NCBI GenBank assembly: GCA_951812805.1
Contig: CATOSZ010000003.1
Span: 2,186,557-2,250,556, forward strand
DNA length: 64,000 bases
DNA from: an uncultured Alphaproteobacteria bacterium
Lineage (GTDB): Bacteria; Pseudomonadota; Alphaproteobacteria; GCA-2731375
Direction: 5' to 3'
Shown here: piece after piece, positions 1-64,000 of the stretch
How positions within the stretch are numbered: the first letter of the stretch is position 1
How the letters are laid out: every line of letters begins with the position of its first letter
The notes under the pieces: model-generated
Databases searched by the model: none
Told to the model about the DNA's origin: nothing
Seen by the model: only the letters and a program-made list of their open reading frames with translations
Program-made: the position numbers and the translations under genes

Positions 1-806
1 GCGGCGTCCTTGGCACCGGTCTTGGGATTGATGTGGTAGTCGGCATGCCGACGGCGGTAGCGCAGCGCGTCGCCATGGGCACCGCCGTAGGGCAGCGCGC
101 CCTGGGTCGCCGCGTAATAGGCGAGGATATCGGTGATGTTGAGCGGCCCTTTGACCACCGGCGGGATCTCCTGGCCGTCTTCGATATCGTCCCAGTAGAG
201 CGGCTCGGCGCCCCGGCGCGGCTCCGCCAGCACTTCGGCCTCGATCTCGGCCAGGGCTTCGGGGGTGTAGCGTTCTGGTTCGGCCATCTGTGGCGGGGCC
301 GCATCGCCGCGCTCGGCCTTCAGGGCGTCGCCGCGCGGTGTGCGGGCGCAATGGCCGATCGCCGTCGCCGCCAGGCGGTCGTGCTGGTTGAAATAGCGCA
401 CCTCGCCCGACTGCAGAGCCCAGCGCTTGAAGCGCCGGCCGGACTTCACCTGTTGGCTGATCATCCGCACGTCGACATGGAAACGATCATCGACGCGGAT
501 CGGCTCGTACCAGGTCCAATCGGTGCCGGCATAGACCCACTGCACGCCGGACAGCTTCGGCGCCACGATGGTGCTGTCGACCGCATAGAGAATACATGGC
601 GGCGCCAGCATGGTGCCGGCCGCCGATGCCGGGCCGTAATCCGGGTCCAGCCACAGCGGATTATCGTCGCCGACGCCCCAGGCAAAATGGCGGATGGCAT
701 CGCGGCTCGTCGTCTCGATCCACTGCATGCGGGCGCGGCGCAGCGGCTCGCCGATCAGGCTGGCCGCCTCCGCCAGGCGTTCCTCGGTGATCTGACCCCA
801 GCTCAT
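1..806 (-). CDS. MaoC / FAS1-like acyl dehydratase, C-terminus cut by window edge
   Basis: The minus-strand frame opens with MSWGQITEERL at 806 and stays open to base 1, so about 268 residues are visible and the C-terminal part is missing. An N-terminal hot-dog-like region runs over about residues 25-140 (HFAWGVGDDNPLW, then a central APPCILYAVDS stretch). This is the pattern of the FAS1-like N-terminal domain of MaoC-family acyl dehydratases, which hydrate or dehydrate acyl-CoA or related thioesters. A second domain begins near residue 200 (EDIEDGQEIPP). It lies 14 nt downstream of the LLM oxidoreductase gene and is probably the last visible gene of the operon descending from 5597. The substrate cannot be read from sequence. 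Confidence 0.8.
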   Translation of the reverse strand, partial: MSWGQITEERLAEAASLIGEPLRRARMQWIETTSRDAIRHFAWGVGDDNPLWLDPDYGPASAAGTMLAPPCILYAVDSTIVAPKLSGVQWVYAGTDWTWYEPIRVDDRFHVDVRMISQQVKSGRRFKRWALQSGEVRYFNQHDRLAATAIGHCARTPRGDALKAERGDAAPPQMAEPERYTPEALAEIEAEVLAEPRRGAEPLYWDDIEDGQEIPPVVKGPLNITDILAYYAATQGALPYGGAHGDALRYRRRHADYHINPKTGAKDA

Positions 807-820
807 GCGCCGATGCCCGG

Positions 821-1906
821 TCAGGCCGCCTCGCTGTCCGCGGGATCGCTGCCGCCGACATGCGGCATCACTTCCTCCGAGAACAGGCGCAGCATGTCGA
901 GGGTCTGCTGTTGGCCGTAGTAGGGCGGGTAATGCAGCATGATCGACGTGATGCCGACGGCGCGGAATTCTTCGATCTTACGGATGACCGTGTCGGGGGA
1001 GCCGTGCAGAATCGTCGTCTCGCTCAGATGCTCGTAGGAAAACTGATCGTCGTCGGATTTCTCCGTGACGTCGCCCAGGTAACCGCCGGTGTTCCCGCCG
1101 GAGAGGAAGGTCCGCATGTGGTGGGTAATGCCCGCCTCGCTCTCCTCCCGGGCCTTGGCGTCGGTCGGCGCCACATAGACCATGCGGACCACGTCGACCT
1201 GGCCGAAGGCCGGGTTCTGGTTCAGCGGCGCCGGCGCCTCGTGCATGTGCTTGCGATAGAATTCGACATGCTCGCCGATGGTTTCGACCGAGGGCAGCGA
1301 GGATTGCATCAGGCCGAAGCCGTTGCGTGCCGCATTGGCCATCGAGCGTTCCGTGCCCGCGCCCATGTAGAAGGGCGGATGGGGCTGCTGGATCGGCTGC
1401 GGGAAGATCTCGTAGGCCTCGTCCATCTTGAACTGGAAGTGGGTGCCGGCGGCGTTCACCCGCTTCTCGTGGAAGCCCTGCAGGATGAGCGGGATCGCCT
1501 CTTCCTGGATTTCGCGGCGGCGTTCGTAATCGATGCCCAGCCCTTCGAATTCATAGGGCCGGTAGCCGGAGCCGAGACCGAGCTGGAAGCGGCCCTCGCT
1601 CAGGATATCGACGAAGGCGGCATTCTCGACGATGCGCATGGGATGGTGCAGCGGCACCACCATGACGGCCGCGCCGAGCTTGATGCGCGAGGTCTTGGCC
1701 GCGAGATAGGAAAGGTAGCTGAAGGGATCCGGCAGGATCCCGTAGGTGTTCGAGAAGTGATGCTCGGCGATCCAGACGCTGTCGAAGCCCAGCCGCTCCG
1801 CCTCGACGATTTCGCGCGTGACCCGGGCGTGGATCGCCTGGTGGGGATAGGGCTCCGACGTCGGGTCGGGGTGCGAGGTGAAGAGAATGCCGAACTTCAT
1901 GCCCAT
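821..1906 (-). CDS. LLM-class flavin-dependent oxidoreductase
   Basis: This 361-residue protein has the hallmarks of bacterial luciferase-like TIM-barrel monooxygenases. It has an N-terminal KFGILFTSHPDP strand, WIAEHHFSN near residue 47, an HHPMRIVENAAFVDILSEGR stretch, and GLGSGYRP for flavin phosphate binding. The family uses FMNH2 or F420H2 to oxidise small organic substrates. Starts at 1906 (MGMKF) and 1900 (MKF) are both possible. It sits between the TauD-type dioxygenase (29 nt upstream) and the MaoC gene, so a shared catabolic pathway is likely. A second LLM enzyme of similar size lies at 42221-43297. Family assignment is firm; substrate is unknown. Confidence 0.9.
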   Translation of the reverse strand: MGMKFGILFTSHPDPTSEPYPHQAIHARVTREIVEAERLGFDSVWIAEHHFSNTYGILPDPFSYLSYLAAKTSRIKLGAAVMVVPLHHPMRIVENAAFVDILSEGRFQLGLGSGYRPYEFEGLGIDYERRREIQEEAIPLILQGFHEKRVNAAGTHFQFKMDEAYEIFPQPIQQPHPPFYMGAGTERSMANAARNGFGLMQSSLPSVETIGEHVEFYRKHMHEAPAPLNQNPAFGQVDVVRMVYVAPTDAKAREESEAGITHHMRTFLSGGNTGGYLGDVTEKSDDDQFSYEHLSETTILHGSPDTVIRKIEEFRAVGITSIMLHYPPYYGQQQTLDMLRLFSEEVMPHVGGSDPADSEAA

Positions 1907-1935
1907 CTAGGCCTTTCTGTACGCGTGATTTTGGA

Positions 1936-2817
1936 TCAGGCCGCCTGCGCCGCCGTCGGCCCGTCGCCCGCCAGTGTCGTGCGCCGCATGTCGCGCGGCT
2001 CCTGGTCGGGGAAGGGACGGGCCCGGTGCATGGTCTGCCGGTTGTCCCACATGACGATGTCGCCGACCTGCCATTCGTGCGCGTGCACGAACTGGCGTTG
2101 CGTCGCGTGCTCGATCAGGTCGCGCAGGAAGGCGCGGGCCTCCGGCACCGGCCAGCCGATGATTCCGCCTGCATGGCTGGAGAGATAGAGCGACTTGCGC
2201 CCCGTCACCGGGTGGGTGCGCACCAGGGTCTGGCGTACGGGTGCGAAACGCTCCCGCTCCTCCGCCGTGAAATCGGTGAAGCCGATGAGGCTGCGCGAGT
2301 ACATCTGTGAATGCTCGCAGACCTGGCCCTCGCATTCCGCTTGTGTCTCCGCGTCGAGCGCGTCCCAGGCCGCCCGCATGTCGGCGAACTCGGTGTTGCC
2401 GCCCTTCGAGGGCACGGACAAACCATGCAGGATGGAATACCTGGCTGGCGTCGGCTTGAAGGAGCTGTCGGAATGCCAAAGCCGGTTGCCGATGGCGAAG
2501 AGGCGGCGCCGGTCGTCGCGGGGCAGCGGCTTCTCGTGGCGATCGAGGTTGGAGACGTCGGCGAAACTGGTCGGCCAGCGATAATCCTCCGGCGCGCGCA
2601 GGCTGGTGCCGATCGCATGCTCGATCTCGCCGAGCTTGAGGGTGAAGTCCATCTGCTGTTCCGCGCTCAGCACCGGGCCGCGGATCGCGAGGACGGCGTA
2701 TTCGTCCATGCCCCGGTGGATGGCCAGCGCGTCGTCGGGGCTGATCGGCGTGCGGAGATCGAGGCCGCTGACCTCGCCCGCGAAGCAGGGACCCGCCTGG
2801 CGGATGGACATCGTCAT
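1936..2817 (-). CDS. TauD/TfdA-family Fe(II)/2-oxoglutarate dioxygenase
   Basis: The 293-residue protein carries the iron-binding facial triad of the TauD/TfdA family: H115-x-D117 in NRLWHSDSSF and a distal H264 in NRQTMHRARPF. Downstream arginines (R275, R279) are candidates for the 2-oxoglutarate carboxylate. Family members hydroxylate or cleave sulfonates, aryloxyacetates and other small acids. The start at 2817 is preceded by a GGAGG ribosome site about 9 nt away. It sits between the phosphofructokinase-like gene and the LLM oxidoreductase on the same strand. Two oxidative enzymes beside a MaoC dehydratase suggest breakdown of an ether, sulfonate or branched acid. The family call is strong; the substrate is not known. 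Confidence 0.9.
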   Translation of the reverse strand: MTMSIRQAGPCFAGEVSGLDLRTPISPDDALAIHRGMDEYAVLAIRGPVLSAEQQMDFTLKLGEIEHAIGTSLRAPEDYRWPTSFADVSNLDRHEKPLPRDDRRRLFAIGNRLWHSDSSFKPTPARYSILHGLSVPSKGGNTEFADMRAAWDALDAETQAECEGQVCEHSQMYSRSLIGFTDFTAEERERFAPVRQTLVRTHPVTGRKSLYLSSHAGGIIGWPVPEARAFLRDLIEHATQRQFVHAHEWQVGDIVMWDNRQTMHRARPFPDQEPRDMRRTTLAGDGPTAAQAA

Positions 2818-2883
2818 TGTCCGGCCCTCCGGTTGGTTTCTAAGCCGCGTTCGATTTTATCGCGGCGGTGGTCGGCAAACAAC

Positions 2884-3870
2884 TCAGGCGGCGGGTCGGA
2901 AAAAGGGCGGGGCCGTGCCGATCACGGGCGCCAGCCGGTCGGCGTAGCGGCTGGAGACATGCGGCGGCCGGGCGGACAGCAGATCGGCGGGGAACGGGCG
3001 GACCGGGCCCGCAGACGGCATGTCGTCTTCCGCCATGGCGAGGCGGGCGGCTTCAGTGGCGAGATCGATGTCTTCCGTGATCGCCTCGGCGGTGCGCAGC
3101 AGCGGGCCGAGGCCCAGGCGCCGCCAGGGCACCGGGCCCGCCACCGCGCCTTCGTTGGCGACGACGACGGCACGCCCGAACAGGCCGAGCAGGCGGTCGA
3201 CGTCGCCCGGCAGGCGTTCGGGGTCGAGGCCGCGTTCCGGAGTCAAGACCAGATGGGGCGGATCGTCATACTCGGCCCGGAAGGCGCAGGCGGCCGCGGC
3301 CAACCACCCGGTCCCGCCGCCCGGCACTTCGACCAGGGCGACCCGCTCGCCCTCCCGCGTCGCGCGCAGGTCACGGTCGACGCCGCGCACGGCGAGCGCC
3401 AGGGCGCGCGCGGCGCTGGCGAAGCCGGGGGTGAAGTCCCGGCCTTCGATGTCGTTGCAGATCGTGTTCGCCACGCCGGTCACCGCAACGGGCCAGCCCT
3501 GTGTCTCGGCAAAAGCGGCAAAATCCGCCAGGGCGGCGAGCGCCGCACGGTCGGCGATGGCGAGCAGCTTCCGCCCGTCCCGTGCCCGCATGAGGTCGAG
3601 GATGCGGGAATAGTCGACCTCGTCCGGCGAGTGGACCGAACTGCCGAGCCAGGCTCCCGGCGTTCGGGCCAGCGCCGCCCGCATTTCGCCCGCGTCCTCC
3701 GCCATCAGGTCCGTCAGTTCGACGAGATCCGTTCGCGCAGCACCGGCAAAGCCGTTCGGCAGGCCGAAGACACGTGCGAAGGACGGGCCTGCGGCCGCCA
3801 GGACCGCGCAGAGCAGATGGTTCGAAACCGGTGTCGGCCGACCGCCGTGCAGGATGAAAAGCGCCGTCAC
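2884..3870 (-). CDS. Phosphofructokinase-fold protein with altered active site
   Basis: This 328-residue protein follows the phosphofructokinase fold from end to end: HGGRPTPVSN (usual GGxxPGxN loop), GFAGAARTDLVEL, RTPGAWLGSS (usual GxxLGSSR), WPVAVTGVANTICNDIEG at about 127-143, HLVLTPERG and VVVANEGAV. Two catalytic elements are changed. The usual TIDND reads TICND, so the proton-abstracting Asp is Cys138, and the GGDGS phosphoryl-donor loop appears as ADRAA near 107-111. Normal 6-phosphofructokinase activity is therefore unlikely. The gene starts with GTG, 8 nt after the ThDP enzyme, so the two are probably translated together. It may be a divergent kinase for another substrate or a non-catalytic partner. 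Confidence 0.75.
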   Translation of the reverse strand: MTALFILHGGRPTPVSNHLLCAVLAAAGPSFARVFGLPNGFAGAARTDLVELTDLMAEDAGEMRAALARTPGAWLGSSVHSPDEVDYSRILDLMRARDGRKLLAIADRAALAALADFAAFAETQGWPVAVTGVANTICNDIEGRDFTPGFASAARALALAVRGVDRDLRATREGERVALVEVPGGGTGWLAAAACAFRAEYDDPPHLVLTPERGLDPERLPGDVDRLLGLFGRAVVVANEGAVAGPVPWRRLGLGPLLRTAEAITEDIDLATEAARLAMAEDDMPSAGPVRPFPADLLSARPPHVSSRYADRLAPVIGTAPPFFRPAA

Positions 3871-3878
3871 TCCCGCCC

Positions 3879-5597
3879 TCAGTCCCCCTTGCTTTCATGC
3901 GCATGGAACTCGTGCATGAAGGCGGCGGCGACGTCGGCGTTCAGCTTGGCGTCGATCAGGATCGGCCCGTCGGGATTGGCGAGCAGGGGTTGCAGCGCGC
4001 GGATGTCCTCGACCGTGCGCACGGTCGCCGCCTCAAAGCCGAAGCCCTCGGCGATCGGCGCATAGTCGACGTCCGGGAACACCGACTTGGCGATCGGCAG
4101 CTGCCACATGCGCAGGAAATGCACCTCGGCCCCGTAGGCACAGTCGTTCATCACCAGGATCACGAGGGGCAGGTCTTCGCGGACCACGGTCTCCAACTCA
4201 CCCAGCGTCATCAAGAAGCCGCCGTCGCCGATGACGAGCATCGTCGTCTCGTCCGGCCGGCCCCGCGCGAAGCCGAGCGCCGCGCCGAAGCCGATGCCGA
4301 TCGAGGCGAAGTCGTTGGTGAACTTGAAATGGTCCGGCCCCGTACAGGTGAGATAGGGCACGACGCCCAGGAAGTTGCCGGCATCGAAGACCAGATTGCG
4401 CTTGGCCGGCAGCAGCTTGTCGATCTCGACGCCGACGGTCCGCGGATCGAGGGTGCGGGCGGTGTTCTGTGGCTGGAAATCCTTGGTGTTGTCGAAGTCG
4501 GCGAGCGCCCGGCGCGTTTCCTCGACATGGAAGGGCTTGTCTTCGCCCGCGCGCTCGTCCACCGCCGCGGTGATCTGTTCCGCGACCAGCCTGGCGTCGC
4601 CGACGATGGAGATGTCGGCCGTCGACCATTGGCTGATGGCGGCACGGTTGCGGTCGATATGCACCAGCGGCGCGTCGGGCAGGCTCTCGCCGAAGCTGGT
4701 GGTGAAGAAGTTCAACCCCGCGCCGAAGGCCAGCACGCAGTCCGCCTGTTCGATCATCCGCCGCCCCGCGGAATGGGAGAACGAGCCGATGATGCCGACA
4801 TTGTAGGGATTGCCGCGGAACATGCCGTTGCCGCGCGCCGTGGTCGCCAGCACGCCGCCGACCTTCTCCGCCAGCGCCTCCAACGCGTCCTTGGCGCCGC
4901 CGCGATGTACGCCGAGACCGCCGATGATCAAGGGCCGCTTCGAGCGGGCGAGCAGCGCGGCCGCGGCCTCGACCGCCTGCGGCCGGCCGGGCTGTGGGGC
5001 AATCGGTGTCATGTCGCGCGCGGGCGGCGGTGACTCCTCCGCCACCACCGTCTCGGACAACTGCACGGAGGTCGGCAGCAGCAGCGCCGCGGCGCCGCCC
5101 TTGGCGACGGCGGCGAGCGCGTCGGCCAGCGTCGCGCGCGCCGCGTCGGCGCTGGTCGCGACGAAGGTCCTGAGGCCCGCGGCGTTCAGCACGCCCACGG
5201 CGTTGAAACCCTTGTAGTCGGGACCGAGCGTGTTGATCGCCCCGTCGGTCACCGGCGCCTCGCCATACATGATCAGCACCCGGTTGCCGCCCCGGCTGGC
5301 GAAGACGGAGCCATGCAGGCCGTTCGCCGTCGCCGGCCCTCGCCCGATCATCGCGACGCCGATCCGCCCCGTGGCGGCGGCATAGCCGTCCGCCGCCGCA
5401 ACGGCGACGTTTTCGTGCCGGGCGCCCTTGAACTCGATCCCCATGGTGTCGAGCGTCACGGCGAAAACCGCCGTATCGTCACTCATCAACCCAAAGACCA
5501 CCTCGACGCCGTGCGCCTTAAGGTCTTCCGCCAGCAACTGATAGGCGGGCGCCCGGCGGCCCCCGCTCGCGCCCTGATCCTGCATCGCGACCGACAT
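3879..5597 (-). CDS. Thiamine-diphosphate-dependent enzyme, acetolactate synthase-like
   Basis: The protein (572 residues from ATG 5597) has the three-domain layout of the acetolactate synthase / benzoylformate decarboxylase superfamily. The N-terminal pyrimidine-binding domain carries the conserved glutamate (ARHENVAVAAADGYA). The middle domain contains RPLIIGGLGVH. The C-terminal domain carries the ThDP-Mg motif GDGGFLMTLGELETV followed by NDCAYG. A TTG six bases upstream is in frame, but GGAGGA stands about 7 nt before ATG 5597, so the ATG is preferred. It is the first gene of the minus-strand string ending at the window edge and is followed 8 nt later by the phosphofructokinase-fold gene. 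The actual 2-oxoacid substrate cannot be told. Confidence 0.88.
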   Translation of the reverse strand: MSVAMQDQGASGGRRAPAYQLLAEDLKAHGVEVVFGLMSDDTAVFAVTLDTMGIEFKGARHENVAVAAADGYAAATGRIGVAMIGRGPATANGLHGSVFASRGGNRVLIMYGEAPVTDGAINTLGPDYKGFNAVGVLNAAGLRTFVATSADAARATLADALAAVAKGGAAALLLPTSVQLSETVVAEESPPPARDMTPIAPQPGRPQAVEAAAALLARSKRPLIIGGLGVHRGGAKDALEALAEKVGGVLATTARGNGMFRGNPYNVGIIGSFSHSAGRRMIEQADCVLAFGAGLNFFTTSFGESLPDAPLVHIDRNRAAISQWSTADISIVGDARLVAEQITAAVDERAGEDKPFHVEETRRALADFDNTKDFQPQNTARTLDPRTVGVEIDKLLPAKRNLVFDAGNFLGVVPYLTCTGPDHFKFTNDFASIGIGFGAALGFARGRPDETTMLVIGDGGFLMTLGELETVVREDLPLVILVMNDCAYGAEVHFLRMWQLPIAKSVFPDVDYAPIAEGFGFEAATVRTVEDIRALQPLLANPDGPILIDAKLNADVAAAFMHEFHAHESKGD

Positions 5598-5859
5598 GCT
5601 CAAGTCCTCCCTGAAATTCGTCGCGTCGAGTATAGGGAGCGGCGGGACGGGCGCAAAATTTGCTCGGATTCAAGGCGGCGGATTCGGAAGTCGACCGTGC
5701 GGCGCCTGCGACGACTGGACGACGGGATTCCTGCGGCAGACGCGGGGGGCGTTGGGCATGGCATCGGCTTATCAAGAATTTTCTTGTTCTATTGAGAAGG
5801 GTCATGCGATTGTTGGTTCCACGCAGCTTTTGGCGCCTATTGGTATTGTTTAAGGGCAA

Positions 5860-6432
5860 ATGGAAGCATTCCGACAAAATTTCACCAACGGCCTCGCACT
5901 CGCGGTTTTTCGAAAACTCGATAGCGAGGATTTTGTGATCACGACCACTCAGACGATCCTGTGGCTCGTTCTTTCCGTCGGGATGGATGTCGCCTATGAG
6001 ATGGGCATGGCTCTGATGCCGAATTCTGACACGATGTTCCATACTTCGATAATCATCTCTGATGTGACTGGGATTGTCGTCGCGTGCGCCTTGATCTCCC
6101 TCATCGATCGGAGGGCTTCAGCCTTTGGTGCAGTCGTAATCGGGACAACGTCGGCTTATGTCCCTTTCTTCGCACTGCTTTTTGTTATCGATGCGTTTTG
6201 TTATGCGAGTGGGATCTATTCCGCAATGGATGCGCAAGAAGAGGGAAGCACATTGGGTCTCGTCGTTGCGCTCCTCCATTTGGCGATCATGTGCTGGGGC
6301 CTGGTCGTCGTCTTTCTGGCGATACGCTATTCTCTCGACGCCGGACGATTGAGGGGAGTTGTATATTTCATCCTCTACTTTGTGGGTCTCCTTCCTGGGC
6401 TATTTGCCTCTCTCTCTGTCCAGTATTCTTGA
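5860..6432 (+). CDS. Small polytopic membrane protein, paralog of the gene at 8409
   Basis: I do not recognise this 190-residue protein. It has about five hydrophobic segments (roughly 31-52, 61-81, 86-116, 132-155 and 166-187), a short cytoplasmic-looking N-terminus and no signal peptide. The N-terminal block FRQN...RKLDSEDF and a PNSDT motif after the first membrane segment recur in the gene at 8409, showing a duplication. Local base composition is lower in GC than the flanking catabolic genes, hinting at a different history. The two copies enclose a rhodanese and a caspase-like protease, so a common role with them is possible. ATG 5860 is the only sensible start. Confidence 0.7.
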   Translation: MEAFRQNFTNGLALAVFRKLDSEDFVITTTQTILWLVLSVGMDVAYEMGMALMPNSDTMFHTSIIISDVTGIVVACALISLIDRRASAFGAVVIGTTSAYVPFFALLFVIDAFCYASGIYSAMDAQEEGSTLGLVVALLHLAIMCWGLVVVFLAIRYSLDAGRLRGVVYFILYFVGLLPGLFASLSVQYS

Positions 6433-6542
6433 TCCTAGCCTCTTCGATATCTTTGGTGCTTGGAGGCGACGGTAATGCAACGAGTCCAAAGTTTGCTAAG
6501 CTCGCCGCCTCTGAAGCGTTCTGGACGAGGGAGACGGGTTGG

Positions 6543-6920
6543 ATGACCAAATCGATCATGGAGCGTGTCGCGGCGGCCAAGGCCGCGGTGCCGGAGATTT
6601 CGGCGGACGAGGTCAAGGCCCTGCTGGGGCGCGAGGACGTGCTGATCGTCGACGTTCGTGAGGATAACGAGGTCGCGGCGAGCGGCAAGGTCAAGGGCGC
6701 GGTGCACGTCTCCCGCGGCATGCTGGAGTTTCGCGCCGACGATTCCACGCCCCTCCACGATCCGGCCTTCGCCCGGGACAAGACGGTGATCCTCTATTGC
6801 GCGTCCGGTGGCCGCTCGGCGCTCGGCGGCCAGGCCCTCCAGGACCTCGGCTATGGCGACGTGCGCAATCTCGGTGGTTTTCAGGGCTGGGTCGATGCCG
6901 GCGGCGAGGTCGAGAGTTGA
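6543..6920 (+). CDS. Rhodanese-domain sulfurtransferase
   Basis: A single 125-residue rhodanese domain. VLIVDVRE at about 33-40 is the CH2A-like segment, and ILYCASGGRSALGG holds the catalytic Cys86 in the loop that carries persulfide. The final NLGGFQGWVDAGG is typical of the family. No signal peptide is present, so it should be cytoplasmic. The frame is open well upstream (to 6084), but ATG 6543 has a GGGAGA ribosome site and gives exactly the domain. Known single-domain rhodaneses move sulfur from thiosulfate or persulfides to cyanide, thiols or protein acceptors. It lies 68 nt before the caspase-like gene. Confidence 0.9.
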   Translation: MTKSIMERVAAAKAAVPEISADEVKALLGREDVLIVDVREDNEVAASGKVKGAVHVSRGMLEFRADDSTPLHDPAFARDKTVILYCASGGRSALGGQALQDLGYGDVRNLGGFQGWVDAGGEVES

Positions 6921-6988
6921 GGGTGCAGGGCGCGCAATTCGGCTATCATTCCTTGTGAGGCGAGGGGCCGCCTGTTCGAGGAGACGTA

Positions 6989-8302
6989 ATGCGTCTGCTG
7001 CCATGGCTCCTGTTCGCGGCTCTTCTGACGGCCACACCGGCGTTTGGCGCCGACGTCGCGTTCGGGCGATATCATGCCTTGATCATCGGTATCGACGACT
7101 ATCGCCATCTGCCGCGCTTGAAGTCCGCGGTGAACGATGCCCGCGCCGTCGATGAGGTGCTGCGGCGCGAATACGGCTATTCGACGACCTTGCTGCTCGA
7201 TCCGACCCGGGCACAGATGCTGCGCGCCTTGGAACGCGCGCGGGAGGAGCTGTCGAATAGCGACAATCTGCTGATCTTCTATGCCGGCCATGGCCAGCTC
7301 GACCGCGCGGCGGACAACGGGTTCTGGCTGCCGGTCGACGCGGAGGCGGACAGCCAGGTCGAGTGGGTGCCCGTCTCGACCGTGACCGGCATGCTCCGCG
7401 CGGCGACGGCGAAGCATGTCCTGGTCATTGCCGACAGTTGCTATTCCGGTACGCTGACGCGCGATGCCCCGGCACCCCTGGCGTCCACCGCCAGGCAAGT
7501 GGAACTGGACCGGATCGCCTCGCTCCGTGCCCGCAAGGCGTTGACCTCCGGCGGCTTGGAGCCGGTCTGGGACGGTGGCGGGGACGGCCATTCCGTCTTC
7601 AGCCGGGCCTTGCTGCGCGCGCTGCGCGGAAACCGTGAAGTCCTCGATGGCTACGGCCTGTTTCGCCAGCTGCGCCGCAACGTCGTCGTCAATGCCGAGC
7701 AGACGCCGACCTATGGCGATATCCGCTTTGCCGGCGACGAAGGTGGCGATTTCCTCTTCGTGCCGTTGTCCCGCGCCCGGGCGACGCCGCCGAAGGCCGC
7801 GGCACCAGCGGCGCCCGCGCCCGCGCCGCCCGACCCGGAGACGGTCTTCTGGCAGTCGATCCAGAACAGTACGGAGGCCGGCGACTACCGGGCCTATCTC
7901 CAGCAGTTTCCCACCGGCGTCTTCGCACCGCTCGCCCGGACTCGGATCGAGCGCCTCACGGCCCCGAAAGAGGTCGATGTCGCGGCGATCGATCCGCGGC
8001 AGGAGGAGATGGAATTGCTGGAGGATTATTTCGAAAACAGCGCGGCGGAGTTCCTGAACGAAATCGAGACGTATGACCAGAGGGAAAACATCCTTTCAGA
8101 CGGCGATGTGGATTCGGCCTTCGCCGCCGCCCTGCGCGGCTATGAAATACTAGCTTACGAGAATGAAGTCTTCACGGTGGATGTCGAAGTTGCCCTCGGC
8201 GGCGGTGCGGAACGCCATCTGGTTCTGCACTTGAGGCGCGTGCACGGTGCCTTTCGCAACCAGTTCTGGCGCAAATACGAGATTGTCGGGCATAGGCGGT
8301 GA
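6989..8302 (+). CDS. Secreted caspase-like (peptidase C14) protein
   Basis: A 437-residue protein with an N-terminal signal peptide (LLPWLLFAALLTATPAFG, likely cut after residue 20). The caspase-hemoglobinase domain covers about residues 27-250. The strand HALIIGIDDY is followed by the catalytic histidine H101 in IFYAGHG and the catalytic cysteine C151 in IADSCYSG. A Pro/Ala linker near 262-285 leads to a C-terminal region with VFWQSIQNSTEAGDYRAYLQQFP, a helical motif often found behind bacterial caspase domains. The last 100 residues (EDYFENSAAEFLNEIETYD onward) resemble nothing I can name. Such metacaspase-like proteins cleave after basic residues, but natural targets are mostly unknown. 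Two related membrane proteins and a rhodanese flank it. Confidence 0.9.
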   Translation: MRLLPWLLFAALLTATPAFGADVAFGRYHALIIGIDDYRHLPRLKSAVNDARAVDEVLRREYGYSTTLLLDPTRAQMLRALERAREELSNSDNLLIFYAGHGQLDRAADNGFWLPVDAEADSQVEWVPVSTVTGMLRAATAKHVLVIADSCYSGTLTRDAPAPLASTARQVELDRIASLRARKALTSGGLEPVWDGGGDGHSVFSRALLRALRGNREVLDGYGLFRQLRRNVVVNAEQTPTYGDIRFAGDEGGDFLFVPLSRARATPPKAAAPAAPAPAPPDPETVFWQSIQNSTEAGDYRAYLQQFPTGVFAPLARTRIERLTAPKEVDVAAIDPRQEEMELLEDYFENSAAEFLNEIETYDQRENILSDGDVDSAFAAALRGYEILAYENEVFTVDVEVALGGGAERHLVLHLRRVHGAFRNQFWRKYEIVGHRR

Positions 8303-8408
8303 CGGGACGGGGTGGGTGATTGGACTGCTCGCTGTGCCGTTTTTTAGATTTGCAAATAATATGTTACCAAGTATTGATTGTGAGAACCTTGATTGTGATT
8401 GTTTGGAC

Positions 8409-8996
8409 ATGGAGATATTCCGACAGAACCTCGTGAGCGGTTTGGAACTCGCGATGTTGCGAAAACTCGATAGCGAGGATTTCGAGGTTACCGTCCCGCA
8501 GACGATAATCTGGCTGCTGCTCTTGAACGCTTTCTATATCGCCGTGGACGTCACCATGACCTTGGTGCCGAATTCCGATACGGAGTTTGATCCGACATAC
8601 ACCTTTGTCGCAATTCTCTTCATGCTCATCGGCTACCTGATTGTTGCCGTCATCGAGCGTCGGGTCCTGGCGTTCGGCGCGCTTGTGATTGCGATTGTGG
8701 CGGGGACGCTTCCCATATGGCTCCTGTACTTCGGCTTCGAGACGGCATTGCATGCGACGGGATTTTACCCCGACCTCGACGCCATCAACGACCCGAAGAG
8801 AACGACCGCGACGGTCGTCCACGCCATCCTTTATTTGGTGGTCAGTCTTGCGATATCTGTGTGGTGGCTGGTCGTCATGTATCGGGCGATCGCTTGTGCG
8901 CTCGATGCCGGTTGGGCACGGACGTCAGCGTACTTCCTGCTGATTCTCGCCGTCGAATGTCTGCCCTCCGCATACTTCATTTACAGCGCTGTATAA
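8409..8996 (+). CDS. Small polytopic membrane protein, paralog of the gene at 5860
   Basis: The 195-residue product from ATG 8409 shares with the protein at 5860 the opening FRQN, RKLDSEDF, the PNSDT motif after the first membrane segment, and the same five-segment hydrophobic profile. The open frame reaches back to 8247, but only the start at 8409 aligns with the paralog, so the upstream 54 codons are left out. I cannot name a family. It follows the caspase-like gene by 106 nt of relatively AT-rich sequence that could hold its own promoter. Its position after the protease, with its sister gene before the rhodanese, suggests a duplicated membrane component of one locus. Confidence 0.72.
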   Translation: MEIFRQNLVSGLELAMLRKLDSEDFEVTVPQTIIWLLLLNAFYIAVDVTMTLVPNSDTEFDPTYTFVAILFMLIGYLIVAVIERRVLAFGALVIAIVAGTLPIWLLYFGFETALHATGFYPDLDAINDPKRTTATVVHAILYLVVSLAISVWWLVVMYRAIACALDAGWARTSAYFLLILAVECLPSAYFIYSAV

Positions 8997-9125
8997 GCTC
9001 GCCGTTCTCGCGCTGCCTTCTTGAACGCACTCTCCTTATTGCCGGAAGGCTGCGGGATGATCGCCGGATGGGCTCACCGCAGGCCGGTTCCGCGCTATAG
9101 TCCACCGGCAAAGGGAGGACATTGC

Positions 9126-9977
9126 ATGTCGATCATCGCCGAAGACGTCGCCGTCGAGGAAATCGAATATCTCCGCCATGGAGACCGAGGCCTGAACATG
9201 GTGTTGTGTCGGCCCGCCGGGCGGTGGCCGTTTCCGCTGGTCATCGACCTGCATGGCGGGGCCTGGACCGCGGGCGACAAGGCGGATTGCCTGGAACGCG
9301 ACCAGGTGTTGGCGCGGGCCGGTATCGCCGCGGGTGCGATCGATTTCCGAGACGGCGACGATGGTTATCCGACGTCGTTGCAGGACATCAACTATGCGGT
9401 CCGCTGGGCGCGTAGCCGGGCGGGCGAACTGGGCATCGATCCCGCGCGCATCGCGCTCACCGGCCAGTCGAGCGGCGGGCACCTCGCCATGCTGGCGGCG
9501 ATGCGCCCGGGGGATGCGCGTTATGGCGCGCTTCCCCTCGACGGCGGCTTCGGCGCGGAGGTCGCTTGTGTCGGCATGACCTGGCCGGTGATCAATCCGC
9601 TCTCGCGCTATCGCCATGCGCTGCGCCGGCGCTCGAGCGACGCGCCGCCGGCCTGGGCCGCCAACATCCCAGAGCGTCACGACCGCTATTGGGGCGACGA
9701 GGCGACGATGTCCGAAGGCAACCCCATGCTGGCCTTGGAGCGGGGGGAGGCGGTGCGGACGCCGCCCGCGCTCTGGGTCCAGGGCACGCCGGACGAGATC
9801 CACGACTACCCCGATCCCGAGAGCCCGATCCCCGGCAACGAGCCGGAGCGCTTCGTCGCCAACTACCGCAAGGCCGGCGGCGAGATCGACCTTGTCTATA
9901 TCGAACAGGACACCCGCGGCGGCCACGCCAGCCACGATCCCGTCGCGGCCTTCTTCCGCCGCCATCTGCTGACGTGA
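9126..9977 (+). CDS. Alpha/beta hydrolase, esterase-like
   Basis: The 283-residue protein shows the alpha/beta-hydrolase pattern of the hormone-sensitive-lipase/BD-FAE group. An oxyanion-hole HGGAW lies at 43-47, the nucleophile elbow is GQSSG with Ser115, and a C-terminal GGHASHD supplies the likely catalytic histidine. Such enzymes hydrolyse esters or amides of small molecules. The frame is open from 9021, but AAAGGGAGGAC directly before ATG 9126 fixes the start. Its TGA overlaps the GTG start of the following hydratase (GTGA), so the two are translationally coupled and probably act in one catabolic step series. Confidence 0.85.
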   Translation: MSIIAEDVAVEEIEYLRHGDRGLNMVLCRPAGRWPFPLVIDLHGGAWTAGDKADCLERDQVLARAGIAAGAIDFRDGDDGYPTSLQDINYAVRWARSRAGELGIDPARIALTGQSSGGHLAMLAAMRPGDARYGALPLDGGFGAEVACVGMTWPVINPLSRYRHALRRRSSDAPPAWAANIPERHDRYWGDEATMSEGNPMLALERGEAVRTPPALWVQGTPDEIHDYPDPESPIPGNEPERFVANYRKAGGEIDLVYIEQDTRGGHASHDPVAAFFRRHLLT

Positions 9978-10747
9978 GCCGGGCGGCCCACGACGTTCTC
10001 CTCGACCTCTGGCAGCGGGGGAAACGGATCGGCGAATTGCCGGCCGAGCTGCGTCCGGCAACCCGGGCGGAGGGTTATGCCATTCAGGCCGGGTTGGAGG
10101 CGACCTGCGGGCCGATCGCCGGCTGGAAGATCGCGGCGACGAGTGCCGCGGGCCAGGCGCATATCGGTGTCGACGGGCCGCTCGCCGGCCGCCTGCCCGC
10201 GGCTCGGGTCTTCGAGGACGGCGCCATCCTCGATTTCGGTGCCAACCACATGGCCGTGGTCGAGGCCGAGTTCTGCTTTCGCATGGGCCGGGACCTGCCG
10301 CCCCGCACCGAGGCCTATACGGTGGACGAGGTCCTGGTGGCGGTGGCCGACCTGCACCCGGCGATCGAAATCCCGGATTCCCGGTTCGACGATTTCGCCA
10401 GCGTCGGCGCGGCGCAGCTGATCGCCGACAATGCCTGCGCGCATGAATTCGTGCTGGGCCCGGCCTGCGCCGTGGACTGGCGGGCGATCGACCTCGCCGC
10501 GCACCCCGTCGTCGGCGCGGTCGCGGGCGGTCCCCGCCACGACGGCATCGGCGCCAACGTGCTGGGCGATCCCCGCGTCGCGCTCGCCTGGTTGGTGAAC
10601 GAGCTGTCGAGCCTGGGCGTCACGCTTGCCGCCGGGCAGTTCGTCACCACGGGGACCTGCCTGCAACCGATCCCGGTTGGCCCCGGTGCGCGGGTGACAA
10701 TGGACTTCGGCGTCCTGGGTCGGGTCGAGACGGCTTTCGCCGGTTAG
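9974..10747 (+). CDS. 2-keto-4-pentenoate hydratase-family (MhpD-like) enzyme
   Basis: The 257-residue protein matches the fumarylacetoacetase-fold hydratase/decarboxylase family seen in meta-cleavage routes. GYAIQAGLE and GWKIAATS lie in the N-terminal half, and VEAEFCFRMGRDL with its acidic residues is in the metal-binding region. PAIEIPDSRF and a C-terminal TGTCLQPIPVGPG follow. These enzymes add water to 2-hydroxypenta-2,4-dienoate or decarboxylate 2-oxoacids. The GTG start at 9974 shares four bases with the stop of the hydrolase gene. The frame is open further upstream only as a shadow of that gene. It meets the next, minus-strand gene end to end at 10747/10748. Confidence 0.87.
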   Translation: MSRAAHDVLLDLWQRGKRIGELPAELRPATRAEGYAIQAGLEATCGPIAGWKIAATSAAGQAHIGVDGPLAGRLPAARVFEDGAILDFGANHMAVVEAEFCFRMGRDLPPRTEAYTVDEVLVAVADLHPAIEIPDSRFDDFASVGAAQLIADNACAHEFVLGPACAVDWRAIDLAAHPVVGAVAGGPRHDGIGANVLGDPRVALAWLVNELSSLGVTLAAGQFVTTGTCLQPIPVGPGARVTMDFGVLGRVETAFAG

Positions 10748-11077
10748 CTAGCGGCGCAAATAGACCTGGGTGCGCGCCTTGATGTGCGGCACGAACTGAT
10801 ACCAACCACGCATCGCCTGGAACTCGGGCGTGTCCAAGGCTTCGGGCGAGGCCAGCTCGTAGATCGTGACGTAGGTGCGCGCGTCGTCGCTGGCGAAGGT
10901 GCCATGGTCGGTGAGGCTTGCCGGGCGGGCGGCGAGATAGCGCTGGCCGCGCAGCACGCCGGGACAGGCCAGCGCGTCCGGCAGGTGTACCTCGTCATAC
11001 CAGGTATTCCAGGCCTCTTCCTGGTCGGGGTCGATTTCGGCGGTGACGACGAGCACACAGGCGGCGGCTTCGGACAT
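10748..11077 (-). CDS. Small dimeric alpha/beta-barrel protein (EthD/DUF4286-like)
   Basis: A 109-residue protein with the compact pattern of ferredoxin-like dimeric alpha/beta barrels. It has a first strand (CVLVVTAEID), the motif EEAWNTWYDEVHLPDAL typical of EthD-like and DUF4286-like proteins, RYLAARP, TYVTIYELASPEAL and a final strand. Known relatives bind or convert small organic molecules. The open frame extends to 11191, but the M at 11077 aligns with the domain start. It is convergent with the hydratase and divergent from the amidohydrolase at 11190. Family recognition rests on the WYDEVHLPD motif; function is unknown. Confidence 0.75.
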   Translation of the reverse strand: MSEAAACVLVVTAEIDPDQEEAWNTWYDEVHLPDALACPGVLRGQRYLAARPASLTDHGTFASDDARTYVTIYELASPEALDTPEFQAMRGWYQFVPHIKARTQVYLRR

Positions 11078-11189
11078 GGCGTGGCATCCTCCGTTGGCAA
11101 AAGGGTCGCGAGTAGTGTGCCACGAACTGGCGTCGGCACGGCGTAATTCGTAAGCTCGCGGCGACCGATCGACCAGGGGAGGCCGGAGC

Positions 11190-12236
11190 ATGGCCCTGAA
11201 CGACGACTGGCTGGACCAAACCCGCGAAGAGGCGCTGGAGCCGGACCTGCCGATTTGCGATACGCACCATCACTTGTGGGACTTCGGCTACGAGCCGCCG
11301 ACCTGGACCAGTGGCGCGACGATCCCGAACCGCTATCTGCTGGACGAGCTGCTCGCCGATCTCGCCAGCGGCCACAACGTCGTCTCCACCGTGTTCCTGG
11401 AATGCGAGTCCATGTACCGGGCCGGCGGGCCGGAGGAGATGCGCCCCGTCGGCGAGACGGAATTCGTCGCCGGTATCGCCGCCATGTGCGAAAGCGGCCT
11501 CTACGGCCGGACCCGGGTCGGCGCCGGGATCGTCGGTTTCGCCGACCTGACACGGGGTGCGGCGGCCCGCGAGGTTCTGGAAGCGCATATCGCCGTCGGT
11601 GGCGGGCGCTTTCGCGGCATCCGCCATTCCGGCGCCTGGGATCCGAGCCCGGACATCCGCGTCAGCCACAAGAACCCCGGCCGGGGGATCTTCCTCGACG
11701 AAACATTCCGCGCCGGCTTCGCCTGCCTGGCGCCGCTGGGACTGAGCTTCGATGCCTGGTGCTATCACCCACAAATTCCCGACGTGACGGCGCTCGCCCG
11801 CACCTTCCCGGAGACGACGATCATCCTCAATCACTTCGGCGGCCCCCTCGGCATCGGCCCCTATGCCGGCAAGCGCGACGACTATCTCGACAAATGGCGG
11901 GCCGATATCGCCGAGCTCGCGAGTTGCCCCAACGTCAACGCCAAGCTCGGCGGCCTCAACATGAAGGTGAATGGCTTCGGTTGGCACAAGCAGCAACGGC
12001 CGCCGACCAGCGAGGAACTGGCCGCCGCGACGGGATCGTTCTACACCCACCTCATCGAACGCTTCGGCGCCGAGCGCTGCATGTTCGAGAGCAACTTCCC
12101 CGTCGACAAAACGAGCTGCGGCTATGGCGTGCTGTGGAACGCTTTCAAGCGTATCGCCGCCGGGGGATCGGCCGCGGAAAAGGCGTTGCTGTTCCACGAC
12201 ACGGCCGAACGCGTCTATCGTCTAAGCCCGAGGTAA
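11190..12236 (+). CDS. Amidohydrolase (PF04909-type, TIM-barrel)
   Basis: The 348-residue protein opens with the metal-binding motif DTHHHLWDF, as in the amidohydrolase-2 / 2-pyrone-4,6-dicarboxylate-hydrolase-like family. Later motifs are GGGRFRGIRHSGAW, SFDAWCYHPQI, TIILNHFGGPLG and CMFESNFPVDK, giving the further His and the catalytic Asp region near the C-terminus. Known members hydrolyse lactones or decarboxylate aromatic acids using one metal ion. Start ATG 11190 has GGGGAGGCCGGAGC before it. The interrupted CmcJ-like gene and the MFS transporter follow on the same strand with short gaps (16 and 6 nt), so they form an operon. Confidence 0.9.
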   Translation: MALNDDWLDQTREEALEPDLPICDTHHHLWDFGYEPPTWTSGATIPNRYLLDELLADLASGHNVVSTVFLECESMYRAGGPEEMRPVGETEFVAGIAAMCESGLYGRTRVGAGIVGFADLTRGAAAREVLEAHIAVGGGRFRGIRHSGAWDPSPDIRVSHKNPGRGIFLDETFRAGFACLAPLGLSFDAWCYHPQIPDVTALARTFPETTIILNHFGGPLGIGPYAGKRDDYLDKWRADIAELASCPNVNAKLGGLNMKVNGFGWHKQQRPPTSEELAAATGSFYTHLIERFGAERCMFESNFPVDKTSCGYGVLWNAFKRIAAGGSAAEKALLFHDTAERVYRLSPR

Positions 12237-12252
12237 GGGAGAGAAAGCGATC

Positions 12253-13092
12253 ATGAGCAATGCCGCCCAGGTCCTGCCGGACGTCGGCCATGTCGAGGCC
12301 GAGCTGCGCTACATCGTCGACAATGGCCGCCCCTCGATCCGTCATATCGATTGGCCGGAAATGCAGCATGCCGACCAGCTGCCCGACTACGAACCCCGGC
12401 AAATGCGGATTGCCGATGGCCGGCAGAGCGCGTTGATCGAGCCCTTCTCGCTCGCCGTGCAGGGCTTCCGCCTGGTCGATCACGAAACGACGGTCGAGGA
12501 TTTCTTCGACGAGGACTAGGTCCGGAGCGTCTACTATCCGGAGACCGAGGCGCTGATCCAACGCGAGAGCGGCTGCAAACGCGTCGTCGTCTTCGACCAC
12601 ACCATCCGCACGACGGATCCCAAATTCCACAGGGACCGTTGGGTCCGCAACACGGTGCGCTCGGTGCACAACGATTACACCGAGCGCTCGGCGCCCAAGC
12701 GGGTGCGTGAGGTGTTGCTGGAGGAGGCGGACGAGCTGCTGCAGGGCCGCTTCGGCATCATCCAGACCTGGCGTTCCATCGCGGAAAAGGTCGATTCGGA
12801 ACCCCTGGCGCTGTGTGACGGGCGAACGATCCCCGAGGTCGGCTTCGTGTCCAACCAGCGCGTCTACCGCGACCGGGTGGCGGAGACCTATCACATCACC
12901 CACCACCCCGATCATCGCTGGTTCTATTTCCCCGAGATGCGGCGGAACGAGGCGATCGTCTTCAAGGTCTTCGATTCCGACGCCTCGGCCGGCACCCGGT
13001 TCACCGCGCATTCCGGGTTCGACGACCCGACCTCCGCCCCGGATGCGGCACCACGACAAAGCATCGAAATGCGGGCGCTGGTCTTCTACTAG
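12253..13092 (+). pseudogene. CmcJ/NvfI-family oxidoreductase interrupted by an in-frame TAG
   Basis: A 280-codon frame encodes one CmcJ/NvfI-type protein, but codon 89 is TAG (12517-12519, context DFFDED-stop-VRSVYYPE). The same frame continues without another stop to 13092, and the downstream part keeps family features: VVVFDHTIR, VHNDYTERSAPKR, the GIIQTWRS block and FYFPEMRRNEAIVFKVFDS. A single base change from GAG, CAG or AAG would restore the full-length protein. Known relatives include cephamycin CmcJ and Fe/2OG-type hydroxylases. It is placed between an amidohydrolase and an MFS transporter with tight spacing. It may be a true nonsense mutation or an assembly error. Nothing indicates recoding of TAG here. 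Confidence 0.8.
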
Positions 13093-13098
13093 GCCGGG

Positions 13099-14331
13099 GT
13101 GCGCGTCATCGAGCGACGGATCGACGGCGCCTGGGCGGGGGTCGTCACGGGCGCCGCCTTCGTGCTGCTGTTCCTCGCCTATGGTGGCGCCTATACCTTC
13201 GGCGTGTTCTTCCCCGCGCTCTCCGAGGCCTTCGACGCGGACCGGGCGGAGACCGCGCTCGTCTTCTCCATCGTCGGCGGCACCTATTCAAGCCTCGGCA
13301 TCATCAGCGGGCCGGCGGCGGACCGTTTCGGCACCCGGCCCGTCTGCCTGTTCGGTATTCTCGCGGCGGGGCTGGGCTTGATCTTCGCCAGTTCGGCGAC
13401 GGCGCTGTGGCAGGTCTATCTCGGCTTCGGCATCGGCGTCTCCCTCGGCATGGGCTGCAACTTCGCGCCGGCCAACGCGGGCTTGCAGCGCTGGGTGACG
13501 GTGCGGCGCGGCCTGGCCTCCGGCATCGCCACGACCGGCGTCGGCCTTTCGATACTGGTATTGCCCTACCTGGCGGCGCTGCTGATCGACATTTGGGACT
13601 GGCGCGGCGCCATGCTGGCGCTTGGGCTCGCGACCCTGGCGTTGGGTGGTCTCGCCGGGCTGCTGATGGGGGACCCGCCGGGCACGCCGCGCGGCAGGAC
13701 GCACGGCGGCGCCGGTTATGACCTGCGCGCGGCGCTCACCAGTCGCGGCTATGTCATGCTTTACCTGTCATCCGTGCTTTGTTGTTTCGGCGTCTTCGTG
13801 CCCTTCGTCCATCTCGTCGCCTATGCGACCGACCAGGGCCTCGGCGAAGGGGCGGGCGTGTTGTTGATCGCCACCATCGGCGGGGCCAGCGTGATCGGCC
13901 GGATCTTCCTGACCTGGGCTTCGGACCGGTTCGGGCGGCGAAATTCGCTCGCCGTGATGTACCTCGCCATGGGGGCGGGCCTGCTGCTCTGGTGGGGCGG
14001 GGGCCTCATCATGTCGCCCAACCTGGCGATGCTGATCGTCGCCATGGTGATCTTTGGCCTCGGCTATGGCGGCTATGTCGCGATGATCGCACCGATCATC
14101 GCCGAATACTTCGGGATCTCGCGGATCGGCAGCCTGCTCGGCTGTTTCATGTCGAGCATCGCCATCGGGGCCTTCCTCGGTCCCTGGCTCGCTGGCCATG
14201 CCTTCGACATCTGGGGCAGCTACGACCTGCCCATCCTCGGCGCCGGCTTGTTGGGCCTGGGCGCCAGCCTCGCGGTGATGGCGATGCCGGCGAGGCCCGG
14301 CGAAGGTGCGCGTTTCGTCCGCGCTACTTGA
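13099..14331 (+). CDS. MFS transporter
   Basis: A 410-residue, roughly twelve-segment membrane protein of the major facilitator superfamily. The loop between segments 2 and 3 reads GPAADRFGTRP, and the corresponding half-repeat loop reads TWASDRFGRRN, the usual signature pair. The first segment starts near residue 15 and the central cytoplasmic loop is near residues 195-215. The start is GTG 13099, six bases after the CmcJ-like frame ends, indicating co-transcription with the amidohydrolase. It resembles monocarboxylate-type importers, but the substrate is not determinable. Its last 8 bases overlap the end of the convergent racemase gene. Confidence 0.9.
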   Translation: MRVIERRIDGAWAGVVTGAAFVLLFLAYGGAYTFGVFFPALSEAFDADRAETALVFSIVGGTYSSLGIISGPAADRFGTRPVCLFGILAAGLGLIFASSATALWQVYLGFGIGVSLGMGCNFAPANAGLQRWVTVRRGLASGIATTGVGLSILVLPYLAALLIDIWDWRGAMLALGLATLALGGLAGLLMGDPPGTPRGRTHGGAGYDLRAALTSRGYVMLYLSSVLCCFGVFVPFVHLVAYATDQGLGEGAGVLLIATIGGASVIGRIFLTWASDRFGRRNSLAVMYLAMGAGLLLWWGGGLIMSPNLAMLIVAMVIFGLGYGGYVAMIAPIIAEYFGISRIGSLLGCFMSSIAIGAFLGPWLAGHAFDIWGSYDLPILGAGLLGLGASLAVMAMPARPGEGARFVRAT

Positions 14332-15052
14332 CCCGGGGGCGGGCGTAGGCTCCGACCTTGGAGGTGGCGAGACCGGCGCCGACCAGGGCCTCGACCATTC
14401 TCACCGCGCAGACCACGCCGTCGATGACCGGCACCCCCGTCTCCCGGCTGAGCCAGGCGGTGAGGTCGGCCATGCCGGCGCAGCCGAGGATGACGGCCTC
14501 GCAGCCGTCCTCGGCGACAGCGCGTTCGACCTCGGCGCGAACCTTGTCGCGCGCGGCTCTGCCTTCGTTGCCCTCGTCTTCCAGGGCCAGCACCGGGATG
14601 TCGGCGGCGCGGACACGGCGGCAGCGCCGCTCCATCCCGTAGGTCAGGGCCAGGTCCTCGATGATCGGGACGGAGCGCGGTAGCGTGGTGACGACAGAAA
14701 AGCTTGTGGCGATCATCGCCGCGGCATGCATTGCCGCCTCGCAGATGCCGACGACCGGGCCGCTCGCCACCTCGCGGCAAGCCCCGAGGCCGGTGTCGTC
14801 GAAACAGGCGACGACGAAGCCGTCATGGCCCGCGGCTTCGCCCTTGGCGATCTCCTCCAGCAGGCCGCGCAGGCACATCGCCTCGTCATGGTAGCCCTCG
14901 ATACTGGCCGGCGCGTCGAGGGGATTGACCGCGGTGATGGCGACGCCAGGCCCGGCGGCCGCGCGCGCCGAGATCGCGATCTTTTCCGTCATCGAAGTGG
15001 TGGAGTTCGGATTGACCACCAGGATACGCGTCTCGGGCGCCGACATCTTCAC
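14324..15052 (-). CDS. Asp/Glu/hydantoin racemase family protein
   Basis: The 242-residue protein begins ILVVNPNSTTSMTEKI, the signature of hydantoin and Asp/Glu racemases. It contains the two catalytic cysteines expected for a cofactor-independent two-base racemase: FVVACFDDTGL near residue 85 and AVILGCAGMADL near 190. These enzymes invert hydantoins, aspartate or arylmalonates. The GTG start at 15052 overlaps the livF-type stop (GTGA). An ATG two codons later is an alternative. Being the last gene of the Liv importer operon suggests it acts on the imported compound. Hydantoinase A/B-like genes lie in the next operon, a suggestive but unproved link. Confidence 0.87.
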   Translation of the reverse strand: MKMSAPETRILVVNPNSTTSMTEKIAISARAAAGPGVAITAVNPLDAPASIEGYHDEAMCLRGLLEEIAKGEAAGHDGFVVACFDDTGLGACREVASGPVVGICEAAMHAAAMIATSFSVVTTLPRSVPIIEDLALTYGMERRCRRVRAADIPVLALEDEGNEGRAARDKVRAEVERAVAEDGCEAVILGCAGMADLTAWLSRETGVPVIDGVVCAVRMVEALVGAGLATSKVGAYARPRVK

Positions 15053-15771
15053 ACCTCTCCGCCGAGATAGACCGCCTCGACCCTTTCGTCCTCGATCAGA
15101 TCCTTGGAGTTACCGCTCAACATCACGTTGCCCGTCGCCAGCACGTAGGCCCGGTGCGAGATCCGCAAGGCCATGCGGGAATTCTGCTCGACCAGTAGCA
15201 CGCTCACCTTCTCGTCGCGGTTGATGTCGACGATCGAGCGCGCGATGTCCTGCACCAGCTTCGGCGCGATGCCGAGCGAGGGCTCGTCCAACAGCAGCAG
15301 CCGGGGCTTGGCCATCAGGGCACGGCCGATCACCAGCATCTGCTGTTCGCCGCCGCTCATGGTGCCGGCCGCCTGGCCAAAGCGTTCCTTCAGACGGGGA
15401 AAGCGCGCCAACACCATCTCCAGGCTCTGCGCGATGCCGGACTTGTCGGTGCGCGCGAAGGCGCCCATCAGGAGGTTGTCCTTGACGCTCATGAAGGGGA
15501 AGACGCGCCGGCCTTCCGGCACCATGGCGATGCCGCGCTTGACGATATCGGCGGGCTTGGCGCCGTCGAGCCGTTGGCCTTGAAACGCGATTTGGCCGCT
15601 TTGGATCCGGGCGAGGCCGGTGATGGCCCGCAGGATGGAGGATTTGCCGGCCCCGTTGGCGCCGATCAGGGCCACTGTCTCACCCTCGTTCAGGGCGAGG
15701 GAAACGCCTTTCAGGGCGTAGACATGGTCGTAGTAGAGTTCGACCGCGTCCAGGGTGAGCATGGCATCCAT
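15049..15771 (-). CDS. livF: Branched-chain-type ABC transporter ATPase (LivF-like)
   Basis: This 240-residue nucleotide-binding subunit has Walker A GANGAGKSS near residue 37, the signature TMSGGEQQML and Walker B RLLLLDEPSLGIAP. The VPEGRRVFPFMSVKDNLLMGAF segment is characteristic of LivF rather than LivG. It would hydrolyse ATP at the inner face of the membrane with the LivG-like partner to drive import by the two permeases. It starts four bases after the livG stop and overlaps the racemase gene by four bases. The substrate may be an amino acid, amide or urea-like compound, since Liv-type systems are broad. Confidence 0.92.
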   Translation of the reverse strand: MDAMLTLDAVELYYDHVYALKGVSLALNEGETVALIGANGAGKSSILRAITGLARIQSGQIAFQGQRLDGAKPADIVKRGIAMVPEGRRVFPFMSVKDNLLMGAFARTDKSGIAQSLEMVLARFPRLKERFGQAAGTMSGGEQQMLVIGRALMAKPRLLLLDEPSLGIAPKLVQDIARSIVDINRDEKVSVLLVEQNSRMALRISHRAYVLATGNVMLSGNSKDLIEDERVEAVYLGGEV

Positions 15772-15774
15772 CGC

Positions 15775-16554
15775 CTACAACCCGATCGAATCGTCGGCGA
15801 TGCCGAGATAGGCCTCGATGACACGTTCGTTCTTCTGGATTTCGGCCGGCAGGCCCTCGGCGATCTTCTCGCCGAAATTCAAGACGACGATCCGGTCGGA
15901 GATGTTCATCACCGCCGCCATGTCGTGTTCGACCAGCAGGACGGTGACGCCGCGGTTCCGCACGCCGCGGACCAGGTCGACGGTGCGCATGGTTTCGTCG
16001 TGGTTCATGCCGGCGAAGGGCTCGTCCAACAGCAGCACCTTCGGGTCCGTCGCCAGCCCGATCGCGATTCCGAGGGCGCGGAGATGGCCCTGGGGCAGGT
16101 TGCTCGCCACCTCGTCGCGAATCTCGTTGAGGCCGAGAAAGGCCAGGATGTCGTCGGCGGAGCGGCCGAACGTGCCCTCGTCCCGCCGGGCGCCGGCGGT
16201 GGCCAGGAAGTAGCCGGCGAGCGAGGCGGTGGATCGCAAGTGATGCGCGACGACGACGTTCTCGCGCACGGTCATGGCGCGGAAGATCGTCGTCTCCTGG
16301 AAGGTGCGGACCACGCCCTTGCGCGCGACCACATGCGGCGCCCGGTTGGAGATCCGCTCGCCCCGGAACAGGACCTCGCCGGCGCTGACCCGCAGGAAGG
16401 AGGCGATCAGCTTGAACAGGGTCGACTTGCCGGCGCCGTTCGGCCCGATGACGGAGAGGATTTCCCCCTCGGCGACGGCGAAGGAGACGTCGTTGACCGC
16501 GGTCAGGCCGCCGAAGCGCTTGGTGACGCCGTTGACTTCCAGCAGCGCGCTCAT
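15775..16554 (-). CDS. livG: Branched-chain-type ABC transporter ATPase (LivG-like)
   Basis: The 259-residue ATPase carries Walker A GPNGAGKST, a LivG-type VVRTFQETTIFRAMTVRENV segment, LPQGHLRALGIAIGLA in place of the usual LSGGQQ signature, and Walker B VLLLDEPFAGMN. The normal LSGGQ serine-glycine pair is replaced by LPQGH, which is common in LivG proteins (often LPYG) and so not a sign of decay. The ATG at 16554 overlaps the livM stop as ATGA, so translation is coupled. The reading frame is open into livM, but that extension is a shadow. Confidence 0.92.
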   Translation of the reverse strand: MSALLEVNGVTKRFGGLTAVNDVSFAVAEGEILSVIGPNGAGKSTLFKLIASFLRVSAGEVLFRGERISNRAPHVVARKGVVRTFQETTIFRAMTVRENVVVAHHLRSTASLAGYFLATAGARRDEGTFGRSADDILAFLGLNEIRDEVASNLPQGHLRALGIAIGLATDPKVLLLDEPFAGMNHDETMRTVDLVRGVRNRGVTVLLVEHDMAAVMNISDRIVVLNFGEKIAEGLPAEIQKNERVIEAYLGIADDSIGL

Positions 16555-17531
16555 CCCCCGCGCCTCCAGCGTGCCGGCAGTCGCAGGCTCAACAGGCCGT
16601 TCGGCAGGGCCACCATCAAGAAGATCAGCAGGCTGGCGTAGATCAGCAGCTGGAAGCGGCCGGCCTCGAACAGCAGGTCCCAGCCGAAATACAGCACCAG
16701 GGTGCCGAGCATCGGTCCAAAGACATAGCCGAGACCGCCGAGGAAGCAGTTCAGCATGAAGTTGATCGAATCGGCGACCTGGAAACTGGACGGATAGACC
16801 GACTGCGAGATGGAGATGAAGATGGCGCCGCCGATGCCGCCGAGGAAGGAGGAAATCGCGTAGGCGACGATCCGGAGGTAGGTGACGTTGACGCCGATGG
16901 AGGCGGCCAGTTCCTCGTTCTGCTGCAGCGAGCGGCAGAGATGGCCGAGCCTGGAATTGACCAGCCGGTAGAGGCCAGCGTAGCACGCGATCATCAACAC
17001 CACGGCCACGTAGTAGAACGCCAGCTTGACGTTGGCGAGCTCGGCGAAGTCCGGGATCAACGTAATGCCGCCGACGGTCACCGCGCTCGGCAGCGGGATC
17101 GAGGCGATCCCCTTGGCGCCGTTGGTGATCGGCAGGGCCAGCGCGGTGAGGCGGGCGACCTCGGTCAAGACCAGCGTCACCATGGCGAAATAGACGCCGC
17201 GCAGGCGCAGGATCGGCAGGCCGATGAAGACGCTCAACACGGCGCAGAACAGGCCGGCGAGCGGCACCGTCAGCCAGAAGGAGACGTCGTATTTCGTGAT
17301 CAGGATGGCGGAGACATAGCCGCCGGCGAGGGCATAGGCGCCTTGCCCGATGTTGATGCGGCCGATGTAGAAGGTCAGCCAGACGCCGGCGCTGGCGATC
17401 GACAGCAGCGCCACCGAGGTCAGCGTGTAGTAGAAATCCCAGCGCCCCGTGGCCTCGATCAGCCATGGCACCAGGCCGAGAACCGCGACGAGGAAAATGC
17501 CGACACCGAGAAACCTGCCTGTCCGCCCCAT
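16551..17531 (-). CDS. livM: Branched-chain-type ABC permease (LivM-like)
   Basis: A 326-residue membrane permease with about nine or ten hydrophobic segments. It has the LivM-type motif GRINIGQGAYALAGGYVSA near residue 54 and the coupling-helix region NSRLGHLCRSLQQNEELAASIGVN near 210-235, which contacts the ATPase subunits. It would form the transmembrane channel with the LivH-like protein. It starts four nucleotides after the livH stop and overlaps livG by four bases. A charged tail RLPARWRRGG ends the protein. Confidence 0.92.
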   Translation of the reverse strand: MGRTGRFLGVGIFLVAVLGLVPWLIEATGRWDFYYTLTSVALLSIASAGVWLTFYIGRINIGQGAYALAGGYVSAILITKYDVSFWLTVPLAGLFCAVLSVFIGLPILRLRGVYFAMVTLVLTEVARLTALALPITNGAKGIASIPLPSAVTVGGITLIPDFAELANVKLAFYYVAVVLMIACYAGLYRLVNSRLGHLCRSLQQNEELAASIGVNVTYLRIVAYAISSFLGGIGGAIFISISQSVYPSSFQVADSINFMLNCFLGGLGYVFGPMLGTLVLYFGWDLLFEAGRFQLLIYASLLIFLMVALPNGLLSLRLPARWRRGG

Positions 17532-17534
17532 CCG

Positions 17535-18404
17535 CTAGCCCCAGGGCTTGCCCATCAACCCTTGCGGGCGGATCGCCAGGAAGACCATGAGTGTGGCGAA
17601 AATCACCAGGTAGGTGACGTCGCCGTATTCCGAGAAGACGGAAAGACCGACCGATTCCATCATGCCCAGGATCAACCCGCCGGCGATGGCCCCCGATATG
17701 ACCCCGGCGCCGCCGATCATCACCATCATGAAGGCCTTGATCGAGGTTGGCCCGCCCATGCCGAGATTGACGCCGGTGATGGTGACCAGCAGCCCGCCGA
17801 CGATGCCGGCCAGCATGGCGCCGAGCGCGAAGCCGATCATCGAATAGCGCTCGACGTCGACGCCCATGAGGTAGGCCGCCGTGCGGTCCTGCGCCAGCGC
17901 GCGCAAGGCCCGCCCGGTCTTGGAATACTGCATGTAGAGGATGAAGGCAGTGATGAAGAAGATCGCCAGGCCGCAGATGAGAATGCGGTCGTAGGGCATG
18001 ATCAGGCGAAAATCGAGGTTCAGCACGCCGTTCAGGATCTTCGGCACGCCGCGCTGCTTCTCGCCGAAGACCAGCAGGATGATCGCATCCAGCAGGAAGG
18101 CGATGCCGGCCGCCAGCAGCATCGTGCTCTCCTCGCGGGAGGAGCGGCGGATCACCGGGCGGAACAGGAACTTCTCGATGATGCCGCCGAGCAGGGCGAG
18201 GCTGATGGCCGTGGCGGCGAGGGCGACCACATAGGGCAGGCCCAACTGCCCGTAGATCGTATAGGTGACGAAGCCGCCGATGACGTAAAGCTGACCGTGC
18301 GCGAAATTCAGCACGTTCATCAGGGCGAAGATCAGGGTCAGGCCAAGGGCGATGAGTGCGTATTGCGCGCCGAGATAAAGCCCGTTGGCGATGATCTGTT
18401 CCAT
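17535..18404 (-). CDS. livH: Branched-chain-type ABC permease (LivH-like)
   Basis: A 289-residue permease with the LivH start pattern (NGLYLGAQYALIALGLTLIFALMNVLNFAHG split over residues 7-37) and the coupling segment SKTGRALRALAQDRTAAYLMGVDVER near 160-185. About eight hydrophobic segments are visible. It pairs with the LivM-like subunit. It lies 69 nt downstream of the binding-protein gene, with a strong hairpin in the gap that may set the higher ratio of binding protein to permease. The Met at 18404 is the natural start. Confidence 0.92.
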   Translation of the reverse strand: MEQIIANGLYLGAQYALIALGLTLIFALMNVLNFAHGQLYVIGGFVTYTIYGQLGLPYVVALAATAISLALLGGIIEKFLFRPVIRRSSREESTMLLAAGIAFLLDAIILLVFGEKQRGVPKILNGVLNLDFRLIMPYDRILICGLAIFFITAFILYMQYSKTGRALRALAQDRTAAYLMGVDVERYSMIGFALGAMLAGIVGGLLVTITGVNLGMGGPTSIKAFMMVMIGGAGVISGAIAGGLILGMMESVGLSVFSEYGDVTYLVIFATLMVFLAIRPQGLMGKPWG

Positions 18405-18425
18405 GGCGGTGCGGTGTCCCTGGAG

Positions 18426-18457
18426 GGCGGGACCGGGAATGACGCCCCGGTCCCGCC
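18426..18457 (-). promoter_or_regulatory. Intercistronic hairpin between binding protein and livH-like gene
   Basis: A perfect 12-bp inverted repeat (GGCGGGACCGGG with its complement) with an 8-nt loop lies between the substrate-binding gene and the first permease gene. There is no T-run after it on the minus strand, so it is not a classical terminator. In binding-protein operons such hairpins commonly protect the upstream mRNA or attenuate the downstream genes. Confidence 0.65.
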
Positions 18458-18473
18458 GCCCGAACGCGGGATG

Positions 18474-19676
18474 CTAGTCGACTTCCGCCACGAACAGGGT
18501 CTCGAACTTGCCGTCGCGATATTCGTTCACGACGAGCGGCACGGCGACCTGGCGGCGCTGGCCGAACGAGCTCGTGCCGACATACTTCAGCACGGCGTCG
18601 CCCTTCATGTAGGGGTTCGGTGCGCTGAACGTGTCCATGGTGGTCTTGAAGGCCTCGACGTCGTTCATCGCCGCCGGGTTGGCCTTTAGCGTCTCCAGGA
18701 TATACTCGAGCGCGTAGACCTTGGTGTTCGACTCGTCGTTGTACTCACCGAACATCTTGGTGTAGCGGGCGACGAACTCCTTCATCGCGTCGGACGCGAT
18801 TTCCGGCGTGGAGGCGCCGCCGACGGAGATGAACCCGTCCGCCAGCGAGCCCGCACCTTCCCTCAGCACGGTCGCGTCCTGCGCGGTCTCCGTCGAGATC
18901 AGGCCCTGGAAGCCGAGCTCGCGCGCCGAGCGGATGATCTGCGGAGCGTTGGCCGGCGCGACGCCGGACAGCACCAGCAGGTCGGGGCGGGTCTTGATCA
19001 CCGGCGTGATGACCGGCGTGAAGTCCGTCGTGTCGACCTGGTAGGTGACGCTGTCCGAAACGACCTTCAGGCCCAGCGCCTTCGCCGCCGCGACGCCGCC
19101 GTCGCGCTGGCTCAGCGGATCGGATTCGTTGGCGGCGATGAAGGCGACCGTCTTCACGCCCTTCTTGTCCTTCAGATACGTGTAGATCGCCGGGCCGGAC
19201 TGATAGTTGGCGACCATCCCCAGGACGGCGTTCGAGGCCGGCTTGGTATAGAGCGCCTTGGGAAAGGCGTAGGGGAAGTAGATGATGCCGTTGCGCTCGG
19301 CGACCGGGCGGACGGCCGCGGCGCCGTCGTCGACGTTCGGGCCGACGACATAGTGAATGCCTTCCTGCGCCATCTTCTCCATGCCGGCGATCGCCCGCTT
19401 GGGATCCTTCTGATCGTCGAAGGTGACGATGTTGACGTCGTACGTGGTGCCGCCGATCTTCACGCCGCCGGTCTCGTTGATCCAGGCGGCACGGGCCTGC
19501 ATGGAGCGCACGTTGGAGATGCCCCAGGCGGCGGCCGGGCCGCTGGTGACGCCGACGAAGCCGATTTTCAATTCCTTGTTCGCGGCCTGGGCCGCGACGC
19601 TGCCGGCGGCGATCGCGACGGCGCCGACCAGGCCGACGAGAACGTGCCTCAGGCGTGCCGAGCGTTTGGTGATCAT
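18474..19676 (-). CDS. ABC transporter periplasmic substrate-binding protein (Liv type)
   Basis: The 400-residue protein from ATG 19676 starts with a signal peptide (RHVLVGLVGAVAIAAGSVAAQA, cleavage near residue 32). It continues KELKIGFVGVTSGPAAAWG, as in periplasmic binding protein family 6 of branched-chain-type importers. Further matches are NIVTFDDQKDPKRAIAGMEKM and VVGPNVDDGAAAVRP. The frame is open to 19772, but the signal peptide and an AGAGAGA ribosome site favour 19676. It is the first gene of the importer operon, transcribed from a likely promoter overlapping the operator shared with the GntR gene. The ligand is not known. Confidence 0.9.
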   Translation of the reverse strand: MITKRSARLRHVLVGLVGAVAIAAGSVAAQAANKELKIGFVGVTSGPAAAWGISNVRSMQARAAWINETGGVKIGGTTYDVNIVTFDDQKDPKRAIAGMEKMAQEGIHYVVGPNVDDGAAAVRPVAERNGIIYFPYAFPKALYTKPASNAVLGMVANYQSGPAIYTYLKDKKGVKTVAFIAANESDPLSQRDGGVAAAKALGLKVVSDSVTYQVDTTDFTPVITPVIKTRPDLLVLSGVAPANAPQIIRSARELGFQGLISTETAQDATVLREGAGSLADGFISVGGASTPEIASDAMKEFVARYTKMFGEYNDESNTKVYALEYILETLKANPAAMNDVEAFKTTMDTFSAPNPYMKGDAVLKYVGTSSFGQRRQVAVPLVVNEYRDGKFETLFVAEVD

Positions 19677-19777
19677 GATGGTTCTCTCTCTTCGTTGTGA
19701 AGGTGCGAGCTCCCCGCGACCAGCCCAGGCCCAACGACAGAGCTGAGGGAGCACGCTCATGCAAAAGTGCACGAGAA

Positions 19778-19807
19778 ATGATGGACAATGGCTGTTGGAG
19801 TTGTCAA
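19778..19807 (-). promoter_or_regulatory. Candidate sigma-70 promoter of the Liv-type operon
   Basis: On the minus strand TTGACA (19807-19802) is followed after 18 nt by CATCAT (19783-19778), which matches TATAAT at four of six bases. It is about 100 nt upstream of the binding-protein start. The -35 box lies inside one arm of the palindrome at 19801-19832, so a bound regulator would block it. Confidence 0.5.
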
Positions 19808-19832
19808 TAAACCGATGTCATTTTGTTGACAA
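19801..19832. promoter_or_regulatory. Palindromic operator candidate for the GntR regulator
   Basis: TTGTCAA at 19801-19807 and its exact complement TTGACAA at 19826-19832 form an inverted repeat with an 18-nt spacer in the 209-nt gap between the divergent importer and GntR genes. GntR/FCD regulators usually bind palindromes with TTGT/ACAA ends. One arm overlaps the predicted -35 box of the importer, suggesting repression. The wide spacer is unusual and may mean two half-sites or two dimers. Confidence 0.5.
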
Positions 19833-19885
19833 TTTTCCGGTAGCCCCACACTCTCGGCGGACGGGATGAAAATGGGCGCGGGCGC

Positions 19886-20569
19886 GTGGCGAGAATGAAC
19901 GAGGGCGGCAAAGGGTCGGAGCGGGCCATCTTCGAGGAGATCCACACCGCGATCATCGAGCGCCGCCTGCAACCGGGCACCAAGCTCGGCGAGGAGGCGC
20001 TCTGCGAGATCTACGAACTCTCACGCGGGCAGGTCCGCCGCGTCCTGGTGGAGTTGTCGCACAGCAAGGTGGTCGAGCTTCGGCCCAACCGGGGTGCCTA
20101 TGTCGCGCAGCCCTCCGTGCGGGAGGCGCGCAACGTCTTCGAGGCGCGCCGTGCCCTGGAAGCGGCGATCGTCGAACGCGCGATAGACCGGGTCACGACG
20201 TCCACCCTGAACCGCCTCCGCGCGATCGTCGAGGAGGACCGCCAGGCCCTGGCCCGCGGCGACCGCGAGGCGTCGATCAAGCTTTCCGGCGATTTTCACC
20301 TTTGTTTGGCCGAGATCGCCGGCAACGACGTGCTGACCGGGTTCCAGCGCGAGCTGGTCTCGCGCTCCTCCCTCATCATCGCGACCTTCGGCGAAGCGGA
20401 CGGTCCCGAATGCTCGGTGGAGCATCACGGCGGTATTATCGAGGCCCTGGAATTCCGGGACGGCCGTGCCGCCTCGTGCCTGATGGAGGCGCATCTGGTC
20501 CATATCGAAGGCCGGTTGCGCCTCGATGTCGACGCCGGGAAATCGCCCCCGGACCTGAAGGCCATCCTG

Positions 20570-20581
<12 letters not shown>
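19886..20581 (+). CDS. GntR-family (FCD/FadR-type) transcriptional regulator
   Basis: A 231-residue regulator. The N-terminal winged helix (about 10-75) shows RLQPGTKLGEEALCEIYELSRGQVRRVLVELS and the wing RPNRGAYVAQP. The C-terminal FCD domain carries the metal/ligand histidines in DFHLCLAEIAGN, EHHGGIIEAL and HLVHIEGRL. Such proteins bind small acids and release operator DNA. Starts at GTG 19886 or ATG 19895 are both in frame. It is divergent from the Liv-type importer, the most probable target. Its 3' end overlaps by 12 bases the convergent hydroxylase operon. Confidence 0.9.
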
Positions 20582-22929
<2,348 letters not shown>

Positions 22930-22933
<4 letters not shown>

Positions 22934-23415
22934 GTTCCCGCCTCCCGCAAGGCCCGCGCCGCCTCGCGCACCGCGGCGACGATGTTGGCGTAGCCGGTAC
23001 AGCGACAGATGTTGTTGGAGAGCGCGCGGCGGATCGCCGCGTCGTCCGGGTCCGGCTCGCGCGCCAGGAACTCCTGCACCGTGACCAGCATTCCCGGCGT
23101 GCAATAGCCGCACTGCAAGGCGTGGTTGCGGTGGAAGGCCTGCTGGATCGGCGTCAGCTCGTCGCCGCCGCCCAGTCCCTCCACCGTGGTGATCTCCGCC
23201 CCGTCGACGGCGACGGCGAAGTGCAGGCAGCTGCGCGCGCTGCGGCCGTCCAGCAGCACCGTGCAGGCGCCGCAGACGCCATGCTCGCAGCCGATGTGCG
23301 TGCCCTTGAGGCCGAGCTCGTGGCGCAGCACGTCGGCCAGCAGGCGGCGCGGCTCGACCCGGGCGTGCCGTTCGCGGCCGTTCACGATAAGGGTGATGTC
23401 CAGCTTTTCGATCAT
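22930..23415 (-). CDS. (2Fe-2S) small subunit of the Mo-hydroxylase (CoxS-like)
   Basis: A 161-residue protein with two iron-sulfur clusters in the order usual for this family. The plant-type [2Fe-2S] motif CEHGVCGACTVLLDG is near residues 44-58, and the second cluster is formed by CGYCTPGM and CRCTGYANIV near 102-141. It carries electrons from the molybdenum site to the FAD subunit. No Tat signal is visible, so the complex is cytoplasmic. It overlaps both neighbours by four bases. Confidence 0.95.
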
Positions 23416-24281
23416 GCGTCGTCCCCCTCGGCGAGGCGCCGCAGCCCGCGATCCAGCAGCACGCCCAGGACATGGCGCCGGTGCCCGGCGTCGGCGTGCA
23501 CGTCGCTCGGCGGATCGACCTCGGTGCGGGCATGGGCGACCGCCTCGGCGATCGCCGCCTCGTCGAGGGCGCGGCCGGTGAGCGCCGTTTCCGCGCCGGC
23601 GATGCGTCGCGCCGTGTCGCCGGCGCCGATCATGGCGACGCGGGCCAGCGTGACGGTGCCCGCCGCATCGAAGCGCAGGCGCAACGCCAGGCCGGCGACG
23701 GCGAAACCATGCGCACGGTTGCCGACCTCGAGAAAGCAGCTGCGTTCATCCCCCCGCGTGCGCTCGACGGCGACGGCCTCCAGCATTTCGTCCGCTGCGA
23801 TTACCGTTTCCAGGGCGCCGAGAAAGAATTGGCTCGCCGGCACGGTGCGCCGCCCGTGCGGGCCGACGATGCGCATCTCGGCGTCCAGTGCCAGGGCCGC
23901 GGCCGGCGGCTCGCCGAGCGGATCGCCGTGCGCCAGGCTGCCGCAGACGGTGCCGCGGTTGCGGTTCGACTGGCCGCCGACGAAAGACAGCGCGTCTGCC
24001 AGCAGCGGGCAATGCCGGCGGACCGCCTCGTCTTCCTCCGCCTGGGCCTGGCGGACGCGGGCGCCGATGACGATGCGGTCGTCCTCGACATCGACAAAGT
24101 CGAGGGCGTCCACGCGGTTGAGCGAGATCAGCATGGCCGGCTGCACCATGCGCAGGTTCATCAGGGGAACCAGGCTCTGCCCGCCGGCGAGGATACGCGC
24201 GTCCTCGCCATGCTCGCCCAGCGCCAGCAGCAGGCCGGCCAGGTCGTCCGGCTGGGCGAAGGCGAAGGGGGCCGGTTTCAT
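23412..24281 (-). CDS. FAD-binding medium subunit of the Mo-hydroxylase (CoxM-like)
   Basis: A 289-residue flavin subunit. It starts FAFAQPDDLAGLLLALGEHG, has the FAD-pyrophosphate loop ARILAGGQSLVPLMNLR near 28-44, and the second motif GGQSNRNRGTVCGSLAHGDP in place of the common IGNPQIRNRGTIGGN. The C-terminal domain starts near 175. It passes electrons from the 2Fe-2S subunit to an external acceptor. Order FAD, FeS, Mo on the minus strand, with ATGA junctions on both sides, shows one translational unit. Confidence 0.93.
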   Translation of the reverse strand: MKPAPFAFAQPDDLAGLLLALGEHGEDARILAGGQSLVPLMNLRMVQPAMLISLNRVDALDFVDVEDDRIVIGARVRQAQAEEDEAVRRHCPLLADALSFVGGQSNRNRGTVCGSLAHGDPLGEPPAAALALDAEMRIVGPHGRRTVPASQFFLGALETVIAADEMLEAVAVERTRGDERSCFLEVGNRAHGFAVAGLALRLRFDAAGTVTLARVAMIGAGDTARRIAGAETALTGRALDEAAIAEAVAHARTEVDPPSDVHADAGHRRHVLGVLLDRGLRRLAEGDDA

Positions 24282-25324
24282 GCCCCACCTCGCCCGTGCA
24301 GGGGAAGCAATTCGGCGTCCAGCGCGGCCAGCGCCGGCGGGCCGACGATGCGGCCGTCCTCGACGACGCGGGTGCCGTCGATCTCGATGGTTTGCATGCG
24401 AAGGATTCCGTCCGGGTGGTTCTCGCCGCCGCCCGGCACCCACCAGGGTAGGCCCATGCCGATGGCATCGTTGCCGAGGCAGCGCATGTCCTCGATGAAG
24501 GACCCGCCGGTGGTCCGCGCGGCCGGGTGGATCGCGTGGGTGAAATGAATGACGTAGCCGTATTCTCCGCCCGCCGCCCGACGCAACGCCCGGTCGGCGA
24601 CGATCCGCTCGTTGCCGCCGCCATGCAGGGCGCGGATCTTGCCGTCGACCTCCAGCACCATCGGTTGGCTTAGCGCGGTGTAATATTCGTGGAACATGGA
24701 ATCGACCTGGATCCGGCCCTGTACGCTCTCGACTTCCGGGAACATGGTGCAGGAGCCGGGGACCAGGTACATCCCCGGCTTGTCGGCCCGGCGCGGTTTC
24801 TCGAAGCCGCGCTTGCCGAGGGTGAAGGCGACGTCCGTCTCGCCGCCGTCGGTAATCCGCACGGTCTTGCCGAGGGCGTCGTTGACCAGGGCGTCGACGG
24901 CGCTGTGCACCGCGTAGTAACGGTCGAGGTCGACCCGGCCGAACAGCCGCGTGAGGCCCTCGGCCGTCATGTCGCCGCCCAGCAGATAGCGGCAACGCCC
25001 TTGTTCCATGGCCTGGTCGTAAAGCTCGGAGCCGGCGAGATAGGGAAAGGTGAGGTCGATCCACACGTCGCTCGCCAGCACGGCGCCGCTGAGCGGTGCG
25101 GTCAGATAGGGATCGGCCAGCCGGCCCTGGAAGGGCAGTTGCGGCAGGGTGAGCAGCAGCGGCCGTCCGCCCGCCCGCTCGACCGCCGTCAGCACGGCCG
25201 CCGCGACCTCGCCCGCGCCGGCGGTGTCGGCGGTGATCAGCACGTCCTCGGCCCCGGCGACGGCCATGTAGTCGGCGACCAGGACGTCGGCGGCGTGCGC
25301 GAGGGCGGAGGCATCGGCGCTCAT
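24278..25324 (-). CDS. NicX-like 2,5-dihydroxypyridine-type dioxygenase (M29-fold)
   Basis: The 348-residue protein resembles the leucyl-aminopeptidase-like family that includes NicX, the ring-opening 2,5-dihydroxypyridine dioxygenase of nicotinate breakdown. Potential metal ligands are the histidine group HFTHAIHP (260-267) and the pair H303-P-D305 in GGGENHPDGI, similar in spacing to the His-x-Asp ligands reported for NicX. It lacks a signal peptide. Adjacent Mo-hydroxylase genes fit a scheme in which a pyridine ring is hydroxylated and then opened. It overlaps both neighbours by four bases. An aminopeptidase-like or other ring-cleaving role cannot be excluded. Confidence 0.65.
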   Translation of the reverse strand: MSADASALAHAADVLVADYMAVAGAEDVLITADTAGAGEVAAAVLTAVERAGGRPLLLTLPQLPFQGRLADPYLTAPLSGAVLASDVWIDLTFPYLAGSELYDQAMEQGRCRYLLGGDMTAEGLTRLFGRVDLDRYYAVHSAVDALVNDALGKTVRITDGGETDVAFTLGKRGFEKPRRADKPGMYLVPGSCTMFPEVESVQGRIQVDSMFHEYYTALSQPMVLEVDGKIRALHGGGNERIVADRALRRAAGGEYGYVIHFTHAIHPAARTTGGSFIEDMRCLGNDAIGMGLPWWVPGGGENHPDGILRMQTIEIDGTRVVEDGRIVGPPALAALDAELLPLHGRGGA

Positions 25325-26481
25325 GGGGCGGCTTCCGGTTGGGCGGCCTCCGGCGCGGCCAGGTCCATGCGCTCGAAATAGCCGGTGAGGAAGTTGTGCA
25401 GCGGCGTCTCCAGCGCGCTCATCCGGCCGGGCCGGTAGGCGGGCGAGGACATCGCGAGCTGCATCGACTCGATCATCATCCGATCCTCCTCCAGCACCAG
25501 GACCTGGTAGTCGGCATAGACCTTCAGCACCTCCTCGATGTCGGGGCGCTCGAACACCGCCTCGGGGAAGAGGTGGTAGATCACCATCCGGGTGCGGCTT
25601 TCGCTCTCCGGCCAGGCGATCATCGGGCGCAGGCAATCGATGCGGCCGAAGAAGGTGAGGTTGGGCGCGAGATAGCCGGTGCAGGCGAAGCTGTGCGGCT
25701 TGTCCTCCAGCCAGGGCATCTTGGGCAGCAGGGGCTCGCCCCCGGGCGTCGGCGGTGCCGCGTCGTAATAGATCGTCAGGCCGCCGTCGGTCTTGGCCTT
25801 CACCGCCTCGTCCTTCCAGGCGAACTTGGCGCCGAAGCTGCCCGCGTGCAGCACGCCCACGTGATAGAAGTCCATCAGGTTTTCGTGCACGAACTTCCAG
25901 TTGCAGGCGAGATCCAGCTCGATCCGATTGCCCATGCGGCATTTCTCGAAGCCGAGATGGGCGAAGTCAGCCTCGAAAACCGCCATCCGGTCGGCCAGCG
26001 GTGCCGCTTCCAAGTCGAAGTTGACGAAGATGCAGCCGCGCCAGACGTCGATTCTAAGCGGGCGCATGCGGCAGGCCTTCAGGTCGAAGCCCTCGCTCTC
26101 CTTCATATAGGCCGCGCCGGTCAGCTGGCCGTCGAGACCATAGACCCAACCGTGATAGGGGCATTTGAAGCTGCGCGTGTTGCCCTTGCCCTGGGCGACC
26201 TCGACGCCCCGGTGGACGCACATGTTGTAACAGGCGTTGAGGGTGCCATCGCGGGTCCGCGAGACGATGATCGGCTCGCCGACGATGCGCATGGTGAAAT
26301 AGTCGCCGGGCTCGGCCAGCTCCTCCACCCGACCGACACAGAGCCAGTCGTGCCTGAAGTACACCTCGGCCTCGCGGGCGAAGATCTCGGGCGAGGCATA
26401 GATGGCGCCGGGCGCGTGATGGGCTCTCGCGACGGGCGCACGCACCGCGTCGACGGCACCGGCCGGTATCCTGTCTGACAT
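25321..26481 (-). CDS. Rieske non-heme-iron oxygenase, alpha subunit
   Basis: A 386-residue ring-hydroxylating oxygenase. The Rieske motif C-x-H then C-x2-H reads CVHRG and CPYHGWVYG near residues 88-112. The catalytic domain contains NWKFVHENLMDFYHVGVLH, holding the bridging Asp/Asn region and two His iron ligands, with a third acidic ligand expected near the end of the domain. Known members need a reductase partner, which is not in this window. It precedes the NicX-like gene by an ATGA overlap. Possible reactions are monooxygenation, N- or O-demethylation or ring dihydroxylation. Confidence 0.92.
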   Translation of the reverse strand: MSDRIPAGAVDAVRAPVARAHHAPGAIYASPEIFAREAEVYFRHDWLCVGRVEELAEPGDYFTMRIVGEPIIVSRTRDGTLNACYNMCVHRGVEVAQGKGNTRSFKCPYHGWVYGLDGQLTGAAYMKESEGFDLKACRMRPLRIDVWRGCIFVNFDLEAAPLADRMAVFEADFAHLGFEKCRMGNRIELDLACNWKFVHENLMDFYHVGVLHAGSFGAKFAWKDEAVKAKTDGGLTIYYDAAPPTPGGEPLLPKMPWLEDKPHSFACTGYLAPNLTFFGRIDCLRPMIAWPESESRTRMVIYHLFPEAVFERPDIEEVLKVYADYQVLVLEEDRMMIESMQLAMSSPAYRPGRMSALETPLHNFLTGYFERMDLAAPEAAQPEAAP

Positions 26482-26535
26482 CGTCTCCTCCTCCCGCGAT
26501 AGCCGGGGGAGTTTGCCACGACCCCCGCCGCCGGG

Positions 26536-28170
26536 TCATCCCTCGTCGCGGCCGTGCAGCGTGCGCGCCGCTTCGGGCGTCAGAAAACCCTCGGCGATGT
26601 CGCGGCGCAGCGCGTCGGCGGTGCGCTTGCGCGGGTCGCCGACGCCGCCGCCGCCGGCCTCCAGGGTGCGCATGACGTCGCCGGGGGCGAGGACGTAGCG
26701 GCCTTTGGGGTGGACGATCTCGCCGTTCACCTGCAGCTCGCGCCGCCCGCCCGGGTGGCCGCCGAGGTGGCCCTTGGGCGCGACCTCGGTGCGGCCGGCG
26801 AAGCAGGACAGCGTCAGTGGATTGCCCGTGTCGTTGCGGATCAGCATGTCCTGCCCGGTGCCGCCGCGATATTCGCCGGCGCCGCCGCTGTCGGGATGGA
26901 GGCGCTTGTGCAGGTAGGTGACGCCGATCTCGCTCTCCCAGACCTCGACGGGGACGTTGATCATGTTGCCGGGTGCCGACACGGTCGCCCAGCCGTCCAT
27001 GCCCTCGAGCGCGCCGTAACCGCCGGCGGAGAATAGGATCGAGGAGAACGCCTCGCCGTCCGGCCGGGTCCCGAAGTAGTTGACCTGGGTCATCATCCCG
27101 CTTTCCGCCGGGACCCGTTCGGGCAGCACGTCGGCGAGCGCGCCGAACACCAGGGGTGCTACGAAATGGCCGATGACGTGCCGGCCGCCGGTCGGGAACG
27201 GCGGCTGGGCGTTCAGGATCGAATTCTCCGGTGCGCGCAAGGTGATCGGATTGCCCGCGCCTTCGTTGTTCGGCACCTCGGGGATGGTCAGGGTCTTCAC
27301 CGCATAGTTGGTGTAGGCGCGGGTATAGCAGAGCGGGACGTTGATGCCGTAGGGCACGGCCGGCCCGGTCCCGGCGTAGTCGAGGGTGATGTCGCTGCCC
27401 GCGACGGTGACGGTGACCGCCAGGGTGACATTGCCCTCGATCGCCTCGGCCTCGATCTCGTTGCGGTAGACGCCGTCCGGGATTTCGGCGATCGCGGCGC
27501 GCATGGTCTGCTCGGTCTGCCGGATGATCGCCGTTGCGAGCGGGGCGAGATCGTCGAGGCCGTATTCGTCCATGAACTCCAGCAGCGCGCGGCCGCCGAC
27601 TTCGTTGCAGGTGACGTTGGCCATGATGTCGCCCGAGACCATGTCGCGCAGCCGGACGTTGGCGAGCACCATCTCCAGCAATTCCTCGTTCAGCTCGCCG
27701 GCCCGGTAGAGCTTGTTGATCGGGATCTGGATCCCCTCCTGGTAGACGTCGCTGGCACCGGTGCCGAAGCCGAGGCCGCCGATATCCGGCAGGTGGGTGA
27801 CGGAGATGGTGTAGCCGACCAGCCGCTCGCCCCGGAAGACGGGCCGCATCACGTTCACGTCGAACAGGTGGCCGGTGCCCATCCAGGGATCGTTGGTGAT
27901 CAGGACGTCGCCGGGGACGAGCGTCTCGGGCGGAAAGCGCGCCAGCATGTGGCGCAAGGTCGGCGGCGCGGTCCCGGTGAAGGACGGCTGGCTGAAGGTC
28001 CCCTGGCTCAGCGAATTGCCTTGCGCGTCGAACAGCACGCAGCTGAGGTCGCCCGCGTATTTCGTGTTGGTCGAAAAGGCGCTGCGCACCAGGGCGGAGA
28101 CGATCTCGTCGACGATGGAGACCAGCCGGTCCCACATGATGCCGAGTTCGACGGAATCGAAGTCCCGCAT
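26536..28170 (-). CDS. Hydantoinase B / oxoprolinase-family protein
   Basis: The 544-residue protein has HyuB-type motifs: LSCVLFDAQGNSLSQG near 43, PGDVLITNDPWMGTGHLFDV near 87, LGFGTGASDVYQEG, and the C-terminal GAGEYRGGTGQDM and GGGGVGDP. The family forms heteromers with HyuA and carries out ATP-dependent opening of hydantoin-like or lactam rings, or carboxylation-type reactions. It follows hyuA with a 4-nt gap. The region 26482-26535 upstream of the Rieske start holds only its ribosome site. In the catabolic context it could open a cyclic amide made by the hydroxylase. Confidence 0.92.
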   Translation of the reverse strand: MRDFDSVELGIMWDRLVSIVDEIVSALVRSAFSTNTKYAGDLSCVLFDAQGNSLSQGTFSQPSFTGTAPPTLRHMLARFPPETLVPGDVLITNDPWMGTGHLFDVNVMRPVFRGERLVGYTISVTHLPDIGGLGFGTGASDVYQEGIQIPINKLYRAGELNEELLEMVLANVRLRDMVSGDIMANVTCNEVGGRALLEFMDEYGLDDLAPLATAIIRQTEQTMRAAIAEIPDGVYRNEIEAEAIEGNVTLAVTVTVAGSDITLDYAGTGPAVPYGINVPLCYTRAYTNYAVKTLTIPEVPNNEGAGNPITLRAPENSILNAQPPFPTGGRHVIGHFVAPLVFGALADVLPERVPAESGMMTQVNYFGTRPDGEAFSSILFSAGGYGALEGMDGWATVSAPGNMINVPVEVWESEIGVTYLHKRLHPDSGGAGEYRGGTGQDMLIRNDTGNPLTLSCFAGRTEVAPKGHLGGHPGGRRELQVNGEIVHPKGRYVLAPGDVMRTLEAGGGGVGDPRKRTADALRRDIAEGFLTPEAARTLHGRDEG

Positions 28171-28174
28171 GGCG

Positions 28175-30274
28175 CTACTCCCCCTCTCCGCCGATTTCGG
28201 CGACGAGATTTCCCATGGCGTCGACCCACAGCCGGTCGCCCGGGCCGATCAGGCAGGTGCTTTCCCGCTCCTCCACCAGGGCCGGGCCCGCGACCTCGTC
28301 GCCGGCCGCCAGGGCGTAGCGGTCGAAGACCGGACAATCGAGCGGCCCCGTCTCCGGGAAATAGACCTGCCGGGTGCCCTTGCGGGCCGTCGCGTTTTCA
28401 TCGCCCGCGCGCGCCACCAGGCGATAGCCGGTTTCGGCGATGGCCGGCATGGGGCCGCTGGCGGCGAGCTTCCAGTTGACGATTTCCAGCCCGCGCGGCA
28501 GGCCCCGCATGGCGAAGACCGCCTCGTAGGCATCCTCGAACAGCGCCTCCAGTCGCGCCAGCGCGTCCGCCGGATCGACCTCCGGCGGCAGAACGACCTC
28601 GACCTCGTAGCCCTGGCCCCGGTAGCGCATGTCGAGGCGGCGGTCGAGCTGGACGTCCGCCGCCGCAACACCGGCGGCCTGGAGATAGCCGGCGGCCTCC
28701 GCCGCCAGATCGGCGAACTTCGCGGCGAAACCGGCGCCGTCCAGGTCGGCGAGCGCGCGCTTGTCGGAGCGGATGATCTCGTAGCTGATCGGGCAGGCGA
28801 GCAGGCCGATCGCGGACATGACGCCGGCGCCGGCGGGATAGACGACCCGGGCGATCTTCAGCTTGCGGGCGATGCGGGCGGCGTGCACCGGGCCCGAGCC
28901 GCCGAAGGCGACCATGGCGCAACGGCGATGATCGATGCCGCGCTCCGCCGCGTGGACGCGGAAGGCGCGGACCACGTCCTCGTTGACGGTTTCATGCACG
29001 CCCCAGCCGGCCCTGGTGGCGGTGAGCGCGAGTGGTGCCGCGAGGGTCGCCTGGATCGCGCCGTCGGCGGCCGCGGCGTCGAGCGCCATCGTCCCGCCGA
29101 GGAAGAAGCCGGGATCGAGATAGCCGAGCGCCAGGTTGGCGTCGGTGAGCGTGGCGGCCGCGCCGTCGCGGCCGTAGCAGGCCGGGCCCGGGTCGGCGCC
29201 GGCGCTTTCCGGTCCGACCCGGATCAGGCCGCGTTGGTCGACCCGGGCGATGCCGCCGCCGCCGGAGCCGATCTCGATCATGTCGATGACCGGGATCTTC
29301 AGGGGCAGGCCGCTGCCCTTCTTGAAGCCGTGCACGCGGGCGATCTCGAGGCTGTCCTGGCGCATCGGCCGGTGATCGATGATGAGGGCGCCCTTGGTCG
29401 TGGTGCCGCCCATGTCGAAGGACAGCAGGTCCGGCTGGTCCAGCCGTTGGCCGAGGATGGCGCACATCAGCGCGCCCGCCGCCGGACCGGATTCGATCAG
29501 GCGGACGGGAAAGCGGCGCGCCGTCGCGGGCGCGGCGGCCCCGCCGCTCGAGGTCATCAGCCGAAAGGCCCCGGTGAAGCCCAGGGCGTGCAGCCCATCC
29601 TCCAGGCGCGCGAGATATCGATCGGCGAGCGGCTGGGTATAGGCATTGACGGTGGTCGTGGTGAAGCGCTCGAACTCCCACATGAAGGGGGAGACTTCGC
29701 TCGACAGGCTGAGATAGAGGTCGGGAAAGCGCGCCGCGACGGCCTCCGCCACGGCCTTCTCGTGCGCCGGGTTGGCGTAGGCGTGCAGCAGGCAGATCGC
29801 CAGCGCGTCGATGCCTTCCTCGCGGACCAGGTCCTCGACCGCCGAAACCGCGCCGTCGAGGTCGAGGGGTGTTTCCACCTCGCCGGTATGCAGGACCCTT
29901 TCGGCGACCTCGCGGCGCCGGGGCCGGGGCACGATCGGCTCGGGAAAGCCGAGCCGCAGGTCCCACATGTCGTAGCGCTGTTCCTTGCCGATGGTCAGCA
30001 GGTCGCGAAAGCCGGCCGTCGTCAGCTGGCCGGTTCGGCCGCCGCGCCGTTCGATCACCGCGTTGGTGACGAGCGTCGTGCCATGGACGAGGTCGCCGAT
30101 CTCCGAGGGCGCACAGCCCTGCTCGCGCGTCAGCGCCTCGATGCCGGCGAGCACGGCGGTCGAGGGATCGTCCGGCGTGGTCAGACGTTTGTGCACGCGG
30201 ATCTCTCCGCTCGCCCCCGCCAGCAGCGCGAAGTCCGTGAAGGTGCCGCCGACGTCGACGCCCAGGCGATACAT
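28175..30274 (-). CDS. Hydantoinase A / oxoprolinase-family ATPase subunit
   Basis: A 699-residue HyuA-like protein. The N-terminus YRLGVDVGGTFTDFALL is the phosphate-binding start of the acetate/sugar kinase fold. VHGTTLVTNAVIERRGG, LLSFDMGGTTTKGALI and AMVAFGGSGPVHAARIARKL follow, all conserved in the family. The C-terminal domain runs from about 520. It should bind and hydrolyse ATP to activate the substrate carbonyl for the HyuB subunit. It lies 15 nt downstream of the molybdopterin oxidoreductase gene. Confidence 0.93.
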   Translation of the reverse strand: MYRLGVDVGGTFTDFALLAGASGEIRVHKRLTTPDDPSTAVLAGIEALTREQGCAPSEIGDLVHGTTLVTNAVIERRGGRTGQLTTAGFRDLLTIGKEQRYDMWDLRLGFPEPIVPRPRRREVAERVLHTGEVETPLDLDGAVSAVEDLVREEGIDALAICLLHAYANPAHEKAVAEAVAARFPDLYLSLSSEVSPFMWEFERFTTTTVNAYTQPLADRYLARLEDGLHALGFTGAFRLMTSSGGAAAPATARRFPVRLIESGPAAGALMCAILGQRLDQPDLLSFDMGGTTTKGALIIDHRPMRQDSLEIARVHGFKKGSGLPLKIPVIDMIEIGSGGGGIARVDQRGLIRVGPESAGADPGPACYGRDGAAATLTDANLALGYLDPGFFLGGTMALDAAAADGAIQATLAAPLALTATRAGWGVHETVNEDVVRAFRVHAAERGIDHRRCAMVAFGGSGPVHAARIARKLKIARVVYPAGAGVMSAIGLLACPISYEIIRSDKRALADLDGAGFAAKFADLAAEAAGYLQAAGVAAADVQLDRRLDMRYRGQGYEVEVVLPPEVDPADALARLEALFEDAYEAVFAMRGLPRGLEIVNWKLAASGPMPAIAETGYRLVARAGDENATARKGTRQVYFPETGPLDCPVFDRYALAAGDEVAGPALVEERESTCLIGPGDRLWVDAMGNLVAEIGGEGE

Positions 30275-30289
30275 GACGTTCGCTCCGCC

Positions 30290-32311
30290 CTACAGGGTGA
30301 CGGCCGCAACGCGGACGTCCACGCCGTGCAGCGCCGTGCTGTCGCCCATGTCGCTGCGCAGGCCCGGGTTGAGGGCGTTGACGTTCAGACCCTCCGCCGC
30401 ATGGCCCGGCCAGCGGCCCTTCGGCGCCCAGGCGACACCCTTCGGCGTCAGGGCGTCGACGGCGACGGCCATGGCGAGCTCGCCCGTCTCGTTCCACACC
30501 CGTGCCGTCGCACCGGTGGCGAGGCCGAGGGCGCGGGCGTCGTCGGGATGCAACGTGACGGTGGCGGGATCGGTGCGGGCGCGGATGCGGGCCTCGTTGT
30601 CGTAGGAAGAGTTCATGTGCCACTCGCTCGCCGGCGTCAGCAGGCGCAACATGTCGGGGGCCGGGCGGGGCAGCGGGTCGGGTTGCGGGGTGCGGGGATG
30701 GCCGTCGGCCTCGGCCGCTGCACTCGCCAATTCGATTCTCCCCGACGGCGTCGGGAAGGCGAGATCGGACCACAGCACGACCGGCTCGGGCGAGGGATAG
30801 ATCGTGCCCTGCGCCTTGAGCTCGGCAAAGTCGAAATCGAAGGGGGCCAGCAGGTGATCGAGGATGTCCGCGTCGCTTTCGTAGAGCGCCGGTTCGTCCA
30901 GGCCCATGGCCGTGGCGAGGCGGCGAAAGATCTCCTGGTTGGGCAGCGCCTGGCCCGGCGGTTCCGCCGCCTTGCTCTGCGCACCGAGGGAGAGGTGGAA
31001 GTAGGAGCCGACGAGATCGTCGAACTCGAGGAAACTCGCCGCCGGCAGCACGATGTCCGCATGGCGCGCGCTGTCGGTCATGAAGAGGTCGGCGACGACG
31101 GTGAACAGCTCTTCCGAGCGGAGCGCCGCCAGCAGCCGCTGCTGGTCCGGGTTGGAGGCGGCGATGTTGATGTTCCAGAGGAGGAGAGCGGTATCCGGCG
31201 GCGCCGTCTCCAGATGCGCGCGGAGGTCCATGTGGCTCAATGGCGCGGCCTGGTGGCGGCGCAGGTCGGCGCGGCCGACATAGCCCATGTCGACGCCGCG
31301 CGTCGTGCCCTTGCCGTTGAGGAAACAGAGCCCCGAGCCGGGCTTGCCGATATTGCCGGTGAGCGCCGGCAGCATCGCCGCGGCGCGGAAGGCGTTGCCG
31401 CCCGTCGGCGCCCGGCAGAGTGCCTGGCCGAGCCACAGCATCGCCGGCCCCGCCCCGTAGGCCGCTGCCGCGCGTTCGATATCGGCCGCGGGCACGCCGG
31501 TCGCCTCGGCCGCGCGGGCGGGGGACCAGGCCTCGATCAGGGGGGCCAGCGCCTCGAAGCCGGTCGTGTGGGCGGCGATGAAGGCCTCGTCCAGGCGCCC
31601 GGTGGCGCGAAGCGCGTGCAGCAGCCCGAAGGCCAGCGCCGAGTCCGTGCCGGGGAAGGGGCGCAGGTGGATGTCGGCACGCTTCGCCGTCGGGGTCGAA
31701 ATCGGGTCGATGACGATCAGCGTGCCGGGAAACTCCGCCAGCCAATGCTTGTCGGCGTGCGGGCCGCTCGCCGAGGGGTTGGCGCCCCAGACGACGAGGC
31801 AGCTCGAGTCCCGCGCGGTCCTCGGGTCGAAGCCGGTGGCACTCTCGCCCAAGACATAGCCGAGCGCGACGTGGCCGGAGAGGTTGCAGATCGAGTCCGG
31901 TTCCACCTCCCGCGCGCCGATGTGGTTGAAGAAGCGCATGGGGAACTGGTTGGCGAGGGCGGAGCAGGTGCCGGTGTAATGCGCCGTCAGGATGTCGTGG
32001 CGCCGCTCGTCGTCGATCAGCCGACCGAGATGCCGGGCGATGTCGCCGAGCGCCTCGTCCCAGGAGATTTCCTCGAAGGCGCCGCTGCCTTTCGGGCCGC
32101 TTCGGCGCAGCGGCGTGGTCAGCCGTGCCGCGGGGTCGCGCCAGACGCCGTTGTAGGCGAGCGTGCATTTGCCGCAGAGCGAGCCGCGATTGGCCGGGTG
32201 GTCGCCATCGCCGGTCACCCGGTCGATCTCGCCGTCCTTCAGAACGACGCGGATGCCGCAACTGTCGTAGCAGTCGCGCGGGCAGGTGGTGCGGACGTAG
32301 CTTTCGGTCAT
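30290..32311 (-). CDS. Molybdopterin-dependent oxidoreductase (DMSO reductase / formate dehydrogenase family)
   Basis: The 673-residue protein starts TTCPRDCYDSCG and has GSLCGKC, giving four cysteines (C10, C14, C18, C46) for a 4Fe-4S cluster. The molybdopterin-guanine-dinucleotide domains follow (NHIGAREVEPDSICNLSG, VVWGANPSASGPH and a C-terminal SYDNEARIRARTDP / LHPDDARALGL dinucleotide-binding domain). No Tat signal is seen, so it is probably cytoplasmic. The metal-ligand region near residue 136 reads ICNLSG. No partner subunit lies nearby. The substrate might be an intermediate of the pathway encoded around it. The frame upstream of 32311 is a shadow. Confidence 0.88.
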   Translation of the reverse strand: MTESYVRTTCPRDCYDSCGIRVVLKDGEIDRVTGDGDHPANRGSLCGKCTLAYNGVWRDPAARLTTPLRRSGPKGSGAFEEISWDEALGDIARHLGRLIDDERRHDILTAHYTGTCSALANQFPMRFFNHIGAREVEPDSICNLSGHVALGYVLGESATGFDPRTARDSSCLVVWGANPSASGPHADKHWLAEFPGTLIVIDPISTPTAKRADIHLRPFPGTDSALAFGLLHALRATGRLDEAFIAAHTTGFEALAPLIEAWSPARAAEATGVPAADIERAAAAYGAGPAMLWLGQALCRAPTGGNAFRAAAMLPALTGNIGKPGSGLCFLNGKGTTRGVDMGYVGRADLRRHQAAPLSHMDLRAHLETAPPDTALLLWNINIAASNPDQQRLLAALRSEELFTVVADLFMTDSARHADIVLPAASFLEFDDLVGSYFHLSLGAQSKAAEPPGQALPNQEIFRRLATAMGLDEPALYESDADILDHLLAPFDFDFAELKAQGTIYPSPEPVVLWSDLAFPTPSGRIELASAAAEADGHPRTPQPDPLPRPAPDMLRLLTPASEWHMNSSYDNEARIRARTDPATVTLHPDDARALGLATGATARVWNETGELAMAVAVDALTPKGVAWAPKGRWPGHAAEGLNVNALNPGLRSDMGDSTALHGVDVRVAAVTL

Positions 32312-32319
32312 GGCGGGCC

Positions 32320-33117
32320 TCAAACGGTTTCCAGCAGCTTGCGCATGTCTTCGCCGAGACGGCCGAAGGCGGCCTTGAGGATCATGCGGTCCCAGCCGAT
32401 GCAGAAGTGGCGTACGCCGAGGTCTAGGTAGCGTTTGGCCTGTTCCGGCTCGGCGATCTCGATGCGCGGCGCGATGCCGTATTCGAGCGATTTCGCGATC
32501 ACCCGTTCCTCGTGCGGCCGGATGTCTTCGGAGAACATCATGCCCGGCCGGCCGAGGGAGACGCCGAAATCGGCCGGTCCCCATTGTGTCATGTCGACGC
32601 CGAGCTCGCGGGCGCGGGTGAGCACCGCGTCGATATCGTCCACCGCCGCGGCCTTCTCGATCATGATGGCGAAGACGACGTCGGCGAGGCTGGAGAGATA
32701 ACTCTCCGGCTCGTAGCCGGCGAGCGCCGGGCGGCGCAGCTTCACGCCCATGCGCCCGCCGCTTTTCGGTGTGTCGATGCGGATGGTGTCGTGGCAGGCG
32801 GCGACGTCGTCGTCGGTGCGGATGTCGGTGAACAGCACGGAATGGAAGCCGGCACCGATCGCCGCCTGGGCCCAGAAGCCCTGCGATTCCTGGTCCAGCT
32901 TGATCATCATCGGCAGGTTCGCGCACTGCGCCGCGCGGGCCAGGTGATACAGCCCGTCCATGGTGAAGCTGGCGTATTCCGCGCCGAACTCCGCATAGTC
33001 GAACAGGCCGAGATCGCCGACGATCTCCGCCAGGTCCGGGTCGGGCGAGAGCAGATGCGTGGACAAGGTCGGCTTGCCGGCGTCGAGCACCTTGCGGAAA
33101 CTGTTCTGGAGGATCAT
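32320..33117 (-). CDS. HpcH/HpaI-family aldolase
   Basis: A 265-residue TIM-barrel aldolase of the HpcH/HpaI/citrate-lyase group. Its pattern includes GDLGLFDYAEFGAEY, IKLDQESQGFWAQAAIGAG, a central FAIMIEKAAAVDDIDAVL with the metal-ligand glutamate, and WGPADFGVSLGRPG with the aspartate. Such enzymes cleave 4-hydroxy-2-oxo acids to pyruvate and an aldehyde. The ATG at 33117 overlaps the SDR stop (ATGA) and 8 nt separate its end from the next gene. A pyruvate-forming aldolase late in a ring-degradation route fits. Confidence 0.9.
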   Translation of the reverse strand: MILQNSFRKVLDAGKPTLSTHLLSPDPDLAEIVGDLGLFDYAEFGAEYASFTMDGLYHLARAAQCANLPMMIKLDQESQGFWAQAAIGAGFHSVLFTDIRTDDDVAACHDTIRIDTPKSGGRMGVKLRRPALAGYEPESYLSSLADVVFAIMIEKAAAVDDIDAVLTRARELGVDMTQWGPADFGVSLGRPGMMFSEDIRPHEERVIAKSLEYGIAPRIEIAEPEQAKRYLDLGVRHFCIGWDRMILKAAFGRLGEDMRKLLETV

Positions 33118-33857
33118 CGGATCGACCTCCCGCCGTCGACCGGCACGGCGAGCCCGGTCATGAAAGAGGCGTCGTCGGACGCCAGGAAGGCGATCAGCGC
33201 CGCCACCTCGTCGGGGCGGGCGAGGCGGCCGATCGGATGCTTGGCGACGACGGCCTGGCGCATCGCCTCGGCGTCGTTGACGCTGTCGAACATGGACTGG
33301 ATCATCTCCGTGTCGATCGAGCCCGGACAGACGCAGTTCACCCGGATGCCGTCGGCCGTATGGTCGAGGGCCATCGCCATGGTCAGCGCCATGACACCGC
33401 CCTTGGACGCGGAATAGGCGACCGTGCGGGTGTTGCCGCGGATCGAGTTGATCGAGGCGAGGTTGACGATCGCCCCGCCACCCCGCGCGCGTAGGCGCGG
33501 TACGGCCATCTTGCCGCCGCGAAACACCGAGGCCAAGTTGATGTCGAGCACGCGCCACCAGGACTCTTCGCTCGCCTCCTCGACCGTGCCGAACTCGATG
33601 ACGCCGGCGTTGTTGACCAGGATATCGAGGCCGCCGTGCGCCGCGTCGACATGCGCGCCCGCGCGTTCCCAATCCTCGGCTTTGGTGACGTCGAGGACGA
33701 TGGCGTCGTGTCCTTCCGCGCCGGCCAGCTGCGTCTCGTCCAGCACGCCGGCCACCACCGTGGCGCCCTCGGCCGCCAGGCGGGCGGCCGTCGCCCGGCC
33801 GATGCCTGTGCCCGCGCCGGTCACCAGCGCTACCTTGTTCGCGAACCTGTCCATCAC
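33114..33857 (-). CDS. Short-chain dehydrogenase/reductase
   Basis: A classical 247-residue SDR. The NAD(P)-binding TGAGTGIG is near residue 14, LVNNAGVIEFG is at about 80-90, a serine lies in LASINSIRG, and the catalytic pair is YSASKGG near 150. The C-terminus GLAVPVDGGRSIR is typical. D37-like acidic context is absent after the second strand, so cofactor preference is unclear. It is 28 nt downstream of another SDR and overlaps the aldolase gene. It probably oxidises an alcohol intermediate of the pathway. Confidence 0.92.
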   Translation of the reverse strand: MMDRFANKVALVTGAGTGIGRATAARLAAEGATVVAGVLDETQLAGAEGHDAIVLDVTKAEDWERAGAHVDAAHGGLDILVNNAGVIEFGTVEEASEESWWRVLDINLASVFRGGKMAVPRLRARGGGAIVNLASINSIRGNTRTVAYSASKGGVMALTMAMALDHTADGIRVNCVCPGSIDTEMIQSMFDSVNDAEAMRQAVVAKHPIGRLARPDEVAALIAFLASDDASFMTGLAVPVDGGRSIR

Positions 33858-33885
33858 CGCATCCTCCCCGTTCCGCCTCGTATCA

Positions 33886-34626
33886 TCACGCCGCCAGCCA
33901 GCCGCCGTCCAGCACCAGGGTCGAGCCGCTGGCGAAGGTCGCCTCGTCGGAGAGCAGCCAGCAGACCCCGTTGGCGATCTCCTCCGGGCGGCCGAAGCGC
34001 TGCATGGCGTGGCGGGTTCGCGACCGCTCCCGTGCCGAACCGGGGTCCGACTGGCGTGACATGGAGCGTTGGAACATCGCGGTCTCCGTCGCGCCCGGTG
34101 CCACCGCGTTGACCCGGATGTCGTCCTCGGCGAGCTCGAAGGCGGCGGTCTTGGTCAGGCTGACGACGGCACCCTTGGAGGCGATGTAGGCCGCGTTCAT
34201 CTTGCCGCCGGCGAAGGCCAGCTGCGAGGCGATGGTGACGATCGATCCGCCGCCGCCCGCCCGCATCATCGGAACCGCGGCGACCATCCAGCGCCAGGTC
34301 GCCTTCACGTTGATGGCGAAGATGCGATCCCAGACCTCGGGATCGATCTCGGTGAGCGCCAGGCCGCTCTCCGAAATCCCGGCGATGGTGGCGAGACCGT
34401 CGAGCCGATCCGTGCCGCCCATGACCTCGGCGATGAACGCCTCGTCGGTGACGTCACCGGCGCGCGTCGTCAGGCCTGCGGACGGGGTGAGCGCGGCGAG
34501 GCCCGCCTCGTCCCGGTCGACGCCGATGACCCGTGCGCCCTCGGCCAATGCCTTGCGAACCGTTTCCCGACCGATGCCGGACGCGGCGCCCGTTACCACG
34601 ATGACCTTGTCGTCAAGCCTTGCCAT
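33886..34626 (-). CDS. Short-chain dehydrogenase/reductase, first gene of the catabolic operon
   Basis: A 246-residue SDR with TGAASGIG near residue 12, an aspartate after the second strand (VIGVDRDE) favouring NAD, and the catalytic serine in IASQLAFAGGK with YIASKGA near 155. The C-terminus FASGSTLVLDGGWLAA is normal for the family. It is the first gene of the minus-strand string that runs down to 20570 and begins 285 nt from the divergent TRAP gene. The unusual ISESGLALTEID replaces the common NNAG block: the segment reads LATIAGISESG, so the NAG motif is partly altered. Confidence 0.9.
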   Translation of the reverse strand: MARLDDKVIVVTGAASGIGRETVRKALAEGARVIGVDRDEAGLAALTPSAGLTTRAGDVTDEAFIAEVMGGTDRLDGLATIAGISESGLALTEIDPEVWDRIFAINVKATWRWMVAAVPMMRAGGGGSIVTIASQLAFAGGKMNAAYIASKGAVVSLTKTAAFELAEDDIRVNAVAPGATETAMFQRSMSRQSDPGSARERSRTRHAMQRFGRPEEIANGVCWLLSDEATFASGSTLVLDGGWLAA

Positions 34627-34759
34627 GACCCGTTCCTCCCGTTCCTGTGCCGGGGCTCACGATGCTCGGCGCGGCGCAGCGGTGCAAGTCAATTGAGGGC
34701 AAGGAACCAGCGGTAGTCATCATTGACGGCGGTTCGATGAATACATTTCGAATACCGGT

Positions 34760-34788
34760 TTGACTATTTCCGCGCCAGCACGTTTAAA
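34760..34788 (+). promoter_or_regulatory. Candidate sigma-70 promoter of the TRAP operon
   Basis: TTGACT (34760-34765) and TTTAAA (34783-34788) are separated by exactly 17 nt, 124 nt upstream of the dctP-like start. The intergenic stretch 34627-34911 is noticeably less GC-rich than the genes around it. The SDR operon on the other strand must also start here, but I could not pick its promoter. Confidence 0.45.
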
Positions 34789-34911
34789 TGCGCCGACTTT
34801 CGACTCACGTGCCGCCACAAGGCTGGAACATCGGGAGCGGGGGGTACCTCGACCGAGGACCACAGCCGGGACCAGGGGGTCCCGGATATGGAATATAGGG
34901 AGACGTCTAAC

Positions 34912-35982
34912 ATGGCGAAATCGATCCTTTCGCGCGCGACGGCCGTTCTCGCCGGCGGCGCTTTCGCGCTGGCCGCGAGCGCCGCGGGCGCGGAGGTCCA
35001 GAAGGTCAGCCTCAAGGCTGTCGGCACCTGGGCCAACCTGACCAACTACTACGACTACGAGAAGCCCTTCTATCAGGAGCGGCTCGGCAAGGCGTCCGGC
35101 GGCAAGGTCAAGGCGCAGATCAACCCGATCACCGAACTCGGCCTGAAGGGCTGGGAAGTGATGCGGCTGTTGAAGCTCGGCGTCTTCGACGTCAGCCACG
35201 GCGTTTACGGTTATGTCGCGTCGGAAGATCCGGCGCTCGAGGGCGTGGACCTGTCCAGCGCCTCCAAGGACTTCGCCGAGAGCCGCAAGGTGGTCGAGGC
35301 CTACGAGCCGGTCATCGCCAAGCGCTTCGACAAGGTCTTCGGCGCCAAGTATCTCTACACCTTCCGCTGGCCGAGCCAGATGATCTGGTGCAACGCGCCG
35401 GTCAACTCCCTGGCGGACCTGAAGGGCAAGAAGATCCGCGTCTATTCGACCACGCTCGGTGACTTCGTGAACGGCGTCGGCGGCACCTCCGTCACCATCG
35501 CCTTCGCCGAGGTCGTGCCCGCCCTGCAGAAGGGCGTCGCCGACTGCGGTATCACCGGCACCATGCCGGCCTTCCAGGCCAAGTGGCACGAAGTGATCAC
35601 CCACGCCATGCTGCTTCCCGTCGGCGCCGGCCTCGGCTTCGCCGCGATGAGCAACAAGAAGTGGAACGCCCTCAACGGCGACACGCAGCGCTTCTTCCTC
35701 GACCAGTACAACAAGCTCGGCGAAGAGCAGTGGGCCAACGCCAAGGCCGAGGACGACGAGGCTTTCGCGTGCCTCTCGGGCGACTCCAAGTGGGGCAAGT
35801 GCACCAAGGGCACGCCCGGCACGGTCAAGCTGCTGCAGCCGGGTCCGGCCGACCTCAAGGCGCGTGAGACGATCCTTTCGGACTTCGTTCTCAAGGCCTG
35901 GGCCAACCGGTGCAGTGACGAGTGCGTGAACGACTGGAACGCCACGGCCGCCTCGGTCGTCGGTGTGAAGGCCAAGAAGTAA
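34912..35982 (+). CDS. dctP: TRAP transporter periplasmic solute-binding protein (DctP-like)
   Basis: The 356-residue protein has a signal peptide (ILSRATAVLAGGAFALAASAAGA, cut near residue 27). It follows the DctP pattern: WANLTNYYDYEKPFYQERL, then the NSLADLKGKKIRVYSTTLGDFV segment, which holds the arginine that binds the substrate carboxylate, and ADCGITGTMPAFQAKWHEV. The frame opens at 34888, but the signal peptide favours ATG 34912. It delivers an organic acid to the membrane subunits encoded next. A hairpin separates it from dctQ. The ligand is unknown. Confidence 0.93.
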   Translation: MAKSILSRATAVLAGGAFALAASAAGAEVQKVSLKAVGTWANLTNYYDYEKPFYQERLGKASGGKVKAQINPITELGLKGWEVMRLLKLGVFDVSHGVYGYVASEDPALEGVDLSSASKDFAESRKVVEAYEPVIAKRFDKVFGAKYLYTFRWPSQMIWCNAPVNSLADLKGKKIRVYSTTLGDFVNGVGGTSVTIAFAEVVPALQKGVADCGITGTMPAFQAKWHEVITHAMLLPVGAGLGFAAMSNKKWNALNGDTQRFFLDQYNKLGEEQWANAKAEDDEAFACLSGDSKWGKCTKGTPGTVKLLQPGPADLKARETILSDFVLKAWANRCSDECVNDWNATAASVVGVKAKK

Positions 35983-36005
35983 CGCACTTCGACGGCGAAC
36001 GAACA

Positions 36006-36038
36006 GCGGGCGCCGCTCCCACCCGGGGCGGCGCCCGC
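36006..36038 (+). promoter_or_regulatory. Intercistronic hairpin between dctP and dctQ
   Basis: An 11-bp perfect inverted repeat (GCGGGCGCCGC and its complement) with an 11-nt loop fills the gap between the binding-protein and membrane-subunit genes. No T-run follows. It mirrors the hairpin at 18426-18457 in the Liv-type operon and likely serves to raise binding-protein expression relative to the membrane subunits. Confidence 0.65.
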
Positions 36039-36058
36039 AAGTTCAAGGGAGCGGGGAG

Positions 36059-36679
36059 ATGATGCTCGATAGTCTGCTGGAAAGAACCACACGGCTCTCG
36101 CGGGTGCTCGTCTGGGTTGGCGGCAGCCTGCTGGTGTTTGCGGCATTGCTGACGACGACGGACGTCATTCTCAGGAAACTGATCAGCTTCTCCTTCGCCG
36201 GCGCCGACGAAATCGCGGGCTATCTCTTCGCGGTGTCGACGGCCTTGGCCTACGCCTACACGATTTTGCAACGCGGCAACGTGCGGATCGACGCGCTCTA
36301 TCTCGTGTTGCCCCGCATCGTTCGGCTCGGCCTCGACGTGTTCGGCTTCCTGCTCCTCGCCGGTCTGATGGCATTCATGACCGAGCGGGCGTTCGATGTC
36401 TGGACAAACAGTCTGGAAAACGACTCGGTCTCGATCACGCCCCTGGTGACGCCCCTGGCGCTGCCCCAGGGCTTCTGGTTCGTCGGCCTCGCTTTTGCCA
36501 TGGCGATCGTCCTCCTGGTGCTCATCCGCCTGATCGTCGCGATCTTCCAACGCGATACGGCGCGGATCACGCAACTGGTCGGCGCCCGCAGCCTCGAGGA
36601 AGAGGTGGCGGAAGAAATGGCGCATGCCGAGGCGGAACTCGCGCGCGAACATCAACTGATGGACAAGAGGGAGGACTGA
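36059..36679 (+). CDS. dctQ: TRAP transporter small membrane subunit (DctQ-like)
   Basis: A 206-residue protein with four hydrophobic segments (about 18-40, 52-70, 92-112 and 135-165) and the DctQ-type LLTTTDVILRKLISFSFAGADEIAGYLF and TALAYAYTILQRGNVRID stretches. It is longer than the usual 160-180 residues because of an acidic, charged C-terminal tail (LEEEVAEEMAHAEAEL). GGGGAG precedes ATG 36059. It joins the DctM-like subunit to form the importer. One base separates its stop from the next start. Confidence 0.92.
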   Translation: MMLDSLLERTTRLSRVLVWVGGSLLVFAALLTTTDVILRKLISFSFAGADEIAGYLFAVSTALAYAYTILQRGNVRIDALYLVLPRIVRLGLDVFGFLLLAGLMAFMTERAFDVWTNSLENDSVSITPLVTPLALPQGFWFVGLAFAMAIVLLVLIRLIVAIFQRDTARITQLVGARSLEEEVAEEMAHAEAELAREHQLMDKRED

Positions 36680-36680
36680 C

Positions 36681-38000
36681 GTGGGCCCGTTTACCGGCAC
36701 GGCGCTGCTCGCTTTCACGGGCACCGTTCTACTCGTTCTCCTCGCCGCCAGCGTCCCCGTCGCGGCGACGTTGGCCTGGCTCGGCCTCATCCTGCAATGG
36801 GCGCAGATGGGCTCGGAGGCCAGGCTGCATCTCGCCTTCGGCGAAATCATCTGGCAGAACGCCGTCGAATATGTTCTGGTCGCGATCCCGCTCTTCATCA
36901 TGCTGGGTGAAATCCTGCTGCGTGCCGGCATCGCGGAGCGGATGTACACGGCGATGGTGCAGTGGCTTTCGTGGCTGCCGGGCGGCACGATGCATTCCAA
37001 CATCGGCTCCTGCGCGATCTTCGCCGCCTCCTCGGGGTCGTCAGTGGCGACGGCGGCGACGGTCGGCACGGTGGCCTATCCCGAGATCAGCCGGCGCGGC
37101 TACAACGAGCCGCTGTTCCTCGGCACTCTCGCCGCGGGCGGTACGCTCGGCATTTTGATCCCGCCCTCGATCAACCTGATCATCTATGGCCTGCTGACCG
37201 ATACCTCGGTGCCCCGGCTCTACCTGGCCGGCTTCATCCCGGGCTTCGTGCTCGCCAGCCTGTTCATGGTGACGGTGGTGATCTTCGTCCTGTGGCGGCC
37301 AAACTGGGGTGGCTCGAAAGTGGAGACCAGCTGGGACGGCCGCGTGCGTACCCTGCCGCATCTGCTGCCGCCGCTCGGCATCTTCGTGGTCGTCGTCGGC
37401 TCGATCTACGCCGGTTGGGCGACGCCGACGGAGGCGGCCTCGGTCGGTGTGGTCGCGTCGTTGCTGCTGGCGGCATCGTTCCGCGCACTCAATATCAATA
37501 TGTTGCGGGAGGTTTTCGAGGGTACGCTCAAGACGACGGCGATGATCATGCTGATCATCTTCGCCGCCCTGTTCCTGAACTTCGTGCTCGGCATGGTCGG
37601 CATGACCGCACAGCTCGTGGGCTTCATCGAAAACCTGGGCATGAGCCCGATGCAGACCCTTTGGGTCTTTATCGTGTTCTACATCGTCGTCGGCTGCTTC
37701 ATGGAGACCCTCTCCATGCTGATCACGACGACGCCGCTGATCGTGCCGATCCTGGTCGCCATGGGTTTCGATCCGGTCTGGCTCGGCATCCTGGTAACGC
37801 TGCTGCTGGAAACGGCGCTGATTACCCCGCCTGTTGGCGTCAACCTCTACATCGTGCACGGCATCCGGACCGGCGGTGGTTCGATGAACGACGTCATCGT
37901 CGGCGCGGCGCCCTTCGTCGTCACCATGTTCGTGATGATCGCGATCCTGGTCTACTTCCCGAGCCTGGCGCTGTTCCTGCCGACCCTGGTGATGGGCTAG
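36681..38000 (+). CDS. dctM: TRAP transporter large permease (DctM-like)
   Basis: A 439-residue permease of about twelve segments. Family features include VLVAIPLFIMLGEIL, the repeat-loop SSGSSVATAATVGTVAYPEISRRGYNEP (around 115-142), LAAGGTLGILIPPSINLIIYG and the C-terminal TPPVGVNLYIVHGI. It uses a sodium gradient to import the DctP-bound acid. The start is GTG 36681, one base after the dctQ stop. Its last four bases overlap the convergent AtuA-family gene. Confidence 0.94.
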   Translation: MGPFTGTALLAFTGTVLLVLLAASVPVAATLAWLGLILQWAQMGSEARLHLAFGEIIWQNAVEYVLVAIPLFIMLGEILLRAGIAERMYTAMVQWLSWLPGGTMHSNIGSCAIFAASSGSSVATAATVGTVAYPEISRRGYNEPLFLGTLAAGGTLGILIPPSINLIIYGLLTDTSVPRLYLAGFIPGFVLASLFMVTVVIFVLWRPNWGGSKVETSWDGRVRTLPHLLPPLGIFVVVVGSIYAGWATPTEAASVGVVASLLLAASFRALNINMLREVFEGTLKTTAMIMLIIFAALFLNFVLGMVGMTAQLVGFIENLGMSPMQTLWVFIVFYIVVGCFMETLSMLITTTPLIVPILVAMGFDPVWLGILVTLLLETALITPPVGVNLYIVHGIRTGGGSMNDVIVGAAPFVVTMFVMIAILVYFPSLALFLPTLVMG

Positions 38001-39397
38001 AGCACCTCCGTCTCCACCGGGAACAGCGGCGCCAGCGCGTCGACGGCCATGACGTGGTAGAGGCTGAAGCGGTAGGCCGTGCCGAAGGGGACTTCGGGCG
38101 GCGTGAAGGGGAAGGCGAGGTTGCCCGCCGTCGACAGCCGGCCCTCGAAGCCGTGGTGCAATAGATACTGCTTGGTCGTCGCCGCGACGGTCTTCGCCTC
38201 CTCCAGGGTTTCGGCCAGCACCTCGCCCAGGATGAAGACCTCCGCCGGTTCCTCGTTGCGGCCGTGCCCGAAGAGGGAGACGGCACCTCGGCCGTAAACC
38301 CGGAAATCGAGGTTGTAGGGCCGCTCGGGCCGCGGCGGGACGATTTCCGCCACCAGGTTGCGAACCGCCGGCAGAATGTCGTCGAGGCCGGCGATGAAGC
38401 GGGGATCGGCGCTGCCGGCCAGGATCAGCATGCGCTCGCCGACCGGCGCGGCACCCTCCAGCTTCACCGTGAACTGCTCGGCCGGGCGCCACTCGGCGCC
38501 CTGGGCCCGGGTCCGGTGGTGATCGACGGCGGTGTAATCGACGCCCTCCAGGTGCAAGGTGCCCTCGGGCTCGATCACCAGATAGGGCGTCGCCTGTTCA
38601 TAAAGGCTGTGGGCGGCGACGGACATCGGCGTCGCGTGCCGGTCGGGGTTCATGCTCTCCAGCACGAAGCCGTTGGCGTCCAGGCTGCCGAGCATGGAAT
38701 CGCGTCCGCCCGGCGTACAGCAGAGCGAAGCGCATTCGATGATCTTCGCCATGTGCATGGCGTTCGCTTCTTCGAAGCCCAGCATGCGCGGGATCGCCGC
38801 ATAGATCGCCGTATCACAGGCCCGCCCGGTGACGACGACGTCGGCCCCGGTCTCCAGCGCCCGGCAGATCGCTTCCGTCCCCATCTGCGCGACGATGTGC
38901 TCGGAGGCGTCGATATCCGTAGCACCTGCCTCGATGTTGTCGGCGAGCGGCGTCAACCGGCCCTCGGCCGCGGCCTGTTTCACCACCGCCTTGTCGATAT
39001 CGGCACTCGCGACGGCCAGCTTGAAATGCAGGTCGTCCTCGGCCGCGATTTGGCGGACCAGGTCGAGGGTCGCCTCCAGGTGCGGGCGGGCGCCGGCCGT
39101 GCCTGCGCTGCCGATGACGAGCGGTACGTCGTTCGCCCGCGCCCCGTTCAGAAGCAGCCTGAGATCGCGGATCGTCGTCGGGCCCGAGGTTGCCATATGC
39201 CCGGCGCCAAGATAGTTCGGCCCGGGATCGACCGAGCCCATGTCGGCACCGATGAAGTCCGGCTCACGCGTCAGTGCCGTGCGAAAGGCCGGCTCCAGCA
39301 CCCCGTAGCCGAGCTGGCCGGAGGCGGAGATCGCCTTCAGCGGCGTGCCCTTGCGGCCATTGGCGAAACGATCCCGCAGGCGGTCGATGGCGCTCAT
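37997..39397 (-). CDS. AtuA-family (DUF1446) protein
   Basis: The 466-residue protein matches the acyclic-terpene-utilisation AtuA / DUF1446 family. ISASGQLGYGVLE comes early, followed by FIGADMGSVDPGPNYLG, VIGSAGTAGARPH and VVTGRACDTAIYAAIPRMLGF, all typical. AtuA itself belongs to citronellol/geraniol degradation, but the family is wider and its chemistry unproved. It follows the DUF4387 gene by 3 nt, a pairing that is common for these two families. It is convergent with the TRAP operon. Confidence 0.85.
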   Translation of the reverse strand: MSAIDRLRDRFANGRKGTPLKAISASGQLGYGVLEPAFRTALTREPDFIGADMGSVDPGPNYLGAGHMATSGPTTIRDLRLLLNGARANDVPLVIGSAGTAGARPHLEATLDLVRQIAAEDDLHFKLAVASADIDKAVVKQAAAEGRLTPLADNIEAGATDIDASEHIVAQMGTEAICRALETGADVVVTGRACDTAIYAAIPRMLGFEEANAMHMAKIIECASLCCTPGGRDSMLGSLDANGFVLESMNPDRHATPMSVAAHSLYEQATPYLVIEPEGTLHLEGVDYTAVDHHRTRAQGAEWRPAEQFTVKLEGAAPVGERMLILAGSADPRFIAGLDDILPAVRNLVAEIVPPRPERPYNLDFRVYGRGAVSLFGHGRNEEPAEVFILGEVLAETLEEAKTVAATTKQYLLHHGFEGRLSTAGNLAFPFTPPEVPFGTAYRFSLYHVMAVDALAPLFPVETEVL

Positions 39398-39400
39398 GGT

Positions 39401-39703
39401 TCAGATCTCCAGGTCGAGTAGGGGGCGGTGTTGCTGGGCGCCGTAGACGTCGCTGTCGCCCGGGCTGCCGGCGACGACGCCGCGGTCCATCACCAGCTTG
39501 ATGGCGTTGGCTTGCGGATAGGGCAGGACCTCGACGGCGCCCTGGCGCAGGCCGTAGCGGCCGGCGATCGCACTCGGCGACATGCCCGCCGAGCCGCGGG
39601 CCCGCTCATAGTCCGCCGCCGTCTCGAACATGATGTCGATGGTGATCTTCAGGGGGCCCGCGTTTTTGGAACGGATCACCTTGGCGAGTTCGACCAGTTT
39701 CAT
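39401..39703 (-). CDS. DUF4387 protein
   Basis: A 100-residue protein beginning KLVELAKVIRSKNAGPLKIT, with ITIDIMFETAADYERAR and a C-terminal VYGAQQHRPLLDLEI, as in DUF4387. The family usually neighbours an AtuA-like gene and may act as its small subunit. ATG 39703 is 10 nt from the SMP-30-like stop. The frame extends upstream only as a shadow. Confidence 0.85.
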   Translation of the reverse strand: MKLVELAKVIRSKNAGPLKITIDIMFETAADYERARGSAGMSPSAIAGRYGLRQGAVEVLPYPQANAIKLVMDRGVVAGSPGDSDVYGAQQHRPLLDLEI

Positions 39704-39713
39704 CGGCCCGCCC

Positions 39714-40634
39714 TCAGTCCATTTGGGCGAACATCGGCTCGCCCGCCACCTCCAGCTCCGCCCGCAGGACGTTGTCGGAGAAGGAGTTGGTGATGAACAG
39801 GCTGCGCCCGTCCGGCCCGCCATAGGCGATGTTGGTGGTGTGATGGCCGCCGTCGCAGGCTTCGATTCTGTGGGTCGGCACGCCGTTGGCGGAGACCAGC
39901 CAAACGCAGGCGAAGCCGGCGTGCGCCACCGCGACGTTGCCCTCGACGTCGACCGCCAGCCCGTCCGGCCCGCGCCCGCCGACCAGGCGGACGAAGACGT
40001 CGACCCTATGGATCGAGCCGTCGGCCCGCATCGGTACCCGCCAGACCGAGTTGGTCCGGGTTACCGCGACATAGAGCAGCTCCTCCGCCGGATCCATCAC
40101 CAGGCCGTTCGGGCTCGGCACGTTGTCGAGGATGCAGCGCAAGGCGCCGTCGGGGCTGCGCATGAAGACCCGCCCGGTGGGGTCGTGCAGGCCGGTTTCG
40201 CCCTGGTCGGTGAAATAGAGGTTGCCCTTGGAATCGAAGAACAGGTCGTTCGGCCCCTTGAAACCCGGCAGGTCGTCGCGCCCCAACAGCGTCTGGACCT
40301 TGCCGTTCACGGGGTCGATTTCCATGATGCCGCTCTGCCGGTCGGCGACGAAGTAGCGGCCGTCTTTGTGGATCTTCAGGCCGTTCGGCTGCCCGTCGTA
40401 TTGCGTCACCGTCGACCAGTCGCCGCCGGGGGAGAGTTTCAGGATCCGCCCGTGTGCGATATCGACCATGATCAGGTTGCCGTCGGCATCGAACGACGGC
40501 CCTTCGAGGAAGGAGCCGATCGGCCGGCCGCGGAACATGTCCCGGCTGAGGGCGCTATCGCGCTCCGTCAACAGCATCTCCGGCGGCAGCGCCGCATGGA
40601 TCGTCGTCGGCACCACTTCGGGCATTGGTATCAT
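39714..40634 (-). CDS. SMP-30/gluconolactonase-like beta-propeller hydrolase
   Basis: The 306-residue protein shows the six-bladed propeller of SMP-30/Gre-type lactonases. LEGPSFDADGNLIMVDIAHGRILKLSP carries the metal-binding Glu, FKGPNDLFFDSKGNLYFTDQG the Asn/Asp region, and SPNGLVMDPAEELLYVAVT and GPDGLAVDVEGNVAVAHAG complete the set. Family members hydrolyse sugar or other lactones using a divalent metal. GGGAGGGAGA stands before ATG 40634. It leads the operon with DUF4387 and AtuA, so the imported acid may be a lactone-derived compound. Confidence 0.9.
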   Translation of the reverse strand: MIPMPEVVPTTIHAALPPEMLLTERDSALSRDMFRGRPIGSFLEGPSFDADGNLIMVDIAHGRILKLSPGGDWSTVTQYDGQPNGLKIHKDGRYFVADRQSGIMEIDPVNGKVQTLLGRDDLPGFKGPNDLFFDSKGNLYFTDQGETGLHDPTGRVFMRSPDGALRCILDNVPSPNGLVMDPAEELLYVAVTRTNSVWRVPMRADGSIHRVDVFVRLVGGRGPDGLAVDVEGNVAVAHAGFACVWLVSANGVPTHRIEACDGGHHTTNIAYGGPDGRSLFITNSFSDNVLRAELEVAGEPMFAQMD

Positions 40635-40719
40635 CGGATCTCTCCCTCCCAACCACTGGTCGTCAGGTGGGAGAATAGCAGACAGTGCCGATGCCGGGGG
40701 AGGGGCGAAGCATCGTTCG

Positions 40720-41118
40720 TTACGACTGTTGGCGAGAGGAGCAGGCGTGGTCCGGTGTAGTCGAGGCCTGGAGACCGACAGGATCGCCGGCAATGCGGAT
40801 TTCCCGAGTCGTGTCGAGGAAAGTGCGATGACCTGCAAGAATACGTGCCTCGCCGAACAGGATCATCACAATCAGAGCGCCATGCAGGAGGAGTGGGATG
40901 CCGACGAGCAGTGCCGCGACCGTCCGCCAGTCGGTCATGCTGCCGATCCAGGTGACGGCGAAGGCAGCAAGGAAGAGAACAATCGCGATCAGGCCCGGGA
41001 GGTCGCGGACCCCGAAATCCGAATGCGCATGGGTCAGCATCTGGTAGAAGTATATCAACACGGCGCCCATCGAGACTGCCGCGGCAACACAAAGCCTGCC
41101 CCTCTGCTTCTCTTTCAT
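40720..41118 (-). CDS. Hypothetical small membrane protein
   Basis: I do not recognise this 132-residue product. It has three hydrophobic segments (about 9-27, 39-60 and 66-90) with a basic N-terminus (KEKQRGR) and a hydrophilic tail of some 40 residues. No motif or cysteine pattern suggests a function. ATG 41118 is followed by a normal frame, and the gene stands alone between the SMP-30 operon and the next membrane protein. It could be a weakly conserved gene. Confidence 0.5.
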   Translation of the reverse strand: MKEKQRGRLCVAAAVSMGAVLIYFYQMLTHAHSDFGVRDLPGLIAIVLFLAAFAVTWIGSMTDWRTVAALLVGIPLLLHGALIVMILFGEARILAGHRTFLDTTREIRIAGDPVGLQASTTPDHACSSRQQS

Positions 41119-41184
41119 TGAAGGAAACTACATTCATTCGCAGATTCAATGAAGTCAAGAAATAGGCCCCAACGCTTGCAGCGG

Positions 41185-42207
41185 CTATTCTCGGCAGTAA
41201 CAGACTCGAAATCCGTTGTGCGAATGCCGGCCGGGCGGGCAGAGGCCATAGCCTGCCTTGGTGAGGCCTTCCGGCGTCATCCGTCGTTGCATCACCTGCC
41301 AGGCATCCGGGTCCCCTTGCAGCGTGCTTGCGGATCGCAGAGTGGCGGTCAATTGCCGGCTGAGGTCGATGCGCAGCCCGTTCGGGCCGACGGCCGGCCA
41401 AAGGGCCGAGAGCTTCGTGCCACTGTTCGCCACGGGTGCGGCCGGCCGGCGATAACCCTTGCGCAGGCAGCCTTCTTGCGGTTTTTGGTCTTCGGCGCAT
41501 CTCGGAAGGCTGGGCGTTGCGGCGCCGAGGCAGATCCATGTAGGCGCGTTCAACAGATCGATCACGCCTGGATAGAGATCGAAGTCGAGCGTTGTCGTGC
41601 CCTCGGCGATCGTCCGCGCCGGGCGTCCGCGCCGACCCGCTGTTTGGTCGAACAGGACCTCCTTCAACAGCATCAATTCAGGCTCGCCGGTATCGATGTA
41701 CCGACCGTCCAAATAACCGTCGCCCGGCCGCGCAATCGACAGCAGCTCGTTGCGCGGGACCGCAATTGCCGGTCCCATATAGAGTTGCGGCGAGCGGAAA
41801 TGGCCATCGATCCCCTCCGGCAGTGCGATGCGAATGCGGACCCGGAGGCCGACCGGTCCGTCGAAGCCGGGCCAGGCGAGGGGCGTTTCATCGTATCCGA
41901 GAATTCTCCCCTCGCGCGTCGCCTGCGCCCCGTCGAGCTGCGCCATGGCGAACTGCCAGGACACGGCGAGTGCGGCGAGGGCCGGTGGTGCCAGGACGAT
42001 CCATCCCGGAATGGCCCAGGCGAGGCGTTTGCCGCTGCCCCACCACCACGCCAGCGCGACGGCCAGCAGGCCCACACCGCCGGCCGCCACAAAAGGAATT
42101 TCCGCCCACGCATAGCCTTCCTTGAGGAATGGCAGCTGAAACGCCATCGCGGCGAGAGCGACCAGAACGACGATAGCCAGGGCAAGGATGCGGAGCGCCA
42201 GGCGCAT
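41185..42207 (-). CDS. Hypothetical membrane-anchored protein with Cys-containing C-terminus
   Basis: A 340-residue protein from ATG 42207. It has three hydrophobic segments (about 3-27, 36-55 and 62-85) and then a soluble region of about 250 residues, probably outside the membrane. The end reads YGLCPPGRHSHNGFRVCYCRE with three cysteines, and two more occur near ICLGAATPSLPRCAED and EGCLRKG, suggesting disulfides. I cannot assign a family. The preceding LLM gene stops 14 nt upstream on the same strand, so co-expression is possible. The frame above 42207 is a shadow. Confidence 0.6.
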   Translation of the reverse strand: MRLALRILALAIVVLVALAAMAFQLPFLKEGYAWAEIPFVAAGGVGLLAVALAWWWGSGKRLAWAIPGWIVLAPPALAALAVSWQFAMAQLDGAQATREGRILGYDETPLAWPGFDGPVGLRVRIRIALPEGIDGHFRSPQLYMGPAIAVPRNELLSIARPGDGYLDGRYIDTGEPELMLLKEVLFDQTAGRRGRPARTIAEGTTTLDFDLYPGVIDLLNAPTWICLGAATPSLPRCAEDQKPQEGCLRKGYRRPAAPVANSGTKLSALWPAVGPNGLRIDLSRQLTATLRSASTLQGDPDAWQVMQRRMTPEGLTKAGYGLCPPGRHSHNGFRVCYCRE

Positions 42208-42220
42208 GACCGCCGCCCTA

Positions 42221-43297
42221 TCAATCCCCCGCCGCGCGGTGTCCGCCCCCGCTGATCGCCGCTTCGGCCAGCGGCACGACTTCACCCATAAAGCGCTCCA
42301 TCGAGCGGACGACACGGGCATGGGAGAGGCCGCCGAAACTCATGAAGCAGCTCATGTGGGTGAGGCCGAGGCCCTGGATGTCCGCGACCAGTTTTTCGGC
42401 CACGTGTTCGACGCTGCCGACCATGCCCTGGGCGAGGATGGTCGCGACATCGTCCTCCCCCGGCACAGGCTCGGCCTGGATGACGTGGCCGTCGAAGCGT
42501 GCGGCGCCCGACTTGGCGGCGGCGACGACGCGGTAGGTGTAGACCGCGTGTTCCGCCGCATCGGCCGCATCGGCCGCATCGTCGGCGACATAGATCAACC
42601 GCTGGACGGCGAAGGGCATGGCTGTGGGATCGAGGCCGGCCGCCCGGCGGCCCTCGACATAGCCATCCCGCTTCGCCGCCACGGCGGCGACCGGCATCCA
42701 GGAGGCGGAGGCGAAGGGGATATAGCCGCGCCGTGCGACCCGTTCCATCAGCGGGGCGTCGCCGGAGAGGCCGGCAAAATAGACCGGCGGATGCGGCGTC
42801 TGCACCGGGCGCAGCGACAGCACCGTCTCGGGAATCTGGAAATGCCGGCCCTCGTGGGCGACGCGGCCCTGATCGAAGGCCATTTCCAGGATGTCGAGAA
42901 CTTCTTCGAAGCAGGCGCGGGCCTCGGCGAGGTCGGTGCCGAGGCCGCGGGACTCGTGGTTCTGGCTGCCGCTGCCGATACCGAGATGCAAGCGTCCACC
43001 CGACAGGATGTCGACGTAGGCGATCTCCTCCACCAGGCGCATCGGTTGGTAGAGCGGTAGCACCGCGACCCCGGTGCCGAGGCCGATCCGCTCCGTCACC
43101 CCCGCCAGATGGGCAAGCGTCATCAGCGGTGAGGGCGAGAGCGAGAGATTGGAGAAATGATGCTCGGCGATCCAGGCGATGTCATAGCCGAGCGCCTCCG
43201 CGACCCGCACTTGTTCCACCACGTCGGCGACGAGGTTCCGGTCCGTCGTCGCGGTATGCCGTTGCGGGGCGAGGTTGAAGACGCCGTAACTCACCAT
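42221..43297 (-). CDS. LLM-class flavin-dependent oxidoreductase
   Basis: A 358-residue luciferase-like monooxygenase: IAWIAEHHFSNLSL near 40, VLPLYQPMRLVEEIAYVDILSGGRLHLGIGSGSQ (residues about 83-116), then PPVYFAGLSGD. It is related to the enzyme at 821-1906, but not close enough to be a recent copy. A run DAADAADAA near residue 240 is produced by a 9-bp tandem repeat. It follows the TPR gene by 15 nt. Flavin monooxygenases of this class act on aldehydes, sulfonates or amides; the substrate is unknown. Confidence 0.88.
   Translation of the reverse strand: MVSYGVFNLAPQRHTATTDRNLVADVVEQVRVAEALGYDIAWIAEHHFSNLSLSPSPLMTLAHLAGVTERIGLGTGVAVLPLYQPMRLVEEIAYVDILSGGRLHLGIGSGSQNHESRGLGTDLAEARACFEEVLDILEMAFDQGRVAHEGRHFQIPETVLSLRPVQTPHPPVYFAGLSGDAPLMERVARRGYIPFASASWMPVAAVAAKRDGYVEGRRAAGLDPTAMPFAVQRLIYVADDAADAADAAEHAVYTYRVVAAAKSGAARFDGHVIQAEPVPGEDDVATILAQGMVGSVEHVAEKLVADIQGLGLTHMSCFMSFGGLSHARVVRSMERFMGEVVPLAEAAISGGGHRAAGD
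42555..42581. repeat. Three perfect copies of a 9-bp tandem repeat
   Basis: GCCGCATCG occurs three times without a mismatch inside the LLM gene, giving DAADAADAA on the coding strand. It keeps the frame, so copy-number change would only lengthen or shorten a loop. Confidence 0.8.
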
Positions 43298-43312
43298 GTG
43301 CCGTTGCTCCGT

Positions 43313-44281
43313 TCACTCGCCACGTTTTTGCAGGACCCGGGCCAACGCGCCCTCGATGCTTCGATGGCGCTCGCCCCGGGTCGCTTCGGCCAGTGCCTCG
43401 CGCGCGGCGGCCCCGTCGCCCCGGGCCCGCGCCGCGAGCGCCAGGTAGAAGCCGATCGCCTCCCGCGCCGCCTCTTGCGCGCCGGGTCGCACCGATTCCA
43501 GCGTCGCCCAGACCGCCGCGGCCTCGCCCCGCCCCTCGACCAGGGCCGTCAGGGCGCCGAGCCAGGGCGGCGAATCCTCGTCGAATTCGGTGGGAAGCTT
43601 CGGCAGCGCCGCCGCCGTCGTCTCGTCCGCGCCCCGGCGTGCGAGCCGGCGCCAGATGTCGAGGTGGACCTGGGGATAGGCCATGCCCGCCGTGCGTTCG
43701 AAATCGGCGACGGCGGCGGCCTCGGGACCGGCGAGATAGCGGGCGATGCCGCGCAGCATGAAGACTTCCGGCTTGGACGGATCCAGGGCGATGGCCTTGT
43801 CGAAATCGATTCCGGCGCCCTCCGCGTCACCGGAGAGCAGACGCGTGGTGCCGCGGTGGCGGAAACTGTTGAAGTATTTCGGGAAGAGCTCGATCGCCTG
43901 GTCGAAATCCCGGATCGACTGGGCCCAACGTCCGCCCGCCTGGTGCGAGAGGCCGCGCGCATGCAGGGCCGCCGCCGAATGCGGGTTGAGCGTCAGGCCA
44001 TGGTCGTAGTCGGCGATCGCCTTTTCGTGTGAGCCGACGGCGGCGAGCGCCAGGCCGCGCGCGACATGCAGGGAGGCGAGTTCGATCCCCTCCTTGCCGC
44101 CGCTCAGAATCGCCAGGGTGCAATACTGGAAATCCCGCTCCGGCACACCCGTGCCTTCGACGCAGGCTTCCAGGGTCGCCTGGTCGGCGGCGAGGGTCTC
44201 GGGCCCGGTGAGCAAAAAACCGGCGGCGACCAAGGCCGCCGCCGGAAGTCGAAGAAACGATGTCGCGAAGTTGCGCCGCAT
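43313..44281 (-). CDS. Secreted TPR protein
   Basis: A 322-residue protein with an N-terminal signal peptide (RLPAAALVAAGFLLTGPETLA) and TPR units. KAIADYDHGLTLNPHSAAALHARGLSH, QSIRDFDQAIELFPKYFNSFRHRG and GIDFDKAIALDPSKPEVFMLRG are consecutive repeats at about 80-185. The C-terminal half is helical and Ala-rich and may hold further degenerate repeats. TPRs usually bind partner proteins. Its ATG follows the stop of the preceding gene with no gap (TAG then ATG), implying tight coupling with that unknown secreted protein. Confidence 0.8.
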   Translation of the reverse strand: MRRNFATSFLRLPAAALVAAGFLLTGPETLAADQATLEACVEGTGVPERDFQYCTLAILSGGKEGIELASLHVARGLALAAVGSHEKAIADYDHGLTLNPHSAAALHARGLSHQAGGRWAQSIRDFDQAIELFPKYFNSFRHRGTTRLLSGDAEGAGIDFDKAIALDPSKPEVFMLRGIARYLAGPEAAAVADFERTAGMAYPQVHLDIWRRLARRGADETTAAALPKLPTEFDEDSPPWLGALTALVEGRGEAAAVWATLESVRPGAQEAAREAIGFYLALAARARGDGAAAREALAEATRGERHRSIEGALARVLQKRGE

Positions 44282-45097
44282 CTAGCTTCCCGTCTTGACC
44301 GCATCCCAGTAGCGGGAGTTCAGAATGTCGAGCATGTTGTCGTGCTCTTTCTGCAGGCAGCGCCGCATGCCGCCATAGAGCGTGCGGTTCTCGGCCACGA
44401 ACTCGCAGAACCGCACCGCGCGCCGCGCCAGCTCGTCCGCACGCGGCGAGATCTCGCCGCCGCCCGCCTTCACCGCCGCCTGCCAGATGGCGTCGTTGGC
44501 GTCGGTCGTCAGCGTGCCGCTCGGCGGCAGGGCGTTGATCATGCGACTGGTCATATGGGCGGCGACCATATGGTCCTTGTTGCGATCGATCAGCTTGGCG
44601 CCAAGGGTGCGAAGCTGGCCGGCCATTGCCAGGTCGCCCTCCGTCATCGGCCGGGGATCGTCGGCTTGCGCCTCCGGCACCAGCGAGACGTTGCGGCCGA
44701 CCGAAATCGTCACATCCTTCAGCCCGAGCTTGTGCAAGCGGGCCTGCGGCAGGCTGATCTCCAGGGCGACGTGCGTCCGCTTGGAGTGGAAGTCGAGGTT
44801 TTCCGAGGCCGGCAGAGTGATCTGGCGGCCCGTCGCGTCGCGGCCGACCAACTCGAGATCGGCACCTTCCACCACGAAATAGCGCGTGCCGCGGACCGGC
44901 GTGTGGCGATCCGGTTGCAGGCAGAAGGTCGAGAACTCGGCCTTGCAGACGCCGTTCTCGCAATGCAGCGGCACCTCGCCCTTGGTCGCCACCAGGGCAA
45001 GGGCTTGCGGTGCGGCCTGGACGCCGCCGAGGGTCAGCAAAAGCGCGCCGGCCGAGGTCAGGCCGATGGCGAGGGTACGAAAGGTTGAAATGGACAT
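44282..45097 (-). CDS. Hypothetical secreted protein
   Basis: The 271-residue product from ATG 45097 has a signal peptide (TLAIGLTSAGALLLTLGGVQA) and otherwise no family I can name. Cysteines appear as HCENGVCKAEFSTFC near residue 48-62, RFCEF near 230 and RRCLQ near 245, which could form disulfides in the periplasm. GGAAGGAG precedes the start. The following TPR gene begins directly after its stop, so the two probably work together outside the cytoplasm. The frame is open further upstream, but without a credible ribosome site. Confidence 0.65.
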   Translation of the reverse strand: MSISTFRTLAIGLTSAGALLLTLGGVQAAPQALALVATKGEVPLHCENGVCKAEFSTFCLQPDRHTPVRGTRYFVVEGADLELVGRDATGRQITLPASENLDFHSKRTHVALEISLPQARLHKLGLKDVTISVGRNVSLVPEAQADDPRPMTEGDLAMAGQLRTLGAKLIDRNKDHMVAAHMTSRMINALPPSGTLTTDANDAIWQAAVKAGGGEISPRADELARRAVRFCEFVAENRTLYGGMRRCLQKEHDNMLDILNSRYWDAVKTGS

Positions 45098-45278
45098 TTG
45101 CAGTCTCCTTCCTCGCCGCGCCCGGTTCGTGCCCGGTCCGCGTCGTCGCGGCGGGTCGTCCGGGGTCCTGGCGAAACGCGCGAGGCGTTCCTCCCCAGGC
45201 GGGGAAGGAGCGCGCCGTCGCATCCGCGAGCGGCGTTGCCCGAATACTGCCAGCCGAATGCCGGCCCGGCAATGGGCT

Positions 45279-46193
45279 TCACGCAGGCGTGAAAGACCCT
45301 GCAATCAGGCGCAGCGCCTGGCAGGCGACGCTCGCCGCCAGCAGCGCGGTCATGCCGGCGACATCGTGCGGCGGGCTCGTCGTGTTGATGTCGACCGCCA
45401 TGATGTCGAGGCCGGCGAGGCCGCGGACGAGCGCCAGCCCCTCCCGCGCGGACAGGCCGCCCCAGACCGGGTCGCAAACGCCGGGCGCGGCCGCGGGATC
45501 GAACACGTCCATGTCCCAGCAGAGATAGACCGGCCGACCGGCGACGGCGGCGCGCAGACGGGTGGCGGTGGCGGCAATGCCGGCCTCGACCACCTCGTCC
45601 ATGGTGATCGTGCGGAATCCCAGCTGACGCGCATGGTTCCAGACGTTGGCGCAACCGGTCATGCCGCGCAGGCCGACATGCCAGACCGCGCCCGGGACGA
45701 CGAGGCCTTCCTCGCCCGCACGGGTGAAGGTGGTCGCGGTGTTGTAGCCCTCGTAGGGATAGCTGTCCGTGTGGGCATCGAAATGCAGCACGGCGAGCGG
45801 GCCGTGGCGGGCGGCGCCGGCGCGCAATTGCGGCAGGGTGACGGCGCCGTCGCCGCCCGCCGTCACCGGGATGGCGTCGGCGGCGTGGACCGCGCCCACC
45901 GCCGCCTCGATGGCCGCGAAGGACGGCTCGATCCGGCTCGCGACGACGGGGGCGTCGCCGCCGTCGACGAGGCCGAGGCGGGTTACGAGATTGTCCTCGC
46001 GCTCGGGCTCGTTCGTCTCCAGCAGGGCGGAGGCTCGGCGAATCGCCTCCGGCCCCAGGCGCGAACCGATGCGGTCCGGGTCCGTGCCGCAATCGAAGGG
46101 GAGGCCGAGAAAGACCGCCTGGGCGCCGGCGTAGTCGCAGGTGAACGGGGCGCCCAGAAACGTCGTCGGGCCTCGGTTGGCCGTGCTCTCCAT
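45279..46193 (-). CDS. Arginase/agmatinase-fold protein lacking one metal histidine
   Basis: A 304-residue ureohydrolase-fold protein. It keeps DAHTD (139-143) and WDMDVFDP (227-), two of the three metal-binding blocks, but the first block GGDHS is GGDGA, so the usual histidine ligand is Gly116. The C-terminal segment DIMAVDINTTSPPHD replaces the common EVxP motif and shows an Asn where Glu usually stands. Arginase-type enzymes release urea from guanidino compounds using two Mn ions. Here one metal site must be weakened or different. Its start is 72 nt from the divergent selenoprotein gene. The long frame above 46193 is a shadow. Confidence 0.78.
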   Translation of the reverse strand: MESTANRGPTTFLGAPFTCDYAGAQAVFLGLPFDCGTDPDRIGSRLGPEAIRRASALLETNEPEREDNLVTRLGLVDGGDAPVVASRIEPSFAAIEAAVGAVHAADAIPVTAGGDGAVTLPQLRAGAARHGPLAVLHFDAHTDSYPYEGYNTATTFTRAGEEGLVVPGAVWHVGLRGMTGCANVWNHARQLGFRTITMDEVVEAGIAATATRLRAAVAGRPVYLCWDMDVFDPAAAPGVCDPVWGGLSAREGLALVRGLAGLDIMAVDINTTSPPHDVAGMTALLAASVACQALRLIAGSFTPA

Positions 46194-46265
46194 CCCCTGT
46201 CTCCCCTCCGCCGTCATGGTAGAATGCCCATTCGAGCATGGTTCGACCCCGGGGAGGAATATCCG

Positions 46266-48011
46266 ATGAGCATGGACGACGGTGGGCGCTACGACGCGCT
46301 GTGGCCGCGCGGCGGCAAGACGATCGAGGTGACGCCGCTGGCGCCGCGCCTCGACACCCTCGAAGGCAAGACGGTCTGCCAGCTGTGGGACTATCTCTTC
46401 CGCGGCGACGAGATCTTCGAGATGCTGGAGGGCAAGCTGGAAGAGCGCTATCCCGGCGTCAAGTTCATCCGCTGGAGCGAGTTCGGCTCGACCCACGGCG
46501 AGGACGAGGCCGAGATCCTGGCCGGTCTGCCGAAACGGCTGGAGGAGCTCGGCGTCGACGCCGTCATCTCCGGCATGGGCTGCTGAGGCAGCTGCACGCC
46601 CGCCGTGCTGCGGGCGAGTGCGATTGCCGAGAACGTCGGTGTCCCGACCTCCTCCCTTGTCTGTGAGGGCTTTATCGGCCAGGCGGCCACGACCTCCGTC
46701 GGCATCGGCCTGCCGAACCTGCCGGTTGCCCTGGTGCCGGGCCATGTCGACAGCCAGTCGGACGAGGAGCTGTGGGCGAACGTCACCTCCGTCACCCTCG
46801 ACGCGGTGATCGACAATCTGCTGAGGCAACCGGCCGAGGCGGCGCCGATCAACGAGCCCGCGGCGAGCGATACCGTCTTCACCGGCGGCTTCGAAGAGGT
46901 GAACCGGTTCTTCTATGAGAACGGCTGGAGCGACGGCCTGCCCGTTGTCCCGCCGACCCGTGCCAAGGTCGAACGGTTCCTGGAATTCACCGACCGCGAC
47001 CCCGAGGCCGAGATCGGCGTGCTGGCGCCGGACAACCGGGCGGCGACGCCGTGGAACGTCGCGGTGAACGGCGTCATGGCCGGCTGCCGGCCGGAATACA
47101 TGCCGGTCCTCCTCGCCCTGGTCGAGGCGATGGCGGACGCGAGTTACGGCGTCGAGCACAGCGGCAACACGCCCGGTGCGGAAACCCTGATCGTCGCCAA
47201 CGGCCCGATCATCCGCGATCTCGGCTTCAATTACGAACAGGGCGTATTGCGCGACGGCTTCCAGGCCAACACGGCGATCGGCCGCTTCTGGCGGTTGATG
47301 CTGCGCAACGTCGCCGGCTTCCTGCCGCACGAGACCGACAAGGGGACCTACGGCGGGACCTGGCGGGTCGTGCTGGCCGAGAACGAAAGCGTGCTGCGGC
47401 GCATCGGCTGGCCGACCATCGCCGCCGACCAGGGCGTCGATGGCGACGGCGGCGCCGTCACCGTCTCGCGCTTCACCGGCGGGGACTGCATCGTCTCGGT
47501 CTACGGCCAGACGGCGGAGGAGATGCTGCCCTATCTCGCCGACGCGCTGGTCAAGGCGACCGGCTGGCAGCTTTGCTTCACCATCGGGCTTTCGACCGGG
47601 GGCTACAAACCGCTCCTGGTGCTAAGCCCGGTGCTGGCGGAGACCATTGCCAAGTCCGGCTTCTCCAAGGCCGACGTGAAGGCCTGGTTCTTCGAGCATG
47701 CGCGGATGCCGGCCTGGAAGTTCGAGAACTATATCGGTGCCTGGACCAACCTGGTGCCGGGCCGACGCAGCCTCGTCGACCTGGTCAACCTCGGCAAGGC
47801 GCCGCGTATTTTCGCCGAGTCGAGCGATCCCGAACGCCTGGTGCCGATCGTCTGCGAGCCGGAGGATTTCATGATCGCCGTCGCCGGCGATCCCCTGCGG
47901 ACCAACGCCTTCGTCTTCGCCCACAACGGCATTCTCGGCTTCCCGACCAGCAAGCCGGTGCAGCTGCCGGACGGTTGGGACGGCAAGCTCGACCGCGCGC
48001 GCGAGATGTGA
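46266..48011 (+). CDS. UGSC-family selenoprotein with C-terminal DGLPVVPPT domain
   Basis: The 582-codon frame contains one in-frame TGA at 46584-46586 (codon 107), read here as selenocysteine: ISGMGC-U-GSCTPAV. The motif is exactly U-G-S-C, as in UGSC-containing selenoproteins, and resembles the U-x2-C site of glycine reductase GrdB. A hairpin with a G in its apical loop follows (46593-46620). After the roughly 190-residue UGSC domain comes a 390-residue domain with ENGWSDGLPVVPPTRAKVERF, GVMAGCRPEYMPV and IGLSTGGYKPLLV, also found in the next gene. GGGAGGA precedes ATG 46266. Annotation programs would split it at the TGA. A broken gene is the alternative, but motif, hairpin and open frame argue against it. 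Confidence 0.85.
46584..46620 (+). promoter_or_regulatory. Selenocysteine UGA codon with bacterial SECIS hairpin
   Basis: UGA is at 46584-46586. Downstream, CGCCCGC (46597-46603) pairs perfectly with GCGGGCG (46610-46616) around a six-base loop CGUGCU. An A-A mismatch and three more pairs (UGC with GUG) extend the stem. The loop starts 17 nt after the UGA, within the range known for bacterial SECIS elements, and has G as its second base, as SelB recognition usually needs. Confidence 0.75.
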
Positions 48012-48015
48012 ACGG

Positions 48016-49194
48016 GTGGCGGCGGCGGAGAGTCTCTGGCTGCTGGTGCCGACGGCGCAGCGCCGCGACGGCGGCTGGATCGACGATGTGCTGCGCGAGC
48101 GCGTGGCGGAGGCGGGTCAGGCCGGCCGGCTGAACGCGGTCGGCGCGTTTCCGCGCCAGCGGGTCGAGGTGCTGCGCGGCGTCGACCCGGCGCGCGAGGT
48201 GGCGGAGCTGTACTACCGGCGCGGCTGGACCGACGGCCTGCCGGTGGTACCGCCGACGCTCGGCCGGGTCGAGGCGATGCTGCGCGCCACGGCGCGCGAT
48301 GCCCGCGAGGTCGTCGGCGTGCTGGAGCCGCTGCTGGGCGTGGCGACGGTGGAACGGATCGCCGCCAACGCGGTGATGGCGGGCTGCACGCCGGATCTAT
48401 TCCCCTTCGTGCTGGCCGCGCTCGAGGGGGTGGCGGCGCCCGAGTTCAACCTCCGCGGTGTGCAGACCACGGACGAGAACGTCGCGCCGTTGCTGTTGGT
48501 GAGCGGGCCCGGCGCCGCAGCCGCCGGCTTCAACGCCTTCTTCGGTGCGCTCGGACCCGGCTGGCGGGCCAACGCCACCGTCGGGCGCGCGTTGCGGCTG
48601 GTCATGCACAACATCGGCGGCGGCTGGCCGGCCGCGGTGTCCTTCGCCGGCCTCGGCCAGCCGGGGCGCTATACGCTCTGCCTGGCCGAGACGGGGGAAG
48701 GGAACCCGTGGGAACCGCTCGGCGTCGAACTCGGCCACGGGCCGGAGGAAACGGTGGTCGTCGTGCAGCGGGCGGAGACCTGCGTCAACGTGACCGGCGG
48801 CCTCGCCGACGTCGCCAGCGTGATGGGCTCGGCCGCCTCCCTCTTCACCATGCTGTACGACGGCATCGTCACTGTCGTGATCGCGCCCTTCGTCGCCGCC
48901 GAGCTGGCGGCGCGGGGCTGGCGCAAGGCGGACGTGCGGCGCCACCTGTTCGAAACCGCGCGGATGCCGGCCGAAGATTGGCGGGGGAGCTGGATCACCG
49001 AGCGCTTGATCGAGGCGGAACGCTGGCCCGATTGGGTGCGCGCGGCGGCGGCCGACGGCGCCATTCCCGCGGTCGCCTCGCCGGACGACATCACGGTCGT
49101 CGTCGCCGGCGGCGACGTGCCGATCCCGCAATGCGCCTATCTGCCGTCCTGGGGCTTTCCGCCCTGCCGGGTGGCGCGCGCGGTCGAGCTTTGA
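48016..49194 (+). CDS. Paralog of the selenoprotein C-terminal domain
   Basis: The 392-residue protein aligns with the C-terminal domain of the upstream selenoprotein: RRGWTDGLPVVPPTLGRVEAM near 75-95, IAANAVMAGCTPDLFPFVLAAL, then VGRALRLVMHNIGG and DVASVMGSAASLFTMLYDG. It has no UGSC domain; the first 60 residues (SLWLLVPTAQRRDGGWIDDVL) are unlike anything I can name. Shared cysteine context is MAGC. It starts with GTG four bases after the selenoprotein stop, so the two are coupled and may form a hetero-oligomer. No catalytic motif is evident. Confidence 0.75.
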   Translation: MAAAESLWLLVPTAQRRDGGWIDDVLRERVAEAGQAGRLNAVGAFPRQRVEVLRGVDPAREVAELYYRRGWTDGLPVVPPTLGRVEAMLRATARDAREVVGVLEPLLGVATVERIAANAVMAGCTPDLFPFVLAALEGVAAPEFNLRGVQTTDENVAPLLLVSGPGAAAAGFNAFFGALGPGWRANATVGRALRLVMHNIGGGWPAAVSFAGLGQPGRYTLCLAETGEGNPWEPLGVELGHGPEETVVVVQRAETCVNVTGGLADVASVMGSAASLFTMLYDGIVTVVIAPFVAAELAARGWRKADVRRHLFETARMPAEDWRGSWITERLIEAERWPDWVRAAAADGAIPAVASPDDITVVVAGGDVPIPQCAYLPSWGFPPCRVARAVEL

Positions 49195-49218
49195 GACGAG
49201 GCGAGGGGGAGAAGCGCC

Positions 49219-50127
49219 ATGGCGCCTGAACGGATCACCGACGATCTGGTCGTCATCGGCGGCGGCCTCGCCGGGCTCGCCGCGGCCGATCACGCCCGTG
49301 CGCTCGGCCTCTCGGTCACCCTGTGCGAGGGGGAGATGCCGGGCGGGCTCATCGCCAATGTCGGTGCGGTCGAGGGCGTGCCGTCGAACGAGGCGGTCGG
49401 CGGCGCGGAATACGCCTACCGGCTGCTGGACCGGGCGATGAACGCCGGCGCCGCCTATCATCCAGGCGTCATCGAACGCCTCGACTTCGCGGACGGTCGT
49501 GCCGTCGTCGAGGCCGAGGGCAAGCGCCTGGTGAGCGACCATATCGTGCTCGCCACCGGCGCCCGCTTGCGCAAGCTGGGCGTGCCGGGGGAGGACCGGT
49601 TGACCGGGCGCGGCGTCTCGCAATGCGCCTTTTGCGACGCCGGGTTCTTCCGGGACGAGGACGTGGTCGTGGTCGGTGGCGGCGACGCGGCACTGCAGGA
49701 GGCGTTGCATCTGGCCGAGGGCTGTCGAAGCGTCACGCTCGTCCATCGCGCCAACCGCCTGCGCGCCAAGCCCGCCGCGGTCGCCCGTGCCGCCGACGAC
49801 TCCAAATTCCGCTTTCGCTGGGAGGCGCAGGTGGCCGAGATCGTGGGCACGGAGACGGTCGAGGGTGTGCGCCTCGTCGGCGGTGAGGAGATCGCCTGCA
49901 CCGGCGCCTTCGTCTTCATCGGCAGCGCGCCCAACACGGAGCTTGCATCGGCCGAGGTGGCGCGGGACGGGGAGGGCGCCCTCGTCGTCGACGGCGACCT
50001 CAGGACGTCCCAGCCCGGCCTCTATGCCGCCGGCGCCGTGCGGGCCGGCAGTGGTGGCCAGTTGTTGCAGGTCATGGCGGACGGCGTCACCGCGGCGCGG
50101 ACCGTCGCCCGCGCTCTTGCAGTTTAG
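49219..50127 (+). CDS. Thioredoxin-reductase-like flavoprotein
   Basis: A 302-residue pyridine-nucleotide-disulfide oxidoreductase of the low-molecular-weight TrxR type. The FAD loop GGGLAGLAAA is near residues 14-23, the redox pair C136-AF-C139 in GVSQCAFCD matches the TrxR CATC site, VVVGGGDAALQEAL near 150-163 binds NAD(P), and HRANRLRAKP suits the NADPH phosphate. The C-terminal FAD motif is DLRTSQPGLYAAGAV. It lies 24 nt after the domain paralog and ends four bases into the convergent parE. Its likely task is to reduce the Sec-containing protein, directly or through a thioredoxin. Confidence 0.9.
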   Translation: MAPERITDDLVVIGGGLAGLAAADHARALGLSVTLCEGEMPGGLIANVGAVEGVPSNEAVGGAEYAYRLLDRAMNAGAAYHPGVIERLDFADGRAVVEAEGKRLVSDHIVLATGARLRKLGVPGEDRLTGRGVSQCAFCDAGFFRDEDVVVVGGGDAALQEALHLAEGCRSVTLVHRANRLRAKPAAVARAADDSKFRFRWEAQVAEIVGTETVEGVRLVGGEEIACTGAFVFIGSAPNTELASAEVARDGEGALVVDGDLRTSQPGLYAAGAVRAGSGGQLLQVMADGVTAARTVARALAV

Positions 50128-52109
50128 ATATCCAGGTCCTTGGCGAAGCGGGCGTTTTCCTGGATGAACTGAAAGCGGAGTTCCGGCTTCTTGCCCATCA
50201 GTCGCTCGACCGTGTCCTCGGTCTGGCGTTCTTCGCCCGCGGGCACGACGACCTGCAGCAGGGTGCGGTTTGCGGGCCGCATGGTGGTCGCCTTCAGCTG
50301 CGCGGGCGGCATTTCGCCGAGGCCCTTAAAGCGGCTGACTTCGACCTTGCCGCGTCCGGTGAAGACGGTCTTCAGCAGTTCCTCCCGGTGGGCGTCGTCG
50401 CGGGCGTAGAGGGTCTGCCCGCCCTGGCTCAGCCGGTAGAGCGGCGGCAGCGCCAGATAGAGATGGCCGTTGGAGATCAGCTCCGGCATCTCGCGCTGGA
50501 AGAAGGTCATCAGCAGGGCGGCGATATGGGCGCCGTCGACGTCCGCGTCGGTCATGATGATGACCTTGTCGTAGCGCAGATCGTCGTCGCGGTAGCGCGC
50601 CCGGGTACCGCAGCCGAGCGCCAGCATCAGGTCCGAGAGTTCCTGGTTCTGTGCCAGCTTGGCGCTGCCGGCACTGGCGACGTTCAGCACTTTGCCGCGC
50701 AGCGGCAGCACCGCCTGCGTCGCCCGGTCGCGGGCCTGCTTGGCCGAGCCGCCGGCGCTGTCGCCCTCGACGATGAAGATCTCCGTGCCGTCCTTGGAAT
50801 CCCGCGTGCAGTCGGAGAGTTTGCCCGGCAGCCGCGCCTTGCGCGTCGCGCTCTTGCGATTGACCTCACGCTCCTGGCGCCGCGCGAGGCGCATTTCCGC
50901 CCGCTCGATCGCCCATTCCAGCAGCCGGCGCGCGCCGTCCGGATCGCCCGAAAGCCAATGATCGAAATGGTCGCGCAGCAGCCCCTCGACCAGGCGCTGG
51001 GCTTCGGAATTGGCGAGCTTTTCCTTGGTCTGGCCGGCGAACTGCGGCTCGGGAATGAAGATCGAAAGCAGGCAGGCCGCCCCCGCCGTCACGTCCTCCG
51101 CGGTGAGCCGCGCGGCCTTGCGATTGCCGATCAACTCGCCATGCGCCTTCAGGCCGCGGGTCAACGCCTGGCGCAGGCCGGTCTCGTGGGTGCCGCCCTC
51201 GGGCGTCGGGATGGTATTGCAGAAGGCGCTGAGAAAGCCGTCGGTATCGAGGGGCCAGTGGATCGCCCATTCGACCTCGCCCGCATGGCCGTTGGTGCCC
51301 TTGGCGCGGCCGGCGAAGGCGGTCGTGGTGACCGTCTGCCGTCCCGTCATGCTCTCGGCCAGAAAATCGGCGAGGCCGCCCGGAAAATGCAGCAGCGCCT
51401 CGCCCGGCGTATCGTCGCCGTCGACCAGCAATTCCTCGGCGCATTTCCAGCGGATCTCGACGCCGTGGAAGAGATAGGCTTTGGCCCGGGTCATCTCGTA
51501 CAGGCGGCGGGGCTTGAAGCCCAGTGTTGGGCCGAAGATCTCCGGGTCGGGGCGGAACACCACGCGGGTGCCGCGCCGGTTCGGCGCCGCACCGATCTGG
51601 GCGACCTTGCCCATGGGCTTGCCGCGCTCGAAATTCTGCGCCCAGAGCTTGCGTTCGCGCGCGACCTCGATCGTCATGGTCTCGGAAAGTGCGTTCACCA
51701 CCGAAAGGCCGACGCCGTGCAGGCCGCCCGCCGTCTGATAGACCTTGCCGGAGAACTTGCCGCCGGAATGCAGCGTCGTCGCGATGACTTCCAAGGCCGA
51801 TTTCGACTTCATCTTCGGGTGCGGGTCGACCGGAATGCCGCGGCCGTTGTCCGACACCATGAGTGCGCCGTCGGCCAGCAATTCGACCTCGATCCGGCCG
51901 GCGTGGCCCGCCACCGCCTCGTCCATCGAATTGTCGAGGATCTCGGCGGCGAGGTGATGGTAGGCACGTTCGTCCGTGCCGCCGATGAACATGCCCGGGC
52001 GCTTGCGCACCGGCTCCAGCCCCTCGAGAACCTCGATGTCGCGGGCGTTGTAGTCGGAGGCTTTGCCGTCGGAGGACGAGAAAAGATCGGCGTTTGGCGG
52101 TTCATTCAT
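50124..52109 (-). CDS. parE: DNA topoisomerase IV subunit B
   Basis: The 661-residue protein has the type II topoisomerase ATPase motifs EILDNSMDEAVAG, DNGRGIPVDPHP and QTAGGLHGVGLSVVNALS. The Toprim domain has EGDSAGGSAKQARDR and MTDADVDGAHIAALL. The C-terminus RFQFIQENARFAKDLDI is the usual ParE end, and the lack of the GyrB insert supports ParE over GyrB. It pairs with ParC (not in the window) to decatenate chromosomes. ATG 52109 fits homologs; a TTG ten codons upstream is less likely. Confidence 0.94.
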   Translation of the reverse strand: MNEPPNADLFSSSDGKASDYNARDIEVLEGLEPVRKRPGMFIGGTDERAYHHLAAEILDNSMDEAVAGHAGRIEVELLADGALMVSDNGRGIPVDPHPKMKSKSALEVIATTLHSGGKFSGKVYQTAGGLHGVGLSVVNALSETMTIEVARERKLWAQNFERGKPMGKVAQIGAAPNRRGTRVVFRPDPEIFGPTLGFKPRRLYEMTRAKAYLFHGVEIRWKCAEELLVDGDDTPGEALLHFPGGLADFLAESMTGRQTVTTTAFAGRAKGTNGHAGEVEWAIHWPLDTDGFLSAFCNTIPTPEGGTHETGLRQALTRGLKAHGELIGNRKAARLTAEDVTAGAACLLSIFIPEPQFAGQTKEKLANSEAQRLVEGLLRDHFDHWLSGDPDGARRLLEWAIERAEMRLARRQEREVNRKSATRKARLPGKLSDCTRDSKDGTEIFIVEGDSAGGSAKQARDRATQAVLPLRGKVLNVASAGSAKLAQNQELSDLMLALGCGTRARYRDDDLRYDKVIIMTDADVDGAHIAALLMTFFQREMPELISNGHLYLALPPLYRLSQGGQTLYARDDAHREELLKTVFTGRGKVEVSRFKGLGEMPPAQLKATTMRPANRTLLQVVVPAGEERQTEDTVERLMGKKPELRFQFIQENARFAKDLDI

Positions 52110-52375
52110 GGACGCGGCACACCCTGGCTGGCACGACAACGATGGCGTTACGGCGCCGCACTATAGGGCATCGCCTGGCGCCGGACCACAAGATGTCGCG
52201 TGCTTTGCCGGCTTCAGCGCTAAATCATAGGCCCCGGCGCGCGTGCGCGACGATAAAAAGGCCCGGTCATCGGGGACCGACTGCCGGGGTGTCGAGAACC
52301 TCTCCACCGCAACGCCGGCCGCGATCCGGGCCTTGTGGTGGCAGTATGTTCGCGGTTTGTTCTATTGGTCAAGCG
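52110..52375. other. Intergenic region upstream of parE
   Basis: No gene is seen in this stretch. On the minus strand a TATAGT (52165-52160) about 50 nt upstream of the parE start could be a -10 box, but no good -35 sequence stands at 16-18 nt; TTGTGG is 20 nt away. The remainder contains GC-rich short inverted repeats without a clear role. The terminator of the bactofilin gene lies at its far end. Confidence 0.35.
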
Positions 52376-52412
52376 AAAAAGAACCACCCCGACGACATCG
52401 CCGGGGCGGTCC
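52376..52412 (-). terminator. Rho-independent terminator after the bactofilin gene
   Basis: On the minus strand a 14-bp stem (GGACCGCCCCGGC pairing with the complementary arm, with three G-U pairs) and a four-base loop is followed directly by UUUUU (52380-52376). It starts 18 nt beyond the bactofilin stop and is the clearest intrinsic terminator in the window. Confidence 0.85.
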
Positions 52413-52430
52413 CTCGAACAGGAGCCGCGA

Positions 52431-52919
52431 TCAGGCCTTGGCGTCCGGCTTTTCCGCGGCTTCGGCCTTGGGCGCGGCGGGGGCCGGTGCGGCCGCCTTG
52501 GGCGTGGCCGGGGCCGAATCGTTGCGCTTGCAGTGGCCTTCGAGGAAGGCGCCCGCCTCGATCGAGAGCGAATCGTGCCAGACGTCGCCGGTGACGTTCG
52601 CGCTTTTGGTCAGCAGCACCGCGCGGGCCCGGATCCGACCCTGCACCTTGCCGCGAACCTCGATTTCATCGGCGTTGATCTCGCCCGAAATCGTCGCCGT
52701 TTCGCCGACCGTCAGCTTGTTGCAGGCGACGTCGCCCTCGACCATGCCGTCGATCTGGATTTCGCCCTCGGTGTTGAGGTTACCGACGACTTGCAGGTTG
52801 GCGCTCACCAGAGAGGGGGCGGCGCCCCGTGCGCTGGGGCTCACCGCGCGGGGCGCGGCCTCGACGCCGGGACGATCGTTGCGTTCCGGCTTCTCATTTC
52901 TGTCCGTCTTTGAGAACAT
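52431..52919 (-). CDS. Bactofilin
   Basis: The 162-residue protein has the bactofilin (DUF583) beta-helix from about 36 to 130: ANLQVVGNLNTEGEIQIDG, VEGDVACNKLTVGETATISGEI and RGKVQGRIRARAVLLTKSANVTGDV. Short disordered ends flank it, with an Ala/Pro/Lys-rich tail. Bactofilins polymerise without nucleotide at the membrane and position cell-wall enzymes. Its start overlaps by 26 bases the end of the M23 peptidase gene, the usual partner in this class of bacteria. Confidence 0.93.
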   Translation of the reverse strand: MFSKTDRNEKPERNDRPGVEAAPRAVSPSARGAAPSLVSANLQVVGNLNTEGEIQIDGMVEGDVACNKLTVGETATISGEINADEIEVRGKVQGRIRARAVLLTKSANVTGDVWHDSLSIEAGAFLEGHCKRNDSAPATPKAAAPAPAAPKAEAAEKPDAKA

Positions 52920-54480
52920 GTTTTCCCGCCTTCAGAAATGTCCTGGGATCGAGCGGCTGATCGTCGAAGCGCACCTCGTAGTGCAAGTGACGACCGGTAC
53001 TGCGACCGCTGCTGCCGATGATGGCGATGGCCTGACCCAGGGTCACGCTCTCGCCTTTTTTCACACGTGTACGATAGAGATGACCATAGCGGGTTTTCAA
53101 GCCATAGCCATGGTCGATTTCGATCATCCGGCCATAGGCGCCCTTCCAGCCGACGTAGCTGACCGTGCCGGGCGCGGCGGCGCGGATGCGGCTGCGCCGC
53201 GGCCCGCCGAGATCGACGCCGCTGTGGAAGGCGAGGCGCTTGTTGAACGGGTCGCGCCGTTTGCCGAACCGGCTGGTAACCCGGTAGGTCGCGAGCGGGG
53301 CCGCCAGCGGCAAGCGCTCCATCACCGCGTTCAGCGCGGACCAGCGCGTGAGCCGGGCGCCCATGCGGGCGATCGAGCGGTCCATGCCACCCTCCAGCGT
53401 CAGGGCCAGGTCGGGATGCGTCCGGGGCGTCGCACCCCGTTCCCACGGCCCCTTCGGCAGGCCGGCGACCAGGGCGAGGGGGCCGCCGATGCCCGTACCG
53501 GAAGCGGCCGCGGTCCGAACCCGACCGATCAGTCGTTCGACACTGAGGCCGGTGCGCTGGATCACGTCCTCAATCTCGTTGATGCGGCCCTCGGCGCCGC
53601 CTTCGATCTGCGCGATCAGGCTGCTTTGGGTATCACGCAGGTTGGCGAGGCGGGCCTCCAGCCGGTTGACCTGGCTCCGCAGGGATTGCGCGAGCGTTTC
53701 GGCGCTCCGCCGGTCGGCGACCGCGTCGCGCCACAGCCTGTCCGTGCCGATGCCTTCGAGGGTCAGGGCCGTGGCGACCGTCTCTTGTCGTGGCCCGTCA
53801 GCGCCCGACGCCCCATCACCGACGACGAGACGGCTCGGGGTATCATCGGTCGGCAAACTGCCGCGCGGCTCCAGCCGGGTGACGCCGGTCCGCGTCAGCC
53901 GCTCCCGGGTCTCGCGATAACGGGCCTCGAACGCGTGTGCCGACCGTTCCGCGGACTTCTGCTTCGCGTCGGCCCGGGCGACCTTCGCGCTCAGGCGCCG
54001 GGTCTCGCTGTCGAGGGCGGCGCCGAGGCGCTTGGTCTCCGCTTCCAGGGAACGACGTAGTTCCAGCAGCGCTTCGAAGCGACGCTGGCGTTCCGCCAGA
54101 CCGTCGATCGCCTCGCGGTACTTGCTGTCGGCCGCCCGACGTTCGGCCACCAGCGTCGCCTGGCTGGTCTCGAGGGTGCGCGCGAGGTCGTCGCGCTCAA
54201 CCGCCAGGGCGCGGTAACGTTCCTCCCAGGTCGCGTCCAGGCCGGCCAGTTGCACGCGCCGGCTCTCCTCCATCCGCGACATGGTCCATTCGTCGAAAAT
54301 CTTCAGACCGATAGCGCTCGGCACGGCGAGCGCCACGAGGAGAGGGACCAGCGCCATCGCCATCTGCGGCCGGCGACCCAGCGTGAAAAAACGGACCCGG
54401 CCGTTCGCACGGATGAAGATCTGCCGTTCCGGGAACAGCGCCTCGATCCGTTGCCCGAGCTTGCCGGCTTTGCCGTCCAT
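52894..54480 (-). CDS. M23 metallopeptidase with N-terminal anchor and coiled coil
   Basis: A 528-residue protein with one membrane segment (about 41-61, MALVPLLVALAVPSAIGLKIF). A long charged coiled-coil region spans about 65-210, and a second helical stretch around 290-340 contains NRLEARLANLRDTQSSLIAQI. The M23 domain is at about 420-520: HSGVDLGG and RHLHYEV supply zinc ligands and IDHGYGLKTRYGHL is central. It cuts peptide cross-links in peptidoglycan and, with the bactofilin, may shape the cell. ATG 54480 has GGGAGGGGACGAG upstream; the frame above it is a shadow. Confidence 0.92.
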   Translation of the reverse strand: MDGKAGKLGQRIEALFPERQIFIRANGRVRFFTLGRRPQMAMALVPLLVALAVPSAIGLKIFDEWTMSRMEESRRVQLAGLDATWEERYRALAVERDDLARTLETSQATLVAERRAADSKYREAIDGLAERQRRFEALLELRRSLEAETKRLGAALDSETRRLSAKVARADAKQKSAERSAHAFEARYRETRERLTRTGVTRLEPRGSLPTDDTPSRLVVGDGASGADGPRQETVATALTLEGIGTDRLWRDAVADRRSAETLAQSLRSQVNRLEARLANLRDTQSSLIAQIEGGAEGRINEIEDVIQRTGLSVERLIGRVRTAAASGTGIGGPLALVAGLPKGPWERGATPRTHPDLALTLEGGMDRSIARMGARLTRWSALNAVMERLPLAAPLATYRVTSRFGKRRDPFNKRLAFHSGVDLGGPRRSRIRAAAPGTVSYVGWKGAYGRMIEIDHGYGLKTRYGHLYRTRVKKGESVTLGQAIAIIGSSGRSTGRHLHYEVRFDDQPLDPRTFLKAGKHVLKDGQK

Positions 54481-54569
54481 CCCTCTCGTCCCCTCCCGAC
54501 GTCGCGGCGCCTTCGACGCGCGCGTGTTCTTAAGGCAGCTTCTTATGACTGCCTTGTAAGCATTTGTTT

Positions 54570-55046
54570 TTAACCAACAAGATCTTTCGTCGCCTGCAAG
54601 ACGGCATCGATATGGCCGGGAACCTTCACCTTGCGCCAGGCGGTGGCCACCTTGCCCTTGCCGTCGATCAGGAAGGTCGAGCGTTCGACACCCATGTACT
54701 TGCGGCCGTACATGCTTTTCTCGACCCAGACGCCATAAGCCTCGCAAATCGCCTTGTCTTCATCGGAGGCGAGGGTGACGGCGAGGTCGTGCTTGGTCTT
54801 GAATTTGTCGTGCTTTTTGACGCTGTCCGGGGAGACACCGATGATCTTGGCACCCAGGCCCTCGAACGCCGCCAACTGTTCGGTAAAGCCGATGGCCTGC
54901 TTGGTGCAGCCCGACGTGTCGTCCTTCGGGTAGAAGTAAAGGATGAACGGCGCGCCCTTCATCGCTTTCAGCGAAACCTCGCCATCACCATCGGTTTTCA
55001 GTTTAAAATCAGGCGCTTTATCGCCTTCTTTAACCCTGTCACTCAT
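54570..55046 (-). CDS. bcp: Peroxiredoxin, BCP type
   Basis: A 158-residue peroxiredoxin with APDFKL near residue 11 and the peroxidatic cysteine C47 in YPKDDTSGCTKQAIGF. The resolving cysteine five residues later, present in E. coli BCP, is absent, so it likely depends on an external thiol. The C-terminal KVPGHIDAVLQATKDL is as in the family. It reduces peroxides and is cytoplasmic. After its stop a 7-bp hairpin (54532-54555) without a T-run separates it from the peptidase gene. Confidence 0.92.
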   Translation of the reverse strand: MSDRVKEGDKAPDFKLKTDGDGEVSLKAMKGAPFILYFYPKDDTSGCTKQAIGFTEQLAAFEGLGAKIIGVSPDSVKKHDKFKTKHDLAVTLASDEDKAICEAYGVWVEKSMYGRKYMGVERSTFLIDGKGKVATAWRKVKVPGHIDAVLQATKDLVG

Positions 55047-55122
55047 GCGCTTGCCTCACTCCCCGAACGGCTGGCGGAGTCGTAGCGCCGCCGGCGCCCG
55101 GGGTCAACCGTGCGGGCGCAGC

Positions 55123-56244
55123 TCAATACCCGGCGCCGCGCGCGTCCACGGGCCAGATCGCTTCGACCCTGCCTGCGCGGATGCCGACGTACCAGTCGTG
55201 CAGGTTGACGGTGGGGTCGCAATGGCCCGGCACGAACAGCAGCTTGGCGCCCCGCGCGACGTTGGCGCCCGGCGCCAAGGCGAGGACGCCGTGTTCGTCC
55301 GAGGCGCGCACGAAGTCGAGGGCTTCGTGCGCCCAGACCGTCGGCATGCCGGCATCGACGCTGAACGCCTTGAGGCCGGCATCGACACAGGCGCGATCGG
55401 GGCTCGGCGTGCTCATCACCGTCGCCTGCACGAAGAGGGCGTGCTCGAACTCGTCGTAGGCGGAACCGTCCGGGTTCTGGTTCCGGGCATAGTCGGCATC
55501 CATGAAGATGTAGGATCCGGGCTGCAGCTCGTTGTAGACGCCGCTCGCCGCTTCGAAACCGTGCGTGCCGGTGCCGGCGCCCGCGACGGTGTCGCAGGCG
55601 AGGCCGTGCTCGGCCAACAGGTCCACGGTCAGCCGGGTGGCCGCTACCGCGGCCTCGATCGCCTGGCGTCGCTCCTCGAAGGCGCGAATGTGCTGGGCGC
55701 GGCCCTGATAGGCCTGCAGGCCGGCGAAGCGCAGTCCCGCCGCTTCGTCGATGCCGCGGGCCAGGTCGAGGGCGTCCCGGCCCGGCGCGACGCCGCACCG
55801 GTTGGCGCCGACGTCGATTTCGACCAGCACGTCGAGCTCGGCGCCGTAGTCGCGCGCCGCGCCGCTCAACTCCGCGATGTTGTCCATGTGGTCGACGCAG
55901 ACCCCCACTTTGGCATGCCGGGCCAGCGCCGCCAGCCGGGCCAGCTTGCGCGTTCCGGCCACCTCGTTGGAAATTAGGACGTTCGAGACACCGCCGCGGA
56001 CCATCGCCTCGGCTTCCGAGACTTTTTGACAGCACACGCCGACGGCGCCGAGCGCCATCTGCTTCATGGCGATGACGGCGGAACGATGGGTCTTTGCATG
56101 GGGCCGCACGCGGATACCCTGTGCGCGGATCATGGCGGCCATCTTTTCGAGATTGCGTTCGAAGGCATCGAGATCGACGACGAGCGCGGGCGTGTCGACA
56201 TCCTCGAGCGGCAGGCCGATTTCGGCAGGTGGGGGCAGGGCCAT
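55123..56244 (-). CDS. D-threonine-aldolase-like PLP enzyme
   Basis: The 373-residue protein has the alanine-racemase-like PLP barrel with lysine K51 in RPHAKTHRS and the C-terminal metal-site motif PGHCDPTVNLHD, with H341-x-D343. His-x-Asp is the D-threonine aldolase form, whereas D-serine dehydratase has His-x-Cys, so the aldolase is preferred. It converts D-threonine-type beta-hydroxy D-amino acids to glycine and an aldehyde using PLP and a divalent metal. Start ATG 56244 gives the conserved DTPALVVDL at about 17. It is divergent from the AsmA-like gene. Confidence 0.88.
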   Translation of the reverse strand: MALPPPAEIGLPLEDVDTPALVVDLDAFERNLEKMAAMIRAQGIRVRPHAKTHRSAVIAMKQMALGAVGVCCQKVSEAEAMVRGGVSNVLISNEVAGTRKLARLAALARHAKVGVCVDHMDNIAELSGAARDYGAELDVLVEIDVGANRCGVAPGRDALDLARGIDEAAGLRFAGLQAYQGRAQHIRAFEERRQAIEAAVAATRLTVDLLAEHGLACDTVAGAGTGTHGFEAASGVYNELQPGSYIFMDADYARNQNPDGSAYDEFEHALFVQATVMSTPSPDRACVDAGLKAFSVDAGMPTVWAHEALDFVRASDEHGVLALAPGANVARGAKLLFVPGHCDPTVNLHDWYVGIRAGRVEAIWPVDARGAGY

Positions 56245-56351
56245 GGTTGTCGATTCCCTTCGGGGTCGGTCGGTGCGTAACGCAAATGCCGGGAATAGTG
56301 ATCGCGCGCGCACTCGACGATGGGCATTCGGCTCGGCTATGAGTCATACTG

Positions 56352-59300
56352 ATGGTCGTCGCTCCCGGCAACGGGATGGCGAGGCGCGGGGGCGTCCATT
56401 GGGCGGCGAGGCAACAGGCGGTGCTCGAAAAAGTAGGTAGGTTCCTTGCCCAAATTCTAACCGCGATCATGACGCTTTTCGTGGTCGGCGCGGTGACCGC
56501 CATCGTTCTGCTCGCACGGGGTCCAATTACGCTCGATACCGCCAAGCCCTACGTCGAGGCGGCGCTGAACGACATCGAAGCGCCCGTCCGGATCGGCATC
56601 GGCGAGACCATGCTCGCCTGGGAGCCGAAGCGACGGCGTCTGGAAGTCCGCGTCATGGAGCTGCGGATCACCGGTGCCGAGCAACGGATGATCGCGACGG
56701 CGCCGGCGATGACGGTCGATCTCGATCCCTTCGCCCTGGTCGCCGGCCGGGTCGAGCCGGAGCGGGTGACCCTGCTCGCCCCGAGCGTCCGCCTGGTGCG
56801 CAACATCGATGGCGGCATTGAACTGGGTCTGGGCGGCGGCGCGGGCGGCGACGACGTCGACCTCGTGGAGAGCTGGCTCGCCGGCGACATTCCGGCCGCC
56901 ACGCGCTCGCTCGCCCGTATCTCCATCGTCGATGCTGATCTGGTCATCGACGACCAGTTGACCGGGCAACGCTGGCACGCGGCGCGCTCGACGCTGGGTC
57001 TGACGCGAGGAGCTGCGGGGCTGTCCGTCGAACTCGCCGCGCGCATCGAGGTCGACGGCCGGCCGGCGACGCTGAATGTGAACGCGCTTTATCGCGACGC
57101 GTTGCGGCCGATCAGCATCGATTTCGCCTTCACCGGCATGACGCCGGCGTTCCTCGCCCGCGAGTTCGCCGTGAACGACCTCGGTCCGCTCGCCGCCCTC
57201 GACGTGCCGTTGTCGGGCCGGGTGACGACGCAACTGACCGCCGACATGTCGTTGATCGACGCGAAATTCGAGTTGAACGCCACGGGCGGCCGTTTCGATC
57301 TGCCGGAGCAATATTCCGAACCCATCGATATCGACAAGGTGCATGCCCAGGGCCGAATCGAAAACCTGGGCGAACGCATCGTCGTCGAGAAGGTCGATGT
57401 GAACTTTGCCGAGAATTTGCAGGCGGTGTTCGCCGGGACGATGCGCCGCGCCGAGACCGGACTGGCGATCACGGGGGAGGTCGGTTTTTCGACCTTCGCC
57501 CGAAAGGAACTGCTGCGCTTCTGGCCGCGGGGTGTGGCGCCCGCGGCGCGGAGCTGGGTTGCGGAACGGGTGCGCGCGGGCACGGTGCGACAAGGAAAGA
57601 TCTCCCTCGACATCACACCCGACGTCTTCTCCAGCGGTGAACTGACCGCATCCTCCCTCGCGCTCGGCTTCAACGCCGACAACGTCCGCGTCGCCTACCT
57701 GTCCGGCTATCCGGAAGTGCGCGACGCGCGCGGCTCCGGTCGAATTCATGCCGACAAGTTCGAGATCGATATCGAGAGCGGGCGTATGGGCGGCATCGAT
57801 CTTTCCGAAGGCAAGGTCATTATCGACCTGGCGAAGAGTGACGACGAACCCGCCGAGATCGCCTTTCGCGCCCGTGCGCCCGCGCCCGTCGCGTTCGATC
57901 TGCTCTCGCGCGAGCCGATCGAGCTCGATCGCCGTTTCGGCATCCAGGGCCAGGGCGTAAGGGGCGATGTCGATGCGGTCGTCGCCCTCGTCGTGCCGCT
58001 GGAGGAGGAAGCGGGCATCGACGACGTGAAGTTTCGCGCCCTCGCCAATCTCGAGGACATCGGCGTTGATGATGCCTTCGACGGGTTGGCGATCAGCAAG
58101 GGACGGATGCAGCTGCAGGTCGGCGAGGAGGGCCTGGACGGCAAGGGCCAGGTGGTCCTGAACGGGGTGCCGGTCAACGTCAACTGGCGCCGCGACTTCG
58201 CCGAGGACAGCGAGTTCCCCAGCCGCTATGGCCTGGGCGCGATATTGGACGACGCGGCATGCAAGGCGCTTTCCCTGCCGCTCGCCGATGTGCTGCGCGG
58301 GCCGGTGAGTGCGGAATTGCGTCTCTCGCGCCATCGCTCGGGCCGCTACGAGGGGGCGGCCGGAATCAATCTGAAGGAAGGCGAGGTCGATCTCCCGGCG
58401 CTGCACTGGAAGAAGCCGGCGGGCGAGGAGGCCAGCACCAAGTTTTCCTTCGTGCATGAACCCGACGGGCGCTGGCGCGTCACCGATTTCAATTTCGAAG
58501 GGGGCGGTGGCTTTTTCGCCGGCGAGGGCGAGGGAACCGCGTCGAGCACGACGTTGCGCGTGCGCCGGGCCCGCTTCGCCGAGAACGACGTGACGGCGGA
58601 CATCGCCATCGCCTCGGATGGTGCCACGACGGTGGCGCTGTCGGGCCGATCCTTCGATCTTCGCCCGATGCTGGATGCACTCGACGGGCCCACGCCCACG
58701 ACGTCGCTCGACATCGAGGCGAAGCTGTTGCGCCTCGTCGTTTCCGACAGCCACACGCTGAACGACGCCACGGCCAAGGCGCGCCGGGTCGGCGGCGACT
58801 GGCCGGAAATGATGATGACCGGATTGCTGAACGGCCAGGCGCCGATCGACTTGAAGGTAAGCCCGTCGGGCGAGGCGCATCGCCGCGTCCAGCTCGAAAG
58901 CGCCGATGCCGGTGCCGCGCTCGCCGCGTCGGGATATCTTTCGAGCGTCGTCGGTGGCCGCTTGAAGATCGACGCGCTGATGCCGAAGCAGCGGTCCGCC
59001 GTCGGCCTGATGTTGGAGGGCCGGGTCCGCGTCGACGATTTCGTGCTGGCCCAGGCCTCGGTGCTGAGCCAGGCGCTGGCGGCGGACTCGGTCGAAGGCG
59101 TGCGCAAGCTGGTGCGGGACAACGGTATTCTGTTCGACCGTTTCACCGCCCCCTTCCAGATGAGCCCGAGCCGCATCGTTTTGCCCGAAGGGCAGGCCAA
59201 GGGTCCTTCGGTGGTGCTGACGATCTCCGGCTTCGTCGACCGCGATCGCGACCTGATCGACTTCAAGGGGGCCATCGCGCCGGCGCACGGCATCAATACG

Positions 59301-59531
59301 GCGCTGGGGGAAATTCCCGTGCTGGGCAATATTTTCGTCGGCCGGGAGGGCGAGGGCATCTTCGCTATGAGTTACAAGGTCAAGGGCAGTGCCGAGTCGC
59401 CCGCTATACGCATGAATCCGCTGACCGCGCTGGCGCCGGGCTTCCTGCGCCGCATCGTCGAAGCGCTCGGCGAGCCCGAGGCGTCCGGTACGCCCGGCAA
59501 TCCGGAATATCCGGTCGGCGGGCAGAACTGA
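56352..59531 (+). CDS. Large AsmA/YhdP-like envelope protein
   Basis: A 1059-residue protein with one N-terminal membrane segment (about 34-56, ILTAIMTLFVVGAVTAIVLLA) followed by a long beta-rich region and a C-terminal AsmA-like part near 900-1040: FVLAQASVLSQALAADSVEGVRKL, FDRFTAPFQMSPSRIV and IPVLGNIFVGREGEGIFAMSYKVKGS. The family (YhdP, TamB, AsmA) forms bridge-like structures that carry phospholipids between the membranes. ATG 56352 or the M nine codons later can serve as start. It is followed by the convergent fliP gene 6 nt away. Confidence 0.88.
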   Translation: MVVAPGNGMARRGGVHWAARQQAVLEKVGRFLAQILTAIMTLFVVGAVTAIVLLARGPITLDTAKPYVEAALNDIEAPVRIGIGETMLAWEPKRRRLEVRVMELRITGAEQRMIATAPAMTVDLDPFALVAGRVEPERVTLLAPSVRLVRNIDGGIELGLGGGAGGDDVDLVESWLAGDIPAATRSLARISIVDADLVIDDQLTGQRWHAARSTLGLTRGAAGLSVELAARIEVDGRPATLNVNALYRDALRPISIDFAFTGMTPAFLAREFAVNDLGPLAALDVPLSGRVTTQLTADMSLIDAKFELNATGGRFDLPEQYSEPIDIDKVHAQGRIENLGERIVVEKVDVNFAENLQAVFAGTMRRAETGLAITGEVGFSTFARKELLRFWPRGVAPAARSWVAERVRAGTVRQGKISLDITPDVFSSGELTASSLALGFNADNVRVAYLSGYPEVRDARGSGRIHADKFEIDIESGRMGGIDLSEGKVIIDLAKSDDEPAEIAFRARAPAPVAFDLLSREPIELDRRFGIQGQGVRGDVDAVVALVVPLEEEAGIDDVKFRALANLEDIGVDDAFDGLAISKGRMQLQVGEEGLDGKGQVVLNGVPVNVNWRRDFAEDSEFPSRYGLGAILDDAACKALSLPLADVLRGPVSAELRLSRHRSGRYEGAAGINLKEGEVDLPALHWKKPAGEEASTKFSFVHEPDGRWRVTDFNFEGGGGFFAGEGEGTASSTTLRVRRARFAENDVTADIAIASDGATTVALSGRSFDLRPMLDALDGPTPTTSLDIEAKLLRLVVSDSHTLNDATAKARRVGGDWPEMMMTGLLNGQAPIDLKVSPSGEAHRRVQLESADAGAALAASGYLSSVVGGRLKIDALMPKQRSAVGLMLEGRVRVDDFVLAQASVLSQALAADSVEGVRKLVRDNGILFDRFTAPFQMSPSRIVLPEGQAKGPSVVLTISGFVDRDRDLIDFKGAIAPAHGINTALGEIPVLGNIFVGREGEGIFAMSYKVKGSAESPAIRMNPLTALAPGFLRRIVEALGEPEASGTPGNPEYPVGGQN

Positions 59532-59537
59532 CGGCGA

Positions 59538-60272
59538 CTATCCGCCGCCGAAGCTTCGCACCAGGCTGCTGGCGATCAGGTTCCAGCCGTCCACCAGGAC
59601 GAAGAAGATCAGCTTGAAGGGCAGCGAGATCATGATCGGCGGCAGCATCATCATGCCCATCGACATGAGCACCGAGGCCACGACCATGTCGATCACCAGG
59701 AAGGGGACGAAGACGAGAAAGCCGATCTCGAAAGCGCGGCGCAACTCGGAGATCACGAAGGCGGGTACCAGGACATGCAGCGGCGTTTCGGCCGGGGTCG
59801 CGGCGGGGGGCGTTTCCGCCAGCTCGAAGAAGGTGGCGAGGTCCTTCTCGCGGACATGGGTGAGCATGAAGTCGCGCATCGGGGCGGTGCCACGCTCGAA
59901 GGCTTCCATCTCGTCGATTTCTTCCGCGACAAGGGGGGCCACGGCCTCGGTATAGGCGCGCTGGAAGGTCGGCGCCATGACGAAGGCGGTGAGGAACAGC
60001 GCCAGGCTGATCAGCACCACGTTGGGCGGCGTCTGCTGCACGCCGAGGGCGCTGCGCAGCAGGGAGAGCACGACGACGATCCGCGTGAACGAGGTCACCA
60101 TGATCAGGATCGAGGGCGCCAGGCTCAGCACCGTCACCGCGAGGAAGAGTTGCAGAAGCCGGCCGCTGAAACCGCCGTCGCCGAGATCGATGTTGATACT
60201 TTGTGCGATCGTCGGCGTGGCCGTGAGCCATGCACCCATTGCAAATGCGAAGAGCGGGAGGCGCCGGATCAT
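59538..60272 (-). CDS. fliP: Flagellar type III export protein FliP
   Basis: A 244-residue protein with a cleavable signal (PLFAFAMGAWLTATPTIA), the motif LAPSILIMVTSFTRIVVVLSLLRSALGVQQTPPN (over residues 53-86) and the C-terminal FLVFVPFLVIDMVVASVLMSMGMMMLPP stretch. It is normal in length for FliP, which forms the core of the export gate. ATG 60272 overlaps the fliO stop (ATGA). The longer upstream frame is a shadow of fliO. Confidence 0.97.
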   Translation of the reverse strand: MIRRLPLFAFAMGAWLTATPTIAQSINIDLGDGGFSGRLLQLFLAVTVLSLAPSILIMVTSFTRIVVVLSLLRSALGVQQTPPNVVLISLALFLTAFVMAPTFQRAYTEAVAPLVAEEIDEMEAFERGTAPMRDFMLTHVREKDLATFFELAETPPAATPAETPLHVLVPAFVISELRRAFEIGFLVFVPFLVIDMVVASVLMSMGMMMLPPIMISLPFKLIFFVLVDGWNLIASSLVRSFGGG

Positions 60273-60553
60273 GGCGTCGCCTCGCTCGGCGGGGCGGGGA
60301 TCTGCCGTTCGATCACCAGGTCCTGGTCCATGCCGAGAAGGACGAGATGTTCCACCGAGTCGCGGCGCAACAGGACCAGGCGGCGCTTGGCGTCGATGGC
60401 TTTCACTTCGACGATTCCCAGTCGTCCACCGGCGCCGCCCGGCGTGACCCTCGTGCCCGGACCGAAGCGCCGCAGCAGCAGCCCCAGCCCGCCGATCAGC
60501 GCCAGGACGAAGACCAGCGCGGCGGCGAAGCGAAAATAATCGTCCCACGCCAT
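60269..60553 (-). CDS. fliO: Flagellar biosynthesis protein FliO
   Basis: A 94-residue protein with one membrane segment (about 8-28) and the FliO domain: GRLGIVEVKAIDAKRRLVLLRRDSVEHLVLLG. FliO helps assemble the FliP ring. Length is at the lower end for FliO, as in other alphaproteobacteria. It overlaps fliP at its 3' end, and its start shares one base with the end of the preceding gene. Confidence 0.88.
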   Translation of the reverse strand: MAWDDYFRFAAALVFVLALIGGLGLLLRRFGPGTRVTPGGAGGRLGIVEVKAIDAKRRLVLLRRDSVEHLVLLGMDQDLVIERQIPAPPSEATP

Positions 60554-60855
60554 CAGCGGACGAGATCCGGGTCGGGCGGTGTCAGACGGGCGAGGCGGGC
60601 GGCGAGCTGGTCGCGTCGCTTTTCGGTATCGCGGGCAAGGCGATCGAGCTGGGAGAGCAGGGTTTCGAGGGCCGGCACGCAGGCCTGTGCGCGTTCGAGG
60701 GGCGCCTGCGAAAGATCCTGGCAGACGGCGTCGGCGCGCTGGCGCAGGCCTTTCAGTTCCGCTTCGACCTCGCTCGCCGTTCCGAAGCTGGCGGTATTCA
60801 GCGCCTCGGTGATCGCGGCGACGCGGTCTTCAAGTCGTTCGGGCGGGGAATGCAT
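60553..60855 (-). CDS. Hypothetical coiled-coil protein upstream of fliO
   Basis: A 100-residue product from ATG 60855 (a GTG at 60888 would add 11 residues). It is helical and charged: EDRVAAITEALNTA, EVEAELKGLRQRADAV and LLSQLDRLARDTEKRRDQLAARLARL, with C-terminal heptads. Two cysteines are present. No known flagellar gene matches, but the position directly before fliO and fliP on the same strand suggests an accessory flagellar role, perhaps a chaperone. Confidence 0.55.
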   Translation of the reverse strand: MHSPPERLEDRVAAITEALNTASFGTASEVEAELKGLRQRADAVCQDLSQAPLERAQACVPALETLLSQLDRLARDTEKRRDQLAARLARLTPPDPDLVR

Positions 60856-61009
60856 GGCGCGTCGGTTCTCCTTCACGCCAAACTTCACCCACTATGCTTA
60901 ATAAAATCTGAAAACCGATCCCGGCGTCGCAATTCGATTTACGTTTTCTTAAGCGTGTGGCCCGCAGATTCGGACCTGCGACGAACCGGCAACCACGAGG
61001 CGGGCAGAC

Positions 61010-61417
61010 GTGCAACTCGAAAACATGCCGCTCTTTCAGGCCCTGACGACGCGGATGCGCTGGCTGCACGAGCGACAGGGCGTGATCGCGGCCAATGTCG
61101 CCAATGCCGACACACCCGATTACCGGGCCCGGGAATTGAACAAGCCGGATTTCGCAGCGCTGTTGCGCCGCTCGAGCGAGCGGATGACGGCGGCGACGAC
61201 GCACTCTGATCACATGAGCGCCGGCGCCGGCGCCCCGGACTTCCGTGACGAGGCGCCAAAGAGCGGCGGCTTCGACGTTTCGCCGACCGGCAATTCCGTG
61301 GTGCTGGAGGAGGAGATGTTGAAGATCGCCGAGACCAGCGCCGCCTATCAGTTGGCGAGCGGGCTCTACGGCAAGCATATCGCGATGCTGAAGAGCGTCA
61401 TCGGTCGCGGCCGTTGA
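61010..61417 (+). CDS. flgB: Flagellar basal-body rod protein FlgB
   Basis: A 135-residue rod protein with the FlgB N-terminus (NMPLFQALTTRMRWL, VIAANVANADTPDYRAREL) and a C-terminal EMLKIAETSAAYQLASGLYGKHIAMLKSVIG block. GTG 61010 is taken as start; the M five codons later is possible. It leads the plus-strand rod operon and is divergent from the fliO string across a 120-nt gap. I saw no convincing sigma-54 element there. Confidence 0.93.
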   Translation: MQLENMPLFQALTTRMRWLHERQGVIAANVANADTPDYRARELNKPDFAALLRRSSERMTAATTHSDHMSAGAGAPDFRDEAPKSGGFDVSPTGNSVVLEEEMLKIAETSAAYQLASGLYGKHIAMLKSVIGRGR

Positions 61418-61730
61418 CGCGGTGAATCGATCAAGGAGAGGTGTTCCGTGGATCTCGACCAGACCATCATGATCTCGGCCTCCGGCATGCGCGCGCAGCG
61501 CCATCGCATGCGGGTGATCGCGGAGAACCTGGCCAACGCCAATACCCTGCCGCTCGATCCCGGGCAGGAACCCTACCGGCGCAAGCTGGTCAGTTTCCGC
61601 AACGTGCTCGACCGCGAGGTCGGCGCCTCCCTCGTTCAGGTGGAGCAGACGCGCAGCGACCAGGCGAATTTCGGGCTTCGCTACGACCCGCAGCATCCAG
61701 GCGCCGACGAGAACGGCTACGTCCGTCTGC

Positions 61731-61738
61731 CGAACGTC
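61731..61738. repeat. Left copy of 8-bp target-site duplication
   Basis: CGAACGTC directly before the element, identical to 63510-63517. Confidence 0.95.
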
Positions 61739-61761
61739 GTAACCGGGGCAAAAGGCCGGGC
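61739..61761 (+). repeat. Left terminal inverted repeat of the IS66-type element
   Basis: Twenty-three bases starting GTAACCGGGGCAAAA. It matches the complement of the right end (63487-63509) except at base 6 and at the two bases after the A-run. Confidence 0.9.
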
Positions 61762-61885
61762 CTGGGGACGGGGGGATCTGGCCTGGGTATAGGGGTGAGT
61801 CTCAACGGCCACATCTTGTGAGGCTTCCGCGTCAAGTGACCAGATATCGATGTTCGCGGCGGGAGGTCTGTGATTCGATCCCGTC

Positions 61886-63484
61886 ATGGCCGAATCGCTT
61901 CCGGATCTCGACGATCTTGATGTCGCCGCCCTGAAGGCGCTGGTTCTGACGCTGCTTGAGGAGCAGGCGGCCCTGCGTGCCGAGAACGCGACATTGCGCG
62001 AAGAGATCCGCCGTCTCAAAGGCCTTTCCGGGCCACCGGATATCAAGCCGAGCGGCATGGACAAGCAGGCCGTATCCCGGGGCCGGACGGGGCGGAAGGC
62101 GGGACGGCGGGCCAAGAAGGGCCGGGTTCCCATCGACGAGAGGCGGATCGTCCGGGCCGCCGTGCCGGCGGGCTCGCGCTTCAAGGGCTATGAAGACTAT
62201 CTGGTTCAGGACCTGCTCTGCCGGCCGAACACTGTCCTGTTACGCCGCGAGCGCTGGCTGACGCCCGAGGGGGCCACGATCGTGGCGCCGCTGCCGGCGG
62301 GGACGCGCGGCCACTTCGGCCCGGCGCTCAGGCGTTTCGTGCTGGCGCTCTATCATGGCGGCCAGACCAGCGCGGAGCGCTTGGCGCGGCTCTTGGACGA
62401 CCTCGGCATCAAGATCTCCAAGCGCCAGGTGGTGCGGTTGTTGAACGAGGGCCATGACGGCTTCGTCGCCGAGGGCGAGGCGGTGCTGCGCGCCGGCCTG
62501 GAGACGGCGCCCTGGATCAGCGTCGACGATACCGGCGCCCGCCACGCCAACCGCAACGGGGTGACGAGCGGGATCGGCAACGACGCCTTCGCTTGGTTCG
62601 CCACGACGTTTTCCAAGAGCCGCTTGAACTTCCTGGAACGGCTGCGGGCCGGCCACGCGGACTATGTGCTCAATGCCGCCGCCTTCGCCTACATGGCCGA
62701 GCGCGACCTGGCCGCATCGGTGATCGCCCGTCTGGCCGAGGGCTGCCCGCGGCGCTTCACCAACGAAGATGCCTGGCTGGCCCACCTGGGGCGGCTCGCC
62801 ATCACCGGGCACGGGGACGGGCGCGGGGCCGCGCGGACCGCCACCGAGGGGGCGCTGTGGGGCGCCATCGCCGCGCACGGCCTGCTCAGGGGCACGGCCG
62901 CGGGCGCCTGCGTCGTCCTGAGTGACGATGCTGGCCAGTTCAACGTCGGCCGCCACGCGCTCTGCTGGGTCCATGCGGAGCGCTTGATCCACAAGCTGAT
63001 GACCTTCTCCCGGAGCCAGCGGCGCGAGAAGGAACACATCCAGGCACGGCTCTGGCAACTCTACGCCGATCTCAAAGCCTATCGCGAAAGGCCGGCGCCA
63101 GGACGGCGGGCCCACCTGGCATGCCGCTTCGATGCGCTCTTCGCGACCAAGACCGGATTCCTCCGCCTCGACCGGCTCCTGGCTCGCCTGCATGCCAACC
63201 GCGACGAACTGCTCGTCGTCCTCGACCGCCCGGAGGTCCCGCTCAACACCAACGGCGCGGAACGCGACATCCGCGCCATGGTCACAAGGCGAAAATTCTC
63301 CGGCGGCACACGCTCCGAGGACGGCAAGCAGGCCCGAGACACATTCCTCGGCCTCTACAAGACCTGCCAGAAACTTGGCCTCTCCTTCTGGGATTATCTC
63401 GGCGACCGCCTCAAGGTCCCCGGCGCCCCACCCGTGCCCCCACTGCCGATCCTCGTCAGACAACGCTGCATCGAAATGGCTTGA
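61886..63484 (+). CDS. IS66-family transposase (TnpC-like)
   Basis: A 532-residue transposase. A leucine-zipper helix is at about 14-45 (LKALVLTLLEEQAALRAENATLREEI), followed by a basic linker. The DDE_Tnp_IS66 core has first Asp in WISVDDTGARHANRNG, second in VVLSDDAGQFNVGRHALCWVHAERL, and the Glu in NTNGAERDIRAMVTRRKFSGG. Lengths and motif order are as in ISBst12-type members. It starts 147 nt inside the left end and stops 25 nt before the right end. No stop or frameshift is seen. Confidence 0.93.
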   Translation: MAESLPDLDDLDVAALKALVLTLLEEQAALRAENATLREEIRRLKGLSGPPDIKPSGMDKQAVSRGRTGRKAGRRAKKGRVPIDERRIVRAAVPAGSRFKGYEDYLVQDLLCRPNTVLLRRERWLTPEGATIVAPLPAGTRGHFGPALRRFVLALYHGGQTSAERLARLLDDLGIKISKRQVVRLLNEGHDGFVAEGEAVLRAGLETAPWISVDDTGARHANRNGVTSGIGNDAFAWFATTFSKSRLNFLERLRAGHADYVLNAAAFAYMAERDLAASVIARLAEGCPRRFTNEDAWLAHLGRLAITGHGDGRGAARTATEGALWGAIAAHGLLRGTAAGACVVLSDDAGQFNVGRHALCWVHAERLIHKLMTFSRSQRREKEHIQARLWQLYADLKAYRERPAPGRRAHLACRFDALFATKTGFLRLDRLLARLHANRDELLVVLDRPEVPLNTNGAERDIRAMVTRRKFSGGTRSEDGKQARDTFLGLYKTCQKLGLSFWDYLGDRLKVPGAPPVPPLPILVRQRCIEMA

Positions 63485-63486
63485 CC

Positions 63487-63509
63487 GCCCGGGGTTTTGC
63501 CCCTGTTAC
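63487..63509 (-). repeat. Right terminal inverted repeat of the IS66-type element
   Basis: The complement reads GTAACAGGGGCAAAACC, pairing with the left end at 20 of 23 positions. It begins two bases after the transposase stop codon. Confidence 0.9.
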
Positions 63510-63517
63510 CGAACGTC
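63510..63517. repeat. Right copy of 8-bp target-site duplication
   Basis: CGAACGTC directly after the element. Deleting the element plus one copy restores the flgC frame. Confidence 0.95.
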
Positions 63518-63672
63518 AATGCGCTGGTCGAGATGATGGACATGCGCGAGGCGCAGCGCAGCTACGAGGCCAACGCCATGGTGATCGAGTCCATGAAGAA
63601 GATGATCGGGCGCACCATCGAGCTGCTCCGCGGTTGATGCGGAGCGGGTGAACGCGAGGGAGACGACAAGGC

Positions 63673-63981
63673 ATGAGCATCAACGGCATCGAGGCCGGAC
63701 AGGCCTACGCACAGGCCCTCGCCCGCAAAAGCGAGGCCGCACCGGCGACCGGCGGTGAGGGCGCACCGAACTTCGCCGACATGGTCCGCGACGTCGTCGA
63801 AACCGGCATGGACGCGGCCCGGGCGAGCGAGACCGCCGGCATCCAGGCCGCCGCCGGACAGGGCGAGTTGCTGGACGTGGTGACCGCCGTCGCCAACGCG
63901 GAACTGACGCTGGAGACCGTGGTCGCGATCCGCGACCAGGTGGTCCAGGCCTATCAGGACGTCATCCGCATGCCGATCTAG
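63673..63981 (+). CDS. fliE: Flagellar hook-basal body protein FliE
   Basis: A 102-residue protein. The C-terminal LLDVVTAVANAELTLETVVAIRDQVVQAYQDVIRMPI is the classic FliE end that packs against the rod and export gate. The N-terminal half is low-complexity and less conserved. GGGAGACGACAAGGC precedes ATG 63673. It follows flgC by 35 nt. The last 19 bases of the window (GGAGCGGAGGTGA) carry a ribosome site for the next gene, probably fliQ. Confidence 0.95.
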   Translation: MSINGIEAGQAYAQALARKSEAAPATGGEGAPNFADMVRDVVETGMDAARASETAGIQAAAGQGELLDVVTAVANAELTLETVVAIRDQVVQAYQDVIRMPI

Positions 63982-64000
63982 GCGGGGGGAGCGGAGGTGA

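Follow-up and report, generated by a model that had tools for sequence, protein, structure and literature searches.

UGSC selenoproteins were reported in 2008 from the Global Ocean Sampling survey, and the parts of that survey concerned with the family counted 255 sequences, guessed a thioredoxin-like fold and already contained a fusion of UGSC to a domain named Unknown_1 (PMC2398784). By number, UGSC proteins thus rank high among the selenoproteins found in aquatic bacteria. The UxxC redox motif is shared with the thioredoxin-like UxxC selenoproteins, and UxxC with Sec is found also in GrdB/PrdB of the glycine, sarcosine, betaine and D-proline reductases. Glycine reductase receives its electrons from thioredoxin reductase, and in the scheme for D-proline reductase the selenolate of PrdB attacks the substrate, a Cys resolves the intermediate, and a reductase chain restores the starting state (PMC3091704).

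The gene considered here lies in the window, by which is meant the whole stretch of 64,000 nucleotides analysed, from an uncultured alphaproteobacterium. An earlier note on this DNA had placed the gene in a selenoprotein family named from marine surveys, which the publication bears out; its novelty was overrated, since both the family and the UGSC/Unknown_1 fusion are in the survey's treatment of UGSC (PMC2398784). With the 2008 family (PF24696, NF041046), so far as it is described there, the gene shares the UGSC Sec motif, the PF24696 domain and the fusion to an unannotated domain, whereas its subfamily differs by the motif C-U-G-S-C, a score below the NF041046 cut-off, and a conserved operon with a second copy of the fused domain, here called Unk1, and a thioredoxin reductase-like (TrxR-like) gene. 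The kind of selenoprotein is already known; new are the operon, the likeness of the Sec site to that of GrdB/PrdB, and Unk1 as a constant partner. Unk1 is probably the Unknown_1 of that survey's account (PMC2398784).

The UGSC-Unk1 Gene and Its Selenocysteine Codon

Table 1. Features of the UGSC-Unk1 locus, with positions counted from the first nucleotide of the window
Feature	Position	Strand	Remarks
UGSC-Unk1 fusion, very probably a selenoprotein gene	46266..48011	+	581 aa, Sec at residue 107
UGSC domain (PF24696)	46299..46808	+	predicted alpha/beta, Rossmann/flavodoxin-like; strand 99-105 precedes Sec and helix 110-123 follows it
TGA codon, almost certainly read as selenocysteine (U107)	46584..46586	+	codon kept in paralogues, relatives and named homologues
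Cys110 of UxxC, probably the resolving cysteine	46593..46595	+	the same in every row of alignment A1; conserved to 90% or more in A2
bSECIS-like hairpin	46597..46616	+	codons under the gene's strongest synonymous constraint; stem disrupted in the Cys homologue
C-terminal partner domain Unk1	46851..47981	+	nearly invariant Cys in VMAGC; about 380 aa
Stand-alone Unk1 paralogue, second operon gene	48016..49194	+	begins with GTG, 4 nt beyond the stop of the fusion gene
TrxR-like FAD/NAD(P)H disulfide reductase with CAFC, third operon gene	49219..50127	+	PF07992, 142 bits

The reading frame opens with ATG 46266 behind a Shine-Dalgarno sequence, GGAGGA, at 46253-46258, and closes at TGA 48009-48011, with the TGA of codon 107 as its sole internal stop. 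The context GMGC-U-GSC-T and the long coherent frame beyond it, described in the earlier note, were confirmed, 474 sense codons being counted after the TGA. As that note foresaw for gene callers, the default ORF list has two entries in place of this gene, 44886-46586 and 46605-48011, divided at the TGA, and standard annotation pipelines are likely to cut UGSC genes at the Sec codon. The additional cysteine next to Sec, Cys106, is present as claimed but marks the subfamily, in which it occurs in 78 of 80 sequences; in most other UGSC types the position holds Asp.

The Sec site is kept in nearly all the sequences compared. Eight PF24696 genes were found in the genome, each with one in-frame TGA at the same site. 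Related genomes yielded 110 PF24696 matches, from 23 of 96 genomes, with one TGA in 109 of them, and the remaining match is a fragment at a contig edge that lacks the Sec site. A scan of named genomes returned 80 homologues of the full fusion, 79 with the TGA, while a phylum-wide draw found the family sparse (5/398 genomes). Homologues that end naturally at the Sec site, which would have spoken against the Sec reading, were not seen among these sequences, homology running across the TGA.

The sole named fusion homologue with Cys (TGT) at the site is that of Hydrogenophaga intermedia S1, and Cys is also found there in stand-alone UGSC genes of two genomes, G235 and G367. The comparison with Cys homologues that had been suggested thus places the Cys at exactly the position of codon 107, and the fusion-type case has a decayed hairpin. 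A change from Sec to Cys is the simpler reading for H. intermedia, because its genome retains selB and its homologue groups among the Sec rows of the tree, with an SH-aLRT of 98 for the five-row clade. In the same tree six records of metagenome-assembled genomes labelled Klebsiella pneumoniae, Bordetella parapertussis or Chitinophaga (L136, L160, L168, L170, L172, L175) cluster with betaproteobacterial ones, and these species labels are probably wrong. A divergent fusion, L088:6810-8438, has U-S-S-C in place of UGSC, with a strong hairpin directly after the TGA (GCCCGAC GGTC GTCGGGC).

The Hairpin after the UGA and the Sec Machinery

In a bSECIS element a G stands within the first two positions of the loop, 16-37 nt after the UGA. 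The hairpin in the window agrees with this in loop G position and in spacing, and it is built as the earlier note described it: a 7-bp stem pairs CGCCCGC (46597-46603) with GCGGGCG (46610-46616) around the six-base loop CGTGCT (46604-46609), which begins 17 nt past the TGA. The hairpin proved to be conserved as well as constrained. Synonymous variation was measured over 132 conserved codon columns, in TGA-bearing fusion genes only and for residues with at least four codons, and the four least variable columns were codons +5, +6, +7 and +9 after the TGA, which lie in the hairpin. Codons +6, +7 and +9 (GCC, GTG, CGG) were invariant in 80 of 80 genes and codon +5 was CCC in 77 and CCT in 3, against a mean synonymous entropy of 1.41 bits across the 132 columns.

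Among 76 distinct fusion sequences the stem pairs 14-27 to 17-24 are intact in all 76, pair 12-29 is G-C, A-U or G-U in 69, with G-C/A-U compensation, and the outermost pair 11-30 is kept in only 36. Other UGSC types carry a hairpin of different sequence in nearly the same place, with C-G/G-C compensation at pair 18-24 (26 and 10 of 38). In the Cys homologue of H. intermedia the two central pairs have become C-C and G-G, and its folding z of 0.68 is at the level of shuffled sequences. The UGA with the following 42 nt of the window gene, folded alone, reached -25.2 kcal/mol (z -2.84, 3 of 200 shuffles as stable). This folding energy is modest evidence, because other members that conserve the hairpin have z near 0 (for example -0.08 in L177), and in L177 and L033 the minimum free energy alone fails to single out the hairpin. 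Since neither pair 11-30 nor the folding energy is uniformly good, the claim of a hairpin is based on its conservation, the codon constraint and the Cys case. An Rfam search at E up to 1 gave no match to a SECIS family, only unrelated weak matches.

The genome (7.4 Mb, 98.5% complete) was also searched for the Sec machinery, as had been proposed, and every component sought was found above its cut-off: tRNA-Sec at 70 bits, called SeC (tca) by ARAGORN; selA (572 bits) and selB (447 bits), adjoining each other; and selD (285 bits), 1.4 kb from the tRNA-Sec gene. Among the 80 named loci selB lies within about 10 kb of the fusion gene in 11 and selA in 4; several of these 11 are close kin and form about five groups by tree.

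Since the TGA is kept in paralogues, relatives and homologues, and the hairpin codons are the least variable synonymously, the arrangement is more than chance. By these comparisons codon 107 is almost certainly read as Sec, and the gene very probably encodes a selenoprotein, UGSC fused to Unk1, with a constant UGSC-Unk1 pairing. Were the TGA instead erroneous or a genuine stop, with a second gene or the remains of a pseudogene following it, the split in the default ORF list would be explained, and the internal GTG at 46605 could start the second part; this is highly improbable, as the same TGA recurs at the rates given above (79/80 named homologues, 8/8 paralogues, 109/110 matches of relatives), homology is unbroken across it, a Cys codon occupies the site in L185, G235 and G367, and synonymous constraint is highest just after it. 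If UGA were generally reassigned or suppressed and so read as Trp or Cys, the frame would likewise be open, whichever residue is assigned, but this is hardly credible: tRNA-Sec, selA, selB and selD are all present, UGA also terminates the UGSC-Unk1 gene itself, and in homologues the residue is replaced by Cys at this position alone, the replacement in the fusion homologue going with a lost hairpin.

Fold of the UGSC Domain and Likeness to GrdB/PrdB

Membership in the UGSC family follows from a PF24696 profile match of 97.1 bits (cut-off 25), while the NCBIfam equivalog NF041046 (UGSC_fam) scored 50.2 bits, below its cut-off of 125, so that the protein is a relative of that equivalog and not a member. 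An AF2 model of the fusion, from 39 sequences and with Cys replacing Sec, reached a pLDDT of 88.8 and a pTM of 0.90 and gave an alpha/beta N-terminal domain. It matched best to FerB, with a Foldseek E of 6e-4, and to PurE, where Z was 9.9 across 123 residues, and the fold of the UGSC domain is predicted to be flavodoxin/Rossmann-like, although a shared fold does not show function. The thioredoxin-like UxxC selenoproteins would probably differ in this respect, the predicted fold and the structural matches listed by Foldseek and VIA-align for the UGSC protein being Rossmann/flavodoxin-like. A PDB sequence search with the fusion profile gave no credible match.

The earlier note had likened the site to the Sec centre of GrdB. 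Comparison by hhalign of UGSC with the PF07355 selenoproteins of the same genomes aligned Sec on Sec at E 8e-6 to 7e-5 over 46-69 columns, above 35 decoy profiles, the best of which reached E 0.018. To that extent the resemblance held, as a suggestive one; membership did not, as the families that 39 UGSC or Unk1 proteins matched at E 1 or better do not include PF07355. Because the UGSC proteins lack a PF07355 match, the likeness to GrdB/PrdB is taken as one of the active site, and the partner domain, Unk1, differs as well. PF09338 (GrdE/PrdA) gave no match in the window's genome and 16 relatives, nor in the control genomes.

The genome has four PF07355 matches of its own, of the GrdB/PrdB type (L216:6552-10768, L217, L218, L219), and those read out are selenoproteins, for example with PVUPNCTRAV. 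The gene in L216 is interrupted by apparently two transposase-type genes (7346-9495). A pairing of these GrdB/PrdB-type selenoproteins with Unk1 was tested and rejected, Unk1 not lying beside them.

Unk1 and the Operon

Besides the C-terminal part of the fusion, Unk1 accounts for the greater part of the second operon gene and also closes the protein of a second fusion type; neither Pfam nor NCBIfam has a model for it. In 46 of 47 loci drawn from the window's genome and its relatives, Unk1 either follows UGSC in a fusion or is encoded by a same-strand neighbour, most often immediately upstream of UGSC, and in the single exception, L107, it lies on another contig. Of the 96 related genomes 23 have UGSC, and Unk1 was found in precisely those 23, a raw count uncorrected for kinship, with 15 of the 23 from one family and the other 8 from eight different families. 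Structure prediction for Unk1 alone gave a pLDDT of 85.4, and structure searches by Foldseek and VIA found no confident match. The best of the matches, to class I fumarase (E 2.5e-3 by Foldseek, Z 4.8 by VIA) and to cyclic amide hydrolases, do not rise above background and were set aside.

The window copy heads an operon in which the fusion gene is followed by the second Unk1 gene and, 24 nt after it, by the TrxR-like gene, whose product scored 234 bits with TIGR01292, below the equivalog cut-off of 343. Across 81 loci, the 80 named ones and the window, with neighbours called by a gene caller trained on the conserved family, a stand-alone Unk1 gene was found in 42, where it is the next same-strand gene downstream in 33 cases, and a TrxR-like gene in 31, where it is the second such gene in 24. 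The TrxR-like gene was not seen beside other UGSC types in the 47 loci of the window's genome and relatives. A literature search on UGSC with operon and thioredoxin reductase met no UGSC operon described by title or abstract, and one pairing "UGSC family" with selenoprotein found nothing.

Directly upstream of the fusion gene in the window, on the minus strand (45282-46193), lies the gene of a divergent agmatinase-group ureohydrolase, which scored 146 bits with TIGR01230, under that model's cut-off. At L114, L138, L177 and other fusion loci the frequent neighbours resemble, by sequence, transporters (Bug-type, TRAP, ABC), CoA transferases and luciferase-like monooxygenases, and these neighbours look like a catabolic context.

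A Proposed Mechanism and Its Alternatives

The constant Unk1 partner and, in this branch, the TrxR-like gene suggest a selenium-dependent reductase. With SelB and tRNA-Sec, the hairpin that follows the UGA very probably directs the ribosome to insert Sec at residue 107. In the proposed mechanism the selenolate of Sec107, at a helix N-terminus after the central beta strand, would attack or reduce a small substrate that Unk1 may help to hold; Cys110 would resolve the selenium intermediate to give a selenenyl-sulfide, and the TrxR-like protein of the operon would restore the Sec107-Cys110 pair using NAD(P)H. The scheme for PrdB (PMC3091704) fits U107, Cys110 and the TrxR-like gene, by analogy; the substrate and the role of Unk1 we infer. 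That UGSC-Unk1 is an NAD(P)H-fed Sec reductase of the GrdB/PrdB kind is accordingly put forward by analogy as a tentative reading, with a little less than an even chance. The wider proposal, that UGSC with Unk1, and in some cases the TrxR-like protein, forms an undescribed class of selenium-dependent reductase complexes, mainly of proteobacteria, analogous to or distantly derived from GrdB/PrdB, with a different partner subunit and up to eight versions per genome for different substrates, is more tentative still.

The protein might instead be a general thiol/selenol oxidoreductase or peroxidase, antioxidant and thioredoxin-like, with Unk1 as its client or scaffold. UxxC is a generic redox motif, the TrxR-like gene is adjacent, and a thioredoxin-like fold was the guess of the 2008 survey in its account of the family (PMC2398784); this reading is nevertheless unlikely, if a serious contender, as the AF2 model predicts a Rossmann/flavodoxin-like fold with matches to FerB, PurE and similar folds, and as the up to eight paralogues per genome, nearly all with Unk1, suggest substrate-specific enzymes. 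A hydrolase, lyase or isomerase, in which the selenolate would act as a nucleophile with no net redox change and the TrxR-like protein would merely keep Sec reduced, would suit the weak resemblance in fold that Unk1 bears to cyclic amide hydrolases and the class I fumarase. It is distinctly improbable, those matches being at background level and the paired cysteine of UxxC and the TrxR-like gene pointing to redox turnover.

The Unk1 partner, the TrxR-like operon gene and the GrdB/PrdB-like site make the function of UGSC a testable biochemical question. Two isolates have the fusion gene: Xanthobacter aminoxidans ATCC BAA-299, in which the TrxR-like gene comes immediately after it, and Variovorax sp. 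WDL1. In the latter, SelA and SelB near the fusion gene were confirmed by profile. Next to its UGSC-Unk1 gene, the stretch L183:1456-8057 of this strain also holds a second UGSC-type N-terminus and a TrxR-like gene as well as selA and selB, and it is possibly a transferable Sec package.
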